Assembly (NCBI GenBank): GCA_012026835.1
Contig: VEPN01000015.1
Location: 1-64,000 of the forward strand
Length of the DNA: 64,000 nt
Reading direction: 5' to 3'
Source of the DNA: Candidatus Methanoperedens sp.
GTDB taxonomy: Archaea; Halobacteriota; Methanosarcinia; Methanosarcinales; Methanoperedenaceae
In this document: one piece after another, positions 1-64,000 of the stretch
How the letters are laid out: every line of letters starts with the position of its first letter
How positions within the stretch are numbered: position 1 is the first letter of the stretch
Made by a program: the position numbers and the translations under genes
The notes under the pieces: model-generated
Told to the model about the DNA's origin: nothing
What the model saw: the letters and a program-made list of their open reading frames with translations, nothing else
The model's database searches: none

Positions 1-635
1 AATGATTCACCTCTTGGTGTTATTGTCATTTTAATACCCCCATTAAATAATCTGTTTAATGATTCTTAAAGATTACGGAGGCTTTAGAATCACGCTATAT
101 TCCATTTGTAAGGAATCTTATTGAGTACACAAAAGGAAGGGAAGATACAGATTATGTAAAGTTAACATCAATGTTGCATATGATGACTGATTCGGATTCT
201 ATAATGGTATCTAATTTAAAAAGTATTTTTAATACTGCATTAAATAAAACTTTACCTTTAGATAACGGAGATGACAAAGTTATAGATTTAGTTTTTGGAA
301 TAGCGAACGATTGTTTAAATCAAGATGAAATAGCAAGTTTAGAAAATAAAATTGTTTTGTCAATTGGTATAAGATTAAAAGCTGAGAAATATATGATTAA
401 TAAAATAAATGATCCATTGAAGACAATGACCATAACTGGTAATAAAACCAGTAAATTATTTGAACTGTTTAAAGAAGAATTTGATGGAGAAGAAGACAAA
501 ATTAAGATTTTAGAACAGGTAAATTTAATGACTCCAGAAAATATACATTTAAATTCTTTTATGTATGAGCCTATTTTAGATATGTCAGATTTTCATTTGA
601 AGGATTTATATTCGAATGTCAGGGATCTTGCATGA
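1..635 (+). pseudogene. Frameshifted 3' part of an unrecognised gene
   Basis: Two overlapping open frames read as one protein. The first is open from the window edge and ends at a TAA at 67-69 with residues LFNDS. The second opens right after a TGA at 60-62 and reads LKITEALESRYIPFVRN onward to the stop at 633-635. A one-base indel near 64-67 would join them. The first ATG in the second frame is at 171, which leaves a 154-residue C-terminal piece, but coding-like sequence clearly begins about 100 bases earlier. The product is mostly helical and acidic, with no motif I can name. Base composition is AT-rich compared with the core operon downstream. I read it as a degraded accessory gene cut by the window edge; a sequencing error is the alternative. 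Confidence 0.5.
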
Positions 636-906
636 ATAAAAAAGATATCTCCCAATCTTAACGGTCAATTACTGTAATTATGAGCCAAGGCGGGGAAGAA
701 CGCCCTCCACTCGGCGCACCGCCCAGGGGGTGCGGGCAAAGCCCACATCCCTCCCTTCGGTTGGGACGGCGCGCCCGGTGCCGGTGAGGTTGGGCGACAC
801 TGCGAGCTGCGCAGAGTCGCGGTTTCTAACGGACGTTTCTGACAATATTTGCCTGCAGCTTTCCACTTCGCTTCAGCCCCTTTGAAATAATTATTACCGG
901 CTTAAT
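636..906 (-). other. GC-rich block, possibly the 3' relic of a TnpB-type element
   Basis: This stretch is much more GC-rich than its AT-rich surroundings, with the contrast sharpest between 680 and 860. It contains short GC hairpins, for example GTGCGGGCAAAGCCCAC at 731-747. On the minus strand a GTG-started frame of 62 codons (678-866) is open, but its residues look like read-through of structured DNA and not a normal protein. Sharp GC-rich, hairpin-rich blocks of this size occur at the 3' ends of IS605/TnpB elements, where the guide RNA lies. I cannot show a transposase here, so the assignment is a guess. Confidence 0.25.
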
Positions 907-959
907 CTTAATGTCCGGCTACCTGCTGAGGAAAATGGCTGAACATAGATACTGCAAAG
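907..959 (-). repeat. Dispersed repeat tail, solo copy
   Basis: The reverse complement reads CTTTGCAGTATCTATGTTCA followed by the shared end AGGTAGCCGGACATTAAG. The same order (CTTTGCGGTG, TCTATGTTTAGCC, AGGTAGCTGGACAATAAG) occurs on the plus strand at 16320-16371, and a weaker version at 18830-18878. A shorter piece (AGGTAGCTGGAAATTAAG) lies at 28181-28198. This copy stands next to, and opposite in direction to, the repeat at 973-1095. Confidence 0.7.
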
Positions 960-972
960 TCGGCTGTGAACT

Positions 973-1095
973 GGAAGTTCATAGGTAACAATGAAAAAAC
1001 ACAACGTGAAAGGAACACGGATTTCACAGATTACACGGATTCACGCGGATTAAAATTATCCGTGCAAATCCGTGTTCATCTGCGGTTAATATATT
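973..1095 (+). repeat. Dispersed ACACGGAT-type repeat, copy 1
   Basis: The unit begins GGAAGTTCATAGGTAACAAT, runs through an A-rich ACACAAC segment into GGAACACGGAT, and continues with degenerate copies of CACGGATT and its complement AATCCGTG that can form a long imperfect hairpin. The same left boundary and the same ACACGGAT interior recur at 18621-18878. No protein is encoded. Confidence 0.75.
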
Positions 1096-1161
1096 ACGGA
1101 AATTTAAGAATCATGCTATAGAAGTTTTGAAACTACTGTCAATACATCGTATACACATGTA

Positions 1162-1425
1162 TTATTCCTGTGATTTGCTCAGCATTTCTTCCAGCATATC
1201 ATCAGTATTTAGAAGGTATCTTGCTCTTTCTATATTTATTTCATCAACCGTCTTCCATGAAGACCAGTTATTCTCGATGTCTGCAATTGTATTTTCATAT
1301 AACACATCAAGGTTGATATTGGGACAGATAGCATTTCCTATATCAACATTGGCATCAGCAAACGGCCCTTCGTGATCAGTTTGCTGGACGACACCCTCCG
1401 GTATATTTATATCCTTTAATTCCAT
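1162..1425 (-). CDS. Small hypothetical protein (87 aa)
   Basis: The start is chosen at the ATG at 1425 and not the GTG at 1434, because the sequence AAGAGGTGAAACAAATG places a GAGGTG ribosome-binding site six bases before this ATG, and the upstream GTG lies inside that site. The protein is acidic, with residues such as GPFADANVDIGNAICPN in the middle and a helical C-terminus rich in Glu and Leu. It has no signal peptide or membrane segment and I do not recognise a family. It stands alone between repeat-rich DNA and the QueG-like gene. The good ribosome-binding site argues that it is real. Confidence 0.5.
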   Translation of the reverse strand: MELKDINIPEGVVQQTDHEGPFADANVDIGNAICPNINLDVLYENTIADIENNWSSWKTVDEINIERARYLLNTDDMLEEMLSKSQE

Positions 1426-1434
1426 TTGTTTCAC

Positions 1435-1745
1435 CTCTTAACCTCCCCTGAGTCAAATCAAGGGTCTTATTCCTGAACGCAGTAGTCCCAATTGCTGCTA
1501 GGCTCTCACTACAACCCCACAACCATAACACATTGGGCTTTGTACTGATGGTCACCATTATATATATAGTGTTACATTCATATATAATTCTTTCTACATA
1601 TTAATCATATATTGTATGCCTTCTGTGTGGTGTATCGCAGTATACAGTCATCCGCACGTTCTTTTTTTCACGATGATCTGTAGAAGTGATCAGCAACATT
1701 TAAGTGCATACAAACATTTACTATTTAAAATAGAGCAGGAAGATC
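1435..1745. other. Intergenic region, with a possible TnpB 3' relic
   Basis: No convincing gene. On the minus strand between 1440 and 1560 one reading frame gives MCYGCGVVVRA, which resembles the Gly-rich NAYGxGVRP tail typical of TnpB proteins of IS605-type elements, but the frame is broken at once. The remainder, 1560-1745, is AT-rich and probably carries the promoter of the QueG-like gene; I cannot place a TATA box with confidence. Confidence 0.3.
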
Positions 1746-2477
1746 ATGTTAATTAAAAGTAATAAGGATTTGGATCAGCAGCTGCACAATTTAGCATATA
1801 GTAATGGAGTTGATCATTTTGGTGTTGCTGATCTTTCAAAAGCCCATACGGCAATACTTGAACAGGGAGGTAGTTTCATAGCCTGCTTTCCTTTCTCAAT
1901 CTCTATCGGGATATCCCTGCTTGATCCAATTGTCGATCTTTTGCCGCAGCGAAATGAAAACGCAGTAAGAGCAAGCTACCGTCATAACGCTTATGATATA
2001 GTGAACTTACGGCTGGATATTGCAGCTTCAATTATTAGCAGTCATTTACAACGATCTGGGTTCAGGGCTTTACCAATTCCTTCTTCAAAGCGTGTAGATG
2101 ATGAACGTATTTGTGCATCTTTCTCGCATAAGCTGGGTGCTAACCTGGCTGGACTGGGATGGATTGGAAAAAACTGTTTATTTATCACTCCAGAATGCGG
2201 ACCAAGAGCTCGCTGGACAACTATACTGACTGATGCACCGCTTGAATCTACCGGGGAGATGCGGCAGGAACAATGCGGAGATTGCACGGAGTGTATTGAC
2301 ATCTGCCCGACACATGCGATCACAGGGAGACCATTCAGGGCGAACGAACCACGGGAAGCCAGATTTGATGCGCGAAAATGTGACCGGTATTTTGATTCCA
2401 TGGAAGAAAATAACGAGATAGCAGTCTGCGGGTTGTGTTTGTATGTTTGCCCATATGGAAGAAAACAGAAAATATGA
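1746..2477 (+). CDS. QueG-like iron-sulfur reductase (epoxyqueuosine reductase family)
   Basis: COG1600-type protein related to epoxyqueuosine reductase and the reductive dehalogenase core. The N-terminal part has the cobalamin-binding segment typical of the family (LGWIGKNCLFITPECGPR, about 137-154). The C-terminal part carries ferredoxin-type clusters: C177, C180, C183, C187P and C228, C231, C235P, with C212 in between, enough for two 4Fe-4S clusters. It is 243 residues long, against roughly 310-380 for bacterial QueG, and lacks the C-terminal HEAT-repeat tRNA-binding part. Most archaea make archaeosine and not queuosine, so a different substrate is likely. An ATG preceded by AGGAAGATC gives the start. 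No operon partner. Confidence 0.8.
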   Translation: MLIKSNKDLDQQLHNLAYSNGVDHFGVADLSKAHTAILEQGGSFIACFPFSISIGISLLDPIVDLLPQRNENAVRASYRHNAYDIVNLRLDIAASIISSHLQRSGFRALPIPSSKRVDDERICASFSHKLGANLAGLGWIGKNCLFITPECGPRARWTTILTDAPLESTGEMRQEQCGDCTECIDICPTHAITGRPFRANEPREARFDARKCDRYFDSMEENNEIAVCGLCLYVCPYGRKQKI

Positions 2478-2610
2478 ATGAATTGTTAAAGTTTAAGGGA
2501 GTGTAGCCGAAGTTGCGGTTGAAGCCAAGACAGTTTGGTCGTAGTCCTAACATTGTAACCTGCTACTTACTGTCAGGTGCAATTGCGACATTTCTTATCG
2601 TTTTGGTCTT

Positions 2611-2877
2611 TTATTCCCAATTTCCATCCAATTCATGAGATTCGACACCCCGGAAAAATACCTCCATTATGTGAAGATTTTTGTTATCGATATCCATTAT
2701 AATTCTATGATCGCCAACACGCAACTTATAACCTGGATCTCCAACGAGTTTGGTTACATACTTCTCAGGTCTTATTCTAATCCTTTCTAATGTTGCAATT
2801 ATCCGCTCCTGGACAGTTTTCTCCATCTTTTTAAGCTGCCTGATAGCTTTGTCTGAGAAAATGACTTCATAGGTCAT
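2611..2877 (-). CDS. relE: RelE/ParE-family toxin
   Basis: An 88-residue basic protein with the RelE fold signature: N-terminal YEVIFSDKAIRQLKKM helix, TLERIRIRPE, then LRVGDHRIIMDID and the C-terminal beta strand HIMEVFFRG. Toxins of this family are ribosome-dependent mRNA endonucleases or gyrase poisons; the family cannot be split further by eye. It overlaps the upstream antitoxin gene by four bases (ATGA), so the two are translationally coupled. A typical second gene of a type II toxin-antitoxin operon. Confidence 0.85.
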   Translation of the reverse strand: MTYEVIFSDKAIRQLKKMEKTVQERIIATLERIRIRPEKYVTKLVGDPGYKLRVGDHRIIMDIDNKNLHIMEVFFRGVESHELDGNWE

Positions 2878-3092
2878 AATCCCAGCTCTTTTCTGACCTC
2901 TGCCAATGTGTGGGACTCACCTGCTTTTATCTCAGCACGGGCTTGTGCTATCTCCTTCTTTGTTTCTTCGCTCAGTTCCCGGGAATCTTCCACTAGATCC
3001 CAGATTACTTCCTCATAAGTTTCTTTGTCAAAGAATTTCCTTTTAATGAGTTCTTCCTGCAGTTCTTTTGTTATCTGGATCGAAGTTACCAT
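2874..3092 (-). CDS. Antitoxin paired with the RelE-type toxin
   Basis: A 72-residue protein with an N-terminal beta strand and helix (VTSIQITKELQEELIKRKFF), as in archaeal DUF7557/VapB-like DNA-binding antitoxins, and an acidic, helical C-terminus (AEIKAGESHTLAEVRKELGL) that would wrap the toxin. It is the first gene of the pair, as is usual. The inverted repeat at 3111-3128, 18 bases upstream of its start, is a likely autoregulatory site. Confidence 0.75.
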   Translation of the reverse strand: MVTSIQITKELQEELIKRKFFDKETYEEVIWDLVEDSRELSEETKKEIAQARAEIKAGESHTLAEVRKELGL

Positions 3093-3110
3093 ATTGTATT
3101 ACCATAGTGA

Positions 3111-3128
3111 ACTATAGTTTGTTATAGT
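3111..3128 (-). promoter_or_regulatory. Inverted repeat upstream of the toxin-antitoxin operon
   Basis: ACTATA-N6-TATAGT is a perfect 6+6 inverted repeat ending 18 bases before the antitoxin start. AT-rich sequence around it includes TATAGT and AAATATA elements that could be the TATA box. Antitoxins of this class commonly bind such repeats and repress their own operon, so it is an inferred operator. Confidence 0.45.
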
Positions 3129-3177
3129 AAATATATTTTTCCATCGTTTATGCACAGATCAAAATTTCGGGCAATGG

Positions 3178-3207
3178 TATAGTGTAAAAGAATATAGTGT
3201 AAAAGAA
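3178..3207. repeat. Tandem 15-bp direct repeat
   Basis: TATAGTGTAAAAGAA occurs twice in direct succession in the gap between the toxin-antitoxin operon and the methyltransferase gene. The core TATAGT is shared with the inverted repeat at 3111-3128. Confidence 0.8.
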
Positions 3208-3262
3208 GCTCCACCTAATCATTTCTCATTTCTTGCTACCAGCAGCAAAAGCAGAAATGTTA

Positions 3263-4042
3263 TTAAAACAGCAATAATAAAAGCAAGCCAATTTGCTTCG
3301 AGGTTTGAATAAGGTACAATGAACCGTAAAAATCTTTGTTAAGCTTTCGCTCATCAATTGAATTAAAGCGGTCGGAGAAGTTAGCACTGGCATGTCGTTT
3401 TTTATCTGCAAAAATTATATAATATTTATCTGAATTTTCCAATTTTCTTTTTATGATGTTCTTATGGTCTTCTTTAAAATTTGGAAGTATTTCTATAAAC
3501 GAATCTATTTCTTGTTTTGTAGGTTTAAAAGAATGATATTCGGTTGATATTTCATAATTCAGAGTTTCCAAGGTTTTGACAATTTCATCTTTTGTATTCT
3601 GTTCTCTTTCTCTATTTGCGATAATGAGATTTCCTTTGGAATTCAACAAATCATTAAGCCTTGAAATTGTCAAAGGAATATTTTTAATGTGGTTGAATAC
3701 GTCTTTAGAAATTATAACATCATAGTTGGGCAAATTGATTGAAAAAACATCCCCAACATAAAAATTGCAGTTCAGGCAGTTGGTTTTTGCTTTTTCAATC
3801 ATTTGACCTGAAATGTCAATACCTTCAATTTTTACATTGGAAAAGTTATCTGAAATAAACTCACAAAGCAAACCAGTCCCGCAACCAAAATCAAAAATTG
3901 AATATGAACTATTCTTATCTAAACGAAAAGTTATTTTCCTAAAAATTTCTTGAGTATATTCAGGTCTGGTTTTATCCCAACTTTCAGATAAATTATCATA
4001 AAATTTTTCAATTTCAAACCTATTTTCGACCATATTGTCCAT
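3263..4042 (-). CDS. Class I SAM-dependent methyltransferase
   Basis: A 259-residue protein. Motif I is IFDFGCGTGLLCEF (about residues 49-62), followed by a second acidic strand IEGIDIS and motif IV VIISKDVFNHI. Methyl acceptor unknown. The catalytic domain ends at about YYIIFADKK; the last 45 or so residues (HASANFSDRFNSIDERKL and a Leu-rich tail) do not look like part of the family and may be chance read-through into foreign DNA. First of an AT-rich block of minus-strand genes that looks horizontally acquired. Its ATG follows AAGGAATG. Confidence 0.8.
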   Translation of the reverse strand: MDNMVENRFEIEKFYDNLSESWDKTRPEYTQEIFRKITFRLDKNSSYSIFDFGCGTGLLCEFISDNFSNVKIEGIDISGQMIEKAKTNCLNCNFYVGDVFSINLPNYDVIISKDVFNHIKNIPLTISRLNDLLNSKGNLIIANREREQNTKDEIVKTLETLNYEISTEYHSFKPTKQEIDSFIEILPNFKEDHKNIIKRKLENSDKYYIIFADKKRHASANFSDRFNSIDERKLNKDFYGSLYLIQTSKQIGLLLLLLF

Positions 4043-4164
4043 AAGAATATCATTCCTTTTATAATTTTTGCATTTGTAGTATCCTGTGTATCGTAAATAT
4101 CATTGTTATGCAAGCGCAAGGCGCTGAGGGTTTTCCTTGAAAAATCCAAAGAGTCGCCAGCGCA

Positions 4165-5010
4165 TTATTCAGCGATTGATAAGAATTCCGCTAAAAGCCC
4201 CCCAACCATTTCGGGCTGGTCTTCCTGCAGAAAATGGCTGCAATTCGGAATTGTCCTCACGAGTGCATGCGGGAGTTCATTTTTTATCCGGATCATTTCA
4301 GGCACAAGCCAGATGTCCTTTTCGCCATAGAGTATAAAAATAGGAACCTTTAGGGCTGGAAGTTTTTGTATCACTTCGTTCAGTTCATCAAGTTTTGTAT
4401 CGTTAAACGCTTTAAGAAGTGCTTTTTGAGCATCCGTATGTTCAAATGGTGCCTGGTATGTTTCTATAAGTTCCTTTGTTAATACGTTTTTATTTGATAC
4501 ACCTAATTTTATTGTCGTGGCTACTCCCCATGGTGTGGCAAACCATTTGCCAACACCCGGTATCTTTGTTGCAAGAAATAATAAATTCATTAAAAACGGA
4601 AGCTTGGGATGAAGAAAGGTATTCATGATTGCCAGGCGTTCTACTTTTTCCGGGTTTCTTACGGCCCAGAGCAGACCAATAGGTCCTCCAAAATCGTGAA
4701 CTACCAATGCAGTTTTTTGAAGCCCGAGCCGATCCATGAATTCGCCAAGAATCTTCGATTGATTATCGAGGGAATATATAATATCCAGTGGCTTATCAGA
4801 CCTGCCATAACCTGTAAGGTCTGGCGCAATCACCCGGTGCGTCTTTGCAAGAGAAGGTATGATATTGCGCCAGAGATGCGAAGAGGTGGGCCAGCCATGC
4901 AGAAGCACTACCGGGTTTCCTTTCCCGGATTCAAGATAATAAATATTTAATCCATTTACCCTGACGGTTTTACCAGTGATTTCAATCTTATCTGTAGTAT
5001 TTTCAGTCAT
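4165..5010 (-). CDS. Alpha/beta hydrolase, haloalkane dehalogenase / epoxide hydrolase type
   Basis: The start is set at the ATG at 5010, which overlaps the stop of the upstream DUF6010 gene as TGATG, giving 281 residues; a longer frame reaches 5133 but overlaps that gene. The oxyanion segment is HGWPTSSHLWRNIIP and the nucleophile elbow is VVHDFGGPIGL, so the nucleophile is Asp, as in haloalkane dehalogenases and epoxide hydrolases, and not Ser. The acid and His come from GEKDIWL and PNCSHFLQED. The halide-binding Asn and Trp of true dehalogenases (HGN, HDW) are Trp and Phe here, so epoxide hydrolase-like chemistry is more likely. Confidence 0.8.
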   Translation of the reverse strand: MTENTTDKIEITGKTVRVNGLNIYYLESGKGNPVVLLHGWPTSSHLWRNIIPSLAKTHRVIAPDLTGYGRSDKPLDIIYSLDNQSKILGEFMDRLGLQKTALVVHDFGGPIGLLWAVRNPEKVERLAIMNTFLHPKLPFLMNLLFLATKIPGVGKWFATPWGVATTIKLGVSNKNVLTKELIETYQAPFEHTDAQKALLKAFNDTKLDELNEVIQKLPALKVPIFILYGEKDIWLVPEMIRIKNELPHALVRTIPNCSHFLQEDQPEMVGGLLAEFLSIAE

Positions 5011-5420
5011 CACATCAACCATGCGAGAATAAAAAGGCCGATAACCCAGTCGTATAATACGCAGCCATATATATACCATTCCGGCACTTTTGTCTGGACA
5101 AGATTTATTTTTTTGTGGTGGATAGCATCCCATAAGCCGTGCCAGAAATAACCTGCGACGAGAAGATATGGTGTGATTGAAAGGCTGAGAAGCACAAGAA
5201 TTATGTACATTGCGATATTGGCCATCTCAATAACGATATCCTGTTTCCTTCCGGCATTAGAAAAAGTAAAACCTATATAAACTGCGGCAATACCCATAAG
5301 CAGAACCATCAGGAATTGCAACCCAACCACTTTTGGAAGCAGTAATGTTATGGCGATTGTTATTGAGGCCAAAATAATCCCAACCACTAATCCAAGATAT
5401 TTTTCCTTCATGAAGATCAT
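5010..5420 (-). CDS. DUF6010-like membrane protein
   Basis: A 136-residue integral membrane protein with about four hydrophobic helices (LGLVVGIILASITIAITLLL; FLMVLLMGIAAVYIGFTF; a third near YIILVLLSLS; a C-terminal one ending in FILAWLM). The motif GYFWHGLWDAIHHK is characteristic of the DUF6010 group as I remember it. Function unknown. Translationally coupled to the hydrolase downstream by a TGATG overlap, so both belong to one transcript. Confidence 0.65.
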   Translation of the reverse strand: MIFMKEKYLGLVVGIILASITIAITLLLPKVVGLQFLMVLLMGIAAVYIGFTFSNAGRKQDIVIEMANIAMYIILVLLSLSITPYLLVAGYFWHGLWDAIHHKKINLVQTKVPEWYIYGCVLYDWVIGLFILAWLM

Positions 5421-5470
5421 TTTTAATATTAGAGCAATGAGTTAAAAACGTTTTGGCTGACGGAAGCGAT

Positions 5471-6097
5471 TTAATCTTTCGATAAAAGATATTCCTGCCA
5501 TTGTGCCTTCATTGCTTTCGTCATTACCGGATAGACAATATGGTGGCGAAAAGGTTCGATCAGTTTTAAATACACTTTTCCATAAATTCCTCTTGGAATT
5601 ACATAAATAGCCAGCGTTGCCGTGTAATAATTATCATTTTTTTTAATCCAGCCGACATGTATGAGACCGTGTACCGTGTCATTAGAAAGTTCATGCAAAC
5701 TTTCATCCTCAAATAAATAAACAGGGCGAAATTCCAGAACAGTATTTTTGTCTTTAATGGCCATTCCCACTTTACTTTTTTCAAGATCCTGGCTGCTTAG
5801 CCGGCTCTTAACACTCGTCTCCCGGCAGCCGGGAATTGGCAAGATATTAATGTTCCTGTCAAGGGGAAAAATTTTGTCCATCCAAAATCGCAGGGTAAAA
5901 AGAATACTGACTAATGTTGTTTTTGTTTGCATTTTCTTAAATGTTTCAAATGCTATTCTATAAAAAGCCTGGAAATTTTCGGTCTTGGAATTATTCGCAG
6001 CGATCGGTATTTCCCAGACATCCCATAAGATAAAATCTTTCCCAATTTCATTTACTTTCCATGGACGCGCGGAATGGGTTTCTTTGTCAATCATCAT
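5471..6097 (-). CDS. DUF2867 family protein
   Basis: A 208-residue soluble protein. The C-terminal segment YVIPRGIYGKVYLKLIEPFR followed by HHIVYP is the hallmark of DUF2867, a domain often attached to or encoded near SDR-type reductases. An internal TATLAIYV strand precedes it. Function unknown; possibly lipid-like ligand binding, by analogy with related folds. No reductase is adjacent here. It shares the strand and low GC of its neighbours and is likely part of the same acquired block. Confidence 0.75.
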   Translation of the reverse strand: MMIDKETHSARPWKVNEIGKDFILWDVWEIPIAANNSKTENFQAFYRIAFETFKKMQTKTTLVSILFTLRFWMDKIFPLDRNINILPIPGCRETSVKSRLSSQDLEKSKVGMAIKDKNTVLEFRPVYLFEDESLHELSNDTVHGLIHVGWIKKNDNYYTATLAIYVIPRGIYGKVYLKLIEPFRHHIVYPVMTKAMKAQWQEYLLSKD

Positions 6098-6198
6098 ACT
6101 GGTTCTAATGAAATATGGATTTTTCTTTTATTTATATTGCGTTATATCTATCCAGGCTTTTTATTCTGCTGCGACCTTTCAACAACTTTTTTATTCGT

Positions 6199-6915
6199 TT
6201 ATTGCGTTTTTTTTCTCTTCTTGCAGTGATAAACAGCAAAGAAATCATCCTTACGACGAATATCAAATTTAAATCCTGATTTATGGAGCATTTCCTCTAT
6301 AACCCAGTCGAACGTTGAAAATTCATCCTTAATATGCATTTCTGCTTCCTTTGCAAAATTTATTCCCGCTTTTTCTTTCATAGTATCAATCCAGTTGTCG
6401 ATTTTATTGTTATATTCTTCAATCGGAAAAGAAAAAATAACATCACCTAAATAAAAGGTACCGCCATTCTTAAGCAATTGATATATTCTTTTTAGAGCAA
6501 TCATTTTCCAGAAGTCCGGCAAATGATGCAATGCAAGATTTGAAACAATCGTATCTAATGGATACCCATTATGCTCATAGCTTAAAAAACCAGCCTGAAA
6601 AAATGCGATATTGCTGATTCCTATTGCCTGTGCTTTTTGTTTTGCATAAGCTATCATTGCTGGTGAAACATCGATAGCATAGACATTGTTACAATGCTTT
6701 GCTGCTTCAATTGCAAAACTACCTGTTCCTGTACCGATCTCAAGTAATGAATGTTCTTTCTCCAGGCATATGGCATTAACTATATCGGTTGCTTCTTTTT
6801 CAAAATCTCTTATTTTTGCCATTTGTTCATCATATGCTTGGACATTTGAAATATCCTGATAATCTGTACCAACTTGAACTGTTTCATTATATTGCCATCT
6901 TGCATTTGGTTTCAT
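6199..6915 (-). CDS. Class I SAM-dependent methyltransferase
   Basis: A 238-residue protein with motif I LLEIGTGTGSFAIEAA (about residues 57-72), acidic strand VYAIDVS, and LDTIVSNLALHHLPDFWK as the post-II/motif IV region, typical of UbiE/small-molecule methyltransferases. The C-terminal half has GGTFYLGDVIFSF and an alpha/beta end rich in Lys. Substrate not predictable. Directly upstream lies a decayed gene of the same broad superfamily (6937-7270) but from a different subgroup, so this is not a simple tandem duplication. Confidence 0.85.
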   Translation of the reverse strand: MKPNARWQYNETVQVGTDYQDISNVQAYDEQMAKIRDFEKEATDIVNAICLEKEHSLLEIGTGTGSFAIEAAKHCNNVYAIDVSPAMIAYAKQKAQAIGISNIAFFQAGFLSYEHNGYPLDTIVSNLALHHLPDFWKMIALKRIYQLLKNGGTFYLGDVIFSFPIEEYNNKIDNWIDTMKEKAGINFAKEAEMHIKDEFSTFDWVIEEMLHKSGFKFDIRRKDDFFAVYHCKKRKKTQ

Positions 6916-6936
6916 ATTTTCATCTTTAAAATCGGA

Positions 6937-7270
6937 TCAAATTTCAACTATTTGAGTAGCGTTCTTCTTACCTGCCATCTGGAGCAAAACCCTTCCGTCC
7001 GAATTCATATTTCCTGCATCCATCAATTGAAAAGCAAGATTGGAATGCGTCTCTGTGGAAAAGTTTTTCTGTGTGAAACATATCATCTCTTCAGAGTTAT
7101 CAATACCCAGAACTGATCCACCGGGTAATTTTCTTGCAATATCGGCAGTGACTTTACCATCACTACATCCGATATCTAAAACTCTCTCATCTCCTTTGAG
7201 AGCGAGTTTGAATATAAGTTCCTGCGCCTATTTCTGCTGCTCGGTTGAGCTTTTGTGGTCATCTTTTGTA
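6937..7270 (-). pseudogene. Methyltransferase pseudogene overlapping the carA 3' end
   Basis: In a frame different from carA, the minus strand reads DDHKSSTEQQK-stop-AQELIFKLALKG, then DERVLDIGCSDGKVTADIA and GSVLGIDNSEEMI, the N-terminal half of a trans-aconitate-type class I methyltransferase. The stop is where the family has Trp (QQKW), so TGG has become TAG. After LAFQLMDAGN the sequence jumps to a C-terminus-like NSDGRVLLQMAGK, so about half the gene has been deleted. The frame ends at the TGA at 6937-6939. It is dead, and its start lies inside the present end of carA. Confidence 0.75.
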
Positions 7271-8339
7271 TGGTCTCTGCAACCCTGTCGAAGAAAATCT
7301 TCTCGGTATCAAGAGGCCCGGGATTTGCTTCAGGATGATATTGCACAGACATTATTTCCAGGGATTTATGCTCAAGACCTTCAACAGTGCCATCATTGGC
7401 GTTAAGCTGGGTGATTGATACCTCTTTCTCATCAATACTGTTTTTATCTACTGCATACCCGTGGTTCTGGGATGTGATGTGGACTATGCCTTTTTTCATG
7501 TCCCTGACAGGCTGGTTGGCCCCCCGGTGGCCGAATTTCATTTTATACGTCTGTGCCCCCAGGGCGAGGGAAATGATCTGGTGTCCGAGGCATATTCCAA
7601 AAATCGGAAGCTTCCCGGCAAGTTCTTTCACCACTGATATCCCGGTTGTTGCCTGCTGCGGATCGCCCGGCCCGTTTGAAAGAAGGAGCGCATCAGGGTC
7701 AAAATCCATAATATCCTTTGTCCCGGTCGAAGCTGGAACGACGGTCACATTGAGCCCCCTCTTGTTCAGGCTTTTGATAATGTTTCTCTTTACGCCAAAA
7801 TCCATGAGGACGATATTGCCGCCATCCCTGCTACCCTCCACCCGGTACGGCTCTTTGCAGGTGACCCTGCCCACAAGGTCAAGTCCCCCGATATCAGGTT
7901 GCTCTCTTGCAAGCCTTACAGCTTCCTCGCCGTTATCATCCCCCACTATTATCGCGGCTCTCATCGTCCCGTGCTCCCTTGTTTTTATGGTAAGCATGCG
8001 GGTATCAACTCCCATGATGCCGGATTTGCCTTCCTCCTTCAGGAACTCATAGATGGAACGGCGGGATCTATGGTGGGAAGGACGGTCGCAGGCTTCTCTC
8101 ACGACAAGTCCCTCGGCTTGCATGCAGTCAGATTGGAAGGTTTCGCCGCTTATGCCGTAATTGCCAATAAGCGGATATGTGAACATCAGGATCTGGCCCC
8201 TGTAGGACGGGTCTGTAAGCGCTTCCTCATACCCCGTGTACTGGGTTGTGAAAACAAGTTCGCCCTGGACAATACCTTCTGCTCCCAGCCCTTCTCCTGT
8301 AATAAAAGTCCCGTCTTCAAGACCAAGTACTGCTTTCAT
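7176..8339 (-). CDS. carA: Carbamoyl-phosphate synthase small subunit
   Basis: Glutamine amidotransferase subunit that supplies ammonia to CarB for arginine and pyrimidine synthesis. N-terminal domain with EGLGAEGIVQGELVFTT and TDPSYRGQI; class I amidotransferase domain with the Cys nucleophile in PIFGICLGHQII and the His/Glu pair in VQYHPEANPGP. The family normally ends near FDRVAETIQK. Here about 30 extra residues (PSSRNRRRNLYSNSL and on) are translated from the overlapping methyltransferase relic, so the 3' end was rebuilt by a rearrangement. carB, usually next to carA, is not in the window. The enzyme domains look intact. Confidence 0.93.
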   Translation of the reverse strand: MKAVLGLEDGTFITGEGLGAEGIVQGELVFTTQYTGYEEALTDPSYRGQILMFTYPLIGNYGISGETFQSDCMQAEGLVVREACDRPSHHRSRRSIYEFLKEEGKSGIMGVDTRMLTIKTREHGTMRAAIIVGDDNGEEAVRLAREQPDIGGLDLVGRVTCKEPYRVEGSRDGGNIVLMDFGVKRNIIKSLNKRGLNVTVVPASTGTKDIMDFDPDALLLSNGPGDPQQATTGISVVKELAGKLPIFGICLGHQIISLALGAQTYKMKFGHRGANQPVRDMKKGIVHITSQNHGYAVDKNSIDEKEVSITQLNANDGTVEGLEHKSLEIMSVQYHPEANPGPLDTEKIFFDRVAETIQKMTTKAQPSSRNRRRNLYSNSLSKEMREF

Positions 8340-8395
8340 GCACGCTTAAACAGTAAAGGCGGCGTAAATATGTTACGATTATCCGGGTTTTGTGA

Positions 8396-8590
8396 TTATC
8401 TTGATATTTCTTCTGAATCTTTGATTGCTGCATCCAGTCTACTTTTAAGTTTATATCTTTCAAGAAGTTGATACCATTTGAGACCATCTATCCTGACACG
8501 TAATTCTCTAATAACCCGGTTCATGCATTCTAAATAGTCCTTGTCATTCGTCTCGCCCCGGATTACTCTGGCTATATTCTCTAAATTATC
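8396..8590 (-). pseudogene. Short coding remnant
   Basis: An open frame of 64 codons without a start codon at its beginning (a TAG lies immediately upstream). It reads as a charged helical peptide, including VIRGETNDKDYLECMNRVI and RIDGLKWYQLLERYKLKSR. An internal ATG at 8524 would give 42 residues. Codon use looks genuine, but no family is recognisable. It lies in the 375-base gap upstream of carA, which otherwise should hold the carA promoter. Confidence 0.35.
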
Positions 8591-8714
8591 CTATACAGTT
8601 AATTATAATCATAACAATTAAATGTTTCAATGCCCCCCCATCCAGTCGCAGCAACTTAAATATTAATGAGGATTTCGATTAACCTGTAATTTTTCCTGAC
8701 TTTTGAAATAATAT

Positions 8715-9044
<330 letters not shown>

Positions 9045-9065
9045 TTAAGAGGATGGAGTCCAAGA

Positions 9066-9074
9066 GATAAATAG
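9066..9074 (-). promoter_or_regulatory. TATA box of the ferredoxin gene
   Basis: CTATTTATC lies about 40 bases upstream of the ferredoxin start. The same element in the same position precedes the second copy (11849-11857), and the sequence between box and gene is well conserved, which supports it as the promoter. Confidence 0.5.
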
Positions 9075-9306
9075 TTTCTCAGGTATCACTGGCACCTTGC
9101 CAGAATCACTGGCACTGCTGCCAGATTGGGTCATCTTATATCCTCGCCAGGCCATATGGGATACTGCGATTTAATATCAGAAGTGAAATTTAAGGAGATA
9201 ACATGTATGATGGATTAGGTTTAAATGGGATTAGAATAAACCTTTAAAGGATAATTGTAATAACAGAGAAAAAAGTAAAATCTGTTATTCTACACAAAGT
9301 GGTTTT

Positions 9307-9471
9307 ATGAGTGGGAAAACTATTGATGGAAATATCGATAAGTGTAAGCTGGCGGATAGGGTTCTTCTTGCACTGTATCTTGCTGACAGGAGAGGTTATG
9401 GCATGTGTCTCTCTCATGCCTCAAAGATGCTAATATTTGGAGATGCAGAAGACTTACGCCCTTTTCGGTGA
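9307..9471 (+). CDS. Possible small ORF upstream of the glycosyltransferase
   Basis: A 54-codon frame from ATG 9307 that ends eight bases before the glycosyltransferase start. It contains KLADRVLLALYLADRRGYG, which looks like the first helices of a small DNA-binding or coiled domain, then HASKMLIFGDAEDLRPF. The upstream AGTGG is a poor ribosome-binding site. It may be a short leader gene coupled to the next one, or a remnant. Confidence 0.3.
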   Translation: MSGKTIDGNIDKCKLADRVLLALYLADRRGYGMCLSHASKMLIFGDAEDLRPFR

Positions 9472-9478
9472 ACATAAT

Positions 9479-11002
9479 ATGAATTTGCTTGATATGATAT
9501 TTGCCGTTTATATTCTTATCCTTGTCACTCTTTTCATATATGGGAGCAATTGTTTTGTCCTGACTTACCTTAAAAGAACAAAAAAGAAGGAAAAACCAGA
9601 TAACTTGACTTTTTATCCCAAGGTTACTGTCCAGCTTCCTGTTTATAATGAACTTTATGTTGTAGAACGCCTGATAAGGAAAGTTGCACAAATGGACTAC
9701 CCTGTGCAGAATCTTGAGATACAGGTGCTGGATGACTCCACAGATGACACTACAGGCATCATACAGCGATGCATTAGCGAGCTTCTCAATGAGGGATATA
9801 TTATCAATCATATCCATAGAACGCAAAGAGACGGGTATAAGTCCGGAGCGCTCAGAAATGGCCTGAGATACGCATCTGGTGAGTTCATTGCTGTTTTCGA
9901 TGCCGACTTTCTTCCAAATGGTGATTTTCTCAAGAAATCCATCCCTTATTTTTCAGATCCCAAAGTAGGGATGGTGCAGGCCCGCTGGGGACATATAAAT
10001 GAAGATTATTCACTTCTCACAAAAGCAATTGCTATAGGAATTGACGGGCATTTCCAGATAGAGCAGAATTCAAGGTATAGCTCAGGGCTTTTCTTGAACT
10101 TTAATGGTACGGCCGGGGTCTGGCGTCGTACTACAATCGAAGGTTCGGGCGGATGGCAGGATGATACACTCACCGAAGATCTTGATCTCAGTTACAGGGC
10201 ACAGCTTGGGGGATGGAGGCTTGTCTTTCTGGATGATGTAGTCTGCCCTGCAGAAATACCGGTGCAGATAAACGCATTCAAGCGCCAGCAGTTCAGGTGG
10301 GCAAAGGGCTCAATGCAGTGTACGAAAAAATTATTGCCTGAATTGTTGTCCGCAGATATTTCTGTTTTTAAGAAATTCCAGGCTCTGGTCCATCTCACCT
10401 ACTATGCAGTCCATCCAATGATGGTGATACTATTGCTTCTTCTACTGCCTCTGAATCTTCTTGCAAGTCCAACCTTCTCGAACCTTTTCTATTTGAATTT
10501 TTTATCTATCAGTACCTTTGGCCCGATAACCATGTATGTACTCGCCCAGCGCGATTTATATAAAGGATGGAAAAGCCGTTTGAAATATCTTCCCATACTC
10601 ATATTCCTCGGAGCAGGTATCTCTGCCAATAATACAAAGGCTGTGGTGGAAGCACTGCTAAATCGTACAAGTACATTCCAGCGCACGCCAAAGTTTGGGA
10701 TTGAGAAGAATTCAGATGAATGGAAAGAGAAAAAATATAAATTAAATCTTCCGACAATCACAGTCATAGAAGCGGGGCTTGGTATCTACGCATTAATTGC
10801 GCTTTTCGTTTCTTTAAAAAATGGAAGTTATTTCTTGGCTCCCTTTCTTGTCCTCTATGTCGTTGGCTACTTCTATGTCAGCGGACTTACGGTTTTACAC
10901 TCCATTCCACGATATATGTATCCAAAATTGGCTATTGCCTGCATTCTTATCTCAGCGCTGGCTTTGGGGCTATACAGGGCAATGATGGGCGAACCTTTCT
11001 AA
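9479..11002 (+). CDS. Membrane glycosyltransferase family 2 (cellulose/mannan synthase-like)
   Basis: A processive-type GT2 enzyme expected to make or extend a surface polysaccharide at the cytoplasmic membrane. The start is ATG 9479, with GGTGA seven bases upstream, giving 507 residues; an ATG at 9437 also exists in frame. An N-terminal membrane helix (LLDMIFAVYILILVTLFIYG) precedes the catalytic domain with VLDDSTDDT, the metal-binding FDADFLP, the base in LTEDLDLS, and QQFRWAKG (QxxRW). Three or four C-terminal membrane segments follow. No PilZ or partner subunit is adjacent. Closest in architecture to plant CslA-like and archaeal glucomannan synthase-like proteins. Confidence 0.9.
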   Translation: MNLLDMIFAVYILILVTLFIYGSNCFVLTYLKRTKKKEKPDNLTFYPKVTVQLPVYNELYVVERLIRKVAQMDYPVQNLEIQVLDDSTDDTTGIIQRCISELLNEGYIINHIHRTQRDGYKSGALRNGLRYASGEFIAVFDADFLPNGDFLKKSIPYFSDPKVGMVQARWGHINEDYSLLTKAIAIGIDGHFQIEQNSRYSSGLFLNFNGTAGVWRRTTIEGSGGWQDDTLTEDLDLSYRAQLGGWRLVFLDDVVCPAEIPVQINAFKRQQFRWAKGSMQCTKKLLPELLSADISVFKKFQALVHLTYYAVHPMMVILLLLLLPLNLLASPTFSNLFYLNFLSISTFGPITMYVLAQRDLYKGWKSRLKYLPILIFLGAGISANNTKAVVEALLNRTSTFQRTPKFGIEKNSDEWKEKKYKLNLPTITVIEAGLGIYALIALFVSLKNGSYFLAPFLVLYVVGYFYVSGLTVLHSIPRYMYPKLAIACILISALALGLYRAMMGEPF

Positions 11003-11401
11003 AATCCCTACCAGCACTGGCTTATATCTGAAAACCTGGCTTTAAGCAGGATTCATACCGACCCTATTTCGGGTGCTCTGGAGAGATGACCGTCGGGATA
11101 CCATCTCTTTGCTCGGATTTGAAAGTCTTGATAACATGGTCACCTGATATAATAATAGACCTCACGGATCATTAAATTTAAGACGAGCTAAAACCCCAAA
11201 TGGTGCCTTCATAAGGAAGATGCATCCAGAGGTATGGCTCGGTTTTGCTTTTAAGATATTTAGCTGGTGAATTTCATGAAAACTGTAGAAAAGGTAAAAA
11301 AAGTTAAGACTGAGGAAATTATTTCAGGAAATGATAGACATCAATATAGTAATAGATATTTATGGTCAAGCACTTAATATTTGAAACATATCTCATTAAC
11401 G
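11003..11401 (+). other. Intergenic region downstream of the glycosyltransferase
   Basis: No supported gene. A 33-codon frame from ATG 11277 (MKTVEKVKKVKTEEIISG), preceded by CTGGTGAATTTC, could be the start of a truncated gene; it ends at 11378. The rest shows no coding pattern. Confidence 0.35.
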
Positions 11402-11404
11402 CTC

Positions 11405-11469
11405 TGCGTTCTTCGCGTGCTTTGCGGTGTATGATTTTTGCCACCGCAAAGGGCGCAAAGTCCGCAAAG
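11405..11469. repeat. TTTGCG inverted repeat, back-to-back ends
   Basis: TGCGTTCTTCGCGTGCTTTG then CGGTG at 11405-11429 is mirrored by CACCGCAAAGGGCGCAAAG to 11469. Here the CACCGC ends point inward, while in the copy at 16259-16328 they are outermost. The same end sequence brackets the GxxExxY gene. Confidence 0.7.
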
Positions 11470-11476
11470 ATTAGTT

Positions 11477-11807
11477 CTATTTGTTTAGTTTTTGACTGTA
11501 AATCTCTGTTATCTTGATGGCTGTCACAGGGCACTGCGCCTCGCATGCCCTGCAAAATATGCATTCAGGTTCATTGGCCGGGTCGGACTTTTTCTGCGAT
11601 TTAGGATGCCCCGGCGATCCTACCCACTCGAATACCCCGACCGGGCAGACAGATACAGATGCCGTCGCCTTCGCAGCAATCGTGGTCTACCGCAACGTGG
11701 GTTCCGTGGATGCCGAGTTTTTCCGGGGGTTTGACTTCTCCCCTTACCTTGTGTCCTTTGTGTTCACCTGTTATGGGCTTTTTCATGAAATCCTGGTCTA
11801 TAGGCAT
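11477..11807 (-). pseudogene. Second ferredoxin copy, frameshifted
   Basis: Close paralogue of the ferredoxin at 8715-9026, with the same start MPIDQDFMK, the same His-rich extension and the same upstream sequence. A two-base deletion (ACAGATACAG here, ACAGAGATACAG there, plus strand) inside the first cluster motif turns CISVCPVG into an out-of-frame CICLPGRG. The downstream second-cluster sequence is intact but out of frame, and the original stop has been lost (TAC in place of TAA), so the corrected frame would run to 11477. Either a recent pseudogene or an assembly error; the clean conservation elsewhere favours a recent event. Confidence 0.8.
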
Positions 11808-11827
11808 GTTGTTTTTTCCTCACTCAT

Positions 11828-12148
11828 TTAAGAGGATGGAGAACAAGGGATAAATAGTTTCTCAAATATCACTGGCACCGTATCAATCACATATCCCCAG
11901 TTCTTCAGGCCTGCAGCTTTCGGGATGGCTATTGTGGCAGCAGCACCTCCAAACGCGCCTGCAACATGCTTTACTGTGGACCTGCCGATAAGTGCTTTAC
12001 CTTTTGCCTTTGTTTCAGGGTATTCTGGATTTGCCCTTATCCTGCGAACAGGCTTTGGAAAGATGATATGCAGAGCTTTTGCCTTTCTGCGATGCCTTCT
12101 TGGTTCGGCATCTTCTGGATTTACCAGCATTAATTCTTCCATTACCAT
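11828..12148 (-). CDS. Hypothetical basic protein
   Basis: A 106-residue protein with an excellent ribosome-binding site (GGAGGTATAAGAA before ATG 12148). Residues 16-40 are strongly basic (EPRRHRRKAKA, PKPVRRIRA). They are followed by a glycine/alanine-rich helix-like stretch (HVAGAFGGAAATIAIPKAAG) and LKNWGYVIDTVPVIF. The last 15-18 codons lie in sequence shared with the upstream region of the other ferredoxin copy, including that gene's TATA box, so the C-terminus was probably altered when the ferredoxin region was duplicated. No family recognised. Confidence 0.5.
   Translation of the reverse strand: MVMEELMLVNPEDAEPRRHRRKAKALHIIFPKPVRRIRANPEYPETKAKGKALIGRSTVKHVAGAFGGAAATIAIPKAAGLKNWGYVIDTVPVIFEKLFIPCSPSS
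11849..11857 (-). promoter_or_regulatory. TATA box of the second ferredoxin copy
   Basis: CTATTTATC, identical in sequence and spacing to the element at 9066-9074. It lies inside the C-terminal codons of the upstream basic protein. Confidence 0.45.
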
Positions 12149-12452
12149 TTCTTATACCTCCGGTGATTTTTAAATCAATATTGGTCGGAAGGGTAGTTAT
12201 AATATGAAGAAAATTTCAGCAGTGAAATGTAAAAACATTATTGGAAGAAGAAATTTGATTCAACAATTCTCAGAATTACTTCAAGATGGCAAAATATAAA
12301 AATGCTATACAAACTAATAGAAAAAGTATAAAGTGTATAAAACCTTATGAAAGCATTAGTATTATGGAAGCCATGCCAATATAATCTCTCTGTAGTATTT
12401 CATTGGTTTTGGGTATAAATGAGCGGAAAAAGTCCTTTATTTAGAGATTGAT
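12149..12452 (+). other. AT-rich intergenic region upstream of the restriction cassette
   Basis: No gene seen. The sequence becomes markedly AT-rich here and stays so to about 16.25 kb, which marks the left edge of the McrBC-type cassette. GGGTATAAATGAG at 12412-12424 is the best TATA candidate for the cassette, about 30 bases before the first start codon. Confidence 0.4.
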
Positions 12453-13232
12453 ATGAACTTGAATGATGAACAAATCAGGGATTTACTGAATTGGTTTAAT
12501 ACCGAGTCGGAAACAAGAAAAAGTATGAGTGGGGGGAGAAAGGAAGCTCTTATTGAGAATTCCAAATGGATTCAACCCGATATTATCAATACTTTGCCTG
12601 ATGATGAACTCGAAAAAAAGTACATCGAATATTACAATAGTGGTGGAGGAAAACAGGCCCTTAACCGGATTAATCGAGATAAAATAATTCGTAATAAGCA
12701 GAAGTTCAGAGAAATGGTATCTTATTTATTAGATGAAAATATTGATATTGGCACGCGCTTGACGGATGTGGTTGAAGGAAAATATCACATTGATGGAGTT
12801 GGAAAAGGTTTAGCCACATCATTTCTTATGGACTTCAATCCTAAGAAATATTGTATATGGAATGAGAAGACCGAAAAAGGACTTTCTGTAATAGGTTGGG
12901 ATCCATATTCAAAAAAAGATTCATTGGGGGATAAATATTCAAATATCCTAAAAGCACTATATAAACTAAGAGATATGGCACCAGGATTGAATATGGAATT
13001 GGTCGATATCGATCTTCTTCTTCACACAATTTCATCAGAAAATGATGGAATTGAAGCTGTCAAAAGAATTAGCGGTGTAAAGTCTTTAAAGTTTGGACGT
13101 GAAATGGAAGCAAATACCTCAATTTTGTTACTTTCTAACAAATCTCAGATCATTCTCTATGGCCCACCTGGTACAGGTAAAACATACAATGCTAGAATAA
13201 TCGCTGTGAAATTTATTGGAGAAGTAGATTAA
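12453..13232 (+). CDS. McrB-like specificity module 1 ending after Walker A
   Basis: A 259-residue protein. Residues 1-215 form an N-terminal domain of the kind fused to McrB-type NTPases, including VEGKYHIDGVGKGLATSFL and FNPKKYCIWNEKTEKGL. Residues 237-244 are a perfect Walker A (GPPGTGKT) in the context SQIILYGPPGTGKTYNA. Translation stops 15 residues later, so Walker B, the McrB signature and the arginine fingers are missing. The rest of the AAA+ domain is not in the next ORF but in the one after it (13875). Could supply target recognition as a separate subunit, or be an inactivated older version replaced by module 2. No frame joins it directly to the rest. Confidence 0.75.
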   Translation: MNLNDEQIRDLLNWFNTESETRKSMSGGRKEALIENSKWIQPDIINTLPDDELEKKYIEYYNSGGGKQALNRINRDKIIRNKQKFREMVSYLLDENIDIGTRLTDVVEGKYHIDGVGKGLATSFLMDFNPKKYCIWNEKTEKGLSVIGWDPYSKKDSLGDKYSNILKALYKLRDMAPGLNMELVDIDLLLHTISSENDGIEAVKRISGVKSLKFGREMEANTSILLLSNKSQIILYGPPGTGKTYNARIIAVKFIGEVD

Positions 13233-13233
13233 A

Positions 13234-13872
13234 ATGTCTAATAATGCGAAGTGGTGGAAAATCTCTCCTGCTAGGGGAGGAAAGGATTGGGATGATTGGC
13301 TACAAGGAAAATATTGTTTGCTATATAATTGGGAAGAGAAGCCATATTATAGCAAGATAAAAAAAGATTTAAAAAAGAATTACAAAAATCCTGATGAGTT
13401 TCTTAAGGAGCCAGATTTTAAGGGAGAAAAATGGCCTCTGCAATTAAAAACTTTTGTTTGGGACGTGAATGAAGGTGACATTGCTTTTGCTTATAAACAA
13501 GGCGAGTTTGTTGGTGTTGGAAAGGTCGAAAGCTACTATTATAATGAAACGAAAGGTCATTTAAGAAATATTGATTGGAAAGAAATTAAATTGAATTTAG
13601 ATAAAACTGAAATAATAAAAATTTTAAATATCGCAGCTGCTGGAACAATCAAAAATATAGACATATATAGAAATGAGTTGATGAAATTAATTAAAGAAAA
13701 CAACCTTAATTTAACTTATTTATTAATGGAAAATTCAACTTTTGATGAGACAATAGATTTGCTCAGCCAAAAATCCCAAATTATCCTTTATGGTCCACCA
13801 GGTACAGGGAAGACTTATAAGGCAAGGGAATTTGCTGTTAATTTTATTAAAAATCACATTAAGGAGGACTAA
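13234..13872 (+). CDS. McrB-like specificity module 2 ending after Walker A
   Basis: A 212-residue protein that starts one base after module 1 ends, with GGAGAAG as a plausible ribosome-binding site. The N-terminal domain differs entirely from module 1: KWWKISPARGGKDWDDWL, FVWDVNEGDIAFAYKQGEFV and GVGKVESYYYN are typical of an EVE/PUA-like modified-base-binding fold. It is followed by SQIILYGPPGTGKTYKA with Walker A at 187-194. Like module 1 it ends soon after (about 18 residues). The stop lies two bases before the next start codon, which has its own AAGGAGG. So the break falls at the same structural point in both modules, after the P-loop helix. Confidence 0.75.
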   Translation: MSNNAKWWKISPARGGKDWDDWLQGKYCLLYNWEEKPYYSKIKKDLKKNYKNPDEFLKEPDFKGEKWPLQLKTFVWDVNEGDIAFAYKQGEFVGVGKVESYYYNETKGHLRNIDWKEIKLNLDKTEIIKILNIAAAGTIKNIDIYRNELMKLIKENNLNLTYLLMENSTFDETIDLLSQKSQIILYGPPGTGKTYKAREFAVNFIKNHIKED

Positions 13873-13874
13873 AG

Positions 13875-14834
13875 ATGGATGATAATCTAAATAAAAAATT
13901 TAATGAGTTTAAACAGAAAGGGTATATTGAATTTATTACCTTCCATCCTTCGTACTGCTATGAAGAATTCATGGAGGGTATAACAGTCCACACGGGAAAT
14001 GAAGGGGAAACTACTGATAGTGTCAAATATAAATTGAAGTCTGGGATTTTTAAAACGCTCTGTAAAAGAGCTTTAGGATCAGCAATCGGTTTTAATAAGG
14101 AAGAAATCGAGACTAAAACATGGGAAAACATATATGAAGCGTATCTTGAAAAGTCTAAAAATCAAGAAATTAACTTTGTATCGGCACAAAAATACATTTT
14201 GATTATCGATGAAATTAATAGAGGAGACATTTCGAAGATATTCGGCGAACTGATTACTCTGCTCGAAACAGACAAAAGGTTGGGAGCTGACAATGAATTA
14301 ACTGCAACGCTCCCATATTCAAATGATATATTTGGTGTACCTCCAAATCTATACATAATTGGAACTATGAATACGGCTGACAGGAGCATTGCCTTGATAG
14401 ATGTGGCCCTAAGAAGGAGATTCGGTTTTGCTGAAATGACACCTGATTTTTCAATTCTGGAAGAAGAGCATATTGAAAAGAACAAAGACAAATTAGAGAA
14501 AAGTGGAGTATATGGCCTTCTTTTAGAATCCAAGAAAGCGTTGGAAAAAATAAATTCGAAGATATGCGACGAGAAATCAATCGGTAGAGATAAACAAATT
14601 GGGCATTCTTTTTTATTCCATATAGAGACTCCTTCTGAATTGATAATGGCATGGCATAATGAGATACTACCCCTTCTCGAAGAATATTGTTATAGTGATT
14701 ATAAAAAAATCAACAAAATACTTTTTACTAAAGAAGAAGATTCAAAATGGATAAAAAAGAAAGAGGGTATTGTTGGATTCGAGAATATTGAGGAACTTAA
14801 TAGTTTTCTTGAAAAAATAAATGCTTTAGGTTAA
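13875..14834 (+). CDS. mcrB: McrB-like AAA+ core lacking Walker A
   Basis: A 319-residue protein. It begins with the segment that follows the P-loop helix in McrB (YIEFITFHPSYCYEEFMEGI, residues 17-36). It has Walker B ILIIDEINRGD (108-118), the McrB GTPase signature TMNTADRS (164-171) and the sensor/arginine-finger region DVALRRRFGF (176-185). It has no P-loop, so it must combine with a module that brings one. The start is supported by AAGGAGGACTAAAGATG. The following mcrC starts one base after its stop. McrB hydrolyses GTP to drive McrC along DNA containing modified bases. Confidence 0.85.
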   Translation: MDDNLNKKFNEFKQKGYIEFITFHPSYCYEEFMEGITVHTGNEGETTDSVKYKLKSGIFKTLCKRALGSAIGFNKEEIETKTWENIYEAYLEKSKNQEINFVSAQKYILIIDEINRGDISKIFGELITLLETDKRLGADNELTATLPYSNDIFGVPPNLYIIGTMNTADRSIALIDVALRRRFGFAEMTPDFSILEEEHIEKNKDKLEKSGVYGLLLESKKALEKINSKICDEKSIGRDKQIGHSFLFHIETPSELIMAWHNEILPLLEEYCYSDYKKINKILFTKEEDSKWIKKKEGIVGFENIEELNSFLEKINALG

Positions 14835-14835
14835 T

Positions 14836-16122
14836 GTGACAGAAGAACCGATAGAAATTCCGGAATATAATTCGGAAATTATAAAAAATTTTAATGAAGT
14901 ACAAGACTGGGATTATTTAGAAAAACTATGTTTTAAATCTCATGGAAAAATTCCCTATAAAATATCTAAAAATCGGACGGGAAATGTTTGTATTGAAAAT
15001 ACATCATATTCTGGTATCATCCAACTTGAAAATGTGCGAATTCATTTCTCGACAAAGGTCAAAACAAATCTATTTTATATGCTCAGTTTCTTAAAATCTG
15101 AGGACGATTTTTTGTTTGATCCAGAAATATCAATAGAGATCAAAGAAGGGGGTAATTTTTTTGATATTATAGGCCGAATGTTTCTTAATGAATTGGAAGA
15201 AATAATCGAAAAAGGTCTTCTAAAGAAATACGTCTCAAAGCACGAAAATGTCAATTTTCACAAAGGGAAACTATCTATCAAAGACCAAATACATAACCAC
15301 ATAAATAATAGACCCAAGTTTTCTTGTATTTATGGGGATCTAACAATCAATAATTTGGAAAATCAGATTATTTTGAGAAGTTTGAATCTTCTTATACCAA
15401 TGATAAGGTTCAATGAAGCACTGAAAGCGGATTTAATTCGTCATGAATACATTTTGAAAGATTTTATTGAGTTAGTTGATGCTTCGCCAAATGATTGCAC
15501 TAAGATTCATTTCAATCGATTAAATGACTATTACTCCGCCATAATTCAATTTTCAAAATTAATTTTGGAGGAAAATTTCATTAGATCAGTTTATAAAGGC
15601 GCATCAAGAGGCTTTAATTTTGTTGTTAATATGAACAAGGTTTATGAAGATTTTATTACTCAGATGGTTAAGGAAGTAGTAGATGATAATTTTGATGATT
15701 TTGAGGTCGTAAGTCAATCTAAGTTCGATAATCTTGTAAAAGAAAGAAGAATTGTTACGATTCCAGATATAATTTTAAAACGTGAAGACTCATATCCACT
15801 CATAATCGATGCCAAATATAAACGGGAAGATAAAAATGCTGATTATTACCAAATTATTGCATATAGTCTCGCAATACCTAAAGCTAAGGCTTGTTGTTTA
15901 ATTTACCCACATACTGAATTTATTAATATTGAAAGAGAGCCTCTTACTCTTCGGCGCGATATTACAAACCCTGGACGGGACGACATAAAACTGTATGCCA
16001 AGACTATAGACTTACATATAAAGGATGATTTAGAATTTGATGATTTTGTTAAGGTAACAAAGATTAAGATTAAAGGCATAATTTCGGAGTGTTTACGCGA
16101 GGAACCATCCATAGTAAGCTAA
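14836..16122 (+). CDS. mcrC: McrC-like endonuclease subunit
   Basis: A 428-residue protein with a GTG start one base after the mcrB stop. The N-terminal part is the wedge/stalk region that contacts the McrB hexamer. The C-terminal PD-(D/E)xK nuclease has D311 in TIPDIILKRED and D325-A-K327 in PLIIDAKYKRED, then YYQIIAYSLA, the usual order for DUF2357/McrC nucleases. All catalytic residues are present. It would cleave DNA when translocating McrB complexes collide. Last gene of the cassette. The low GC of all four genes and the repeats that follow suggest acquisition by transfer. Confidence 0.9.
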   Translation: MTEEPIEIPEYNSEIIKNFNEVQDWDYLEKLCFKSHGKIPYKISKNRTGNVCIENTSYSGIIQLENVRIHFSTKVKTNLFYMLSFLKSEDDFLFDPEISIEIKEGGNFFDIIGRMFLNELEEIIEKGLLKKYVSKHENVNFHKGKLSIKDQIHNHINNRPKFSCIYGDLTINNLENQIILRSLNLLIPMIRFNEALKADLIRHEYILKDFIELVDASPNDCTKIHFNRLNDYYSAIIQFSKLILEENFIRSVYKGASRGFNFVVNMNKVYEDFITQMVKEVVDDNFDDFEVVSQSKFDNLVKERRIVTIPDIILKREDSYPLIIDAKYKREDKNADYYQIIAYSLAIPKAKACCLIYPHTEFINIEREPLTLRRDITNPGRDDIKLYAKTIDLHIKDDLEFDDFVKVTKIKIKGIISECLREEPSIVS

Positions 16123-16258
16123 TAATATTCTAATCGGTTTTGAATCCTTTGATTGAAATGAATATTATTCTTTACATAACCTTTCCATAAAGAAAAATTA
16201 TAGTAATTAGCCCCAAAATTTAGCTTGAGTATGCATTACCAGTAGCATATAGTGAACT

Positions 16259-16371
16259 CACCGCAAAGAACGCAAAGTTCGCAAAGATATTGCGGCTAAG
16301 CTTTGCGTTCTTTGCGAACTTTGCGGTGTCTATGTTTAGCCTTTTTCTCCAACAGGTAGCTGGACAATAAG
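16259..16371 (+). repeat. Solo TTTGCG inverted-repeat element with tail
   Basis: CACCGCAAAGAACGCAAAG at the left is mirrored by CTTTGCGAACTTTGCGGTG at the right (16310-16328), forming a hairpin of about 70 bases. It is followed by the tail TCTATGTTTAGCC and AGGTAGCTGGACAATAAG. The tail also occurs at 907-959 (minus) and weakly at 18830-18878. Looks like a small non-autonomous element. Confidence 0.8.
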
Positions 16372-16573
16372 TCTATTCGATGGCGACCAGCGCCATCCTT
16401 CTCTCCGCAGCTTACTCAGGACTTCTTTGAGGACTTCTCATTGAAGATTATCTGTACTCTTTCAGTTTCTCAAGTATTTTATATAAAATACTTCGAATGA
16501 TCTACACCGTGAAGCGTATAATAAACATGATATTGCTCCCCTTTTTTCCATAGAGTTGGATTTTGTAAATTTT
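16372..16573. other. Intergenic DNA between the repeats
   Basis: No gene. Contains the perfect palindrome at 16472-16493, listed separately. Confidence 0.4.
16472..16493. repeat. Perfect 22-bp AT-rich palindrome
   Basis: AAGTATTTTAT and its exact complement ATAAAATACTT are joined without a spacer. It may be an operator or a cruciform; no gene starts close by on either strand. Confidence 0.6.
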
Positions 16574-16600
16574 CACCGCAAAGTTCGCAAAGGCGCAAAG
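16574..16600 (+). repeat. Left bracket of the GxxExxY gene
   Basis: CACCGCAAAGTTCGCAAAGG then CGCAAAG. It is the inverted counterpart of the sequence at 17033-17060 and the same family as 11405-11469 and 16259-16328. Confidence 0.75.
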
Positions 16601-16653
16601 TTTTTAATAATGTATGCAATTCTGTCTTTCCAATTCGTATTCAGTTCTGAAGA

Positions 16654-17031
16654 TTACAGATTATTAACAAATCTGTTAATTCCATCTTTCATCAATTGGA
16701 CATTAAAGTTCATCAAAATGCCTAATTTTAATCCAGATAATTTTAAATAAGTCAGCAATTGAGCTTTGTGAATTGGCTGGACATCTGCCACTGATTTCAA
16801 TTCAATTATCACTTTTTTGTCAACTATTATATCAACTCGATACCCGCAGTCCAGTCGAATCCCTTTATAAACCACGGGCATGGGTGCTTGTCTTTGAAAA
16901 GAAATCTCTCTTAAAGACAATTCATGACAAAGGCATTCCTCATAAGAAGATTCTAATAATCCTGGCCCCAACGATCTATGTACTTCAATAGCGGCTCCTA
17001 CTATCAATTTTGATAGTTCATTTTCATCCAT
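16654..17031 (-). CDS. GxxExxY family protein
   Basis: A 125-residue protein with the defining motif G24-LLE-SS-Y30 and a PD-(D/E)xK-like core (RVDIIVDKKVIIELKSV, with D and ELK), so possibly a nuclease or nucleic-acid-binding fold. The biological role of the family is unknown. The gene ends in LMNFNVQLMKDGI, as is standard. The start codon stands one base from the right-hand repeat (17033-17060), and the stop lies about 50 bases from the left-hand one, so gene and repeats form one compact unit. No separate promoter or ribosome-binding site is visible outside the repeat. Confidence 0.88.
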   Translation of the reverse strand: MDENELSKLIVGAAIEVHRSLGPGLLESSYEECLCHELSLREISFQRQAPMPVVYKGIRLDCGYRVDIIVDKKVIIELKSVADVQPIHKAQLLTYLKLSGLKLGILMNFNVQLMKDGINRFVNNL

Positions 17032-17032
17032 T

Positions 17033-17060
17033 CTTTGCGTCCTTCGCGCCCTTTGCGGTG
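17033..17060 (-). repeat. Right bracket of the GxxExxY gene
   Basis: CTTTGCGTCCTTCGCGCCCT then TTGCGGTG. Read on the minus strand this is CACCGCAAAGGGCGCGAAGG, matching the left bracket at 16574-16600. Confidence 0.75.
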
Positions 17061-17132
17061 TGTATTCTTTATATACTTTTATATTTAAATCCCTTAAATC
17101 CTTAAATACCAGTATTCACATAATTCACTCCA

Positions 17133-17576
17133 ATGAAAAAATCCGAAATACTCACCTGTTTCCAGTGCGGCACATGCCATGCAAGCTGCCCTTCAGGCAA
17201 ATACACAAGCCTGAATGTCAGGAAGATAGTCAGGGATTCGATGAAAAAAGATGTTTCAGATTCACAGGAACTCTGGATGTGCACCACATGCTACAACTGC
17301 CAGGAAAGATGCCCGCGCGGTATAAAGGTCACGGACGCGGTACTTTTGCTCAGGAGCGAAGCTGTGAAAAAAGGAAAAATCCTCCCTGCCCACAGGAAGG
17401 TCTGCCGATTCCTCCTTGAAACCGGGCATGCTATCCCCATAGATGATAAACACGCTGCAATAAGGGAAAGGATCGGGCTTGCCGGGACCGAAACCGTGTG
17501 CAAATATCCCGCGGCGCTTGCAGAAGTAAAATCTCTCCTGAGATCCACCGGGTTCGATGAGCTGATAAAAGAATGA
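17133..17576 (+). CDS. hdrC: Heterodisulfide reductase subunit C-like iron-sulfur protein
   Basis: A 147-residue electron-transfer subunit. Two 4Fe-4S motifs: C9, C12, C15, C19P (CFQCGTCHASCP) and C50, C53, C56, C60P (CTTCYNCQERCP). The conserved helix after each is present. HdrC passes electrons to HdrB for reduction of CoM-S-S-CoB or a related disulfide. It overlaps hdrB by four bases (ATGA). Neither hdrA nor hdrDE is nearby; HdrBC pairs without HdrA are scattered in methanogens and ANME archaea and may use another electron donor. Confidence 0.88.
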   Translation: MKKSEILTCFQCGTCHASCPSGKYTSLNVRKIVRDSMKKDVSDSQELWMCTTCYNCQERCPRGIKVTDAVLLLRSEAVKKGKILPAHRKVCRFLLETGHAIPIDDKHAAIRERIGLAGTETVCKYPAALAEVKSLLRSTGFDELIKE

Positions 17577-18484
17577 AAGAGCTGTCCCTTTTTCTTGGAT
17601 GCCTTATCCCTAACCGCTACCCAGGAATAGAAAAGGCTACAAAACTCGTTCTTGACAGGCTGGGTATCAGATGGAGCGAACTGAAAGAAGCTTCATGCTG
17701 CCCTGCGCCCGGGGTATTCCGGTCATTTGACAGGATAACATGGCTCACGCTTGCCTCAAGGAACCTTGTCCTTGCAGAAAAGAAGGACAACGATATACTG
17801 ACGCTGTGCAACGGATGTTTCAGTTCACTTTCGGATGCGAATAGCATCCTCAGAAGCGACATCTCACTGAGGAACGAAGTGAACATGCACTTAAAGAAAA
17901 TTAACAAGGAATTTCTCGGAACGATCGAGGTGAGGCACATTATTGAGTTCTTCTACAGGGACTTAGGGACTGATAAACTTAAAAAAGAGATAGAGAAACC
18001 TCTTGAGCTTCGGACTGCAGTCCATTATGGATGCCATATGCTAAAACCTACAAGAGAGAGGAAACTGGGCGGAGCCGAATGCCCTGTATTTTTTGACGAG
18101 CTTGTTGAGGCCACAGGCTCTTTGAGTGTGCCTTACGAAGGTAAAACAAGCTGCTGCGGCGCGGGCGGAGGCGTGCGCTCAGCAATGCTTGAAACATCCC
18201 TCAAAATGACAGAATACAAACTTGAAAGGATGAAAAAAGCGGGGGTCGAGTGCATAGTGGATGCATGCCCCTTCTGTCACCTCCAGTATGACGGTGGGCA
18301 GGTTGAACTTGCAAAAGCAGGAAAGCTCTATAACCTGCCTGTTGTCCATTACAGCCAGCTTCTCGGCCTTGCCCTTGGATACACTCCTGAAGAGGTGGGA
18401 CTGTTTCTAAACGAAATAAGGAATCCGGAATTTGAGGCAAAAATGGAAGCCATCTGGAGAAAAAATTTGAAATCATCAGGGTAG
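17573..18484 (+). CDS. hdrB: Heterodisulfide reductase subunit B-like catalytic protein
   Basis: A 303-residue protein with two complete cysteine-rich CCG domains: C10, C42-C43, C79, C82 and C154, C194-C195, C232, C235. In HdrB these bind the pair of non-cubane 4Fe-4S clusters that cleave the disulfide. The lengths between the Cys groups fit the family. It is translated together with hdrC through the ATGA overlap. Substrate assignment to CoM-S-S-CoB is from the family; other thiol-disulfide or quinone-like partners are possible in stand-alone HdrBC. Confidence 0.9.
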   Translation: MKELSLFLGCLIPNRYPGIEKATKLVLDRLGIRWSELKEASCCPAPGVFRSFDRITWLTLASRNLVLAEKKDNDILTLCNGCFSSLSDANSILRSDISLRNEVNMHLKKINKEFLGTIEVRHIIEFFYRDLGTDKLKKEIEKPLELRTAVHYGCHMLKPTRERKLGGAECPVFFDELVEATGSLSVPYEGKTSCCGAGGGVRSAMLETSLKMTEYKLERMKKAGVECIVDACPFCHLQYDGGQVELAKAGKLYNLPVVHYSQLLGLALGYTPEEVGLFLNEIRNPEFEAKMEAIWRKNLKSSG

Positions 18485-18620
18485 GAATGTAGTGGGCAGG
18501 AGGGGATATGGTGGTGTATGGTGGTTTAGAAAAAGATAGTTTTCTGCCCACTACAGTTCGTGCCTATGCGAACAACATATTTAAAGCTTACGAATGGTGG
18601 ATTTTCATCCTTACTGAATA

Positions 18621-18878
18621 GGAAGTTCATAGGTAACAATGAAAAAGACACAACCGGGCGGAACACGGATGACACGGATTGGACGGATTTTCACGGATCC
18701 GTGTGCATCCGTGTCATCCGTGTCATCCGTGCCATCCGTACAATCCGTGTTCTGCGCCGCATTGCTGTATTTTTCTTATACCAGGGCGCAAAGGTATTGC
18801 TGTTACGCTTTGCGTTTTTTGCCCGTGCGGTGGCTATGTTTATTCTTTTTCCCTAATAAATAGCCGGGCATTAAAATT
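18621..18878 (+). repeat. Dispersed ACACGGAT-type repeat, copy 2, with tail
   Basis: Starts GGAAGTTCATAGGTAACAAT as does copy 1 (973-1095), then ACACAACCGGGCGGAACACG. It continues into a run of CGGAT units and several tandem ATCCGTGTC units (18706-18752). It is followed by a decayed TTTGCG segment and the tail GGTGGCTATGTTTATTC, AATAGCCGGGCATTAA. So this copy shows both the ACACGGAT core and the tail seen alone at 907-959 and with the TTTGCG hairpin at 16259-16371. Confidence 0.75.
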
Positions 18879-18906
18879 AAGTACTTTCCACTCAATAAAA
18901 CCACTT

Positions 18907-19890
18907 ATGTTCCAGACATTTCCTGTCACACGCATGCGAAGACTGCGCTCATCAAGACTCCGTACTCTTGTACGCGAGACACGGCTTGATGTTAAAGACC
19001 TGATATGCCCTGTCTTTGTCGATGAGACGATAAAGGAACCTGTAGCGATTAACTCAATGCCAGGTTATTCCCGCATCCCTCTTGATATGATTGCGGATGA
19101 GGCTGCATGCATATCCGACCTTGGAATCCCGGCGCTGTTATTGTTCGGGATACCGGCCGAAAAGGACGAAACTGGCTCCCATGCATACGGAGACGATGAT
19201 GTTGTCCAGAAAGCTGTACGGGCCATAAAAAAGGATGCCAGTGATATCATAATCATAACCGACTTATGCCTCTGTGAGTACACTTCCCACGGCCACTGCG
19301 GCGTAGTAAGCCGGAAGCAGGAAATACTTAATGATCCTACCCTTGAAATCCTCGGAAAGACCGCGGTAAGCCATGCCAGGGCTGGCGCTGATATTGTTGC
19401 GCCTTCAGGTATGATGGACGGCATGGTCAAATCGATACGCAGGGCGCTTGATGAGAATGATTTTGCTGACACTCCCATAATGTCTTATGCTGCAAAATAC
19501 TCCTCTGCGTTCTACGGGCCTTTCAGGGAAGCAGCAGGCTCAGGTTATTCCTTCGGCGATCGCTCGACATACCAGATGGACCCCGCAAACTCAGATGAAG
19601 CCCTGCGGGAAGTGGCTCTGGATATCGAAGAAGGGGCAGATATCATCATGGTCAAACCCGGCCTGCCTTATCTTGATATCATCTACCGCGTGAAAAAGAA
19701 ATTCAAGATGCCAACGGCAGCTTATCATGTTAGCGGCGAATACTCCATGATAAAAGCCGCTGCCGAAAAAGGCTGGCTTGATGAAAGGAAAGTCGTAAGT
19801 GAATCGTTGCTCTCATTAAAACGCGCAGGGGCTGATATGATACTTACATACTTTGCAAAGGACATCGCCCGCGAATTGAAATCCGGATAA
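18907..19890 (+). CDS. hemB: Porphobilinogen synthase (delta-aminolevulinate dehydratase)
   Basis: Condenses two 5-aminolevulinates to porphobilinogen, the first common step to siroheme, heme, cobalamin and F430. The start is ATG 18907 ([16 protein letters not shown]), giving 327 residues, the family length; the open frame runs further upstream but only through repeat DNA. The Zn-type metal loop is [14 protein letters not shown]. The two active-site lysines lie in [16 protein letters not shown] and [12 protein letters not shown]. No ribosome-binding site is obvious, so the transcript may be nearly leaderless. Overlaps the next gene by one base (TAATG). Confidence 0.97.
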
Positions 19891-20330
19891 TGCCAGGCTA
19901 TAACACACACAGGTTCTTCAATTATGTGGTCTTTATCGCCGTAGCCATCTTGCTCTACTTATGGAACCTTCCTGCCATAGATATTAACCTGAAGAATATA
20001 CTTGCGCTAACTGTCGGTTTTTATATAGGTACGGATTTCATAACACCGGACCTTGATATCGAAAGCACGGCGATAAAGAGGTGGGGAAAATTAAAAATCC
20101 TGTGGCTTCCGTATAAATGGCTTTTCAAGCACGGCCAGAGTTCCCATAATATTGTATATGGGGCAATTGTAAGGGTATTGTATATCAGTCTCATATTGCT
20201 GGGCGTTTATTATCTCCTGTTCAAATCCCTTCCTTCAGGAGCGATAACGCCTTCTATGTATGTTCTGATTTTCCTTATCGGGATAACGATAGCCAATGCT
20301 TTGCATGTTTTACTGGATATGCTGTTCTGA
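19890..20330 (+). CDS. DUF2227-like metal-binding membrane protein
   Basis: A 146-residue membrane protein coupled to hemB by a TAATG junction. It starts with GYNTHRFFNY, has about four hydrophobic helices, and carries the conserved GTDFITPDLDI and HGQSSHNIVYGA segments whose His and Asp residues suggest a metal site, like YdjM/DUF2227 proteins. A hydrolase-like role in the membrane is possible; function is unknown. Confidence 0.7.
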   Translation: MPGYNTHRFFNYVVFIAVAILLYLWNLPAIDINLKNILALTVGFYIGTDFITPDLDIESTAIKRWGKLKILWLPYKWLFKHGQSSHNIVYGAIVRVLYISLILLGVYYLLFKSLPSGAITPSMYVLIFLIGITIANALHVLLDMLF

Positions 20331-20469
20331 GGTGACTGGAATCTGAGAGGAAATCATATCCTGTTAATCCTGGTTTTTACTTGCCAGAATATGTGGTAAC
20401 TCCCCGGCAGGCAGAAAATACCCCGGACCCGGCATCATGGAGGTTTGGAGATATCCTATATAAAAAAAG

Positions 20470-21075
20470 CTACATCGAATAAATCGTCTTTATCGTCCTT
20501 AAAACATGCCTGTCGGCAATGAACCTTGTAAGAGGCGGCAATAGCCGGATGGGTATAACTGAGGCTCTGGCTTTCAGTTTCCACTCCAGTTCCGACCTGG
20601 TGAAATCCGCAGTCCACCTGATACGGTTCCCGATTCGTAAAGAGCCCATTATAGCATGGAGGAATCCTGTAAAAATACCCGTATATGCCGGGTCACCCAG
20701 GCCAAAAAGTACATCCATATCAAAATACTTTAATTTGAAGGTGTAAACAACATCTTTTAGAAGCCGCAGCACCGGTCCTGACAGATTGAATATGTTCTTG
20801 ATACGCAATTTTTTCTGTGGTTTTTTCTGACCCCCGGTATTTCGGAGCTTATTTTTCTGTGATATCCGGAAAATACGCTTTCCTGAAATGAGAATCTCTA
20901 TCCGCTTCTCTTCCATTAAATACCTGATGCGCAGAATTGCCCAGCTTATGCCGAAAATACCTTCGAGTTTCCCGCATGATCTTGCTGAGTTAATGTAAAT
21001 CGTTACAGGAAGCAGTAGTAGCAATAACATTACAAATGCCAGTATTACAGGAATTGCAACTATTACAGCGATCAT
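20470..21075 (-). CDS. DUF2953 membrane protein (YtfI-like)
   Basis: A 201-residue protein with a single N-terminal membrane helix (VILAFVMLLLLLLPVTIYIN), a basic linker (KKPQKKLRIKNIF) and the C-terminal DUF2953 core containing LFGLGDPAYTGIFTGFLHA. It overlaps the upstream GerW gene by four bases. In Firmicutes the equivalent pair is ytfI-ytfJ, associated with spores; here it occurs in a non-sporulating archaeon, so the shared role must be more general, perhaps at the membrane. Confidence 0.8.
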   Translation of the reverse strand: MIAVIVAIPVILAFVMLLLLLLPVTIYINSARSCGKLEGIFGISWAILRIRYLMEEKRIEILISGKRIFRISQKNKLRNTGGQKKPQKKLRIKNIFNLSGPVLRLLKDVVYTFKLKYFDMDVLFGLGDPAYTGIFTGFLHAIMGSLRIGNRIRWTADFTRSELEWKLKARASVIPIRLLPPLTRFIADRHVLRTIKTIYSM

Positions 21076-21482
21076 CGACCGGGAGTACCTTGAGGTCCCT
21101 GAGGTTTTCCTGTTTCTGAAAACTCTTCTTTCTTACTCTCTTCTTTCGTTGATCTGTATTTTTCCATGATCTCCGGAATTACCTCGGTTAACTGCGAAAT
21201 TACACCTTTCCCCTTGATCGTGAGTAACTGTACATCTTCCTTTGATACTACAAGAAAAGCTATCGGACGGACTGAGGCACCTGCTCCCCCGCCAACTCCG
21301 GTTCCTTCGTTCCCGTCTCTGTTCCTGCCTTCACCACCACCGCTTCCAAAGCCAACAGTTATCTCTGTGACCGGAATGATCGTTCTGCCTTCAATGGTTA
21401 TATGTTCCCCGATTATGGTCTTTGTGGAAATCATGCTGGCGATTTCCTCACTAACAATTTTTAGCATCTCTTCAACTTTCAT
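21072..21482 (-). CDS. GerW/YtfJ family protein
   Basis: A 136-residue protein. Conserved core VIGE-like segment TIIGEHITIEGRTIIPVTEI, then the Gly-rich FGSGGGEGRNRDGN and TGVGGGAGASVRPIAFLVV typical of GerW, ending in a charged tail (RSTKEESKKEEF). The Bacillus member localises to the spore inner membrane and is needed for lysozyme-induced germination. The archaeal role is unknown. Coupled by ATGA to the DUF2953 gene, a conserved neighbourhood. Confidence 0.85.
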   Translation of the reverse strand: MKVEEMLKIVSEEIASMISTKTIIGEHITIEGRTIIPVTEITVGFGSGGGEGRNRDGNEGTGVGGGAGASVRPIAFLVVSKEDVQLLTIKGKGVISQLTEVIPEIMEKYRSTKEESKKEEFSETGKPQGPQGTPGR

Positions 21483-21620
21483 CTAATCCACTCTCCTTGA
21501 TTTTTTATTATAGCTGATTCTACTTAAATTTAACTTCTAATTGCAAAATAGCTCAATAGCAATACTTATAGCAATACTTATTTATCTCTTAAGTTTTAAT
21601 TGTATCACTGGGGTTATTTT

Positions 21621-21833
21621 ATGAATTGTGAAATATGCGGAAAATCCACAGACAATTATATATGTGACAGATGCAACAGGATAATGAAAAAAGTAATAGG
21701 GGAAGTCGGCTCCGATGTCTGGGAGAAGATGGATGATTGCAAATATATATATCCCATGATACGCAGGGTTGCCGAAGGAGATCTCAGGACGCAGGACGTT
21801 GTGAATTCTATCCTGAAAGGAGAGATTGATTAG
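21621..21833 (+). CDS. Small zinc-ribbon protein
   Basis: A 70-residue protein. Two CxxC pairs at the N-terminus (MNCEICGKSTDNYICDRCNR) form a likely zinc ribbon, followed by an acidic helical region (GSDVWEKMDDCKYIYP). The ATG at 21621 is preferred to a TTG at 21600 because it begins the Cys motif and follows a GGGG element. Convergent with hypA, five bases apart. Function unknown, probably nucleic-acid or protein binding. Confidence 0.7.
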   Translation: MNCEICGKSTDNYICDRCNRIMKKVIGEVGSDVWEKMDDCKYIYPMIRRVAEGDLRTQDVVNSILKGEID

Positions 21834-21837
21834 CCTT

Positions 21838-22203
21838 TCATGAGATTTTTATTTTTTTGACACAGCATTCCCTGCCTGCGATAATCTCCACGTACTCGTC
21901 CCCGCATTCAGGACACTTTATTACAGGAAGGAAAAAGTGCAGTTTTTCAAAGAATCCGATGGGGCCCGTATATGAACATTTTTTACAATTTATCGAAGGT
22001 TTGATGACAGTAATATCGTATCTTGCACCATCGGCCACAGTTCCTTTGGTTATGGTTTCAAAAATAAACTTAAGCTGGCCCGGGTTGAGAGCCGTAAGCT
22101 CCCCTATCTCAAGGAAGACTTCATTTACTTTCTTTGCCCCATTTTTATTTGCGGCATCAAGCACTGAATCTATTATGGCCCCGGCGATCGATATTTCATG
22201 CAT
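21838..22203 (-). CDS. hypA: Nickel metallochaperone HypA
   Basis: A 121-residue protein. The N-terminal MHE binds nickel, and the zinc site is C73, C76, C97, C100. Full family length. HypA delivers nickel to [NiFe]-hydrogenase maturation with HypB; in this kind of archaeon it could also serve other nickel enzymes. Ten bases downstream of the Cys-rich gene 22214-23224, so cotranscribed with it. No hypB or hydrogenase in the window. Confidence 0.93.
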   Translation of the reverse strand: MHEISIAGAIIDSVLDAANKNGAKKVNEVFLEIGELTALNPGQLKFIFETITKGTVADGARYDITVIKPSINCKKCSYTGPIGFFEKLHFFLPVIKCPECGDEYVEIIAGRECCVKKIKIS

Positions 22204-22213
22204 TCTACATCCT

Positions 22214-23224
22214 TTATTCCCTTACAACTTCTATTTCGGACCTTAACTGGATGCATTGAGCAGCGGCATAAAGCAATGATGAGAAAGCGCACACAGTTCC
22301 GATACCTTTCCCTACAAGCTCTCCATCCTTCTTCACCATAGCTGTGATATGGTTATTCATTTTGACATCCGTGGTCATCTCTTTCTTTTCAAGGGCAGTA
22401 AGGAGATTGTTTGCTTCCTCACCCGTATTCTTCCCTTTCCTGCAAAGTTTCATAGGACATACCCTGCAATATTCCTTAAATAAAGCCCCCCATTTTGGCC
22501 CCGCGATACCTGCATGGACTTCTGCCACGACCCCTGCATATGCTATGCAGCATCTTGTCGCTCTTCCGATCATTTTTCCTTTTTCTGTGATCTCACAGCA
22601 TACTCTTTCGTTTTTGAAGAAGAACCAGTTCTCCATCCCGCGCTCATATTTATCTTTTCCTGTATTTCTCTTGTCCTTCAGCTCCTCTTTTATCCTCAAA
22701 GCCAGTTCAGGAGCCCGCGGGATAGTTGCTGCCGTGCCGCAGGTCGGGCAGTAGGATATCGGGCCGACTGCCATCTCATTATCTTCCTTGTCTATGAAAA
22801 CCACTTCCACACCCCATGAGTTTCTCCTGATGGCGACCCTGCCCCCGTTCTTCCATATTTCATTATAAGCCGCAGCTACGGGTGTGACCACCCTGCCGTA
22901 GCCATATATATCTGCAACTTTTTCCATGTCTATGATGCACTGGAGAGATTTTAGCAGTCCGGATTCTATCTCAGGCGGGAAAAAACCTCCTTCCACCATT
23001 GCAAAAAGGATCGCAGGAGGCCATGTAATACCTTCTCCTTCCCCTACTGTATTTCCTTTATCATCAAGTATCCTTGAACCCACGCCATCCGGCTTTTCCC
23101 ATGTGACAGCTTTCCCTCCAAGCAGGGAAATCTCTCTTAAGACCTTGTGGGTCGTGCCGCAATTCCCATCCTCTATCCGCAGTTTGCCTTCCAGGTTCTT
23201 CCTCACTCGTTCCGTGAAATTCAT
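22214..23224 (-). CDS. Conserved-looking Cys-rich protein of unknown function
   Basis: A 336-residue soluble protein I do not recognise. Cysteines cluster in motifs: CPTCG near 170, VCCEI and RCCIAYAG near 215-235, and YCRVCPMKLCRKGK near 275. Each is suited to a metal or Fe-S cluster. Other segments include GITWPPAILFAMVEGGFFPP and a C-terminal GKGIGTVCAFSSLLYAAAQC. Cotranscribed with hypA, so a role in nickel or metal-cofactor handling is a reasonable guess, with no direct support. Confidence 0.7.
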   Translation of the reverse strand: MNFTERVRKNLEGKLRIEDGNCGTTHKVLREISLLGGKAVTWEKPDGVGSRILDDKGNTVGEGEGITWPPAILFAMVEGGFFPPEIESGLLKSLQCIIDMEKVADIYGYGRVVTPVAAAYNEIWKNGGRVAIRRNSWGVEVVFIDKEDNEMAVGPISYCPTCGTAATIPRAPELALRIKEELKDKRNTGKDKYERGMENWFFFKNERVCCEITEKGKMIGRATRCCIAYAGVVAEVHAGIAGPKWGALFKEYCRVCPMKLCRKGKNTGEEANNLLTALEKKEMTTDVKMNNHITAMVKKDGELVGKGIGTVCAFSSLLYAAAQCIQLRSEIEVVRE

Positions 23225-23321
23225 AGCGACTCCTGTTCGTAATATTACGAACTTATGTTACTTAAAGATTACCAGAGTTTTTAACTAACAACCATGAACA
23301 TTTTTTTCAAGGTATTTATCA

Positions 23322-23834
23322 TTACGGGTTCACTGTAATTTTCTGGCGTTCAATGCGCGGATATTCCCTGATGTAAAAAGAATATGTCCCCGTCCTGTTA
23401 AAAGTGTATTCAAAACGCTCACCCTGATACCGCATAAGCCCGGTCCGGTCCGTCCATAGCCCTTCATCGCTGGTAATAGTCAGTGGGAAATCATAACTGT
23501 CGTCATTCATCCATCTTACCGTGTCCCCTAATTTAATACTAAAATTCAGGATATTGAAATCCGGAGGCAGCCTGACAGAAGAATTCCCTCTTATTGCCCT
23601 CACCCTGTAAAAACCCAGGTCGCTGTCTATCCATACCCTGTACTTGACCGGAAGGCTGATCCCAGGAGACGGCGATGGTACCGGCGTCGGTATTAACGTC
23701 GCAGGAACAGTAGTTGGAACAATTGTTTCTGCTGGCTTCACAGTTGGGATTGGAGTGCCTGAAGGAGCTTCTACACATCCTAAGAAAGCCGGTGATACGA
23801 TACTAAGGACTATGAGGACTATTTTGATGTTCAT
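23322..23834 (-). CDS. Lipoprotein with a cupredoxin-like domain
   Basis: A 170-residue protein with a signal peptide and lipobox (VSPAFLGC, Cys20), then a Pro/Thr-rich linker of about 35 residues (PTVKPAETIVPTTVPATLIP) and a beta-sandwich resembling plastocyanin-like domains: IKLGDTVRWMNDDSYDFPLT, YTFNRTGTYSFYI. The copper ligands (His, Cys, His, Met) of true cupredoxins are absent, so it is probably not an electron carrier. Outer face of the cell membrane. Confidence 0.75.
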   Translation of the reverse strand: MNIKIVLIVLSIVSPAFLGCVEAPSGTPIPTVKPAETIVPTTVPATLIPTPVPSPSPGISLPVKYRVWIDSDLGFYRVRAIRGNSSVRLPPDFNILNFSIKLGDTVRWMNDDSYDFPLTITSDEGLWTDRTGLMRYQGERFEYTFNRTGTYSFYIREYPRIERQKITVNP

Positions 23835-23995
23835 ACCCGCACTAATTTAATATTGTACCCATTCGTAAATAACATTATCGATTTTATCATCTCAGCCATC
23901 TTGAGTTATTTCGATACCCGTATAACCTTATCAATCTCAAATTGAGAAAAAACACAGAATCAATTAAATACAAAACAAACTATCAAATCAAAAAC

Positions 23996-24523
23996 ATGAC
24001 AATCCAGATAGATGACCAGGGATGGGGTATGCCCGTGGGTGGAGTGGGTATCATCGTGCTTCGAAAAGAAACAGGGGAAGTCCATTATGATATAGTCCCT
24101 ATAAAAAATTTTAATTTAGAGAATTTTAAGAAGAAAAAATATCTCGATAGTGCAAAGGAGATTGTAGAGAAAGGGCTCAACATATTGAAAGTCGGGAAGA
24201 ATGAAGAGATAGAGATATGCTCAGGCAGCATTCATGATAAATCCACTCAGTGGCTGAAAGACGAGGGGTACAAATTCACGGTCATGAAAATCGACGGGCA
24301 GGCCCAGCAAATAGGGGAGAGGCTTTTTACAGAATACCTTCAGAGGCTTGGCGTCCCCCGGCCGCCCCCTATCGTGGAAGAAACCGTGGAAGAATATAAA
24401 GCGCAGTTCTTCTACCTGATGGATTGGGTAAGGGAAGACCTGGCGGGCAGGACGCAATTTTGCAAGACAGGATGGAAGTTTTTCATTAAATTTTTCAGGA
24501 AAAAGAAAATCAAGGTCAGTTGA
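23996..24523 (+). CDS. Archaeal hypothetical protein, possible RNase H-like fold
   Basis: A 175-residue protein from ATG 23996 (MTIQIDDQGWGMPVGGVGII). The opening strand with an Asp pair (QIDDQGWG), the Gly turn, and the later EIEICSGSIHDKSTQWL with KIDGQAQQIGERLF suggest an RNase H-like or related alpha/beta fold. The C-terminus is basic. Four bases upstream of the DUF84 NTPase gene, so probably cotranscribed with it. The function is not known to me. Confidence 0.6.
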   Translation: MTIQIDDQGWGMPVGGVGIIVLRKETGEVHYDIVPIKNFNLENFKKKKYLDSAKEIVEKGLNILKVGKNEEIEICSGSIHDKSTQWLKDEGYKFTVMKIDGQAQQIGERLFTEYLQRLGVPRPPPIVEETVEEYKAQFFYLMDWVREDLAGRTQFCKTGWKFFIKFFRKKKIKVS

Positions 24524-24527
24524 TTAT

Positions 24528-25052
24528 ATGCAAGGAAATATCCGCGTAGCTTCTTTAAATAAGAACAAGATTAATGCAGTAAAGGAAGTCTTCCCTGGCT
24601 TTTACGTCGAAGGCACTGCCGCAAGGTCAGGCGTAAGGGAACAGCCCCTGTCACTGGATGAGATAATTGATGGTGCGATAAACAGGGCAAAGGCAGTTTT
24701 TGAGGATTGCGATTACTCAGTGGGTATCGAGGATGGGATATCTGCTGTGACGGGAACAAGGAGCGGGTATATGAACTTCTGCTGCTGCGCCATCTATGAC
24801 GGCAGGAAGATATATCTTGGACTTGGGCCGGCTTTTGAGTATCCTCCCGGCTGCACAGAGAGAGTGATAAGGGATATGGTCACAATCTCGCAGGCATTTT
24901 TGCCAGCAACCGGGAAACCGGATATTGGTTATGAAGAAGGTATTATCGGGTGGCTGACCGGTGGAAGGATTAGCAGGAAGGATTACACGAAGCAGGCCGT
25001 GGAGATGGCAAGGATACAGATAGATAATGCCGGGTTGTACGATATGAAGTGA
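24528..25052 (+). CDS. Inosine/xanthosine triphosphatase, DUF84/YjjX type
   Basis: A 174-residue house-cleaning enzyme that hydrolyses ITP/XTP and keeps deaminated purines out of nucleic acids. Family features: VASLNKNKINAVKEVF at the N-terminus (substrate-binding SxNxxK), DYSVGIEDGI (catalytic Glu/Asp), LGLGPAFEYPP and the C-terminal GIIGWLTGGRISRKDYTKQA. Length and motif order match the family. In an operon with the gene just upstream. Confidence 0.88.
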   Translation: MQGNIRVASLNKNKINAVKEVFPGFYVEGTAARSGVREQPLSLDEIIDGAINRAKAVFEDCDYSVGIEDGISAVTGTRSGYMNFCCCAIYDGRKIYLGLGPAFEYPPGCTERVIRDMVTISQAFLPATGKPDIGYEEGIIGWLTGGRISRKDYTKQAVEMARIQIDNAGLYDMK

Positions 25053-25151
25053 TATTCTCCTGGCAGCTTTAATAGTACCTTTTTGCAAAAAATATACATG
25101 CAAGTTAGTTCTATTAAGCACAAAATTTAAGACTTAAAGGAGAAAACAAAT

Positions 25152-26297
25152 ATGAACCTTGAAAATAACCTGCTCATGATACCAGGTCCCGTGCCTGTTG
25201 CGCCAAGGATCTTGCGTGCCATGTCAAAACCTATAATCGGACACCGGGGGAAAGAGTTTGGCGATATGTACAGCGAGTGCAGGACTGTACTCCAGGAGCT
25301 TTTCGGGACAAAGAACGATATGTATATAATAAGCGGCTCAGGAAGCTGCGCCATGGAAGCAGCCGTGGGGAACGTTATCGGGGAAAAAGACACTCTTGTG
25401 ACAATCGAGAACGGCAAATTCGGGGAACGTTTCAGGGAGATAGGGGAACGTTACGGTAAGGTAAAGCCCGTGAAATTCGACTGGCTAAAAGGCGAATCAA
25501 TAGAACTGGATAAAGTGGAGAGCGCCCTTGCCGAAGGGGCAAAGGCGGTTACACTTGTGCATAACGATACCTCGGTTGGTATCAAGAACCCGGCAAAAGA
25601 AATAGGGGAGCTTGCGAAAAAATACGGCGCCCTCTTCATTATGGACGGTGTGACGACTATCGGGGGCGATGAAGTTCTCGTGGATAAATGGGGCGTGGAC
25701 ATCGCTGTTGTGGGTTCCCAGAAATGCATAGGTGCACCTCCGGGGCTATCTGCTATCTCGGTAAGCAAGAAAGCATGGGATTCCATGAAAGAGAAACCTC
25801 CTTATTACATGGATTTGAAGGCATACAGGAAATCGGCAAATAAAGAAACCGCCCAGACGCCTTATACACCCGCTGTGCCTCTGTTTTTCGCGCTTCACGA
25901 GGCGCTGGCGATAGTAAAGGAAGAAGGGCTTGAGGCGCGTATCAAGAGACATGCGAAATTCGCAGAGGCCTTGCGCGCAGCGGCTGATGCCATGGATATT
26001 GAGATGTTCCCGCAGTTGAACAAAATCAGCAGGTACTCAAATACCGTGACTGCAATGAAAATTCCCACAGGTATCGATGATAAGAAACTTCGAAGCGGAA
26101 TAAAAGAGCTCGGAATACAGGTTTCAGGCGGCCAAGGTGCTCTTGAGGGCAAGGTTTTCAGGATAGGAAGCATGGGCAACATCAGCAAGCTGGATATCCT
26201 GAGTACAGTCCAGGCAGTGGAAATAGTGCTTCACAGGAACGATGTTATCAGGAAGATGGGACCAGGGGTCGAAGCTGCAAGCAATATATTGAAATAA
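25152..26297 (+). CDS. Class V aminotransferase (alanine-glyoxylate / aspartate type)
   Basis: A 381-residue PLP enzyme. The N-terminus LMIPGPVPVAPRIL is the signature of the serine-pyruvate / alanine-glyoxylate branch. GSGSCAMEAAVGN forms the cofactor phosphate cup, D with FIMDGVTTIGG contacts the pyridine N, and the Schiff-base lysine is in VVGSQKCIGAPPGLS. In methanogens this branch includes broad-specificity aspartate/phosphoserine aminotransferases. A small conserved-looking gene follows 15 bases later. Ribosome-binding site AAAGGAG precedes the start. Confidence 0.9.
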   Translation: MNLENNLLMIPGPVPVAPRILRAMSKPIIGHRGKEFGDMYSECRTVLQELFGTKNDMYIISGSGSCAMEAAVGNVIGEKDTLVTIENGKFGERFREIGERYGKVKPVKFDWLKGESIELDKVESALAEGAKAVTLVHNDTSVGIKNPAKEIGELAKKYGALFIMDGVTTIGGDEVLVDKWGVDIAVVGSQKCIGAPPGLSAISVSKKAWDSMKEKPPYYMDLKAYRKSANKETAQTPYTPAVPLFFALHEALAIVKEEGLEARIKRHAKFAEALRAAADAMDIEMFPQLNKISRYSNTVTAMKIPTGIDDKKLRSGIKELGIQVSGGQGALEGKVFRIGSMGNISKLDILSTVQAVEIVLHRNDVIRKMGPGVEAASNILK

Positions 26298-26312
26298 GGA
26301 AGGAAAAGAATT

Positions 26313-26609
26313 ATGGAATCTGTTTATTTCTATGAGGATAAAGTCAGCAAAGATGTAATCAAAGTGCTGGAGGACGATTATTTCAAACGCATAGGTTATA
26401 CGATCAGGGAATGTAAGCTTCTGGGGTCAGAGCGCAAAGGTTATTTCCTGTACCTTAAAGCAAATTCAGAAGAAATTGACCGCGCAGAAGAGAAATTTGA
26501 AGGAATTGGCCTTGAAAAGCTGATAGGTGAAGAAAAGAAGGTAATCACAAAGGCCTTTATAGCGGAAGAGGAGAATGCTGCAAGCGGCATGGGAATGATA
26601 TTCGGTTAG
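26313..26609 (+). CDS. Small hypothetical protein downstream of the aminotransferase
   Basis: A 98-residue acidic protein with alpha-beta character (YFYEDKVSKDVIKVLEDDYF, ERKGYFLYLKANSEEIDRAE). The C-terminus is small-residue-rich (NAASGMGMIFG). The start follows AAGGAAGGAAAAGAATT. Likely cotranscribed with the aminotransferase. No known domain seen. Confidence 0.65.
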   Translation: MESVYFYEDKVSKDVIKVLEDDYFKRIGYTIRECKLLGSERKGYFLYLKANSEEIDRAEEKFEGIGLEKLIGEEKKVITKAFIAEEENAASGMGMIFG

Positions 26610-26642
26610 GGCTTATTTGACTGATTAAAGATTTTTAAGTCC

Positions 26643-27734
26643 TCACACCGTCTTTATTTCAAATCCTTCGAACATCTTTCTCATTATGACATCCTGTATC
26701 GAGCCAAAACCCGGAGTTGCTATCCGTTTCCCATTGAGGTCAGGAATAGAGCTTATATTGGAGTCCGCCCGCACTACGAGCGAAGTACCCCCGGTATTCA
26801 CGCCGTTGATTACGCGTACCTTTCCATTATCATTTACCACGTACCTTAAAACCGGTGTCGCGCCAAATACTGCCGCATCCACTTCACGGTAATGGAGAGC
26901 TGTTGTTATCGCCTGCCCGTTCCTGAAATTGATGAATTGGATATTCCCGTCAGGTATAAGACCTACATTCCTAAAAAAACCTTCTTTCTGTGCCACATAC
27001 AATCCCAGGTTGTGGATATCCCTATCTATAAACCCGAATTTCAGGCTTCCATTAACCGCAGGCGGTACCCAGCCAGGATCAGCTTCAAGCTTGTTTTTTA
27101 TTTCCATATAATATCTGTCAGGGAAAACATTAGAAAGAAACTCGTCCGTGTTCCTGTAACCCATCGAGGAGAGACTCTTTTTGAAGCCTCCGGCTTTATC
27201 AAGTATTTCAAATCCCTTTTTCATTTCGTTCATATCCGGGAATTCAATATAAATGGTGTTATTAATGGCCGCGGAGACGGACGATCTGTCTGCTCCTGTG
27301 AATTCTGAGCCGTATTCCAGAACCTTTTCCCTGTTTGCCGGGTCATTGATAAACCTCGTACTTTTCAAATGCACCCAGATAAGGGCTTTTATCATATCTT
27401 CATCCTGGACGTATTCTGATATTGCCATGACACACTCGGGATGGTTATTCCATATATCCCTGGAATTAACAAGATACCTGCCATAACCATCGACCACTGC
27501 CTTTGCGGGATACGGCTCCCATGAGATGAAGCCCGCTATTGTTCCGTTCTCAAGAGCCGCAGACATCTCATCCGGTGTCATGGAGACAACATATATCGAC
27601 TTTGCGACTGCAGGTTTCACGTTGAGGCTGAAGCCTGCATACAGTAGTATTAGAAATATTGAAATAAATATTATATAAAATACTTTTTGTTTTACTGGCA
27701 AAAGTAATCTACCACCAGATAGTGTAATTTTCAT
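26643..27734 (-). CDS. NMT1/SsuA-type solute-binding protein, order of halves inverted
   Basis: A 363-residue protein anchored by one N-terminal membrane helix (VFYIIFISIFLILLYAGFSL, 19-38). Residues 48-225 match the second half of nitrate/sulfonate/taurine-type binding proteins: VSMTPDEMSAALENGTIAGF, FISWEPYPAKAVV, DIWNNHPECV. Residues 230-363 match the first half: FGFIDRDIHNLGLYVAQKEG, DLNGKRIATPGFGSIQDVIM. The protein stops where the second half should begin. So the domain looks circularly permuted, or is the centre of a tandem duplication trimmed at both ends. No ABC permease or ATPase gene is adjacent. Confidence 0.75.
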   Translation of the reverse strand: MKITLSGGRLLLPVKQKVFYIIFISIFLILLYAGFSLNVKPAVAKSIYVVSMTPDEMSAALENGTIAGFISWEPYPAKAVVDGYGRYLVNSRDIWNNHPECVMAISEYVQDEDMIKALIWVHLKSTRFINDPANREKVLEYGSEFTGADRSSVSAAINNTIYIEFPDMNEMKKGFEILDKAGGFKKSLSSMGYRNTDEFLSNVFPDRYYMEIKNKLEADPGWVPPAVNGSLKFGFIDRDIHNLGLYVAQKEGFFRNVGLIPDGNIQFINFRNGQAITTALHYREVDAAVFGATPVLRYVVNDNGKVRVINGVNTGGTSLVVRADSNISSIPDLNGKRIATPGFGSIQDVIMRKMFEGFEIKTV

Positions 27735-27860
27735 CCATGCTGATGTGATTCCAAAGGGCAGTAATAAGCTTTTCTATCATGACATTACTTACGGAAGTAC
27801 TGACAAGGCACAAAAGTTTATTTAATCCGAGGATAATCTACTATTAAGGAGGTTAGATGT

Positions 27861-28013
27861 ATGGACTTACTATGGACAATAGTTGTGGTTCTGGTGATCC
27901 TCTGGCTATTGGGATTTTCGCTCGGTGTAGTTGGTAGCTTAATCCATATATTGTTGGTAGTTGCTATCATCGTGGTACTGGTCAGAGTCATCCAGGGACG
28001 AAGGCCTGTGTAG
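27861..28013 (+). CDS. Small membrane protein, lmo0937/DUF5670 family
   Basis: A 50-residue protein: MDLLWTIVVVLVILWLLGF, VVGSLIHILLVVAIIVVLV, then a basic end RVIQGRRPV. This is the standard layout of lmo0937-type proteins, two membrane segments with a positively charged tail, widespread and often stress-induced. AAGGAGG at 27847-27853 with eight-base spacing supports the start. Confidence 0.8.
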   Translation: MDLLWTIVVVLVILWLLGFSLGVVGSLIHILLVVAIIVVLVRVIQGRRPV

Positions 28014-28206
28014 CCATAAGGGTTAGAGAATGGAAAATTTAGCCCAAAAGAACTTATAGATGTGCTAAAAAAGCCTATTATGGCGATGGAAGCAGGGATT
28101 CGCGGAAGAGGCACATAAAGTAAATGTATGTAAGTTGTGGAGTCTTTCTCGCGAATGCTCCTGCCACAACAAAACCCAAAAGGTAGCTGGAAATTAAGAC
28201 TAATTT
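28014..28206. other. Intergenic region with imperfect inverted repeat
   Basis: GCAGGGATTCGCGGAAGA (28091-28108) is mirrored imperfectly by TCTTTCTCGCGAATGCTCCT (28144-28163) and may form a hairpin between the convergent transcripts. AGGTAGCTGGAAATTAAG at 28181-28198 is the end of the dispersed repeat tail. Confidence 0.45.
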
Positions 28207-29307
28207 TTATCCCAAAACATTTTCCATTATCTCCAGGGCCTTCTTTAGATTCTCTTCTGAAGTTGCATACGAAATCCGTATATGCCCCCTGCCGTGTTCC
28301 CCAAAAGCCGCGCCCGGTACAACGATAACGCCCCTGGCCAGTAATTTCTGCGGGGCATCCTCATCTTCAACCTCTGGAAACGCATAGAATGCGCCCTCAG
28401 GTTTGATGCACTTAATACCCATCCTGCGAAGCCCTTCCATCAATAAGTCCCTCCGCTGCCTGAAACTCTCACGCATCAGGCTTACGCAATCCTGCGGGCC
28501 TTTGATGGCGGCAAGAGCAGCCTTCTGGGATATCGAGCAGGCGCAGGCCTGGATGTACTGGTGTACTTTAAGCATCTGCTCGGTATGTTCTTTCCTTGCT
28601 GCAACATAGCCTATGCGCCATCCCGTCATTGCATATGTCTTTGAAACTGCATTTATTGTAATAACATTATCAGAAAACCCAGCAGGGCTTACATGCTCGC
28701 CTTCATAGATAAAATGCTCATATACTTCATCAGAGACTATTGTGATATTGTTATCATCCGCTATCTCTGCCAGCGCCTTGATGTCATTTTTCTTCTGCAC
28801 AGTGCCTGTGGGATTTGAGGGCGAATTAATAATAAGAACACGGGTTTTAGTTGTGATGGATTCATTCACAGCGTCAGGTGACAAGGTCAGTTCTTTGCTA
28901 AGAGGGACTCCAACAACTTTCCCCCCGGCCATTTTTGTTAAAGCAAGGTAGGAAAGGAAACAGGGATCAGGGACAAGAACCTCGTCTCCTTTATCAACAA
29001 GGGCCTGCATGGCAAGATGGAGCGCTTCGGATGCACCTGAGGTCACGATAACTTCACCGGGTGTAATTGCGAAATTATTTTCTTTCCTGAATTTCTCGCA
29101 TAACGCCTCACGAAGCTCCGGTATCCCCGTGTTGGGGGTATACCCTGTGAAACCCTCATTTATCGCGGAAATTGCTGCTTTTTTTATATGTCCAGGCGTA
29201 TCGAAATCCGGCTGGCCAAGTCCAAGATTGACAGCATCCGGGCCTGCACCCTCGAACATTTTCCGAATCCCCGAAATGTCGATACTTTTTACACGTTCTG
29301 AAAACAT
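28207..29307 (-). CDS. Class I/II PLP aminotransferase (aspartate/aromatic type)
   Basis: A 366-residue enzyme. The start is ATG 29307, five bases after the stop of hxlB; a GTG three codons earlier overlaps hxlB. Motifs of fold-type I, subgroup I-gamma: NLGLGQPDFDTPGHI, GYTPNTGIPELREAL, SNPTGT (NSPSNPTG), SDEVYEHFIYEG, and the Schiff-base lysine in NAVSKTYAMTGWRIGY. Typical of aspartate aminotransferases in archaea. Last gene of a three-gene run with hxlB and an unknown protein. Confidence 0.92.
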   Translation of the reverse strand: MFSERVKSIDISGIRKMFEGAGPDAVNLGLGQPDFDTPGHIKKAAISAINEGFTGYTPNTGIPELREALCEKFRKENNFAITPGEVIVTSGASEALHLAMQALVDKGDEVLVPDPCFLSYLALTKMAGGKVVGVPLSKELTLSPDAVNESITTKTRVLIINSPSNPTGTVQKKNDIKALAEIADDNNITIVSDEVYEHFIYEGEHVSPAGFSDNVITINAVSKTYAMTGWRIGYVAARKEHTEQMLKVHQYIQACACSISQKAALAAIKGPQDCVSLMRESFRQRRDLLMEGLRRMGIKCIKPEGAFYAFPEVEDEDAPQKLLARGVIVVPGAAFGEHGRGHIRISYATSEENLKKALEIMENVLG

Positions 29308-29312
29308 ATATC

Positions 29313-29918
29313 TCACTCGAACACAGTATGCCTTTTCTTAAGTTCGGCTTCACTTGCCCCTGTTCTTATCATCAGTTCCGAGACGACGGCATCAAGAAAA
29401 ACCAGTGCGGATATTTCAAAGATAGTTCCAAGGGGCGCTAATTGCGGATACCCCATCATCCTGCGTTCCTGGTAATCTTCGTAATTTACATCATCTTTGG
29501 TCCTTCCGGGTACAATAACCACAATATCAGAATTTCTTCCGAGGGTCGAATCCTTATTCGAGGTTACGGTAGCAAGTTTTGATCCGATTTTCTTTGCAAT
29601 CGCCCCAAGATTTGCAATGGACGGTGTTTCGCCTGAACCTGAAACCGCGATTACAATATCATCGACCTGGACTGCGGGGGTCGTGGTCTCACCTACAACG
29701 TAAACATTGAATCCCATATGCATAAGCCTCATTGCAAAAGCCTTTGCTGCAAGACCGGATCTCCCGGCCCCCATCAGGAAAATCCTTTTTGATTTTATTA
29801 TTTCATCGACAAGATTTTTCACCGAGCCTGTATCAAGTCCTGAGGCAACTTTTTTTATGTGTTCTGCAACAAGGTTCATGGATGCAATTGTAGCTTCACA
29901 TTCTTTGTTAGATTTCAT
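29313..29918 (-). CDS. hxlB: 6-phospho-3-hexuloisomerase
   Basis: A 201-residue SIS-domain isomerase that interconverts hexulose-6-phosphate and fructose-6-phosphate. With the hexulose-phosphate synthase (not in the window) it makes ribulose-5-phosphate in archaea that lack a pentose phosphate pathway, or fixes formaldehyde. Sugar-phosphate loop FLMGAGRSGLAAKAFAMRL, the second loop AVSGSGETPSIANL, and the C-terminal APLGTIFEISALVFLDAVV are all present. Full length. Confidence 0.93.
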   Translation of the reverse strand: MKSNKECEATIASMNLVAEHIKKVASGLDTGSVKNLVDEIIKSKRIFLMGAGRSGLAAKAFAMRLMHMGFNVYVVGETTTPAVQVDDIVIAVSGSGETPSIANLGAIAKKIGSKLATVTSNKDSTLGRNSDIVVIVPGRTKDDVNYEDYQERRMMGYPQLAPLGTIFEISALVFLDAVVSELMIRTGASEAELKKRHTVFE

Positions 29919-29929
29919 TTAAGCACCTT

Positions 29930-30427
29930 TCAGTCTTCATCCTTATATTCTATTCTCTTTATTCCCCACTCCTCAAGCTTCTTGAATTCATTATATATCA
30001 AAATTATTCTATCAACACTGCCATTCCAGTGAAGAGTCTTTTTCACATCTTTTTCTTTAAGCTGGCTGACAATAGATTTTACGAAATGGGCAAGGGCGAA
30101 TTTTTTTGAAAATGGGATATTGAAGATAGCCCTGTATCCTCCCTTTGTTTTTGCATAAGACGTCAATACATAGCCCATGTTCTCATATTCGGCTATATTA
30201 TTGAACTCACATATTACCTCCCTTTCATGGTTTACTGAAGAATCGATATTTGATATCCCGAAAATGACCTGCCTTATCAGGGATTCACTGACCTGTCTTC
30301 CGAACCACAAAATAATTTTACCCTGTGTGCATGTGACTGTCATATCATCGCGTCCCATCTCCACAACTGATATTTCCCGTCCTTCATGGAATGTATAGCC
30401 GTTCCCGGGAATCTTTATTTCGCTCAT
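29930..30427 (-). CDS. Conserved-looking protein of unknown function
   Basis: A 165-residue soluble alpha/beta protein, likely cotranscribed with hxlB 11 bases downstream. Segments include GNGYTFHEGREISVVEMG, GKIILWFGRQVSESLIRQVI and GGYRAIFNIPFSKKFALAHF. Charged C-terminal end (KRIEYKDED). No motif recognised. The typical base composition and strong codon structure indicate a native gene. Confidence 0.65.
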   Translation of the reverse strand: MSEIKIPGNGYTFHEGREISVVEMGRDDMTVTCTQGKIILWFGRQVSESLIRQVIFGISNIDSSVNHEREVICEFNNIAEYENMGYVLTSYAKTKGGYRAIFNIPFSKKFALAHFVKSIVSQLKEKDVKKTLHWNGSVDRIILIYNEFKKLEEWGIKRIEYKDED

Positions 30428-30478
30428 TCATCAACCTTCATGACCATATAACTTTAAATATTTATACAGTTCCCACCA

Positions 30479-31330
30479 TCACAAATACTTCCCTATAAGA
30501 TCGTCCAGTTTTCTTTTAGTTTCGACCTGTATTTTATCCCCGGCAGTCAGTATTGCTCCCGATAGCGCATTTGAACAGATACAAGTCCTCTCAGACGATA
30601 TCCGCGGTATCGCAGCTTTGATAATATTGCGGACTGCTTCTTCATTTTTCATGGCATTCTGGATCACCGTTTCAATGGTGACATCCTCTTCGTGCCAGAC
30701 ATCATAATCAGTGACGGTAGCCAGCATACTGTAGCAAATTTCGGCTTCACGCGCAAGTTTTGCCTCGGGAAGTGCGGTCATGCCGATAATATCAAAGCCA
30801 AGTTTCTGGTATACTTTCGATTCAGCCCGTGTAGAAAACTGGGGTCCTTCCATGCATACGTACGTACCTTTCTTGTGGATGTTATATCCAAGCTCGCCTG
30901 TAATATCTGCAAGCAAGGATGATATCTCAGGACAGAAAGGGTCGGCAAAACCGATATGGACGACGATCCCCTCATCAAAGAAAGTGCTTTCACGGATCCT
31001 TGTCCTGTCAAATATCTGGTCAGGGATAACGATATCAAGGGGTTTAAGTTCTGGTTTCAGGCTGCCGACCGCCGATGCCGAGATTATCCTCTTCACGCCG
31101 AGTTTCTTAAGGGCAAGGATATTTGCACGGGAGTTCAATTTGCTGGGGGATATCCTGTGGCCCTTGCCGTGCCTTGGGAGGAACGCCACGTTTGTCTCCC
31201 CGAAAGATCCTATCGTGATAGCATCCGACGGCTTTCCAAAAGGCGTGTCAATCTCGATTTCCTTCACATTATCCAGTATTGAGGCATCATACACGCCGCT
31301 GCCCCCTATAATTGCAATATCCGCTTCCAT
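30479..31330 (-). CDS. mtnP: S-methyl-5'-thioadenosine phosphorylase
   Basis: A 283-residue enzyme releasing adenine from methylthioadenosine (or, in some methanogens, hypoxanthine from methylthioinosine). ATG 31330 with GGAG upstream is chosen over an earlier start that overlaps the preceding gene. Features: DIAIIGGSGVYD (phosphate loop), RHGKGHRISPSKLNSRANI, VCMEGPQFSTRAES and NMTALPEA-like IIGMTALPEAKLAREAEICY. Coupled with the phosphoribosyltransferase gene four bases upstream, which could recycle the base released. Confidence 0.92.
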   Translation of the reverse strand: MEADIAIIGGSGVYDASILDNVKEIEIDTPFGKPSDAITIGSFGETNVAFLPRHGKGHRISPSKLNSRANILALKKLGVKRIISASAVGSLKPELKPLDIVIPDQIFDRTRIRESTFFDEGIVVHIGFADPFCPEISSLLADITGELGYNIHKKGTYVCMEGPQFSTRAESKVYQKLGFDIIGMTALPEAKLAREAEICYSMLATVTDYDVWHEEDVTIETVIQNAMKNEEAVRNIIKAAIPRISSERTCICSNALSGAILTAGDKIQVETKRKLDDLIGKYL

Positions 31331-31334
31331 GATA

Positions 31335-32039
31335 TTACGCTCCTTCATATTTCCAGTTTTTTTCTCCTGCAACTACTATTGGTTTGACTATTCCTCTTCT
31401 TACCATCTCATCAAGTATTTCTACCATCCTGTCGGGCTGGGCTATCTCAAAGCTGATCGGGTCGATATTGTGATATTTCAATAATCCAGACCTTATTTGC
31501 CCGATATTCCATTTATCCCTTTTTTCCTTTGCCATAAGCCTTGAAATAATATCTATCATATCCTCAATAAAATTCCAGGGATACACAATCCATGCCCATT
31601 CTTCAACTATTTCTCCGCAGTAATCGGGTTTGATCTCGGATGTGTACAGGTACTGGAGGACTGCTGTCTTTACATCTTCAGGATTCTGCCCTGCAACATA
31701 CTCTTTCGCATGCACTATACTTTTACCCGTGTCCGTGATATCGTCCACAATAAGTACTTTCTTTCCGGCTACGGCATTATCCGCAAGCGGATACCTGATA
31801 GATGGCCCGCTTCCTGCCGAAGCAGTGCCTGTATAATGTTCGATTTTAAGGCTTGTAAGATCATTAAGACCAAGAAAATCACACAATACCCTGCCTGCAA
31901 ACCATCCGCCCCGCGCAAGGGCGATTATAGTGTCTGGCTTGTATCCTGATTTCTTGACATCGTTTGCAACATGCCTGCACAGATCGTAGATATAGTCCCA
32001 GTTCGTTATTACACATTTGAATTTATCCGGAAGTACCAT
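31335..32039 (-). CDS. Type I phosphoribosyltransferase
   Basis: A 234-residue protein. The PRPP-binding motif is KKVLIVDDITDTGKSIVHA. The N-terminal PDTIIALARGGWFAGRVLCD is the pyrophosphate loop. A C-terminal extension of about 80 residues (IGQIRSGLLKYHNIDPI and onward) looks like a helical or winged-helix tail. Most like archaeal xanthine/hypoxanthine phosphoribosyltransferase-type proteins. Its pairing with mtnP supports purine-base salvage. Confidence 0.85.
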   Translation of the reverse strand: MVLPDKFKCVITNWDYIYDLCRHVANDVKKSGYKPDTIIALARGGWFAGRVLCDFLGLNDLTSLKIEHYTGTASAGSGPSIRYPLADNAVAGKKVLIVDDITDTGKSIVHAKEYVAGQNPEDVKTAVLQYLYTSEIKPDYCGEIVEEWAWIVYPWNFIEDMIDIISRLMAKEKRDKWNIGQIRSGLLKYHNIDPISFEIAQPDRMVEILDEMVRRGIVKPIVVAGEKNWKYEGA

Positions 32040-32144
32040 GGTTCCACCGAACCGGAAAGGTACTAAGGTATCATATATTTTTTGTAAATTGTAAATGCGT
32101 TTTGTTATAAAAAACTCATAATCATAATTAATGTAATAAATAAG

Positions 32145-32153
32145 TATTTATAT
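32145..32153 (+). promoter_or_regulatory. TATA box of the KaiC-like gene
   Basis: TATTTATAT lies 40-48 bases before the start codon, with an AT-rich B-recognition region upstream and a short leader containing AGGTG. It lies in a divergent intergenic gap of about 150 bases. Confidence 0.45.
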
Positions 32154-32192
32154 CCATTAGTAAAAGAATAGTATCAAATTAGGTGTTATTTT

Positions 32193-32960
32193 ATGGTCGA
32201 TAAAAAGCAGGTTAAAACTGAAATAAGTGACTCGAGACGCGTCCCTACAGGAATTCCGGGATTTGATGATTTGTGTGGAGGGGGACTGCTTAGGAACCGA
32301 ACATATCTTTTGTCCGGAGCAGCCGGTGCAGGTAAAACTATATTCGGCCTCCAGTATATTTACAACGGTATTACTAAATACGGAGAAAATGGCCTCTATA
32401 TAGCGACAGAAGAACGCCCCGAACAGGTAAGGGAGAACGTGAAACAGTTCGGGTGGGATTTTGAAGCCCTGGAAGATGAGGGCAAACTTGCGATACTTGA
32501 TGCGTGTTCTACAAAAATCGGCGTGCCTTCCCATGAGAAATATGTGGATGTCAGGCCGTTTGATATGCGTTCGATGCTTGATCAGATAATAGCTATCCAG
32601 GAAGATATTGATGCAAAAAGGGCTCTCGTTGACGGAACCACTTCTATTGGTTTCTATCTTCAGGACCCTGCAAAGATAAGGATAGAACTTCTCAAATTAA
32701 GCACCACGCTTGAAATCCTCGGACTGACATCATTGCTGACATGCGAAATTGTAGATGAGGGCACTACGAGCAGGTTCGGTGTCGAAGCATTCGTTACTGA
32801 AGGAACTGTACTGATGCACTATAAGCAGACAGATAACGTGAGGACGCGAAGTATCGAGATATTCAAGATGAGAGGGTCAAACCACAGCCAGACTATCCAT
32901 CCGTATGAGATAGCCGCAAACGGTATACTGGTCCATCCAAAGGAAGAAGTCTTTCATTAG
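32193..32960 (+). CDS. KaiC-like RecA-superfamily ATPase
   Basis: A 255-residue single-domain protein. PTGIPGFDDLCGGGLLRN precedes Walker A (SGAAGAGKT, 41-49); the catalytic Glu pair is in YIATEERPEQ and Walker B in KRALVDGTTSIGF. The GTTSRFGVEAFVTEG and RTRSIEIFKMRGSNHSQ segments are characteristic of archaeal KaiC-domain proteins. No tandem second domain, so it is not a clock KaiC. Archaeal paralogues are signalling or regulatory ATPases of unclear role. tpiA follows 20 bases downstream. Confidence 0.88.
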   Translation: MVDKKQVKTEISDSRRVPTGIPGFDDLCGGGLLRNRTYLLSGAAGAGKTIFGLQYIYNGITKYGENGLYIATEERPEQVRENVKQFGWDFEALEDEGKLAILDACSTKIGVPSHEKYVDVRPFDMRSMLDQIIAIQEDIDAKRALVDGTTSIGFYLQDPAKIRIELLKLSTTLEILGLTSLLTCEIVDEGTTSRFGVEAFVTEGTVLMHYKQTDNVRTRSIEIFKMRGSNHSQTIHPYEIAANGILVHPKEEVFH

Positions 32961-32980
32961 CCGGATCGCAGGTTGTAATT

Positions 32981-33652
32981 GTGAAGATCAAACCACTGAT
33001 AGTATTGAATTTCAAAACTTATGCCGAAGGCATGGGTAAAAATGCTATCAGGATCGCGAAATATTGCGAAGAAGTGAGCGCCAGTTCAGGTGTTAAGATT
33101 ATTGCCTGCCCCCAGATACCCGATATCGGCATGGTAGCAGAATCTGTCAAAATACCTGTTTTTTCCCAGCATATAGATAGTGCAGGAGCCGGGAGTTTCA
33201 CGGGACATATTACTGCCGAATGTGTAAGATCAGCAGGCGCCACTGGAACGCTCATCAACCATTCCGAACGGCGGCTGCTGTTATCTGAAATTGATTCGGC
33301 GCTACAGTCCGCAAAAAAAGCAGAATTGAAAACCATTGTCTGTACAAACAATATTGCTGTTACAAAGGCCGCGGCGAGTCTGTCGCCGGATTTCGTGGCG
33401 ATCGAACCGCCTGAGCTAATAGGCTCAGGCATTCCGGTTTCAAAAGCCGATCCTGATATAGTAAGGGGCTCGGTCGAAGCTGTAAAAAGGATAGACTCTG
33501 GTGTATCCATCCTCTGCGGCGCAGGTATTTCAAAAGGAGATGATGTTGCTGCTGCGCTTGAACTTGGCACTTCGGGTGTACTCCTGGCATCCGGTGTCAT
33601 CAAGGCCAAAGACCCGAAAGCTGCGCTCTTTGACCTTGCAGGGAAAATATGA
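32981..33652 (+). CDS. tpiA: Triosephosphate isomerase, archaeal type
   Basis: A 223-residue short archaeal form with a GTG start. Catalytic Lys in VLNFKTYAEG, His in TLINHSERRLL, and Glu in VAIEPPELIGSG. Phosphate loops GAGISKGDDV and LGTSGVLLASG are present. It interconverts dihydroxyacetone phosphate and glyceraldehyde-3-phosphate. Probably cotranscribed with the KaiC-like gene. Confidence 0.95.
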   Translation: MKIKPLIVLNFKTYAEGMGKNAIRIAKYCEEVSASSGVKIIACPQIPDIGMVAESVKIPVFSQHIDSAGAGSFTGHITAECVRSAGATGTLINHSERRLLLSEIDSALQSAKKAELKTIVCTNNIAVTKAAASLSPDFVAIEPPELIGSGIPVSKADPDIVRGSVEAVKRIDSGVSILCGAGISKGDDVAAALELGTSGVLLASGVIKAKDPKAALFDLAGKI

Positions 33653-33785
33653 TTAGAAAGGTTTAAGATAAATGAAGTTCTTTAAGGGGCGCACGTCTAC
33701 GAGGTTTTAACAGAACTTGCAATTGATTAATGAGCACTTATTATCCATTATTTGTCCATGTTCAGGATTAGTGGATGATAGGTTT

Positions 33786-33874
33786 GGGCTCGTAGCTCAG
33801 TCAGGCAGAGCACCGGGCTTTTATTCGAATGAAAAGATACCCGATGGTCGAGGGTTCAAATCCCTCCGAGCCCG
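33786..33874 (+). tRNA. tRNA-Lys (anticodon TTT) with a 15-nt intron
   Basis: Acceptor GGGCTCG/CGAGCCC, D stem GCTC/GAGC, anticodon TTT at 33820-33822, T arm GAGGG-TTCAAAT-CCCTC. Without an intron the anticodon loop would be 22 bases. Removing TTCGAATGAAAAGAT (33824-33838), right after A37, restores the loop CTTTTAA. The junction folds as an archaeal bulge-helix-bulge: three-base bulges TA|T and AT|A on either side of CTTT/AAAG, then TC/GA closing GAAT. The 27-43 pair is a C-A mismatch. No CCA encoded. Confidence 0.92.
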
Positions 33875-33895
33875 TTTTGTCCGGGAGGTAATAGT

Positions 33896-34153
33896 ATGAA
33901 GGAGAAAGAGCCTACTGGAAGGGAATTCAAACCCTTGGAACATAGAATGGTACCTAGGCACGAAATATTAACTGATGAGGAACTTAAAAAAATACTGGTT
34001 GAATTTAATATAGAAAAAGAACAAATGCCCAAGATCCGGGTTTCAGATCCTGCCGCTTCGGCTGTTAAGGCAAAAGTCGGGGATGTGGTCCGTGTAACTC
34101 GCGAAAGCCCGACGGCAGGGAAAGCCATTTTCTACCGTCTTGTTATTGTATAG
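33896..34153 (+). CDS. rpoH: RNA polymerase subunit H
   Basis: An 85-residue archaeal subunit equivalent to the C-terminal domain of eukaryotic Rpb5. It assembles onto the polymerase jaw next to A'. Family signature PLEHRMVPRHEILTDEELKK and PKIRVSDPAA, ending VGDVVRVTRESPTAGKAIFY. Start with GGGAGG upstream. First gene of the rpoH-B''-B'-A'-A'' operon, 21 bases after tRNA-Lys, with which it might share a transcript. Confidence 0.97.
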   Translation: MKEKEPTGREFKPLEHRMVPRHEILTDEELKKILVEFNIEKEQMPKIRVSDPAASAVKAKVGDVVRVTRESPTAGKAIFYRLVIV

Positions 34154-34177
34154 AATTCTGATGTGTGAGGAAAAACA

Positions 34178-35776
34178 ATGTTAGACAGAAGAGTGCTTTC
34201 AAAAGCATATTTTACAAGTGAAAAAATCGTAAGGCATCACGTTGATTCTTTTAATGATTTCCTGGATATCGGCCTCCAGAAAGTCATTGATGAACAAAGG
34301 ATTATTGAAACCGACATTGAAGGTACATACGTTAAACTCGGTAAAATCCGTGTAAGCCACCCGGTCGTAAGAGAGGCGGACGGCGCAGTTGATAAACTAT
34401 ACCCTACAGAAGCCAGGTTAAGGAATATTACTTACGCTGCACCTCTTCATCTTGGCATGACCATCATAAGCCCGGATGGCGAGAAGGAAGAAAAAGAAGC
34501 TGAGATCGGGCTTTTACCTGTAATGATATGGTCAAAAAAATGCAACCTTGTGGGATTGACCGAAAAAGAGATGGTCGAACTGGGAGAAGACCCGCAGGAC
34601 CCGGGCGGATACTTCATAATTAACGGCACTGAACGTGTGATTACCACGCTTGAAGACCTTGCTCCGAACAAGATCCTTGTGGAATTCGAAGAACGCTACG
34701 GGGAGAACATCGAAGTGGCGAAAGTATTTTCGCAAAGGAGAGGTTATCGCGCGCTCGTGGTTGTGGAACGGAGCAGGAAGTCCATTCTTGAGGTTTCATT
34801 CCCGTCCATATCCGGCAGGATCAATTTTGTTACCCTGATGAGGTCACTTGGCATCGAGACAGACCAGGATATCGTGAATTCCGTGTCCAACGATCCCGAG
34901 ATTGTTAAATTCATGCTCGAGAACCTTGAAGAAGCCGAGGTCGCTGACAAGGAAAAGGCGATGGAAAAGATCGGGACACGGGTAGCGTCCGGCCAGGCAA
35001 GGGAATACCAGATAAAAAGGGCCAATTATGTTATAGACCGCTATTTATTACCGCACCTTGGGAACGACGAGGCCCACAGAATGCTTAAAGCCCAGTTCCT
35101 TGGCCGTATGGCACAGGCATGCTTTGAGCTTGCGCTTGGAAAAAGGGAAAATGATGATAAAGACCATTATGCCAACAAGAGGCTCAAGCTGGCAGGAGAC
35201 CTGATGGAAGATCTCTTCAGGGTCTCATTCAACAGGCTCACAAGGGATATCAAATACCAGCTTGAAAGGGCGAGCATGAGGAACAGGGACTTAAATGTCG
35301 CCACAGTCGTGCGTTCTGATGTACTGACAGAGCGGCTTGTACACCCGCTGGCTACAGGCAACTGGGTAGGGGGACGTACAGGCGTATCGCAACTGCTCGA
35401 TCGGACCGATTATATAGCCACTCTCTCACATCTCAGGAGGGTCATTTCACCATTATCCAGATCTCAACCGCATTTTGAAGCGCGAGATTTGCATCCGACC
35501 CAGTGGGGAAGGGTATGCCCTTCGGAAACGCCTGAAGGGCCAAACTGCGGACTGGTGAAGAACTTTGCGCAACTGGTCGAGATCTCGACAAGCGCAGGGG
35601 AAGAAAAACAGTTCAAGACCCTGCTTTATGAAATGGGTTTGAAACCGATTATTCCGCAGCTTGTGGGAATGGAAGAAGTACCCACTACCTATGCTACAGA
35701 GCTTGAGGCGCTTGAGGAGGCAGAAGAGATCAAAGTTGAACCTGAAGAAGAAGTGGAGGTAGATGTCTTTGAATAA
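34178..35776 (+). CDS. rpoB2: RNA polymerase subunit B''
   Basis: A 532-residue N-terminal half of the second-largest polymerase subunit. Recognisable: [20 protein letters not shown] (protrusion/lobe), [20 protein letters not shown] and [20 protein letters not shown] (fork region). The split of RpoB into B'' and B' is typical of methanogens and haloarchaea. It overlaps rpoB1 by 14 bases. The C-terminus is a run of Glu residues. Confidence 0.97.
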
Positions 35777-37583
35777 GACAAGAGTATTTTTAAACGGTGA
35801 GCTGATAGGGACACATGACAAGCCTGAAGAATTCATAAGCGACCTGCGGAAAAAACGAAGACAGGGAGATATCAAGAAACAGGTGAACGTTATTTTCTAT
35901 GAGGATACGAATGAGATAGTCATCAATTCGGACCAGGGGAGGGCAAGGCGGCCGGCAATAATCGTAGAAAATGGCATGCCGCTTGTAACAAAAGAACACA
36001 TTCAACAGATTAAAGACGGAGAAATCACTTTCGACAGCCTTGTAGATGCCGGAGCAATCGAGTACCTGGATGCCGAGGAAGAAGAAAACGCATTGATAGC
36101 GATCGATGAAAAAGAAATCACTAAAAATCATACGCATCTTGAGATCAACCCTGCTCTCATTCTTGGTATATGCACAGGCATGGTTCCTTTCCCTGAGCAC
36201 AATGCATCCCCAAGGAACACGATGGGTGCAGGCATGATCAAGCAGTGTCTTGGCATGTCAACGCCCAATATGAAACTCAGACCAGATACAAGAGCCCATG
36301 TTCTCCATTATCCGCAAAAAGCGCTGGTGTCCACCCAGACCGCTGAAGCTATCGGATTTGACAAACGTCCAGCGGGCCAGAATTTCGTGGTAGCGGTGTT
36401 ATCCTACGAAGGCTACAATATTGAGGATGCCCTTGTCGTAAATAAAGGCTCGATAGAACGCGGGCTTGGCAGGAGTCATTTCTTCAGGACAAACGAGGGA
36501 GAAGAGAGAAAATATCCCGGCGGGCAGGAAGATAAATTCGAAATCCCCGACGCTGAAGTAAGGGGAGCAAGGGGCGCTGAAGTCTATAAGCAGCTGGATA
36601 ATGACGGTCTTGTAAACCCCGAAATACCTGTCGGGCCAACCGATGTACTTATAGGGAAAACAAGCCCCCCGAGGTTCCTTGAAGAACCTACAGAACTCGG
36701 TCTCAGTCCCCTCCAGCGCAGGGAAAGTTCTGTCACCATGCGTTCAAACGAGAAAGGTACTGTCGATACTGTAATACTTACTGAATCGGAGAATGGTTCG
36801 CGGCTTGCGAAAGTAAGAACGCGTGACCAGAGAGTACCCGAGATAGGGGATAAATTCGCATCCAGGCACGGCCAGAAAGGCGTGATCGGGCTGATAGTAC
36901 CTTACGAGGATATGCCATTTACAGAGAACGGGACAGTTCCGGATCTTATTGTTAACCCGCATGCCATTCCTTCAAGAATGACTGTTGGCCACGTGCTTGA
37001 AATGATAGGAGGGAAAGTGGGTTCACTTGAAGGAAGGCAGATCGACGGGACTCCGTTTTCCGGGGCATCAGAGGACGATCTTCGTGCCGCCCTTCCTAAA
37101 TTCGGTTATTCCCATACAGGCAAGGAAGTACTCTATGACGGGATCACAGGCAAAAGGATCCAGGTCGATATATTCATGGGCGTCATCCTGTATCAGAAGC
37201 TCTATCATATGGTTTCTTCCAAGATGCATGCACGGTCACGCGGTCCTGTCCAGGTATTGACAAGACAGCCCACCGAAGGCAGGGCAAGAGAAGGAGGTCT
37301 GAGGTTTGGAGAAATGGAACGTGATGTGCTTATTGGACATGGCGCTGCCATGGCCTTAAAAGAAAGGCTTCTTGATGAATCAGACAGGGTAGTGGAATAT
37401 GTCTGCTCCCATTGCGGCATGATAGCCACCCTTGATAAACGGAGGAATATCACGGTTTGCTCTAACTGCGGCGCAGAAACCGATATACATCCTGTCGAGA
37501 TGAGCTATGCATTCAAATTGTTGCTTGACGAGATAATCTCCCTGGGCATCGCACCTCGGTTAGAACTTGAAGATGCGGTTTAG
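35763..37583 (+). CDS. rpoB1: RNA polymerase subunit B'
   Basis: A 606-residue C-terminal half of the second-largest subunit. It contains the catalytic-site and hybrid-binding segments [48 protein letters not shown] and, at the end, [18 protein letters not shown] with a zinc ribbon ([23 protein letters not shown]). All expected blocks are present in order. Ten bases separate it from rpoA1. Confidence 0.97.
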
Positions 37584-37592
37584 GAGGATATT

Positions 37593-41377
<3,785 letters not shown>

Positions 41378-41379
41378 TT

Positions 41380-41664
41380 ATGGAAATTGATATCAGCAAG
41401 GCGCTGCGAAGTGCATTGGCTACAGGTAAAGTGCAGCTCGGCGGAAGACAAACCTGCGATGCTGTAAAGAACGGAAAAGCACAGGTAGTTGTCGTATCGT
41501 CCAATTGCCCGGAAGAGACTTTGAATGGAATAAAAGGCGTGCCTGTAATAAAATATCAAGGCACAGGTGTTGATCTCGGCGTTGCGTGCGGCAGACCGTT
41601 CTCGATTGCAGCGCTTGCAGTGCTTGAACCGGGAGAATCTGAGATCCTTTCCCTGGGAGCATGA
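41380..41664 (+). CDS. rpl30e: Ribosomal protein L30e
   Basis: A 94-residue RNA-binding protein of the L7Ae/L30e fold. ALATGKVQLGGRQTCDAVKN contains the RNA-contact segment and KAQVVVVSSNCPEETLNGI the central strand; the C-terminus is VACGRPFSIAALAVLEPGES. In many archaea it sits between rpoA2 and nusA, as here. Confidence 0.96.
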   Translation: MEIDISKALRSALATGKVQLGGRQTCDAVKNGKAQVVVVSSNCPEETLNGIKGVPVIKYQGTGVDLGVACGRPFSIAALAVLEPGESEILSLGA

Positions 41665-41745
41665 ATGTTTGGTGTATCTTTGATCAATCCGTTAAAAAAT
41701 AATGGACATCATTGGTTATCAAGTATCATGAAGGAGTGATTGATA

Positions 41746-42189
41746 GTGGGTTCCTCAAAAGGTGAAATCAAGCTGAGCACTGAAGGGATAAGATATATCG
41801 CATTATTTGAAAGTTTCACAGGCGCAAGGGCGAAGGACTGCTACGAGGATGATGAGAACAAGAGATTGATTTTCGTCGTCAAGAGCGGCGATATGGGGCT
41901 TGCCATTGGAAAAGGCGGCGACCACATAAACAGGGTCAAGAAAGCTATTGGAAAACATATTGAAATAGTCGAACACTCCGAAGACCCTCTTGAATTCGTC
42001 AAAAATGCTTTCCATCCGGTTTCTATAAAAAATGTCAATCTTGCGGTAAAGGATGACAAGCGCATAGCTTATGTAGAGGTACTTACTAAAGAGAAGGGGC
42101 TTGCCATAGGGAGAGACGGCAAAAATATTGAAAAGGTAAAAAAACTCTCCTTGAGGCACCACAATATAGATGATGTGATTATTCAATAA
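41746..42189 (+). CDS. nusA: Archaeal NusA-like transcription factor
   Basis: A 147-residue protein with two KH domains and no S1 domain, the archaeal form. [19 protein letters not shown] and [18 protein letters not shown] are the two GxxG loops. The GTG at 41746 is used as start because AAGGAG (41731-41736) is nine bases upstream, while the alternative TTG at 41740 is too close to it. Presumed termination/antitermination or ribosome-linked role. Confidence 0.93.
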
Positions 42190-42199
42190 GAGGAAAAAC

Positions 42200-42628
42200 A
42201 TGGGAAAAGGAATGTATTCTGCTCGTAAACTAAAGAACGATCATAAGAACTTCAGATGGAGCGACCGCAATTTCAGCAGGAGGGCTTTGAACCTTGATGT
42301 AAAGGCCGACCCGCTCGGAGGCGCTCCCCAGGCAAGGGGCATTGCCCTTGAAAAAGTCGGGGTTGAGGCAAAACAGCCCAACTCAGGCATACGAAAATGC
42401 ATAAGGCTCCAGCTTATCAAGAACGGCAAACAGATAACTGCTTTCTGTCCCAATGACGGCGCTATCAATTTCATCGATGAACATGATGAAGTTGTTGTAG
42501 AGCGCATTGGCGGACGGATGGGCGGCGCCATGGGAGATATCCCGGGTGTTCGCTGGAAAGTAATTGCCGTGAACAACGTGAACCTGGGACAGATGGTAAT
42601 GGGCAAGAAGGAAAAACCGGTGAGATAA
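42200..42628 (+). CDS. rps12: Ribosomal protein S12
   Basis: A 142-residue decoding-centre protein, archaeal S12 (uS12, S23e-like). Conserved [20 protein letters not shown], with Lys/Pro-Asn of the decoding loop, and the C-terminal [18 protein letters not shown]. In the str operon order nusA-rps12-rps7. Eleven bases after nusA, with AGAGGAAAAAC as ribosome-binding site. Confidence 0.97.
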
Positions 42629-42629
42629 T

Positions 42630-43190
42630 ATGCACAAATTGTTCGGTAAATGGGATTTTTCTGAAGTCGAAGTTAAAGACCCGAGTGTCAAGAATTATTT
42701 AACTCTTACACCGATATTTGTCCCGCATTCAGGCGGCAGGAACGCAAAACAACAGTTCAGTAAATCCAATTTGAACCTTGTTGAGCGGCTTGTTAACAAG
42801 CTGATGCGGGAAGAGAATAACACTGGCCAGAAGATCACAGTCTGCAAGACCGTTAAGGAATCCTTTGAAATAATCAATAAAAAAACAGGGCAGAACCCGA
42901 TCCAGGTGCTTGTAAATGCCGTTACGAACGCAGGGCCAAGGGAAGAGACCGTAAGATTGCAGTACGGTGGTATAGCAGTACCAAAATCAGTCGATACTGC
43001 GCCGCAGCGCCGCGTGGATACCGCACTTCGCCTTATCGCGCAGGGTGCCCAGCAGGCATCTTTCGGCACAAGGAAGTCCCTTGTCGATGCACTCGCAGAA
43101 GAGATCATCGCGGCAGCCAACTACGATGTCAAAGGGTTTGCCATGGGCAAGAAGGATAATATCGAAAGAGTTGCAAAAGCTGCAAGGTAA
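42630..43190 (+). CDS. rps7: Ribosomal protein S7
   Basis: A 186-residue archaeal S7 (uS7), with [20 protein letters not shown] and [20 protein letters not shown], the mRNA-exit and 16S rRNA-binding segments. One base after rps12. Elongation factor genes usually follow in archaeal str operons; here an intergenic gap and a small hypothetical gene follow instead. Confidence 0.97.
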
Positions 43191-43424
43191 AAATTTTGGA
43201 TTAGGTTATAGCAGTAATGTTCGTTGTGCTATAACCGAAAAACTTTTTTTATTGTTCTTACCACACAGCGGGCTTTTTTAATCTTTAACATCGCCCAATT
43301 TCATAATAATAGCTTGCCATAATACCTAAAATCTTGTGCCATATTCGATTTGTTAATTATTATTCATTTTTAAATAGATTTAAGTATATGTAAGTAATAT
43401 ATAATTATAAGGAGACTGATACAG
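43191..43424 (+). other. Intergenic region after the str operon
   Basis: No gene. The T-rich stretch with ACTTTTTTTATTGTTC at 43240-43255 could act as an archaeal oligo-T terminator. AT-rich promoter-like DNA follows at 43340-43400. Confidence 0.35.
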
Positions 43425-43628
43425 ATGGATATATTTGAAGTATTGGCCGCCATATCCAGGAAAAAGAAAATATTCATGCACAGGGGCATTAGTGAGTACG
43501 ATGCTTTAAAGAAAGCTGAACAGGATATTTCAAAGGAATATCACATACCAATGCCTGATATTAAGAGACTGGATGGCCATATATTCAACAATGATGATAC
43601 CCGCAGGCAGCGGCGAATACCATCATAG
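43425..43628 (+). CDS. Small basic hypothetical protein
   Basis: A 67-residue protein: MDIFEVLAAISRKKKIFMHR then SEYDALKKAEQDISKEYHIP, ending in a basic DTRRQRRIPS tail. Strong ribosome-binding site (AAGGAGACTGATACAG before ATG). It has its own upstream AT-rich promoter region. Possibly nucleic-acid-binding; no family recognised. Confidence 0.6.
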   Translation: MDIFEVLAAISRKKKIFMHRGISEYDALKKAEQDISKEYHIPMPDIKRLDGHIFNNDDTRRQRRIPS

Positions 43629-43704
43629 GTTCTGCAAATTTTTAAAAGCCAAAATCTTATTATATAAGGCGGGGTTAGTTCTTACTGTCGGATTTTCCAA
43701 ACAC

Positions 43705-43714
43705 TAAATATATA
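43705..43714 (+). promoter_or_regulatory. TATA box of the cysteine desulfurase gene
   Basis: TAAATATATA is centred about 28 bases before the start codon at 43738, which places the expected transcription start at or within a base or two of the ATG. No ribosome-binding site precedes the ATG, consistent with a leaderless mRNA. Confidence 0.5.
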
Positions 43715-43737
43715 TCGCAAATCAACAATTACTCATT

Positions 43738-44967
43738 ATGGATATCCAGAAAATCCGGCATGACTTCCCCGCACTTGCGAAAAAATGGAACGGGAAATAT
43801 CCCATATATTTTGATAATGCCTGCATGACCCTGAAACCCGTGCAGGTCATTAATGCCATGAATGAATATTACAATGAATATCCCGTATGCGGCGGGCGTT
43901 CCCTTCACAGGATGGCCAAAAAAGTGGATGAGAATGTGACCAGATCCCGTGAGAAGCTCCAGAAATTTCTTGGTGCATCCAGGCCTGAGGAAATAATTTT
44001 TACGAGGAACACAACCGAAGGATTAAACCTTGTCGCGAACTGTTTTGATTTCAAGAAAGGAGATATGGTTCTCACTTCAGACAGGGAACATAATTCTAAT
44101 CTTATCCCCTGGCAGGTGCAGGTTCGTAAAAAGGGGATACGTCACGTTATTGTGCATTCGAACCCGGATAATACCTTTGATATTGCAGGTTTTGAAGACC
44201 TGTTGAGCAAAAGCAAGAACGTCCGGCTTGTGAGCATGGTCCATACCTCCAACCTTGATGGCTACACTATCCCTGCAAAAGATATCATAAGAATTGCCCA
44301 CGACCACGGCGCGCTTGTAATGCTTGATGGTGCCCAGAGCGCACCCCACAAACCTATGGATGTCAGGGAGATTGATGTTGATTTTTTCGTACTGTCGGTT
44401 CACAAGATGCTTGGCCCCACGGGCATGGGAGTGCTTTACGGGAAATATCATTTGCTTGAGGAGATAGCTCCTTTCATTGTGGGCGGGGATACTGTAAGCG
44501 ATACTACATTCGAAGGGGCGAAATTCCTCCCCCCGCCTGAGAAATTCGAAGCCGGGCTCCAGAACTATGCAGGCATGATAGGCTGTGGGGCCGCAGTGGA
44601 TTACCTGAACAGAACAGGGCTATCGAATATTGAAAAACATGAAGAGAACTTGAACCGTATTATTACAAGTGGCATAAAGGATTTTCCGGGATTAAAAATA
44701 ATCGGGCCGCATGATCCCCATATGAGGGGAGGCATAATCTCATTCACTGTCGATTTAAAAAAAGGCGGCGATGCCCATGACATCGCTATCATTCTTGATG
44801 AGACAGAAAATATCGCCGTGCGTTCAGGTGCTTTCTGCGTGCACTCGTGGTTCAACTACCGAAAATGCGAGGCCGCCGTGCGCGCTTCTCTATACCTTTA
44901 CAATACGGAGGACGAAGCCCGGAAATTCATTGATGTGCTTGGGAAGACGATCGGATTGTTTAATTGA
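43738..44967 (+). CDS. sufS: Class V cysteine desulfurase (SufS/CsdA-like)
   Basis: A 409-residue PLP enzyme that mobilises sulfur from cysteine for Fe-S clusters or thiolation. Motifs: YFDNACMTLKPVQVINAM at the N-terminus, RNTTEGLNLVANCF, REHNSNLIPW (cofactor His), VMLDGAQSAPHKPMDV, the Schiff-base lysine in SVHKMLGPTGMGVLYG, and the active Cys in VRSGAFCVHSWF. Stand-alone: no sufU, sufE or scaffold gene adjacent. Leaderless start likely. Its last eight bases overlap a convergent gene. Confidence 0.92.
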   Translation: MDIQKIRHDFPALAKKWNGKYPIYFDNACMTLKPVQVINAMNEYYNEYPVCGGRSLHRMAKKVDENVTRSREKLQKFLGASRPEEIIFTRNTTEGLNLVANCFDFKKGDMVLTSDREHNSNLIPWQVQVRKKGIRHVIVHSNPDNTFDIAGFEDLLSKSKNVRLVSMVHTSNLDGYTIPAKDIIRIAHDHGALVMLDGAQSAPHKPMDVREIDVDFFVLSVHKMLGPTGMGVLYGKYHLLEEIAPFIVGGDTVSDTTFEGAKFLPPPEKFEAGLQNYAGMIGCGAAVDYLNRTGLSNIEKHEENLNRIITSGIKDFPGLKIIGPHDPHMRGGIISFTVDLKKGGDAHDIAIILDETENIAVRSGAFCVHSWFNYRKCEAAVRASLYLYNTEDEARKFIDVLGKTIGLFN

Positions 44968-45211
44968 TAGTTTCAGTATTTTCGCCTAACTGGGAGGTAA
45001 CTTCCCGGGCTTTTTCCAAGATTATTTTTCCCTTATCCGTTGTTCTGTACTTTTCCTCCACTTTTTCCATGAACCCGAGTTTCATCAGCAAAGAAAGATA
45101 TTTATCTGCAAGCTTAAAATTCAGGTTTGTTCCATATACGATTCTCGTTTTATTCACATCAGCTTTTGCAATCTCAAGAATATCGACAATTATGTCTAAT
45201 TTTCCTCTCAT
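44960..45211 (-). CDS. Winged-helix protein
   Basis: An 83-residue protein with the form of archaeal single-domain winged-helix regulators: LDIIVDILEIAKADVNKTR (helix 1-2), LNFKLADKYLSLLMKLGF (recognition helix) and the wing KYRTTDKGKIILEKAREV. Probably a DNA-binding transcription regulator acting as a dimer. Convergent with the cysteine desulfurase gene, with an 8-base overlap at the 3' ends. Confidence 0.8.
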   Translation of the reverse strand: MRGKLDIIVDILEIAKADVNKTRIVYGTNLNFKLADKYLSLLMKLGFMEKVEEKYRTTDKGKIILEKAREVTSQLGENTETIN

Positions 45212-45443
45212 ATTTAGCCCCTATATATTCGACCAACGTATTTCCCACAAGCGCATCAATCAAATATAAACAAGTTGATGATTTTTTAAGTTAATATAAG
45301 TTTCCGGGATAAATAATTGATTATTTTAGTTTATTATTGTTCATAAACCGATAAAAACAAAGAAAATACTCTTATATTATTGGAAATGCATATTAAAAAA
45401 AAATTATGAACATTCTATTTGATATAAGTAATAAGGTTTGCAT
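45212..45443 (+). other. Intergenic AT-rich region before the pantoate kinase gene
   Basis: No gene. It carries promoters for the divergent winged-helix and pantoate kinase genes; AATATAAG at 45293-45300 and CTTATATTATTGG at 45370-45382 are candidate TATA elements. Confidence 0.35.
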
Positions 45444-46304
45444 ATGGCTACTAAGATGAATCACAGGATTTTTGCACAGGCGTTTGCTCCTGCCCATATT
45501 TCAGGCATTTTTGTCATCGATATAAAGAAAGAACCCCATTTTTCAGGCTCGATGGGCTGCGGCGTCTGTCTTGAGGACGGCGCAATCACAAAAGTATTCC
45601 CTGCACAAGAAACTACTATCAAGCTAAACGGTATCGTTTCCAAAGCCGCAACAACCCTTTCAACCATAGAACTGCTGACAAAAGAACCCGTCCTCGTAGA
45701 TACTACTCTTGGCATACCGGTCGGTGCCGGGTTCGGTGCAAGTGGTGCAGGGGCATTAAGTACAGCGCTTGCCTTGAACGAAGCGCTCTCCCTGAATCTA
45801 TCTTTTAATGAACTGGCACAGGCTGCCCATATCGCAGAGGTTGTTAACAGGACGGGACTCGGAGACGTTCCGGGTGAGACTTGCGGGGGCATTGATCTCA
45901 GGAAGAAAGCAGGCATCCCGCCTGCAGGGATCATCGACAGGATACCCTGCAGGAATGCAGCTATCTCATGGGTGAGCTTTGGGGTGATATCGACAAAATC
46001 GGTATTATCAGATGAAATAAAAAAGAAATCCATCAATAAGGCAGGCACGTCTGCGCTTAAGGAACTTTTAAAAAAACCAACACTTCCTGATTTTTTTCGC
46101 CAGTCGGCGGTTTTTGCCCGCAGGATCGGACTTATGAGTCCCGAAGTGGAAGATGCCATAGAAGCCGTTGAGGCCGCAGGCGGCCTTGCGAGCCAGGCAA
46201 TGCTCGGGAACACCGTTTTTGCTATGAACGACAACGGTGCGCTCTGTGAATTCGGGGAAGTTCATGAGAGCAGGATATGTCATGCGGGAGCGCACCTGTT
46301 ATGA
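45444..46304 (+). CDS. pok: Pantoate kinase
   Basis: A GHMP-family kinase of about 286 residues, archaeal CoA synthesis. It phosphorylates pantoate to 4-phosphopantoate. ATP loop GIPVGAGFGASGAGALSTAL; N-terminal APAHISGIFVIDIKKEP; LGDVPGETCGGIDLRKKAGI in the middle. ATG 45444 is taken as start; ATG 45456 is also possible. The stop overlaps the start of the next enzyme of the pathway (ATGA). Confidence 0.92.
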   Translation: MATKMNHRIFAQAFAPAHISGIFVIDIKKEPHFSGSMGCGVCLEDGAITKVFPAQETTIKLNGIVSKAATTLSTIELLTKEPVLVDTTLGIPVGAGFGASGAGALSTALALNEALSLNLSFNELAQAAHIAEVVNRTGLGDVPGETCGGIDLRKKAGIPPAGIIDRIPCRNAAISWVSFGVISTKSVLSDEIKKKSINKAGTSALKELLKKPTLPDFFRQSAVFARRIGLMSPEVEDAIEAVEAAGGLASQAMLGNTVFAMNDNGALCEFGEVHESRICHAGAHLL

Positions 46305-47044
46305 TACCTAAAAACCACCCAAGGTACGAATCCCTGATGACACGGGAACAGATAATCGGGGGCGTAAAAAAAGGGATAACAAGCATAAATGGCCTGATTG
46401 CACAGGGGCGGGGCGAGGCTTTTGATTACCTGATCGGGGAAAAAACCTCATGCAGCGCTATAGATGCTGAAAAAGTGGCTGCCGCATTGCTGCTTCTTGC
46501 AAAAAAACCCGTCATCTCGGTTAACGGGAATGCTGCCGCTCTTGTGCCTGAAGGACTTATCAGGCTGGGAGAAGCGGCGAATGCACCGCTTGAGGTCAAT
46601 TTATTCCACAGGACAGAAGAAAGGGTTAATAAGATTATCCGGCACCTGCGCTCTCTGGGGGCTAAGAGAATATACACCAAAAGCAATGGCTTAATTCCGG
46701 GCATCGAACACGATAGGGCAAAAGTGGATATCGAAGGTATTTTCAGAGCTGATGTCGTGCTTGTTCCTCTTGAGGACGGGGACAGGTGTAAAGCCCTTGT
46801 GGATATGGGAAAGACCGTTATTGCTATCGACCTTAACCCGCTTTCAAGAACCGCGCAGTGTGCGAATGTTACAATCGTGGATAATATAACACGTGCAGTG
46901 CCAAATATATCGAAATTTATTGAGGAGCTGAAAGGATTAAAAGAGGATGAGCTTCAAAGGTTAGTTAGAGGATTTGATAATAAAGATAATCTTACTCAGT
47001 CGATCGATGAAATAATTGAATACCTATCATCTGTAAAAAAGTGA
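46301..47044 (+). CDS. 4'-phosphopantoate--beta-alanine ligase
   Basis: A 247-residue archaeal enzyme (COG1701) that joins phosphopantoate with beta-alanine to make 4'-phosphopantothenate, replacing bacterial PanC/CoaA. The ATG at 46301 overlaps the pantoate kinase stop. Motifs: IPKNHPRYESLMTRE, ISVNGNAAALVPEGLIRLGE, VNLFHRTEERVNKII, GLIPGIEHDRAKVD and VIAIDLNPLSRTAQ. Two consecutive steps are thus encoded as a coupled pair. Confidence 0.93.
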   Translation: MIPKNHPRYESLMTREQIIGGVKKGITSINGLIAQGRGEAFDYLIGEKTSCSAIDAEKVAAALLLLAKKPVISVNGNAAALVPEGLIRLGEAANAPLEVNLFHRTEERVNKIIRHLRSLGAKRIYTKSNGLIPGIEHDRAKVDIEGIFRADVVLVPLEDGDRCKALVDMGKTVIAIDLNPLSRTAQCANVTIVDNITRAVPNISKFIEELKGLKEDELQRLVRGFDNKDNLTQSIDEIIEYLSSVKK

Positions 47045-47133
47045 ATCCGGGGAACGATGTTTTCATGCAGGCAGCCTTGATTTTGCACAGGTCGCAGCAT
47101 CCAACCCTCACCGTGCTTCATCTTACCTAATGA

Positions 47134-47218
47134 TGCGAGGGATGGGATTTGAACCCACGAACCCCTGCGGGATTGGACTCTAAATCCAACGCCTTTGACC
47201 GGTCTGGGCAACCCTCGC
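47134..47218 (-). tRNA. tRNA-Leu (anticodon TAG)
   Basis: Minus strand GCGAGGG...CCCTCGC acceptor with discriminator A. Type II tRNA with long variable arm (CCGCAGGGGTTCGT region), anticodon stem TTGGA/TCCAA closing TTTAGAG, anticodon TAG, T loop TTCAAAT. 85 bases, no intron, no encoded CCA. Confidence 0.95.
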
Positions 47219-47235
47219 ACTTTGTGCCGTAAATC

Positions 47236-47295
47236 GCGGAAGTTTCGAAGAATACCCTAAATCCTGCGCCTTTGGCCGGGCTGGGCGACCTCCGC
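47236..47295 (-). pseudogene. Truncated tRNA-Leu relic upstream of tRNA-Leu
   Basis: On the minus strand, GCGGAGGTCGCCCAGCCCGG then CCAAAGGCG repeats the 5' half of a tRNA-Leu up to the anticodon loop (CAGGA-TTTAGGG, anticodon TAG). The variable arm and most of the T arm are missing: a T-loop-like TTCGAAA is followed directly by the acceptor strand CTTCCGC. Total 60 bases, so it cannot fold as a tRNA. A relic of gene duplication or of integration at a tRNA. Confidence 0.75.
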
Positions 47296-47367
47296 ATATT
47301 CCCGTCAGATTGATTCTTATCACATAAAGCTTTGGCTTATTTATCCCTATAAGTAATATATGGTGGC

Positions 47368-47805
47368 ATGAAAGGAGTTTACGTCCTCATCCTTCGACTG
47401 GATAATGAAAAAGATATCAAGATAGGAAAACTCGGCAGGCTGCATTTCAGGAGAGGATACTATTCTTACGTGGGCTCGGCCATGGGGAGCGGCGGGGAAA
47501 AGCGCATAACAAGACATTTCAACGTGGCCCATGGCAAAAACACCACCAGAAAATGGCATATTGATTATCTCCTGCCGCACACGAAGGTAATATGCGCGGT
47601 TTTTTCACCCACTGATGATGACCTCGAATGCGTTATTGCCAGAATCCTGGGTGAATATTCAGAAGCTTTGATGGGTTTTGGCTGCAGTGACTGTTCGTGC
47701 GAATCGCATCTTTTCTTTACAGGTGGGAATATAACGGGCGAGGCCGGAGATATCTGCAAAGGAGCTTCTGGAAACGAAAGTATCATTATAAACCCGCACA
47801 TTTAG
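47368..47805 (+). CDS. GIY-YIG nuclease-fold protein, DUF123
   Basis: A 145-residue archaeal protein. GVYVLILRL and GYYSYVGSAMG correspond to the GIY and YIG strands; KRITRHFNVAHGKNTTRKWH is the following helix with conserved His and Arg. It belongs to the group sometimes fused to endonuclease III. Probable DNA repair or structure-specific nuclease, unproven. TATA-like CTTATTTAT (47335-47343) and no ribosome-binding site suggest a leaderless start. Seven bases before argC. Confidence 0.85.
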   Translation: MKGVYVLILRLDNEKDIKIGKLGRLHFRRGYYSYVGSAMGSGGEKRITRHFNVAHGKNTTRKWHIDYLLPHTKVICAVFSPTDDDLECVIARILGEYSEALMGFGCSDCSCESHLFFTGGNITGEAGDICKGASGNESIIINPHI

Positions 47806-47812
47806 GGGTAAC

Positions 47813-48823
47813 ATGGACATCGGAATTATCGGAGGTTCGGGCTATACGGGCGGTGAATTATTGCGCCTGCTTGCCGGCCATCCTGAGGCAAATATCGTTG
47901 CAGTTACCTCTCGCAGCAAAAAAGGACAGAAAGTCAGCGATACCCATACACATCTTCGGAAAATATATGAACTGGATTTTGAAGACCTGAGCGCGGAGGA
48001 AGTGGCCTCCCTTTCAGACATCGTGTTCACGGCAGTCCCTCACGGAACGGCCATGCAGGTCGTGCCCGCACTCATCGGGTCGGGTGTGAAGGTCATTGAC
48101 CTGAGTGCGGATTATCGCCTCAGGACAGATGTTTTTGAGAAAACGTATAAAATAAAGCATACAGACCCGAGAAAGGTCGTTTACGGTATCCCGGAACTTC
48201 ACCCTGATGTCGCAGGGCAGTCATTCATCGCTAACCCCGGATGCTATCCGACAGGCGCATCCCTTGCTGCAGCGCCGCTTGCTAAGGCAGGTCTTATCGA
48301 GCGTGCGGTCTTTGATTCAAAAAGCGGGATTTCAGGCGCAGGCGCAGAGCCAACAGAGGTTTCTCATTATCCCAACATGGCCGAGAACATACAGGCCTAC
48401 AAGCTTACGGGCCACAGGCATCGCGCAGAAATCGTGCAGGAACTCACGCGGCTTGACGGAAATATCTCCAAGATCAGCTTTACGCCTCACGTTATCCCTT
48501 CGGTACGGGGTATCCTGACAACAGCGCATATTTTCGTAAAAAAGGATATGGGCGTGGAAGAAGTTAGCTCAATATACCGGAATTTCTATCATGACCGGCC
48601 ATTTATCAGGCTGATCAAAGGGATTCCTGTGCTTGGCAGCGTTCGCGGCTCAAATTTCTGCGATATTGGTTTTGAAATCGAAAAAGATAGCGACAGGATA
48701 GTTGTTGTATCAGCAATAGATAATCTTGTAAAAGGGGCTTCTGGCCAGGCAATCCAGAACATGAACCTCATGTTCGGGCTTCCTGAAACAACAGGTCTCT
48801 GGATGCCTGCCACTGCTCCCTGA
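47813..48823 (+). CDS. argC: N-acetyl-gamma-glutamyl-phosphate reductase
   Basis: A 336-residue enzyme, third step of arginine synthesis; makes N-acetylglutamate semialdehyde with NADPH. Nucleotide loop IGIIGGSGYTGGELLRLL, catalytic Cys144 in FIANPGCYPTGAS, and the His of GHRHRAEIVQE. In a run with a CBS protein and argJ. Confidence 0.96.
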   Translation: MDIGIIGGSGYTGGELLRLLAGHPEANIVAVTSRSKKGQKVSDTHTHLRKIYELDFEDLSAEEVASLSDIVFTAVPHGTAMQVVPALIGSGVKVIDLSADYRLRTDVFEKTYKIKHTDPRKVVYGIPELHPDVAGQSFIANPGCYPTGASLAAAPLAKAGLIERAVFDSKSGISGAGAEPTEVSHYPNMAENIQAYKLTGHRHRAEIVQELTRLDGNISKISFTPHVIPSVRGILTTAHIFVKKDMGVEEVSSIYRNFYHDRPFIRLIKGIPVLGSVRGSNFCDIGFEIEKDSDRIVVVSAIDNLVKGASGQAIQNMNLMFGLPETTGLWMPATAP

Positions 48824-48831
48824 GGTAGGAT

Positions 48832-49302
48832 ATGAAAATAAAAGACGTAATGAATAAGGATGTAATCACATGCGGGCAGGACGATACTTTAAGCAGTCTT
48901 GCACAACTTTTTAGAGAAAAACATATAAGCGGCATGCCGGTAGTGGAAAAAGGTAAAGTAGTGGGGATTGTTTCAGAAACAGATCTGCTCAGGTTATTTA
49001 AAAACCCGGAGCCTTCAGGGGATCTATGGCTTCCCAGCCCCCTTGAAATAATCGAAGTCCCTATAAGGAACCTTGTCAGGTTTGAAGAGATAAAAAAAGT
49101 CCTTGAAGATATGAAATCAAAACCCGTGAAAGACATTATGAAAAAAACGGTTCGCTCTGTCTCACCTGAGGACAACCTGGAAGAGGCATCCGACAGGATG
49201 GTAAGATACAAGGTCAACAGGCTGCCTGTCATAGAGAACGGGAAACTGGTCGGGATTGTAGCTCGAAGCGATATAATCAGGGGTCTTTCAACAGGGGAAT
49301 GA
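48832..49302 (+). CDS. Two-CBS-domain protein
   Basis: A 156-residue protein of two CBS domains: MNKDVITCGQDDTLSSLAQL, GMPVVEKGKVVGIVSETDLL and KKTVRSVSPEDNLEEASDRM, RLPVIENGKLVGIVARSDII. Such pairs bind adenosine nucleotides and sense energy charge. It lies between argC and argJ and overlaps argJ by four bases (ATGA), so it may tune arginine synthesis. No catalytic domain. Confidence 0.92.
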   Translation: MKIKDVMNKDVITCGQDDTLSSLAQLFREKHISGMPVVEKGKVVGIVSETDLLRLFKNPEPSGDLWLPSPLEIIEVPIRNLVRFEEIKKVLEDMKSKPVKDIMKKTVRSVSPEDNLEEASDRMVRYKVNRLPVIENGKLVGIVARSDIIRGLSTGE

Positions 49303-50480
49303 TCATGAAATTCATCGAGGGCGGCATATGCGCAGTAAAAGGTGTCAGGGCGAACGGTATCAAGGAGGGTAAGAACGGTCTTGCAATTATGGTGGCTGAA
49401 GGGCGAAATATTTCTTCGGCTGGCGTTTTCACGCGAAATAAAGTAATAGCAGCACCGCTTATAGTGACGCAGGAAGCCCTTGAAAAAGGTAATTTAAAGG
49501 CTATCATAGCCAACAGCGGATGCGCCAACGCTTTTACTGGCAGGCAGGGCATCCTTGATGCGCGGTGGATGGCAGAAATACTTGCAAAAAAACTGAGATG
49601 CGGGCAGAATGAAATCGGCGTTGCTTCAACAGGCGTTATCGGGAGATACCTGGACAAAGCATGGATAGAAGGGCATCTTGATGAAGTATTTAAAGGTCTT
49701 TCTGACAAGAGCGATTCAAGCAAAGCCAGCGCAAGGGCTATCATGACCACCGACAAAACCATGAAAGAGGTATCTGTCGAGCTTGATAGCGGTGTCCACA
49801 TCGGCGGGATAGCCAAAGGTTCAGGCATGATAGAACCGAATATGGGGACGATGCTTGCGTTTTTATATACCGATGCATCATTAACGCGGGAAACTCTCAG
49901 TACGTGCTTAAAAAAAGCCGTGGATAAAAGTTTTAACATGGTGGTCGTGGACGGGGATACGAGCACTAATGACATAGCAATCCTCACGGCCACAGGCCAC
50001 CTGGAATGCAAGGAGAAGGATTTCCAGGAAGGGCTTGACCTTGTTTGCATAAGTCTTGCAAGGATGATAGCAAAAGACGGCGAAGGCGCAACAAGGTTGA
50101 TCGAGGTGAGTGTAAAAGGCGCGCTTTCAGAAGATGATGCCAGGAAAGCCGCCAGGGCGATAGTGCGCTCACCGCTTGTAAAGACTGCGATATTCGGAAA
50201 AGACCCGAACTGGGGAAGGGTCGTGGCTGCTGCCGGATATTCAGGCGCAGAACTTGACCAGGATAGGATATCCCTGATGTTCTCGAATAACAAGGAAAAG
50301 GTCGTACTCGTTGAGAAAGGAAGGATAGTCGAAGGTAAGCTTGAGGCTCTAAAAAACATTATGGCAGGCGATGAGATCTTCATAGACGTTGATATTGGTC
50401 TCGGGGAATCCATGGCCAGGGCATGGGGCTGTGACCTGACCTATGATTATGTGAAAATAAATGCTATGTACACGACATGA
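49299..50480 (+). CDS. argJ: Glutamate N-acetyltransferase / acetylornithine transferase
   Basis: A 393-residue protein that self-cleaves into alpha and beta chains. The cleavage nucleophile Thr lies in GMIEPNMGTMLAFLYTDA near residue 188. Substrate-site segments ANSGCANAFTGRQG and VDGDTSTNDIAIL, and the C-terminal FGKDPNWGRVVAAAGYSG, are conserved. ArgJ recycles the acetyl group from acetylornithine to glutamate, so argC-CBS-argJ form an arginine operon. The usual Ala before Thr is Gly here, as in some archaeal versions. Confidence 0.95.
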   Translation: MIMKFIEGGICAVKGVRANGIKEGKNGLAIMVAEGRNISSAGVFTRNKVIAAPLIVTQEALEKGNLKAIIANSGCANAFTGRQGILDARWMAEILAKKLRCGQNEIGVASTGVIGRYLDKAWIEGHLDEVFKGLSDKSDSSKASARAIMTTDKTMKEVSVELDSGVHIGGIAKGSGMIEPNMGTMLAFLYTDASLTRETLSTCLKKAVDKSFNMVVVDGDTSTNDIAILTATGHLECKEKDFQEGLDLVCISLARMIAKDGEGATRLIEVSVKGALSEDDARKAARAIVRSPLVKTAIFGKDPNWGRVVAAAGYSGAELDQDRISLMFSNNKEKVVLVEKGRIVEGKLEALKNIMAGDEIFIDVDIGLGESMARAWGCDLTYDYVKINAMYTT

Positions 50481-50736
50481 AGTCGTTTTGCTAAAAAAGC
50501 AGGATTCACGGTCTTAACGATGTGTGTTCATATGGTTTAAATTTAATGTCCAAGACCTTTTGGGATTCCATAAACAAATTACACTTTAAATCACTGCAAA
50601 GTTTGTAAATTTCGCAAGGCGCCGAAACAATAATCTTTGCAGACATTGCGTTCTTTGTTATGAAGTCCCGCTACATTACCCCAACGAATCAATGGACACT
50701 AACCTTAAATGGGTGTTCATTTTTACATTATATTAT
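50481..50736 (+). other. Intergenic region with decayed TTTGCG repeat
   Basis: No gene. Between 50583 and 50660 the sequence ACTGCAAAGTTTGTAAATTT and TCTTTGCAGACATTGCGTTC is a worn version of the TTTGCG inverted repeats seen at 16259-16328. Confidence 0.4.
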
Positions 50737-50937
50737 ATGAGAAAGCGTGAAATTGCAGTTGTGTTCCTCTTTATGGGCAATGTACTGGTGGTATTAACCA
50801 TACCCCTGTGGTGGGACAGAGCGCAGCCATATGTTATGCCGTATATAAACCGATTGCCTGAATACATGGAGATACTGGCCGATTATATAAACAGGCTGGT
50901 GGAGGCCGTATCAAATATAAAGCCGGGCATTCCGTAA
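50737..50937 (+). CDS. Small single-pass membrane protein
   Basis: A 66-residue protein from ATG 50737: MRKREIAVVFLFMGNVLVVL is a basic-then-hydrophobic anchor, followed by WWDRAQPYVMPYINRLPEYM and an amphipathic helix. An earlier ATG at 50692 gives 15 more residues. The sequence before the start (TTACATTATATTATATG) has no ribosome-binding site. Function unknown. Confidence 0.5.
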   Translation: MRKREIAVVFLFMGNVLVVLTIPLWWDRAQPYVMPYINRLPEYMEILADYINRLVEAVSNIKPGIP

Positions 50938-50999
50938 TCAGAACCCGTTTTAAGAGCCGAAACCATTAAATGCTTTCAATCACTTAGGAAGGCATCGTT

Positions 51000-51071
51000 G
51001 CACCGATGGTCTAGCGGCTATGACTTGAGCCTTCCAAGCTCATAACTCGGGTTCAAATCCCGATCGGTGCA
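51000..51071 (+). tRNA. tRNA-Gly (anticodon TCC)
   Basis: Acceptor GCACCGA/TCGGTGC plus A, anticodon stem TTGAGC-side/GCTCA closing CTTCCAA, anticodon TCC at 51033-51035, T arm CGGG-TTCAAAT-CCCG. 72 bases, no intron, no encoded CCA. Confidence 0.95.
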
Positions 51072-51073
51072 TG

Positions 51074-52276
51074 TTAATTTTTATCAATTCTCAATCTCAG
51101 GAGTGCCTGGTAATATACCCATACCATATGGGATTTTAAGAAACAGTAAATATCCGAAGATACGCCGCTGCTTCGTATTTTTTTAATTATCGCAGGTATA
51201 TCCAGTTCCAGCGGGCAGTTCTTTTTGCACCTGCCGCATGAGAGGCAAAAATCAAGCATTTCATCTTTCTCGTTATTATACAGGGAATAATAGGCAAGAC
51301 CCCGTCCGCCAAGGTTGTTGCCTTTTGCAAATTCATTGCCGATCGTATTATACATGGGGCAGTGGAGCAGGCAATTCCCGCATCCCACGCAATAAAGTAT
51401 CTCTTTGAACCCGTTGCCTGCCAGTTCGCTTCTTTTATTATCTATCAAAATAAGGGTGATTTCTGAAGGATAATGGACTCCTTTAATGAATTTTTTCTCT
51501 ATATCCGCAGTCTTGCTCACGCCGCTTATCACTTCGACAAAAGAAGGTATCATAGAGCCTGTGGCGTTGTAGCTCAGGATTTTTAGCATGTTCATGGCTT
51601 CTTCTATATCAGGATAGACCTTATCTATCGAAGTCACAACTATGTGCTTATCCCTGCGCATGACCTCATAGATGTTCCCTTCATTATGGGTCATCACTAT
51701 AGAGCCTTCCTCAGCAGTTATTGCGTTCGCTCCCGTGATGCCAATTCTTGCCTTATTGATATTTGTGATCACGTCTTCCCGAACGATCTTTACTATATCA
51801 TCCGGTTCATCATTTATCGGTATATTATAGAATTTCGACAGTCCCCTGGCTATTTCTTTTGCCGGGAGGTGGGTCACAGGACCCGTGGGATGTGAGGGGC
51901 TTGCTTTAAGTATCTGCAATACCCTGTCCCCAATGTCTGTCTCAACAACGGTTACCCCCTTTTTTTCAAGGCTTTTTGTTAATTCTATCTCTTTTGTGAC
52001 ATTGGATTTGGATTTTACGACAAGTTTTTCCTGCCCTATCTCATTTAAAATGATATCGATAGCTTCCTGCTTTTCTTTTACAAGATGTACCTTAATTCCA
52101 TTTTTCGTAAGGTTGCCGATAGCTTTTTCAAGGATTTCTGCATTCCCAACACAGAGTTCTCTTGAAGATTTGAGCCTTTTATTTCTGAGGGTGAAATCCT
52201 TGAAATGATTTAAAGCCTGCCTCTCCTTCACTGAATTAAAGGCTTTTCGAAGGGCGAGGACCTCTTGATGATTCAT
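51074..52276 (-). CDS. LUD-domain iron-sulfur protein (LutB-like)
   Basis: A 400-residue protein. Residues about 30-300 form the LUD fold (LVVKSKSNVTKEIELTKSLE; GITGANAITAEEGSIVMTHN; GVHYPSEITLILIDNKRSEL). The C-terminal part carries two 4Fe-4S motifs, CVGCGNCLLHCP and CLSCGRCKKNCP. LutB with LutA and LutC oxidises L-lactate in bacteria; archaeal versions without partners may serve other electron-transfer reactions. No CCG-type partner is adjacent, although stand-alone hdrBC lies elsewhere in the window. Convergent with tRNA-Gly, two bases apart. Confidence 0.88.
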   Translation of the reverse strand: MNHQEVLALRKAFNSVKERQALNHFKDFTLRNKRLKSSRELCVGNAEILEKAIGNLTKNGIKVHLVKEKQEAIDIILNEIGQEKLVVKSKSNVTKEIELTKSLEKKGVTVVETDIGDRVLQILKASPSHPTGPVTHLPAKEIARGLSKFYNIPINDEPDDIVKIVREDVITNINKARIGITGANAITAEEGSIVMTHNEGNIYEVMRRDKHIVVTSIDKVYPDIEEAMNMLKILSYNATGSMIPSFVEVISGVSKTADIEKKFIKGVHYPSEITLILIDNKRSELAGNGFKEILYCVGCGNCLLHCPMYNTIGNEFAKGNNLGGRGLAYYSLYNNEKDEMLDFCLSCGRCKKNCPLELDIPAIIKKIRSSGVSSDIYCFLKSHMVWVYYQALLRLRIDKN

Positions 52277-52481
52277 GGATTCACTCTTTATCAGGAATAG
52301 TTATTCCTGTTTTGTGGTATATATATGTTACTTCGATGGAGGCTTTGTTAAATAAGTCATAATTCTCATCGACTTTTTAGACAGCATCGGTACTTTTTAA
52401 ACATAGAAATCTATATACCAAGATAATAAGTATAAAACCGATTTATGGGATTTATAGATGTAATAGTAGAAGGAATTGGTT

Positions 52482-52718
52482 ATGCTGAATGAAGAAGACG
52501 AAGAAAAAGAGCTTGAAGGGTACTGCCAAGATTGTGGAGAATACATGTATACTGGATTGACAAAATGTCCTGAATCTGGTGAAGAAGTCAAAGATAATTG
52601 TTGGCTTGAACATACATTTTGTAGAGATTGTTGTATAATTGCGTTAGAAAATGGTGACTGTGAAGGCAGTTGTGAAGAAAGTTTTGTTGACAAATACAGA
52701 AAATCAAGAAAGCGTTAA
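52482..52718 (+). CDS. Small Cys-rich protein, probable zinc binder
   Basis: A 78-residue acidic protein with four or more Cys pairs: GYCQDCGEYMYTGLTKCPES, HTFCRDCCIIALENGDCEGS, C. Probably binds one or two zinc ions or a cluster. ATG 52482 is preferred; GAAGGAATTGGTT lies upstream. C-terminus basic (DKYRKSRKR). Located in an AT-rich accessory stretch. No family recognised. Confidence 0.6.
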   Translation: MLNEEDEEKELEGYCQDCGEYMYTGLTKCPESGEEVKDNCWLEHTFCRDCCIIALENGDCEGSCEESFVDKYRKSRKR

Positions 52719-52911
52719 TAAACACTACTCAAAAAATTATAGAAATAACAAACCCTTCGATGGATTCTGTTAAGTCTGTGTCAGATGGCAACCCCTGTTA
52801 AAAACCGTCGGATGAGGAAGAAAAATAAGATTCATTCAATTTAATAAATATATATTTCATTTTATGTTAATAACTTCTATAAATCCAAAATAAGCCTTTC
52901 GAACCCTATCT
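52719..52911. other. AT-rich intergenic region
   Basis: Nothing recognised between the Cys-rich gene and the convergent PIN-type gene apart from AT-rich DNA. Confidence 0.3.
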
Positions 52912-53616
52912 TTAAGGCTTTGTGTTATATCGTTCCAGTGAATTAAAAGAAAACGCTTGTTTGTCAAATCCTAAATCATTTGTTATTTTGGCGTAACCAA
53001 TTTCGCTTTTTTCTTTAAACTCCATGTCATCTGAAAAGAATTCAATAGGCATTATTTCAGCCAAATTTGTCATTAACTCTTGAAAGATTCTTTCATCATA
53101 AGTATCTTTAAAATAAATATCTTTAGTTGAGCTTTTTACACCACTAAGAGTTTTAAGGTTTAAGCTTATTGAAGCCTCAATCGGGTGTGCACTCTCCAAT
53201 TTTGGAATAGCAAGATTCGAATATTGCAGGGCAAGTTGAGATAAAAATAATGGAATTTCTTCGATACCGTGGCCTTCTTGAAGAAAAGTCGAAACATCAT
53301 GGTATACTAAATTCAAAAAATTAGTTAAACCCGGTTTTTGGTCTCTTAAGGCTTTAAAAACTTCTATTAAATAAATCTGCGACTCTAATAAGTTCATTTT
53401 TTTATTTTGGAAAAATTTTGGAAGAAATTGTATGATTTCCACCATTATTTCATTAATCTTATGTTTAAAAACTGTTTGTGCCTCCTTTAAAGCCGTTTTA
53501 CATATAATCAATTTTTCGTTTTGCTTATCTCTCATCAAATTGAGTGAAATATCATGGAGTCGGTCTTTATTATTTACCACTCCTATGATGACATTGGTAT
53601 CTATAGAGAAACCCAT
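52912..53616 (-). CDS. PIN-domain-like protein
   Basis: A 234-residue protein whose N-terminus MGFSIDTNVIIGVVNNKDRL is the first strand and Asp6 of a PIN ribonuclease domain. A second acidic residue in TALKEAQTVFKHK fits motif 2, and further Asp residues lie in the region YSNLAIPKLESAHPIEASI. It is longer than VapC toxins (about 130 residues), with a helical C-terminal extension. It follows the 53622 gene by five bases. Probably an RNA-cutting effector controlled by its partner. Confidence 0.55.
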   Translation of the reverse strand: MGFSIDTNVIIGVVNNKDRLHDISLNLMRDKQNEKLIICKTALKEAQTVFKHKINEIMVEIIQFLPKFFQNKKMNLLESQIYLIEVFKALRDQKPGLTNFLNLVYHDVSTFLQEGHGIEEIPLFLSQLALQYSNLAIPKLESAHPIEASISLNLKTLSGVKSSTKDIYFKDTYDERIFQELMTNLAEIMPIEFFSDDMEFKEKSEIGYAKITNDLGFDKQAFSFNSLERYNTKP

Positions 53617-53621
53617 ATCGA

Positions 53622-54344
53622 TTAGGCCAAAACTTCAAAAACCGCATCGTGCTTCTTTAGACTGGACTCTTCATTGTAGCAATACAAATTTAGCTCAGAT
53701 ATATAATCTTGAAGTTCTTCAAAGGTGACTTTACCTCTATGGAATGCTTCAATATAAAGTATCGAAAAAATTATTCCATTCCAGAGTTCCGTATAACCAG
53801 GAATTTTTGATGATGAAACAACTTTTAATGCTTGATTTGTTAATTCTTGAATTAAATAAAAAGATTGGTCTAAGACTAATAACTCATTAACATTTTCATT
53901 CTGGTCCCACATTTTTAAGTTTATTTCACTTCGTATTGATGTAATTTTGCCTTTAAGTTTGTTTAACGATAAGGTTAAAACTGTGCGTATATTATATGGG
54001 CTTAAGGTTCGAGAGACTTGACTTAAGCGGTCAAGTGTTTCATTGATTTCGTCCAACTCAGATAACTTAGCTTCTAATTCTGGAATAACACTTTCATTAA
54101 TTGTTTTTCCAGCGACAACATCAGTTAGCGCATTTAACAATTTTTCTCGTGTTTCAGGACTCCATTCTGAGATTTTCGTCATTTCTTTTTGGAATTTATA
54201 TGCTTGATGCACTGACCGTAAATAGTCCATTCCACCCACAACAGGCCGCATTAATACAGTTATCCCATCAAAAATTTCAGAAGAATAACTATTTAATATA
54301 AAATCAATAGATTTATATTCAGAGTTTGAGTAATAGTTTTCCAT
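53622..54344 (-). CDS. Helical partner of the PIN-like protein, unknown
   Basis: About 240 residues, almost entirely helical: NALTDVVAGKTINESVIPEL, LSELDEINETLDRLSQVSRT, LNKLKGKITSIRSEINLKMW. No motif recognised. ATG 54344 is preferred; a longer frame starts at 54419, but its first 25 codons contain promoter-like TATATC and CATATATTA. The gene ends five bases before the PIN-like gene, so they are one operon. It may be an antitoxin or sensor subunit. AT-rich codon use suggests transfer. Confidence 0.5.
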   Translation of the reverse strand: MENYYSNSEYKSIDFILNSYSSEIFDGITVLMRPVVGGMDYLRSVHQAYKFQKEMTKISEWSPETREKLLNALTDVVAGKTINESVIPELEAKLSELDEINETLDRLSQVSRTLSPYNIRTVLTLSLNKLKGKITSIRSEINLKMWDQNENVNELLVLDQSFYLIQELTNQALKVVSSSKIPGYTELWNGIIFSILYIEAFHRGKVTFEELQDYISELNLYCYNEESSLKKHDAVFEVLA

Positions 54345-54494
54345 TTTGAAGCTCAATGATGAATTTAAGTGTATTATGCTAATATATGAGATATACCCTA
54401 TAAAATGCTTTGCTTTCATTTATTTTGATTCTGCTCTTTCCAAAGGCTTTTTTTAACCATCTGATTCCTTGAATTGTATTCATACTTTAGTCTT

Positions 54495-54660
54495 TCATCT
54501 TCTTTCCAATCCCTGACTTGCATTCTGTATCAACGTAATCCACTTATTTTCTCCAAATACCTCGATGCTGCACGCTTCCGCAGGTGTTTTACCTTTCAAG
54601 CTCCGATGTGATCTCACATCGTTCTGATCTTTGGACTGCGCCCTATCCACCGACCCTTAA
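54495..54660 (-). pseudogene. C-terminal fragment of a DDE transposase
   Basis: Minus-strand frame: DVRSHRSLKGKTPAEACSIE then FGENKWITLIQNASQG and a TGA at 54495-54497. HRSLxGKTPAEACGI followed by NKWxxLIxxA is the typical end of archaeal DDE transposases of the IS6/IS240-like kind. Stops block the frame upstream at about 54660, so only the last 50 residues survive. It sits at the right edge of the accessory patch beginning at about 52.4 kb. Confidence 0.65.
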
Positions 54661-54752
54661 AAACCTCTTCCGAACAACCGACAACCTGACGCACCCCTTC
54701 AACAAAGTTCTGCATAACCTATATATCCTGAACAAGTATCTTCACCCCTCGA

Positions 54753-55538
54753 ATGGGAATTAAAGAAAATGCAATAAAGCAGTTCGGGAGACAGGCCCAG
54801 GCGTACTCTAAAGGAAATATATTCGTGGATGGATTCCATCTCTCTGAGGTAATTAAGAGAAGCGGGGTCGCAAAGAATCACAGGGTTCTTGATATTGCAA
54901 CAGGCGCGGGATTCCTTGCCCTGGAATTTGCAAAAACAGCAGATATGGTCGTAGGTTCTGATATCACACCCAATATGCTGTTCCATGCATGTGAAAAACA
55001 AAGGGATTCGGGATGTGAAAATATACGCTTCATCCTTTCAGATGTCGAATCATTGCCTTTTGGGAACAAGACATTTGATATCGTCTCATGCAGGTTTGCA
55101 TTCCATCATTTCCCGGAGCCTGATAAAGCATTGCTTGAAATGAAACGCGTATGCAAAACAAATGGCCGCATCGTCCTTGTGGACGGGGTTTCATCTGAAG
55201 ACCGCGATAAAAGCCTGTTCCATAACAGTATCGAGAAACTTCGCGACCCGTCCCACGTCAGGATATACATGTTAAGTGAAATTAAAAGCATGTTCAATGC
55301 TTCGGGAGCGGCAATTGTCGATATAAAACACTGGGACATCCCCCAGGATTTCGATGAATGGGTAAGAAGAGCGGGAACGGATGAAGAGAAAATAAAAGTC
55401 ATCGAAAATATGATGAAGCGGAAAGATGACAGCACGGGCCTGCGTGTGAAGATAGAAGATGGCAGGCTCGGATTTACGTATGACACTGTCATACTGGTTG
55501 CAGATGTTCATAATCGTGACTCTTCGCGTGTTACGTAA
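54753..55538 (+). CDS. UbiE-like SAM-dependent methyltransferase
   Basis: A 261-residue methyltransferase. Motif I VLDIATGAGFLALEFAKT, acidic strand VGSDITPNML, SLPFGNKTFDIVSCRFAFHH as motif IV and RIVLVDGVSSEDRDK as motif post-III, close to the UbiE/COQ5 layout. Small-molecule acceptor, unknown. The preferred start is ATG 54753. Its end overlaps the convergent DUF2298 gene by eight bases. Confidence 0.88.
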   Translation: MGIKENAIKQFGRQAQAYSKGNIFVDGFHLSEVIKRSGVAKNHRVLDIATGAGFLALEFAKTADMVVGSDITPNMLFHACEKQRDSGCENIRFILSDVESLPFGNKTFDIVSCRFAFHHFPEPDKALLEMKRVCKTNGRIVLVDGVSSEDRDKSLFHNSIEKLRDPSHVRIYMLSEIKSMFNASGAAIVDIKHWDIPQDFDEWVRRAGTDEEKIKVIENMMKRKDDSTGLRVKIEDGRLGFTYDTVILVADVHNRDSSRVT

Positions 55539-57672
55539 TATCGTCACGTATAACCCTGTATATTTCAGTTGATCCCCTGTAAACAAGTTTATAATTGGAG
55601 GTGTTTGTGAATTTTTTCATACCTACTGGATTGTATTTTTTTATCTCGATTTCACCAACAGCCACATATGAAACGTTGTATTTTTTCAACAATTCCAAAG
55701 CTTCGCTATAATTATCCGTATTATAGATTTTATCGACATCACCTATCCGCTGTGAAATTTCTGCCCAGTCATTTCGCCATACGACCTCATGCCCCGACCA
55801 GCCAATAACAGTAGGCAAACCTGTATAAGCCGAAAGACGCGATGTATCCTGGTAACTTTCACCCGGAGCTTCAAGTATTACAGGAGTACCATTGATATTC
55901 TTATCGAGCCAGAAAATAGCATCATAGATGCCGTAGTCGAATTTTTTCATAAAAGCCAGGCCATCAAGACCCGGGCTCTGGCTGAACCTTTCGGCTTTTG
56001 CATACGTGCCCGTATAAATGTAAATTGAATTGAGCGCGACAAGAACAAAGAGAATCAGCATCACTATATTTTTCATGCTGTACTTTCTTTTATACAGGTC
56101 AAAAAAGGCGTAAGCGCAGGCCAGGCTCCAGAGTATCCATACCTGGATATAGAATTTAAATACAGTATTCATCCTTTCCCACTCGCCGCCAAGCAGGTCA
56201 TCCAGGAAGAACAATTCACAAAATACGAGGATGCCAAGCCCCATGAGTATCAGCGCTGATACAAAGAGCCTGTGCATGTCGTTATTCTTATAAAAAGAAT
56301 ACATATTTACGCAACAAAGAAAAGCAAGAGGAGCAAATATAGAGAGGGTCTGGAAGTTTGGGACGAAATAAAGTAAGATGCTCGATAAAGCCAGCAAAAG
56401 CAGTATCAGTTTTTTATTCTTTATCTCGGGTAGATTGATTAGCATGAATGAGAATATTAAAAATAAAAACAGGTTATATACAACTAAAAAGTTAAGCAAT
56501 GCTGTTCTTTCCACAACAGGTTTTATACCCTGGATGCTTGCAGATTTAAATTCGATGATATAAAGAAGGAACATCAACAATCCAAGCAATAATATCGAAA
56601 AACCAGTACCAAGGCTTCTTAGCAGGCCGATAAGTCTTGAAGCTACTGAGGATACAGGTTTTGACCCTATCGTGTACTTAATCAGGATAACCAGGATAAA
56701 AAATGCCGCGTAGGTAAAATAATCCCATGAATTGATTGCAAAAAGCGACCCTATACCAAGACCCAAAAAAATAACTGGGAGCCAGGAGATTTTTTTTGCA
56801 AAGTAAAAATCAAGGATCAATGTAATCGCAAGAAGCACGAACGGGATGGCGATCACATGGGCATGAAAATCCCCGAATATGAAACTAAAATATGGGAATT
56901 CGTTGATAGTGTAAGGGATTATCCTTGATGCCCCCCAGTAGTCTATGATATCGGGTACACCGCCCCAGGGGCTTTGCGATATACCAAGTATATGGGCCGA
57001 TACTACCGCAGCCGGAAAAAGGTTTCCAGCGAAAACAAGCATGAATATAGCAAAAATGCCCGCTTTTTTGCTGCGTGTCAGATTATATCCGATCCCAAAA
57101 GCTGCGCCTGCTGCCAGGGCCGGCAGGAGGGACATTCCTATATTATATGCTATATATCCCGGAGTTCCTGCAAATTTCGTAATTGTGGCAATGGCAAATG
57201 TCCCGAAATAATAATACATGTTCACTTTAAAACCTGAAAGCCACGCATCATTCGGCGGGAAAGAGCTGCTTCTTAAGATTTCATTTATATGCATGAAATC
57301 ATTCACTTTCTCACCGCCGTGTATCTCCGGATTGTATGACCGTATTATCAGGAAAAACAGGAACACAAGGATAAAGATTAATTCATTTCTCAGGAAGAGC
57401 CTCCTGTCTGTGCAGGTTCCTGATTTCAGATAAAGATAACCTGAGAAAAGACATAATAGCAGGAGAGCGAGAAATATCTCAACCCTGCTGTAACCGATGG
57501 CGTATGAAAGTATCCACGATATATAAGAAAACAGGAGAATACCAAGTATCTTTGAAACAGAATAGCCGCGGTCAGGAAGATTGCGGCAAACAAAAGAAGT
57601 TATGGGAAGGGAAATAATGCCGAGGAACAACACAAAAAAGTACCAGGTCGCTACATACAGTATTTCACCCAT
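55531..57672 (-). CDS. DUF2298 multi-pass membrane protein (YYY family)
   Basis: A 713-residue protein with about 15-18 hydrophobic helices and large loops. It belongs to the archaeal and Chloroflexi YYY membrane proteins, which resemble GT-C glycosyltransferases; a conserved loop with NEFPYFSFIFGDFHAHVIAI is typical. A soluble C-terminal segment (YRGSTEIYRVIRDD) faces the outside. It lies 17 bases downstream of a dolichol-phosphate-type glycosyltransferase gene, so it may transfer lipid-linked sugars to proteins or glycolipids on the outer face. Confidence 0.88.
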   Translation of the reverse strand: MGEILYVATWYFFVLFLGIISLPITSFVCRNLPDRGYSVSKILGILLFSYISWILSYAIGYSRVEIFLALLLLCLFSGYLYLKSGTCTDRRLFLRNELIFILVFLFFLIIRSYNPEIHGGEKVNDFMHINEILRSSSFPPNDAWLSGFKVNMYYYFGTFAIATITKFAGTPGYIAYNIGMSLLPALAAGAAFGIGYNLTRSKKAGIFAIFMLVFAGNLFPAAVVSAHILGISQSPWGGVPDIIDYWGASRIIPYTINEFPYFSFIFGDFHAHVIAIPFVLLAITLILDFYFAKKISWLPVIFLGLGIGSLFAINSWDYFTYAAFFILVILIKYTIGSKPVSSVASRLIGLLRSLGTGFSILLLGLLMFLLYIIEFKSASIQGIKPVVERTALLNFLVVYNLFLFLIFSFMLINLPEIKNKKLILLLLALSSILLYFVPNFQTLSIFAPLAFLCCVNMYSFYKNNDMHRLFVSALILMGLGILVFCELFFLDDLLGGEWERMNTVFKFYIQVWILWSLACAYAFFDLYKRKYSMKNIVMLILFVLVALNSIYIYTGTYAKAERFSQSPGLDGLAFMKKFDYGIYDAIFWLDKNINGTPVILEAPGESYQDTSRLSAYTGLPTVIGWSGHEVVWRNDWAEISQRIGDVDKIYNTDNYSEALELLKKYNVSYVAVGEIEIKKYNPVGMKKFTNTSNYKLVYRGSTEIYRVIRDDIT

Positions 57673-57689
57673 TTTTCATCCTCAACCGT

Positions 57690-58397
57690 TTATTCCCGAA
57701 GGAATTCCAACCACAATCTGAATATCTGGGAACCCATCCCAAAAACGTCTTTAACCAGATTAACTTTTGTGGTACCGCCGTGTTTCCACTCAACCGGGAA
57801 TTCCTTTACCCTGTAGCCCGCACGCTGAGCCCGGACGAACAATTCCGTATCCCAGAACCAGTGGGTGTCTTTTACAGTATCCATTATCTCAAAAAGCGAG
57901 TCGCGCTTAAAAGATTTAAAACCGCACTGGTGATCATAGAGCCTTGAACCCAGCATTGTTCTTGTCAGGAGATTAAAACCCTTGCTTGCAAACCCCCTCT
58001 TAAAGGGTCTTTTAACATTGCTTTCAGGAAGCATTCGCGAACCTGTGGCAAAATCGTAATTCTCACGTATGGATTGGACCAGTTCCCCTAAATGCTTCAT
58101 GTCAGTGGCCAGGTCAACGTCGATATATCCGAGGATTTCTCCTTTTGATGATGAAAACGCACGTTTAAGAGCTCTCCCCCTTCCCTGCCTCTCATCTGAA
58201 TGCAGATGCACAACGAAATCATATTTATTTGCAAGGGCTTCGCTTATTTTATCGCAGCCATCTTTGCTTCCGTCCTCAGCGATTATTATCTCAAATGAAG
58301 GGGTTATCCCGCGAAGTGCCGCTGCTGTCCTTTCTACTGTACTTTCTATCCGGGCTGCTTCGTTGTAAGCAGGAAGGACGATTGAAACTTCGGTTAT
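57690..58397 (-). CDS. Dolichol-phosphate mannosyltransferase-like GT2, apparent ATA start
   Basis: A full-length family 2 glycosyltransferase (235 residues) if translation starts at ATA 58395-58397: TEVSIVLPAYNEAARIE, then IIIAEDGSKDGC, GYIDVDLATD and HQCGFKSFKRD. GGAGG at 58405-58409 lies exactly seven bases upstream. No ATG, GTG or TTG is available before residue 63, where a GTG would cut off the nucleotide-binding part. So the usual ATG was probably changed to ATA, or the initiator is non-canonical. Product: sugar-phosphate-dolichol for the adjacent DUF2298 protein. Confidence 0.8.
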   Translation of the reverse strand: MTEVSIVLPAYNEAARIESTVERTAAALRGITPSFEIIIAEDGSKDGCDKISEALANKYDFVVHLHSDERQGRGRALKRAFSSSKGEILGYIDVDLATDMKHLGELVQSIRENYDFATGSRMLPESNVKRPFKRGFASKGFNLLTRTMLGSRLYDHQCGFKSFKRDSLFEIMDTVKDTHWFWDTELFVRAQRAGYRVKEFPVEWKHGGTTKVNLVKDVFGMGSQIFRLWLEFLRE

Positions 58398-58465
58398 TTT
58401 AATGCCTCCATATCATTCTTTTGATTGCATGGGATATAAGCTTATTTAGTTGATATTCTGATAAC

Positions 58466-59230
58466 TCACACGATTATTTCCCCAAACGCAAAATTGGGCT
58501 TGACATCCCTTATCTTTATAGTAACAGTCTCACCCTGTTTCGCGCCTTTCACAAATACCACAAAATCACTGATCCTGGCTATGCCATCCCCACTGGCCCC
58601 TATATCTTCAATGACCACGGTATATTCTTCATTCATTTTCACTATCCCTGGCAGTAATTGCTTCCCTATCACATATATCTCCGCACTCTGCTTTCGCGAC
58701 GCTTCGGGGGAGAAAGCCTGTGACTTCACAAAAGACTGCCGCACTTTGTTTATAAAACCGGGGAACATATCCCCCTGGAAAACCTTCACTGCAAATCTTC
58801 CCCTGGGTTTTAAGATTTTCCTTGCACACTCAAGGGCCGAGGTTGCAAGATCGATAGAACGCGCATGGTCGTAGCTCCAGTTCCCGGACAGGTTCGGGGC
58901 TGCGTCACAAATCACAACGTCAGCGCCTTCTTTCTTGATCTTTGCCCTGATCTTTTCAATTGTGGTGTCAAGGCGGATATCCCCTTTAATGGTCTCAGCG
59001 CCTTCTATTTCCCCGATTGGAAGTATGTCCACTCCAACAACAGTACCGCCTGAGAGTTCCAGCGCGACCTGTAGCCATCCGCCTGGAGCCGCACCAAGGT
59101 CAACTACGGTATCCCCTTTCCTTATCAGGTTGAACTTTTCATTAATCTGCTTGAGCTTAAAAGCTGCGCGCGAACGGTAACCCTCCTTCTTGGCTTTCCT
59201 GTAAAAATAATCCCTGCGATCCCGCGGCAT
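58466..59230 (-). CDS. rlmE: 23S rRNA 2'-O-methyltransferase RlmE with TRAM domain
   Basis: A 254-residue protein. N-terminal FtsJ/RrmJ domain: RSRAAFKLKQINEKFNLIRK, VVDLGAAPGGWLQVALEL, the catalytic K-D-K-E residues including VICDAAPNLSGNW and FAVKVFQGDMFPGF. The last 60 residues form a TRAM domain (EYTVVIEDIGASGDGIARI), an RNA-binding addition common in archaeal RlmE. It shares its start region directly with the gene upstream (59231), one base apart. Confidence 0.94.
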   Translation of the reverse strand: MPRDRRDYFYRKAKKEGYRSRAAFKLKQINEKFNLIRKGDTVVDLGAAPGGWLQVALELSGGTVVGVDILPIGEIEGAETIKGDIRLDTTIEKIRAKIKKEGADVVICDAAPNLSGNWSYDHARSIDLATSALECARKILKPRGRFAVKVFQGDMFPGFINKVRQSFVKSQAFSPEASRKQSAEIYVIGKQLLPGIVKMNEEYTVVIEDIGASGDGIARISDFVVFVKGAKQGETVTIKIRDVKPNFAFGEIIV

Positions 59231-60160
59231 TTATTTAGTCCCTATATATACCCACTGGTCATAAATCCCTTTACTGTCAGTATTATCAATTATATTCCCT
59301 TTGATCCCGCTTTTTTCAAGTGCCTTCCCCAGAATCTCTATCTCTTCTTTCTTATACACTGTCAAAAGCATCATCCCGCCAGGTCTCAGGATTTTAGCTG
59401 ATTCTTCCATTATCTTTTCCCATAGTTCCTGGTTATATGAGTAAATCATGCCAAGCATAAAACCAGCTATCGTATCAAACGAGTTTTCAGCAAAAAACTG
59501 GGAAAGTCTCGTGGCATCAAGAACTATCGTCTTCTTCGGGTCAAGAACATTATGTTCAAGCCCCTGGCATATCTGGCATTTATCATTATCCACAGCCAGT
59601 GGTGCATATCCCTGTTCATGGAGCGGCAGGGTTGACATGCCGTTGCCGCAGCATATTTCAAGAATATCCCCCTTGAGTTCATATTTATTTAGCAGTTCTT
59701 TTAACCTGAAATTGCGGCTTTCGATATATACCATTTCGTAAGGCTCCTTTGAGATACGGCAATCCTCACACAACTGCCTGTCCAGAAGTGCATGGGAATA
59801 ATATTCGATAATTGCGTCGTTTAATTCTTTTGACAACGTCTGGCGATACGTCCCGATGTTCAAATTCCCTGCTATTTTTAAAAACTTCCTGCTGTTTTCA
59901 CCGGGGACGGGTTTTGAAGATACAAGGCATGTGAATATGGCCCAGAAAGCCGGGGAATCTTCAGTCTCCTGGTTATACACGGCCAGCCCGGCCATATCCC
60001 CGTTTTCATCCTTCAGGCCTATGATTTCTTCATGGCTGCCTCCGGGGATTTGTTCCAGGTAATGCAGCGATAAAGCATTATTTTTTAAAGAAGCATAGCT
60101 TTCCTCAACAAAATATACGTTCTCCCCTGCCTGGAGTCCAAAAATATCGTGGATGAGCAT
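59231..60160 (-). CDS. Methyltransferase-domain protein
   Basis: A 309-residue protein with an uncharacterised N-terminal part (1-130) and a C-terminal class I methyltransferase domain with ILEICCGNGMSTLPLHEQG (motif I), PLAVDNDKCQICQG, FDTIAGFMLGMIYSYNQELW and PGGMMLLTVYKKEEIEI. A Cys-containing segment LLDRQLCEDCRISKEPYEMV precedes the domain. Cotranscribed with rlmE; substrate unknown, RNA or protein possible. Confidence 0.8.
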   Translation of the reverse strand: MLIHDIFGLQAGENVYFVEESYASLKNNALSLHYLEQIPGGSHEEIIGLKDENGDMAGLAVYNQETEDSPAFWAIFTCLVSSKPVPGENSRKFLKIAGNLNIGTYRQTLSKELNDAIIEYYSHALLDRQLCEDCRISKEPYEMVYIESRNFRLKELLNKYELKGDILEICCGNGMSTLPLHEQGYAPLAVDNDKCQICQGLEHNVLDPKKTIVLDATRLSQFFAENSFDTIAGFMLGMIYSYNQELWEKIMEESAKILRPGGMMLLTVYKKEEIEILGKALEKSGIKGNIIDNTDSKGIYDQWVYIGTK

Positions 60161-60168
60161 TACTATTT

Positions 60169-60768
60169 TTAATCGCCTTCATCGGGTTCATCATCACGGT
60201 AGCTGTTATCTCCTACCATGGCGGCGCTGATAGAATCTATACCGTCAAGCCATTCAGCCACAAGCCCTTCAGGTATGTCATCAAGGTCTTTTTCCTTGAT
60301 TTTCCCGCCTGCAAGTATATTAGCACCGATCTCGGCGATGTTGCCCAACGCAGCTCCCATATGATCCTCTTTTTCAGCCTTGACCGCGCTTTTTATCAAT
60401 TTATCAAGCGATTTCGTTTTTTCAAAAGCCTTCTCTACGTAACATTCGCAGGATGCAAAGACCCCCATCAGGGATAATTGCGTTGATTCAAGCATTACAT
60501 CGATATCCTCACTTATCGGTTCTATCTTTTTCAGGACGATCTCTTTTATTTCGACGATATTTTTTAACGCATCTTCCTTCGATAACAGGTTTTTATCAAA
60601 TTTTGCTATTATTTTCAGACATGCAAGAACAACGTCATCTTCCATATATACAAAAACAGCGCCTTTTTCCTCGTCATCAAGCTTGAAACCGCTTTCTTTT
60701 ACCTTGTTTATCCAGTTTTGCCACCGTTCTTCAGTATAGAACGGGATTGTAAATTTTGCCTCTTGCAT
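60169..60768 (-). CDS. DUF2150 family protein
   Basis: A 199-residue acidic archaeal protein: FYTEERWQNWINKVKESGFK at the N-terminus and SLMGVFASCECYVEKAFEKT in the middle, typical of DUF2150. The C-terminus is very acidic (SYRDDEPDEGD). No catalytic motif is visible. Nine bases upstream of the methyltransferase-domain gene, same operon. Confidence 0.82.
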   Translation of the reverse strand: MQEAKFTIPFYTEERWQNWINKVKESGFKLDDEEKGAVFVYMEDDVVLACLKIIAKFDKNLLSKEDALKNIVEIKEIVLKKIEPISEDIDVMLESTQLSLMGVFASCECYVEKAFEKTKSLDKLIKSAVKAEKEDHMGAALGNIAEIGANILAGGKIKEKDLDDIPEGLVAEWLDGIDSISAAMVGDNSYRDDEPDEGD

Positions 60769-60795
60769 AATTTCTCCATTGTCCTGAAGTCATTT

Positions 60796-61200
60796 TTAAT
60801 TTTTGGTCACTTGTCTGTCTCTTAAACCTGTTAATTTTCTTACCCTGTCTATTAATTCATTTTTCCCGAAAGGTTTTGTTATATAATCATCGGCTTTTAA
60901 TACATGCAGTCCCAGGAACTTATCTATGTTTTGTGCTTTCGCAGACAGGATTGCGATTGGAATCTTCGGTTCCTTTTCCTTCATTTTCCTGAATACATCC
61001 CATCCATCCATGTCTGGCATCATAATGTCAAGAAGAACCAGATCGGGTCTTGAAGTGCCGATCTTCGCTAATGCATCCTTTCCACTTGAAGCCTGCAGGG
61101 TTCTAAAACCTTCTCTTTCCAGCACCAATTTGACAAGTTCAAGCGTATCAGGTTCATCATCAACTATCAGCACTTTTTTATCTGGTGCGTTCTCTTTCAT
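60796..61200 (-). CDS. Response regulator (receiver domain only)
   Basis: A 134-residue protein from ATG 61200 with GGAGAATGT upstream; a longer frame to 61284 overlaps the kinase gene more. Receiver domain: D14-D15 in VLIVDDEPD, phosphoacceptor D58 in DLVLLDIMMPDMDGWDVF, and K109 in YITKPF. No output domain, so it signals by protein contact. It overlaps the sensor kinase gene by 23 bases, its likely partner. Confidence 0.93.
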   Translation of the reverse strand: MKENAPDKKVLIVDDEPDTLELVKLVLEREGFRTLQASSGKDALAKIGTSRPDLVLLDIMMPDMDGWDVFRKMKEKEPKIPIAILSAKAQNIDKFLGLHVLKADDYITKPFGKNELIDRVRKLTGLRDRQVTKN

Positions 61201-63883
61201 ACATTCTCCGTTCAGGTAATAAAATATGAAAGGTACTCCCTGTATTTTTACTTTCCGCCCAGATCTTACCTCCGTGAGCTTCAATTATATTTTTTGAAAC
61301 CCATAAGCTCAAGCCTGTACCACCATATTTTCGGGTATCGGATGACTCCAGGTGATAGAATTTATCAAATATGGATTTAAGTTTATCCTCTGGAATACCA
61401 ACCCCAGTATCGCTTATCTTAATATGTGCGTAATCTTTCTCTTCGTTGGCTGTTATTTTTATTTCTCCTTTTATTGTAAATTTGATAGCATTATCCAGAA
61501 TATAAGAGAGAACCTGTGTCAGCCTGTTCCTATCGCCTTCAATTGTCAGGGAAGGCGATATTTCGATAGACACCGGGATATTCTTTATCGACGACATGCC
61601 TCTCATATCTTCTGCAGCCAGTACCGCTATGTCATATATAGATAACATTTGTATGTCGAGCTGAAGATTACTGGACTCGATAAGAGTCGAATCAAGCAAC
61701 CTGTTTATTAGCATGGATAAACGTTTTGAATTCCGAAGGATTATCTCAAGTTTCTGTCTCTGTTCTTCAGTGATATTTTCATCAAGCATAAGCTCTGTAT
61801 ACCCCATGATCGATGTTAGCGGTGTCCTGAGTTCATGTGACATGTTTGAAAGGAAACTGTCTTTCATTCGAAAAAGTTCCTTGAGTTTCATATATGTCAG
61901 CTTCAGCTCGTCATAAGAATCTTTAAGTTCTTCTTCAAGTTTTTTCTGGCTTGAAACATCTTTTATAACTGTAATGACCCTTTCAACATTGCCATTTTTG
62001 TCTTTGAGAGGTATTTTGGCAGTGCTGGTAAAAATGAGTTCGCCATAATACTCTATCTTTTCTTCACTCATGAAAGTTTCTCCGGTCTCGAATACGTGTT
62101 CATATTCCATATCTATATGTTTTGCTTTCAATATCGGGAAAGCTTCAAAGAGGTTCATATTCAGTATTTGTTCTTTCTTAAACATACCCCTGCTCAGGTT
62201 AAGCAACTCTTTATTAATAGCCAGGATCTTCATATCCTTATCAATCACATGGATTGCCAGGTTAACATTGTTTAAGATTTCTTCGTTAAAATCTTTTAAG
62301 TATTTTATATTATTATAAAAAGAGATATTTTGTATTGCTACGCCGACCTGGTTTCCGATTGCAGAAAAAAGTTCCTGATATTTAGGTGAAAATGTACGAG
62401 GCTCACTGTTATATAATTTTATTATGCCAAGAACTTTATCTTTTGATCTAAGAGGTATGTCCAGACATAAAAAACCGACAGACCTTTCATGATTGTCTGT
62501 ACCTGTAGTTTTTTGCATATTCTGGAGAAACAGGGCATCATTTGATTTTATGACATGTGGCAGTGTTTTTCCTGAAACATTCTCATTTATTCCGATATGA
62601 ATTCTCAGGTTGAAGTTCCCGCTGTTCTCATCCATGATATATGCTTCCCCGCTTTCCATCTTTGCAAGACTTAACAGATTTTCAAGTATTTGCAACAGTA
62701 GTTTATCCAGATCAAATGTATCACTTATACTTTTGGATATTTCATTAATTACTGTAAGCTCCCTGTTTCGTGTCACAAGCTCTTCTTCAAGCATTTTTTG
62801 TTGTGTTATGTCTCTTGAGACAAGTATTATATTTATGAGATTTTTTTTATCTGAAAAAAAAGAAGCGTTCAACTCCAGTATTTTTTTAGTACCGTCAGAA
62901 TATGTTTCATGTACTATCCTGATAGGATTTTTTGTTTCCAGTATTCTGTTAACCGGGCATTCCTTTTTTTCCTGCCATGTTGCTACATCTTTAAAGATCA
63001 GGTCATGGCAGGTTTTTCCCAGTACCTCGCGTTCACTCATACCAATCATTTTCAGAAAGGATTTGTTCGTCCTGATGATTTCATGGTTCAGATTTATGAC
63101 TATTATCCCGTCCTCAATACTATTAAACAAGGTTTCAAGATATTTTTGTGCAGTCTCTACTTCTTCTTTTGACGCAACCAAGTCTGTAATTTTCTGGTTC
63201 AACCTCGCAGCCATTCCATTGAAGGTTCTGGCAAGATCGCCAAGCTCGTCTTGTGAGGTAATTTGAATTTTCTGGTCAAGAATCCCGTTGTTTATCCTGT
63301 TCGCCCCTTCTGTAAGTTCCAGGATGGGCCTGGTCAGCCATCTACCGATGAAATAAATAAACAGGCCTCCCAGAGACATTGCCGAAAGGGATAGTAAAAG
63401 TAATTTCCGTGACGCATCAAGAATCTGTAATCTCACCCTGTTCTCGGACACCCCGATATGGACGTAACCGATGTTTTTGAAAATAGGGACACTAAATTCA
63501 TGTATAATCCCTTTTTCAGTATCAAAAACATACTCTTTCATTTCATTTGAAGGTTTACTCATGTCCTGGAGAGCTTCCGGGAACCCTCCCTCAAATGTGT
63601 TCACCAGGATTATTCCCTGAGAATCTACAACATAAATATATTCTATATCATGGTAATTTTCCCTCAAAGAATCAATAGAATCCCTGATACCCATTATGTC
63701 ATTTACGAGTATCGGGTCTGTAATTTCAGATGCAAGGTTATTGGCTAATAAAAATCCCCTATCGCGGAACTCACCTTCAATGATACCGGCCTGGATATCC
63801 TGAATGACTAAATATGAACCTGTCATTATCAGGAACATTATAAAAAGAGTCGAGATAATTATCCGGAAGCGCAGGCTTATCAT
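61178..63883 (-). CDS. Membrane hybrid sensor histidine kinase (HAMP-PAS-GAF-PAS-HisKA)
   Basis: A 901-residue protein. Two membrane helices (about 8-28 and 160-182) bracket an outside sensor region; HAMP (183-235) then PAS (about 255-370), GAF (395-530) and PAS (540-650). Dimerisation/His box SFLSNMSHELRTPLTSIMGY, N box ILDNAIKFTI, G1 ISDTGVGIPEDKLKS and G2 YGGTGLSLWVSKNI. The frame ends after the ATPase with RRMYERERTR. It overlaps by four bases (ATGA) with the upstream gene, and the response regulator follows. Confidence 0.93.
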   Translation of the reverse strand: MISLRFRIIISTLFIMFLIMTGSYLVIQDIQAGIIEGEFRDRGFLLANNLASEITDPILVNDIMGIRDSIDSLRENYHDIEYIYVVDSQGIILVNTFEGGFPEALQDMSKPSNEMKEYVFDTEKGIIHEFSVPIFKNIGYVHIGVSENRVRLQILDASRKLLLLSLSAMSLGGLFIYFIGRWLTRPILELTEGANRINNGILDQKIQITSQDELGDLARTFNGMAARLNQKITDLVASKEEVETAQKYLETLFNSIEDGIIVINLNHEIIRTNKSFLKMIGMSEREVLGKTCHDLIFKDVATWQEKKECPVNRILETKNPIRIVHETYSDGTKKILELNASFFSDKKNLINIILVSRDITQQKMLEEELVTRNRELTVINEISKSISDTFDLDKLLLQILENLLSLAKMESGEAYIMDENSGNFNLRIHIGINENVSGKTLPHVIKSNDALFLQNMQKTTGTDNHERSVGFLCLDIPLRSKDKVLGIIKLYNSEPRTFSPKYQELFSAIGNQVGVAIQNISFYNNIKYLKDFNEEILNNVNLAIHVIDKDMKILAINKELLNLSRGMFKKEQILNMNLFEAFPILKAKHIDMEYEHVFETGETFMSEEKIEYYGELIFTSTAKIPLKDKNGNVERVITVIKDVSSQKKLEEELKDSYDELKLTYMKLKELFRMKDSFLSNMSHELRTPLTSIMGYTELMLDENITEEQRQKLEIILRNSKRLSMLINRLLDSTLIESSNLQLDIQMLSIYDIAVLAAEDMRGMSSIKNIPVSIEISPSLTIEGDRNRLTQVLSYILDNAIKFTIKGEIKITANEEKDYAHIKISDTGVGIPEDKLKSIFDKFYHLESSDTRKYGGTGLSLWVSKNIIEAHGGKIWAESKNTGSTFHILLPERRMYERERTR

Positions 63884-64000
63884 TTTACCCGTCCCCTCAT
63901 TTCCCTGATAGTATCATAAGCGCTGTCGTTTATAGTAACAAATTTATCGATCATTATATTGGAAAGGATTTCCCTGCCTTTGTCATCCTTTTCCATATTT
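63880..64000 (-). CDS. 3' end of a PhnD-like substrate-binding protein (partial)
   Basis: The last 39 codons of a gene that continues beyond the window edge: KDDKGREILSNIMIDKFVTI then NDSAYDTIREMRGRVK and TGA. GI-x-x-FVPxxDxDYDxIREM is the common end of phosphate/phosphite/phosphonate ABC-type binding proteins (PhnD). Overlaps the kinase start as ATGA, so it probably supplies a bound signal to the kinase and is not a transport component. Identification rests on this short tail. Confidence 0.55.
   Translation of the reverse strand, partial: NMEKDDKGREILSNIMIDKFVTINDSAYDTIREMRGRVK

What the first reader, a model, noticed from the sequence alone, without database searches (positions are those of the whole stretch)
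12453..16122. McrBC-type cassette with a split AAA+ domain and two alternative N-terminal modules
Module 1 (12453-13232) and module 2 (13234-13872) carry unrelated N-terminal recognition domains, yet both end 15-18 residues after the same SQIILYGPPGTGKTY Walker A segment. The following ORF starts with the McrB segment that comes next, and holds Walker B, the MNTADR signature and the arginine fingers but no P-loop. It has its own AAGGAGG ribosome-binding site, so it looks designed and not a chance frameshift. McrC is intact. The ring could therefore be assembled from half-domains, with either module contributing the P-loop, which would let one cassette have two target specificities. Alternatively, module 1 is a dead predecessor of module 2. 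The first reading would be a new architecture for this family.
Basis: partly seen in the sequence, partly recalled or inferred. Interest (0 to 1): 0.78.

Follow-up and report, generated by a model that had tools for sequence, protein, structure and literature searches.

The report
McrBC restriction with detachable P-loop subunits
In this archaeon, and in at least four unrelated microbes, the motor protein of a DNA-cutting defence system is made in separate pieces: two interchangeable "recognition" proteins each carry the nucleotide-gripping loop that the motor core lacks, so the motor probably works only when a recognition protein plugs into it.

Summary
Two ORFs with unrelated N-terminal domains (12453-13232, 13234-13872) each end 15 and 18 residues after the same Walker A segment. 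The next ORF (13875-14834) is the rest of an McrB GTPase (Walker B, MNTADR, arginine fingers) without a P-loop, and an intact McrC follows. It is not an indel or a one-off: four other assemblies (KSB1 bacterium, Syntrophobacterales, Methanomethyliaceae, Methanofastidiosia) have two modules with a ~35-aa P-loop "tag" plus a tagless core broken at the same place. In two of them stops in the gap rule out a frameshift product. In one, a tag sits at the N-terminus of an EVE-domain protein, so the tag is portable. Tags within an operon are mostly saturated at synonymous sites but conserved in protein, so module 1 is not a dead relic. Three sister McrBs are continuous, and a module fused in one is free in another. 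I found no description of this in the papers held. Best explanation (~0.7): the tag supplies beta1, P-loop and alpha1 to the core in trans, building a GTPase ring that can carry more than one recognition domain. Docking, activity and dual specificity are inferred; an AlphaFold test was inconclusive. New variant of McrBC.

The parts
12453..13232 (+). Module 1: recognition-type domain (about residues 1-210) plus C-terminal P-loop tag; 259 aa
   Evidence: domain also occurs fused to a NucS/YhcG-like PD-(D/E)xK nuclease in another archaeon (41% identity) and inside a Salinibacter DUF3578-annotated protein
13122..13229 (+). P-loop tag of module 1 (ILLLSNKSQIILYGPPGTGKTYNARIIAVKFIGEVD): pre-P-loop segment, beta1, Walker A, alpha1
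   Evidence: alignment A2; own-genome search E 2.2e-19
13234..13872 (+). Module 2: weakly EVE-like domain plus C-terminal P-loop tag; 212 aa
   Evidence: PADLOC PDC-S02 E 7.6e-7 over residues 74-161; similar to the second modules of L006 and L004 (E 2e-5 and 1e-3); no Pfam EVE hit
13753..13869 (+). P-loop tag of module 2 (IDLLSQKSQIILYGPPGTGKTYKAREFAVNFIKNHIKED)
   Evidence: alignment A2; own-genome search E 1.5e-20
13861..13867 (+). AAGGAGG ribosome-binding site of the core, inside the end of module 2
   Evidence: sequence; a GGAGG overlaps the module-2 end in the same way in L002
13875..14834 (+). McrB GTPase core without P-loop (beta2 onward, small domain); 319 aa
   Evidence: 48-62% identical to relatives
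14202..14222 (+). Walker B IIDEINR of the core
   Evidence: invariant in 8 relatives
14367..14384 (+). McrB signature MNTADR (NxxD)
   Evidence: last residue is K in L005 and L007
14412..14420 (+). RRR, candidate arginine finger/sensor residues
   Evidence: invariant; role from PMC7680126
14836..16122 (+). McrC: DUF2357 plus PD-(D/E)xK nuclease, intact
   Evidence: PF10117 E 1.2e-46; PD and D-x-K residues invariant
12414..12420 (+). TATAAAT, possible archaeal promoter element
   Evidence: read by eye; not tested

Best explanation
This is a McrBC-type (Type IV) restriction system whose McrB GTPase is supplied in trans pieces. The core polypeptide has everything from beta2 onward (Walker B, NxxD, arginine fingers, small domain). 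It needs a ~35-residue tag (pre-P-loop segment, beta1, Walker A, alpha1) carried on a separate recognition subunit. Docking of a tag would fill the gap left by the missing strand beta1 in the AAA+ sheet and complete the GTP site, so only cores loaded with a recognition subunit would be active. Because two subunits carry near-equivalent tags, one ring can carry either or both recognition domains and act with one shared McrC nuclease on more than one kind of target. Shown: separate ORFs, same break in five assemblies of the clade, reciprocal loss and retention of motifs, purifying selection on tags. Inferred: docking, GTP hydrolysis, mixed rings, dual specificity, defence role.
For: (1) Same break point in five assemblies: window, L002 (KSB1), L004 (Syntrophobacterales), L006 (Methanomethyliaceae), L008 (Methanofastidiosia); each has two tag modules, a tagless core and McrC. 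(2) Reciprocity: all five cores keep invariant Walker B, NTAD and RRR though they have no P-loop; all tags keep GPPGTGKT though they have no Walker B. (3) In L004 and L006 the core frame is closed across the gap, so a single frameshift cannot make a fused protein; in the window the two frames share only 7 nt and no slippery heptamer is seen. (4) Tags within one operon: dN 0.13-0.33, synonymous sites mostly saturated. (5) In L008 the tag is at the N-terminus of an EVE protein (PF01878 E 9.8e-13), and in L002 one module is little more than a tag (66 aa): the tag is a portable unit. (6) Tags of one operon resemble each other more than tags of other operons at variable positions (0.53 against 0.38, permutation p 0.0009; 0.009 without L008), as expected if fitted to one core, although shared descent is not excluded. 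(7) L005 carries as a fused N-terminus the module that is free in L007 (55% identity). (8) In Thermococcus McrB, the closest solved structure, the break falls between the P-loop helix and the next conserved strand.
Against: No expression or biochemical data. AlphaFold2 of the L002 tag and core read through as one chain gave a confident core but low confidence for the tag (pLDDT about 41-58), so docking is neither supported nor refuted. Only five split examples, all in one clade. Recognition domains of the window are not matched to a solved fold and the module-2 model was poor. L007 has a free tag module beside a complete McrB, where a free tag would have to compete with the built-in one.
Confidence: 0.7

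Rival explanations
1. The tag is a docking peptide only: it anchors recognition subunits to the McrB-like ring, but the reconstituted site does not hydrolyse GTP.
For: No activity data; docking and catalysis cannot be separated from sequence.
Against: Complete Walker A motifs are kept in all tags and Walker B, NTAD and RRR are invariant in all cores, which points to a working GTP site. A McrB homologue with very low NTPase activity (PcdA, PMC10602043) shows eroded motifs.
Confidence: 0.12
2. Module 1, or all free modules, are displaced predecessors: a new N-terminal module was captured at the P-loop and left the old one behind, now without function.
For: L007 has a free module next to a complete McrB, and its orthologue is the fused N-terminus in L005: capture at this point does happen.
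Against: It does not explain why the last module is also separate from the core in five loci. All free modules have intact ORFs and conserved tags with mostly saturated synonymous change. L005/L007 module: dN 0.35, dS 1.87, though part of that divergence may predate the break.
Confidence: 0.09
3. A fused McrB is made by programmed frameshift, stop readthrough or slippage.
For: In the window and L002 the junctions are short; L002 module 2 and core are in the same frame across one stop.
Against: Impossible by single frameshift in L004 and L006, where the core frame opens only downstream of the module stop. Cannot join module 1 to the core. The window core has its own strong ribosome-binding site. 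The tag is N-terminal in L008 module 1.
Confidence: 0.05
4. Sequencing or assembly error, or a freshly broken gene.
For: A single genome, if seen alone.
Against: Four independent assemblies from other phyla show the same break.
Confidence: 0.01

Closest known systems
Thermococcus gammatolerans McrBC (PDB 6UT3-6UT8; PMC7680126)
   Same: Closest solved relative of this clade's core (phmmer E 1.1e-61 with the continuous L007 McrB; Foldseek E 2.2e-23 with the L002 model); same Walker B, NxxD and McrC partner; modified-base-reading N-terminal domain in front of the GTPase.
   Different: One continuous polypeptide; P-loop, recognition domain and core are not separable.
E. coli K-12 McrBC
   Same: McrB GTPase plus McrC nuclease in one operon.
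   Different: Continuous McrB with DUF3578 domain; its short form (from my own knowledge) lacks the DNA-binding domain but keeps the P-loop, unlike this split.
McrB homologues with insertions in the GTPase domain (census in PMC11090510)
   Same: The GTPase domain tolerates inserted, probably specificity, domains. In several archaeal loci fetched here about 150 extra residues lie between Walker A and Walker B.
   Different: Still one polypeptide; I found no split P-loop subunits described there.
EVE-McrB fusions (PMC7641849)
   Same: Modified-base readers attached to McrB; L008 module 1 and L007 module 1 carry EVE.
   Different: Here the EVE domain is on a separate protein with only the P-loop piece of McrB.

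Membership tests
McrBC (Type IV restriction) | McrB AAA+ GTPase core with Walker B, NxxD signature and arginine fingers | tested here: met
   IIDEINR, MNTAD, RRR invariant across 8 relatives; NCBIfam McrB E 2.9e-34
McrBC (Type IV restriction) | Walker A P-loop in the same polypeptide as the core | tested here: not met
   Core has none; it lies on modules 1 and 2. The system as a whole has all the motifs, so it is filed as a variant.
McrBC (Type IV restriction) | McrC partner with DUF2357 and PD-(D/E)xK nuclease | tested here: met
   PF10117 E 1.2e-46; PD and D-x-K invariant
McrBC (Type IV restriction) | Modified-DNA recognition domain on McrB | tested here: inconclusive
   Module 1 domain shared with restriction-type nucleases; module 2 weakly EVE-like
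McrBC (Type IV restriction) | GTP-dependent cleavage of modified DNA | not testable with these tools
   needs biochemistry
CoCoNuT (CnuB/CnuC) | NxD signature motif | tested here: not met
   Signature is NTAD, i.e. NxxD; definition from PMC11090510

The most novel reading that the evidence does not exclude
An AAA+ motor in which strand beta1 with the P-loop is a plug-in tag on interchangeable target-recognition subunits: completing the nucleotide site itself assembles the machine, and one core plus one nuclease serve several recognition proteins, like a plug-and-socket adaptor system. New modules could be acquired simply by gaining a ~35-residue tag at either end.
Probability: 0.5. Interest if true: 0.88.

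Novelty: new variant of a known kind. Interest (0 to 1): 0.77.

Why it matters
I know of no AAA+ protein, and found none in the papers searched, in which the P-loop is provided by a separate, exchangeable subunit. If the tags dock as proposed, this couples target recognition to motor activation in a new way. It gives a natural split GTPase with a very short complementing tag, useful for engineering. It also offers a direct answer to how one restriction motor could serve several specificities and gain new ones, and it makes the contribution of single recognition domains within an McrB ring testable.

Tried and rejected
Frameshift/readthrough fusion: rejected by closed frames in L004 and L006. 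Dead module 1: disfavoured by tag conservation and recurrence. Recombination cassette joined by identical P-loop DNA: tags within an operon are only 60-76% identical in DNA, too little for easy homologous exchange. Unlinked third tag in the own genome: none; further P-loop hits score far lower. Arthrobacter plasmid hit (H45): a normal continuous McrB. Viral contigs: only distant relatives of the core, and none for the modules or for the L004, L006 and L008 cores. More split cores in wider genome draws: in the phylum draw only the own genome and two continuous sisters, apparently the L005 and L007 genomes, scored as clade members; elsewhere none besides the starting genomes, so the clade is rare. 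AlphaFold2: tag placement uninformative, module 2 poor. Profile search of module 2 in the PDB: nothing.

Full report
Observation. Modules 1 and 2 end 15 and 18 residues after GPPGTGKT. The third ORF lacks the P-loop: it meets the AAA_5 profile only from position 65 and the NCBIfam McrB profile from position 255 of 459, E 2.9e-34, but holds IIDEINR, MNTADR and RRR. McrC is complete (PF10117, E 1.2e-46) with its PD...DAK motif. The core has AAGGAGG 7 nt upstream of its ATG. Base composition by codon position is alike in all four genes.

Recurrence. A search of one genome per species for relatives of the core, followed by an ORF and motif scan, shows the same anatomy in four other assemblies: L002 (KSB1 bacterium), L004 (Syntrophobacterales), L006 (Methanomethyliaceae archaeon) and L008 (Methanofastidiosia archaeon). 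Each has two ORFs with a P-loop segment, then a core with Walker B and MNTADR but no P-loop, then McrC. A profile scan of 107 related loci found 12 tag ORFs without a core: 11 in six loci of this clade and one cut by a contig end. 87 of 95 cores have the tag in the same ORF. The tagless ones are the five split cores, two cut by a contig start, and L113, which has a P-loop of different sequence in the same ORF.

Not a frameshift. In L004 the module-2 stop ends at 5909 and the core frame is open only from 5932; in L006 these positions are 5926 and 5980. In the window the two frames share 7 nt. In L002 one stop separates same-frame ORFs, but that core has its own N-terminal extension of about 150 residues. 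Module 1 could not be joined to the core by any such event.

The tag as a unit. Fourteen tag segments align without internal gaps: xxLLxKKKQIILYGPPGTGKTYxTKxxAVxx, about 35 residues. It sits at the C-terminus of modules with otherwise different domains: DUF2461 in L006 module 1 (E 3.2e-19), EVE in L007 module 1 (E 1e-5), and others without a name. In L008 module 1 it is at the N-terminus, followed by an EVE domain (E 9.8e-13). L002 module 2 is a 66-residue protein that is little more than a tag. Two tags in one operon differ at many synonymous sites (dS saturated or above 1.3) but keep 61-88% of residues, dN 0.13-0.33. Tags of one operon are more alike at variable positions than tags of different operons (0.53 against 0.38, permutation p 0.0009; p 0.009 without L008). 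By eye, the third and fourth residues after the Thr of GKT are the same in both tags of every operon in the alignment printed (AR, TK, TR, AQ, TK, TK for window, L002, L004, L006, L008, L007); this was noticed after the fact and could reflect fit to the shared core or shared descent.

History. The eight closest cores form a supported clade (99/96) with five split and three continuous members; continuous L003 lies among the split window, L002 and L004. The tree does not settle whether there was one split with re-fusions or repeated splitting, so I leave the direction open. L005 carries as a fused N-terminus the 370-residue module that in L007 is a free protein ending after its tag (55% identity; dN 0.35, dS 1.87). 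So modules do move between fused and free states at this point. The clade is rare: in draws of 394, 395, 82, 246 and 200 genomes, only the own genome, the starting genomes and two continuous sisters (apparently L005 and L007 themselves) scored as members.

What the modules read. The module-1 domain (residues 1-207) is 41% identical to the N-terminal part of a 364-residue protein in another archaeon of the same phylum whose C-terminal part is a YhcG/NucS-type nuclease (E 9e-9 and 7e-8). It also occurs in a Salinibacter protein annotated DUF3578 and in a NucS-domain protein among type I restriction genes in Paracoccus. That fits a nucleic-acid targeting domain shared among restriction enzymes (inference). 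Module 2 is similar to the second modules of L006 and L004 and to a candidate defence family, and resembles EVE domains only weakly; no modified base can be named.

Mechanism. In McrB, Walker A contacts the GTP phosphates in cis with Walker B and the NxxD motif, arginine fingers come from the neighbouring subunit, and guanine is recognised by elements just upstream of the AAA+ core (PMC7680126). From general knowledge of the AAA+ fold, beta1, which leads into the P-loop, lies in the middle of the sheet. The break falls between alpha1 and beta2 as judged from the alignment to Thermococcus McrB. A core without beta1 would have an open slot, and the tag contains the missing strand, P-loop and alpha1 and perhaps the guanine-reading segment. 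The simplest account is that tag and core complete each other, as a strand donated in trans, so that GTP binding and ring formation require a recognition subunit. Two tag proteins per operon then allow rings with one or both recognition domains. The reciprocal conservation of half-sites on different proteins is the main argument. An AlphaFold2 run of the L002 tag and core as one chain gave a good core but left the tag at low confidence, so it adds nothing on docking; the model's best match is Thermococcus McrB.

Literature. The large McrBC census (about 34,000 systems, PMC11090510) reports insertions within the GTPase domain, but I found no mention of a separate P-loop subunit in the passages read there, nor in the EVE survey or the structural paper, and text searches for split AAA+ domains found nothing. 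The library holds open-licence papers only, so absence there is not proof.

Verdict. The split is real, conserved and unusual. It is best filed as a new variant of McrBC. Function in trans is likely but untested.

Noticed in passing
8715-9044 (-) and 11601-11807 (-): Two near-copies of a small ferredoxin-like gene (MPIDQDFMK...GEHKGHK). The second copy, just upstream of the cassette, looks frame-broken after about residue 50.
   Followed up: no
16654-17031 (-): GxxExxY-type small protein ([34 protein letters not shown]) directly downstream of McrC.
   Followed up: no
L008 3813-4418: P-loop tag at the N-terminus of an EVE-domain protein; tag nearly identical in protein to that of the next module (28 of 32 residues) but 76% in DNA.
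   Followed up: yes
L006 3442-4899: DUF2461/TIGR02453 domain joined to a McrB P-loop tag, suggesting DUF2461 as a recognition module in a restriction system.
   Followed up: partly
L002 1676-2130 and L008 5251-5950: P-loop-less cores carry their own N-terminal extensions (about 150 and 235 aa) with no Pfam match in the parts scanned, so these complexes may hold a third domain type.
   Followed up: partly
L135 4521-5615: Module-1 type domain fused to a NucS/YhcG-like PD-(D/E)xK nuclease: a likely stand-alone restriction enzyme.
   Followed up: partly
16255-16290: Short repeated GCAAAG units (ACCGCAAAGAACGCAAAGTTCGCAAAG) downstream of the operon.
   Followed up: no

Follow-up and report, generated by a model that had tools for sequence, protein, structure and literature searches.

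The window, a stretch of 64,000 nucleotides of Methanoperedens DNA, carries on its minus strand a gene that runs from an ATG start through its stop codon and encodes a solute-binding protein (SBP) of the NMT1/SsuA type, whose parts are listed in Table 1. The neighbours of the gene include an Aminotran_5 gene, a 98-aa ORF and an Aminotran_1_2 gene. No transporter gene adjoins it, as the earlier note on this DNA had reported, and no histidine kinase or regulator gene adjoins it either. Three ORFs of the window, at 23942-24523, 26313-26609 and 29930-30427, gave no Pfam match at E 1e-4.

Table 1. Position of the SBP gene and its parts within the window
Feature	Position	Strand	Basis or remark
Circularly permuted NMT1/SsuA-type solute-binding protein (SBP)	26643..27734	-	complete ORF, 363 aa + stop
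New N-terminal transmembrane anchor, aa 14-37, no lipobox cysteine	27624..27695	-	AlphaFold2 model helix
Old C-terminal half, now first, aa 45-225	27060..27602	-	NMT1_2 and normal-order HMM matches
New linker, old C-terminus to old N-terminus, ~aa 219-230	27045..27080	-	model and best rotation point aa 216
Old N-terminal half, now second, aa 230-363	26646..27047	-	NMT1, SsuA_fam, joint alignment at the cut

Reversed order of the two halves

Comparison with family profiles revealed that both halves of the window protein match NMT1/SsuA-type SBPs (PF13379, PF09084, TIGR01728) by sequence, but that their order is reversed. Positions 150-248 of Pfam NMT1_2 correspond to aa 41-139, while positions 5-116 of NMT1 correspond to aa 243-359, and the scores of 88.8 bits for PF13379 and 46.2 bits for PF09084 lie well above the gathering thresholds of 24.7 and 20.5. 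The SsuA_fam model TIGR01728 also matches in two stretches, the best of which pairs aa 240-352 with positions 9-120 of 290; with 99.6 bits in the two stretches and a cut-off of 163.5, a collinear match over the whole model was not reached. An HMM built from 11 normal-order archaeal SBPs placed its positions 165-328 at 27093-27602 of the window and its positions 36-162 at 26652-27050, which is the reversed order along the minus strand. When PDB sequences (NrtA, CmpC, SsuA and others) were compared with the window protein, the best stretch covered one half only, mainly about aa 44-143 in the top ones. Solved NMT1/SsuA-type relatives include NrtA (2g29), a bicarbonate-transporter protein (2i48) and SsuA (2x26).

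Rotation of the chain gave the same picture. When the window protein was rotated at aa 216, its best single-domain score with the 11-sequence HMM rose to 175.7 bits, from 87.4 bits for a domain that begins at aa 41 of the native chain. In single-path Smith-Waterman alignments with these 11 SBPs, the score was 148 for the native chain and 244 for the rejoined halves, with 131 and 132 for the halves taken separately; the shuffled controls (n=50) had a mean of 35.0 and a maximum of 40.3. The reversal proposed in the earlier note is thus borne out by Pfam, by SsuA_fam, by the 11-sequence HMM and by rotation.

The cut shared by the permuted family separates the GFGSIQDVIMRKMF helix from the IYVVSM strand. 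The joint alignment at this point indicated that the permuted C-terminus GFGSIQDVIMRKMFEGFEIKTV and the N-terminus KSIYVVSMTPDEM tile onto a stretch that is unbroken in normal-order proteins, as in GPGSIQDVMLRKLLADNGISYD-KDVNVVTIPAGQM of one such SBP (L195). The two halves therefore form exactly one domain, newly cut, with single-domain length, exact tiling and nothing lost at the cut, just as had been suggested. The old N-terminal half ends past the first strand-helix unit of the expected lobe 2. In a search of all six frames of the window, the only additional NMT1-like stretch had an E value of 0.62, so that missing halves do not lie beside the ORF.

In AlphaFold2 models of the native, permuted order, the window protein reached a pLDDT of 92.5 and an ABC-type relative from clade B, a group described below, one of 88.6. 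In the window model, no regular structure is predicted from the helix at aa 207-218 to the strand at aa 231-236, and the membrane anchor that had been expected at the new N-terminus appears as a helix. Structure searches with this model returned weak collinear matches, with query-normalised TM values of at most 0.38 among the matches listed and a best VIA-align Z of 9.4, and no close solved fold was found by them. Structures of AioX/ArrX-type receptors, which are SBPs acting on kinases, appear among the VIA-align matches. As far as a predicted model can be compared, the weakness of the collinear matches is consistent with a permuted topology.

The first Foldseek match was B. subtilis OpuAC (E 9.9e-06), and the cited part of PMC2395249 counts glycine-betaine-binding proteins, 2b4l among them, as circular-permutation relatives, which would make membership in the already permuted type-II OpuAC (glycine-betaine) family one way to account for the window protein. 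Such membership is extremely unlikely: both halves match NMT1-type profiles, the query-normalised TM for the OpuAC match is 0.33-0.38, and OpuAC is absent from the four Pfam families listed for the protein at E values up to 10. The two cases are alike in that SBPs are related by circular permutation, but in the OpuAC group the permutation links remote proteins of less than 24% identity, going by the same part of PMC2395249, whereas here it lies inside one family. A sequence relation between the window protein and the OpuAC/glycine-betaine group was not detected in this analysis.

The permuted family and its common cut

The search for homologues with the same cut site yielded 77 permuted proteins (the window protein included), which fall into three groups. 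Clade A consists of 35 proteins with 57-100% identity to the window protein (itself counted), clade B of 18 proteins with 27-31% identity (pairwise BLAST), and clade C of 24 more distant full-length permuted proteins newly found in a profile search of the phylum (392 genomes, E 1e-20). Members of clades A and B, from a search of 60 related genomes, match the window protein nearly end to end; their counts cover the fetched loci only, further clade-A and clade-B matches among the 60 genomes being left out. The 35 clade-A proteins are exclusive of frame-split or fragmentary copies (G013, G004:C12, G016:C19, G017:C43 and G017:C5), and the clade-C count leaves out the 164-aa contig-edge fragment L194_5 and L176_4. 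Of the 31 genomes of the genus, 25 contain clade A (in G013 as a copy broken across two frames) and 23 contain clade B. The genome of the window itself holds a paralogue on contig C31, which is 62% identical to the window protein across aa 16-363 and hence has the same half order, together with normal-order SBPs on contigs C54, C100 and C101.

A scan of the genome_contigs collection with patterns from close relatives found 54 loci, every one of them from a record titled Methanoperedens or its family, ANME-2, Methanosarcinales, Euryarchaeota or uncultured archaeon. The phylum search matched 32 genomes, comprising 28 with a full-length permuted protein, one with a permuted protein cut by the contig end (G337) and three with a normal-order SBP (G067, G076 and G085). 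No relative was found in viral_contigs. Among bacterial plasmids, 93 records matched an Archaeoglobus-like permuted protein, and the top match (H1) has the normal order.

The homologues are 324-430 aa long, each with its own N-terminal anchor and all with a common end point; the two longest clade-C proteins (396 and 430 aa) have apparently over-extended gene starts. This single-domain length and shared end rule out the reading that the earlier note had itself raised against a permutation, namely that the window protein is the truncated middle of a tandem two-domain protein. The earlier note had offered duplication followed by trimming as a possible route to the permutation, but no tandem intermediate was found among the sequences examined. 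The 292-aa SBP next to a permuted gene at one locus (L176), considered as such an intermediate, proved to be a normal-order SsuA-like protein beside coenzyme M genes, with no signal peptide discernible by eye.

When the halves were rejoined in normal order, the Smith-Waterman score rose in every permuted protein (35/35 in clade A, 18/18 in clade B and 24/24 in clade C), with a lowest ratio of 1.18 among the 77, and in none of the 33 normal-order controls. With an HMM from 33 sequences, rotation was of no help: the median for clade A moved from 76.9 to 77.3 bits, and a gain above 20 bits was seen in 2/35 proteins of clade A, 0/18 of clade B and 4/24 of clade C, apparently because hmmsearch divided the rejoined chain into two domains.

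Analysis of a whole-protein tree, a quick tree with long branches flagged that comprised 85 rows (19 of the 35 clade-A, 9 of the 18 clade-B and all 24 clade-C proteins, with 33 normal-order SBPs), showed one branch parting permuted from normal-order rows (support 100). Clade A forms a single branch (100) and is drawn among ABC-linked lineages of clade C, support being weaker at that depth. In the trees of single halves (37 rows), the permuted and normal-order proteins were again parted by one branch, with support of 97 and 100. As the whole protein and the separate halves all show this single dividing branch, the two halves have a common history. These trees bear on a fusion in reverse order of halves from different SBPs, whose end product could in principle be identical to that of a permutation within one gene and whose counterpart, a part taken over from a different gene, was considered by the authors of a study of Treponema pallidum MglB-2 (in the portion of PMC4990184 cited). 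Such a fusion is improbable here, as each half on its own sets the permuted proteins apart by a single branch, with inner groups that agree between the halves, and the archaeal normal-order family matched by the one half is matched about as well by the other, at the separate scores given above. With the same cut in all 77 aligned permuted relatives, exact tiling, single-domain length and a confidently predicted fold, it is virtually certain that the window protein is a circular permutant. To judge from the sequences, the permutation is apparently common to the whole family with a single origin, and it is probably old.

Importer and kinase neighbourhoods

Most clade-B and clade-C genes lie in importer operons. 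A permease and an ATPase gene follow directly downstream at 23 of 24 clade-C and 14 of 18 clade-B loci (Pfam assignments for one representative), and a divergent HTH regulator is located within two genes upstream at 14 of 24 and 6 of 18 loci, respectively. Two of the normal-order SBPs from the phylum search (G085 and G076) have the same layout as the permuted importers, with the regulator (HTH) divergent from an SBP, permease and ATPase series; the third (G067) has a regulator and an ATPase beside it, its permease slot being not resolvable in the gene calls. Among eight nearer normal-order loci, the permease and ATPase come next in seven and a regulator is found in three (L089, L095 and L096). 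The importer layout shared by permuted and normal-order SBPs makes the importer the likely setting of the permutation, and ancestry of the permuted form in an ABC importer is highly probable. As most of the distant relatives are ABC-importer proteins, the permutation is not tied to a sensor role. The regulator divergent to permuted and normal-order importers is an HTH_3 protein of about 175 aa (L072:4736-5254 (-) and L170:4767-5297 (-)), the C-terminal part of which has no Pfam match; the L170 copy has no NCBIfam match either.

Clade A presents a different arrangement. Its genes lie directly behind a dCache histidine kinase gene at 32 of 35 loci, the SBP start being separated from the kinase end by -46 to +9 bp. 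A representative kinase contains dCache_1, HAMP (just below the cut-off), HisKA and HATPase_c domains in Pfam, and upstream of it lie a response regulator with HTH and receiver (Response_reg) domains and a protein of about 110 aa without a Pfam match, whose sequence reads like that of a winged-helix regulator. The lipobox cysteine, the usual anchor of archaeal SBPs, is present in 18/18 clade-B and 20/24 clade-C proteins by a strict pattern and in 0/35 of clade A. These features suggest that clade A probably works as a sensor receptor. The earlier note had guessed at a sensor, and this holds for the clade, in which the C31 paralogue also adjoins a dCache histidine kinase, but not in the same way for the window copy, which has no such neighbour. 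Two clade-B lipoprotein SBPs also occur without ABC genes: one (L071:580-4824) lies opposite genes for a dCache-GAF protein and a MEDS-HisKA kinase, and the other (L074) opposite a gene from the same kinase cluster. They are possibly a second, separate move into signalling.

The clade-A loci without a kinase directly upstream are those of the window copy, its 91%-identical orthologue in another genome (G011), where the regulators are retained and the kinase is missing, and L043. DNA similarity between the window and the G011 locus extends over 26600-27779 and ends about 45 bp beyond the ORF on both sides, as if the gene had been relocated singly. This loss of operon context, together with the frame-split relative in G013 and the fragments in G004, G016 and G017, would fit a pseudogene-like copy that is decaying or has been relocated, or else an artefact of assembly or truncation. 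That explanation is very improbable, given an intact ORF, an intact 91%-identical copy in another genome and the same order in 77 proteins. Comparison of the window copy with this orthologue gave a dN of 0.044 and a dS of 0.372 (dN/dS ~0.12); a kinase-linked pair gave 0.036/0.327, and this resemblance indicates that the window copy is maintained by purifying selection.

Since no kinase or regulator adjoins the window copy, its role has to be read from its relatives. One kinase of the family linked to clade A was found in the same genome at E 1e-60, on contig C31, and the orphan might most simply function by sharing it; a sensor role of this particular copy stands at about an even chance. The protein could instead serve an ABC importer encoded elsewhere, or shared with another SBP, with the kinase link of its relatives being incidental. 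Clade-B and clade-C relatives adjoin permease and ATPase genes, the same genome has NMT1-type ABC operons on C54, C100 and C101, and the window copy lacks a kinase beside it, all of which would suit such an importer subunit. This role is nevertheless unlikely, as the window protein sits within the kinase-linked branch (support 100), lacks the lipobox like every other member, and belongs to a genome in which no clade-B importer was found among the matches. A pair comprising a generic histidine kinase core and a response regulator is also encoded at 60832-62011 (-) of the window, about 33 kb from the SBP gene; the domains concerned are 35-44% identical to those of the clade-A kinase and regulator.

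Proposed history, parallels and ligand

On balance, it is likely that an SBP of an ABC importer underwent circular permutation long ago and was later recruited as an extracytoplasmic receptor of a two-component system, the window copy being an orphan of the recruited clade. The permutation would have arisen within an archaeal ABC-importer operon. Type-II SBPs usually carry their N-terminal anchor on lobe 1, and the new N-terminus of the window protein begins in the expected lobe 2, so the permutation would have left the two-lobed cleft intact but transferred the membrane tether from the first lobe to the second. In one branch of the Methanoperedens/ANME-2 lineage, a transmembrane helix would then have replaced the lipid anchor, and the gene would have come to lie directly behind those for a kinase (dCache-HAMP-HisKA-HATPase) and a response regulator (HTH-REC). 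Most likely, ligand binding outside the membrane closes the clade-A SBP, and its docking on the dCache domain switches the kinase. The window copy would have lost its kinase neighbour while being kept by selection, and may feed the C31 kinase.

The kind itself is not new, as naturally circularly permuted proteins are known from other SBP classes. According to the cited part of PMC4990184, MglB-2 (Tp0684) of T. pallidum is a circularly permuted glucose-binding protein ('type Ic') that is membrane-tethered and was proposed to serve as chemoreceptor and importer subunit, and its authors suggested that the permutation is perhaps an adaptation to tethering. As described there, MglB-2 resembles the present family in being a natural, membrane-tethered SBP permutant, and differs in being a bacterial protein of type I fold from another family, with three N-lobe strands moved to the end. 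The pairing of clade A with a sensor kinase has likely analogues in BctC-BctE and XylFII-LytS, in which ligand-loaded SBPs act on the extracytoplasmic domain of a kinase (PMC9602780); in the passages cited these are not described as permuted, whereas clade A has a dCache kinase and an archaeal host. Literature searches, judged by title and abstract opening, found no paper on a permuted NMT1/SsuA family, and neither the family, nor a before-and-after comparison in one gene layout, nor a switch from importer to kinase was found described in the literature searched.

The natural circular permutation described here can be compared directly with normal-order SBPs that occupy an equivalent gene layout; on the tree it goes back to a single origin, and a switch of partner, from an importer to a kinase, followed later. 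The family thereby provides an independent case for testing whether a lobe-swapped tether matters, a question left open by the MglB-2 authors in the cited part of PMC4990184. It also represents an SBP family present across the phylum that collinear profiles under-score, and a candidate nutrient or metabolite sensor of the methane oxidiser Methanoperedens. A wider reading, in which one ancient permutation reached Archaeoglobus-like, ANME-2 and other Halobacteriota and re-tethering enabled re-use as a sensor in parallel to MglB-2, is possible but doubtful.

The ligand class can be proposed only tentatively, from gene neighbourhoods in a handful of distant genomes, as a small anion (for example an organosulfonate) or else some other anionic or methylated compound. 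One permuted importer (G202, L176:1615-5939, contig C3) lies directly behind genes for a cysteate synthase, a sulfopyruvate decarboxylase fusion and a normal-order SsuA_fam protein, and these coenzyme M genes are a possible hint at an organosulfonate ligand. At five clade-C loci (L180, L183, L184, L186 and L188) the permuted importer lies behind an MtrH-like gene. At one of these (L180:696-5296, genome G080), it is preceded by genes for an MtaA-like methyltransferase, a corrinoid protein and an AcsV-like corrinoid activator, and the methyl-transfer system may share its substrate with permuted importers of this type.
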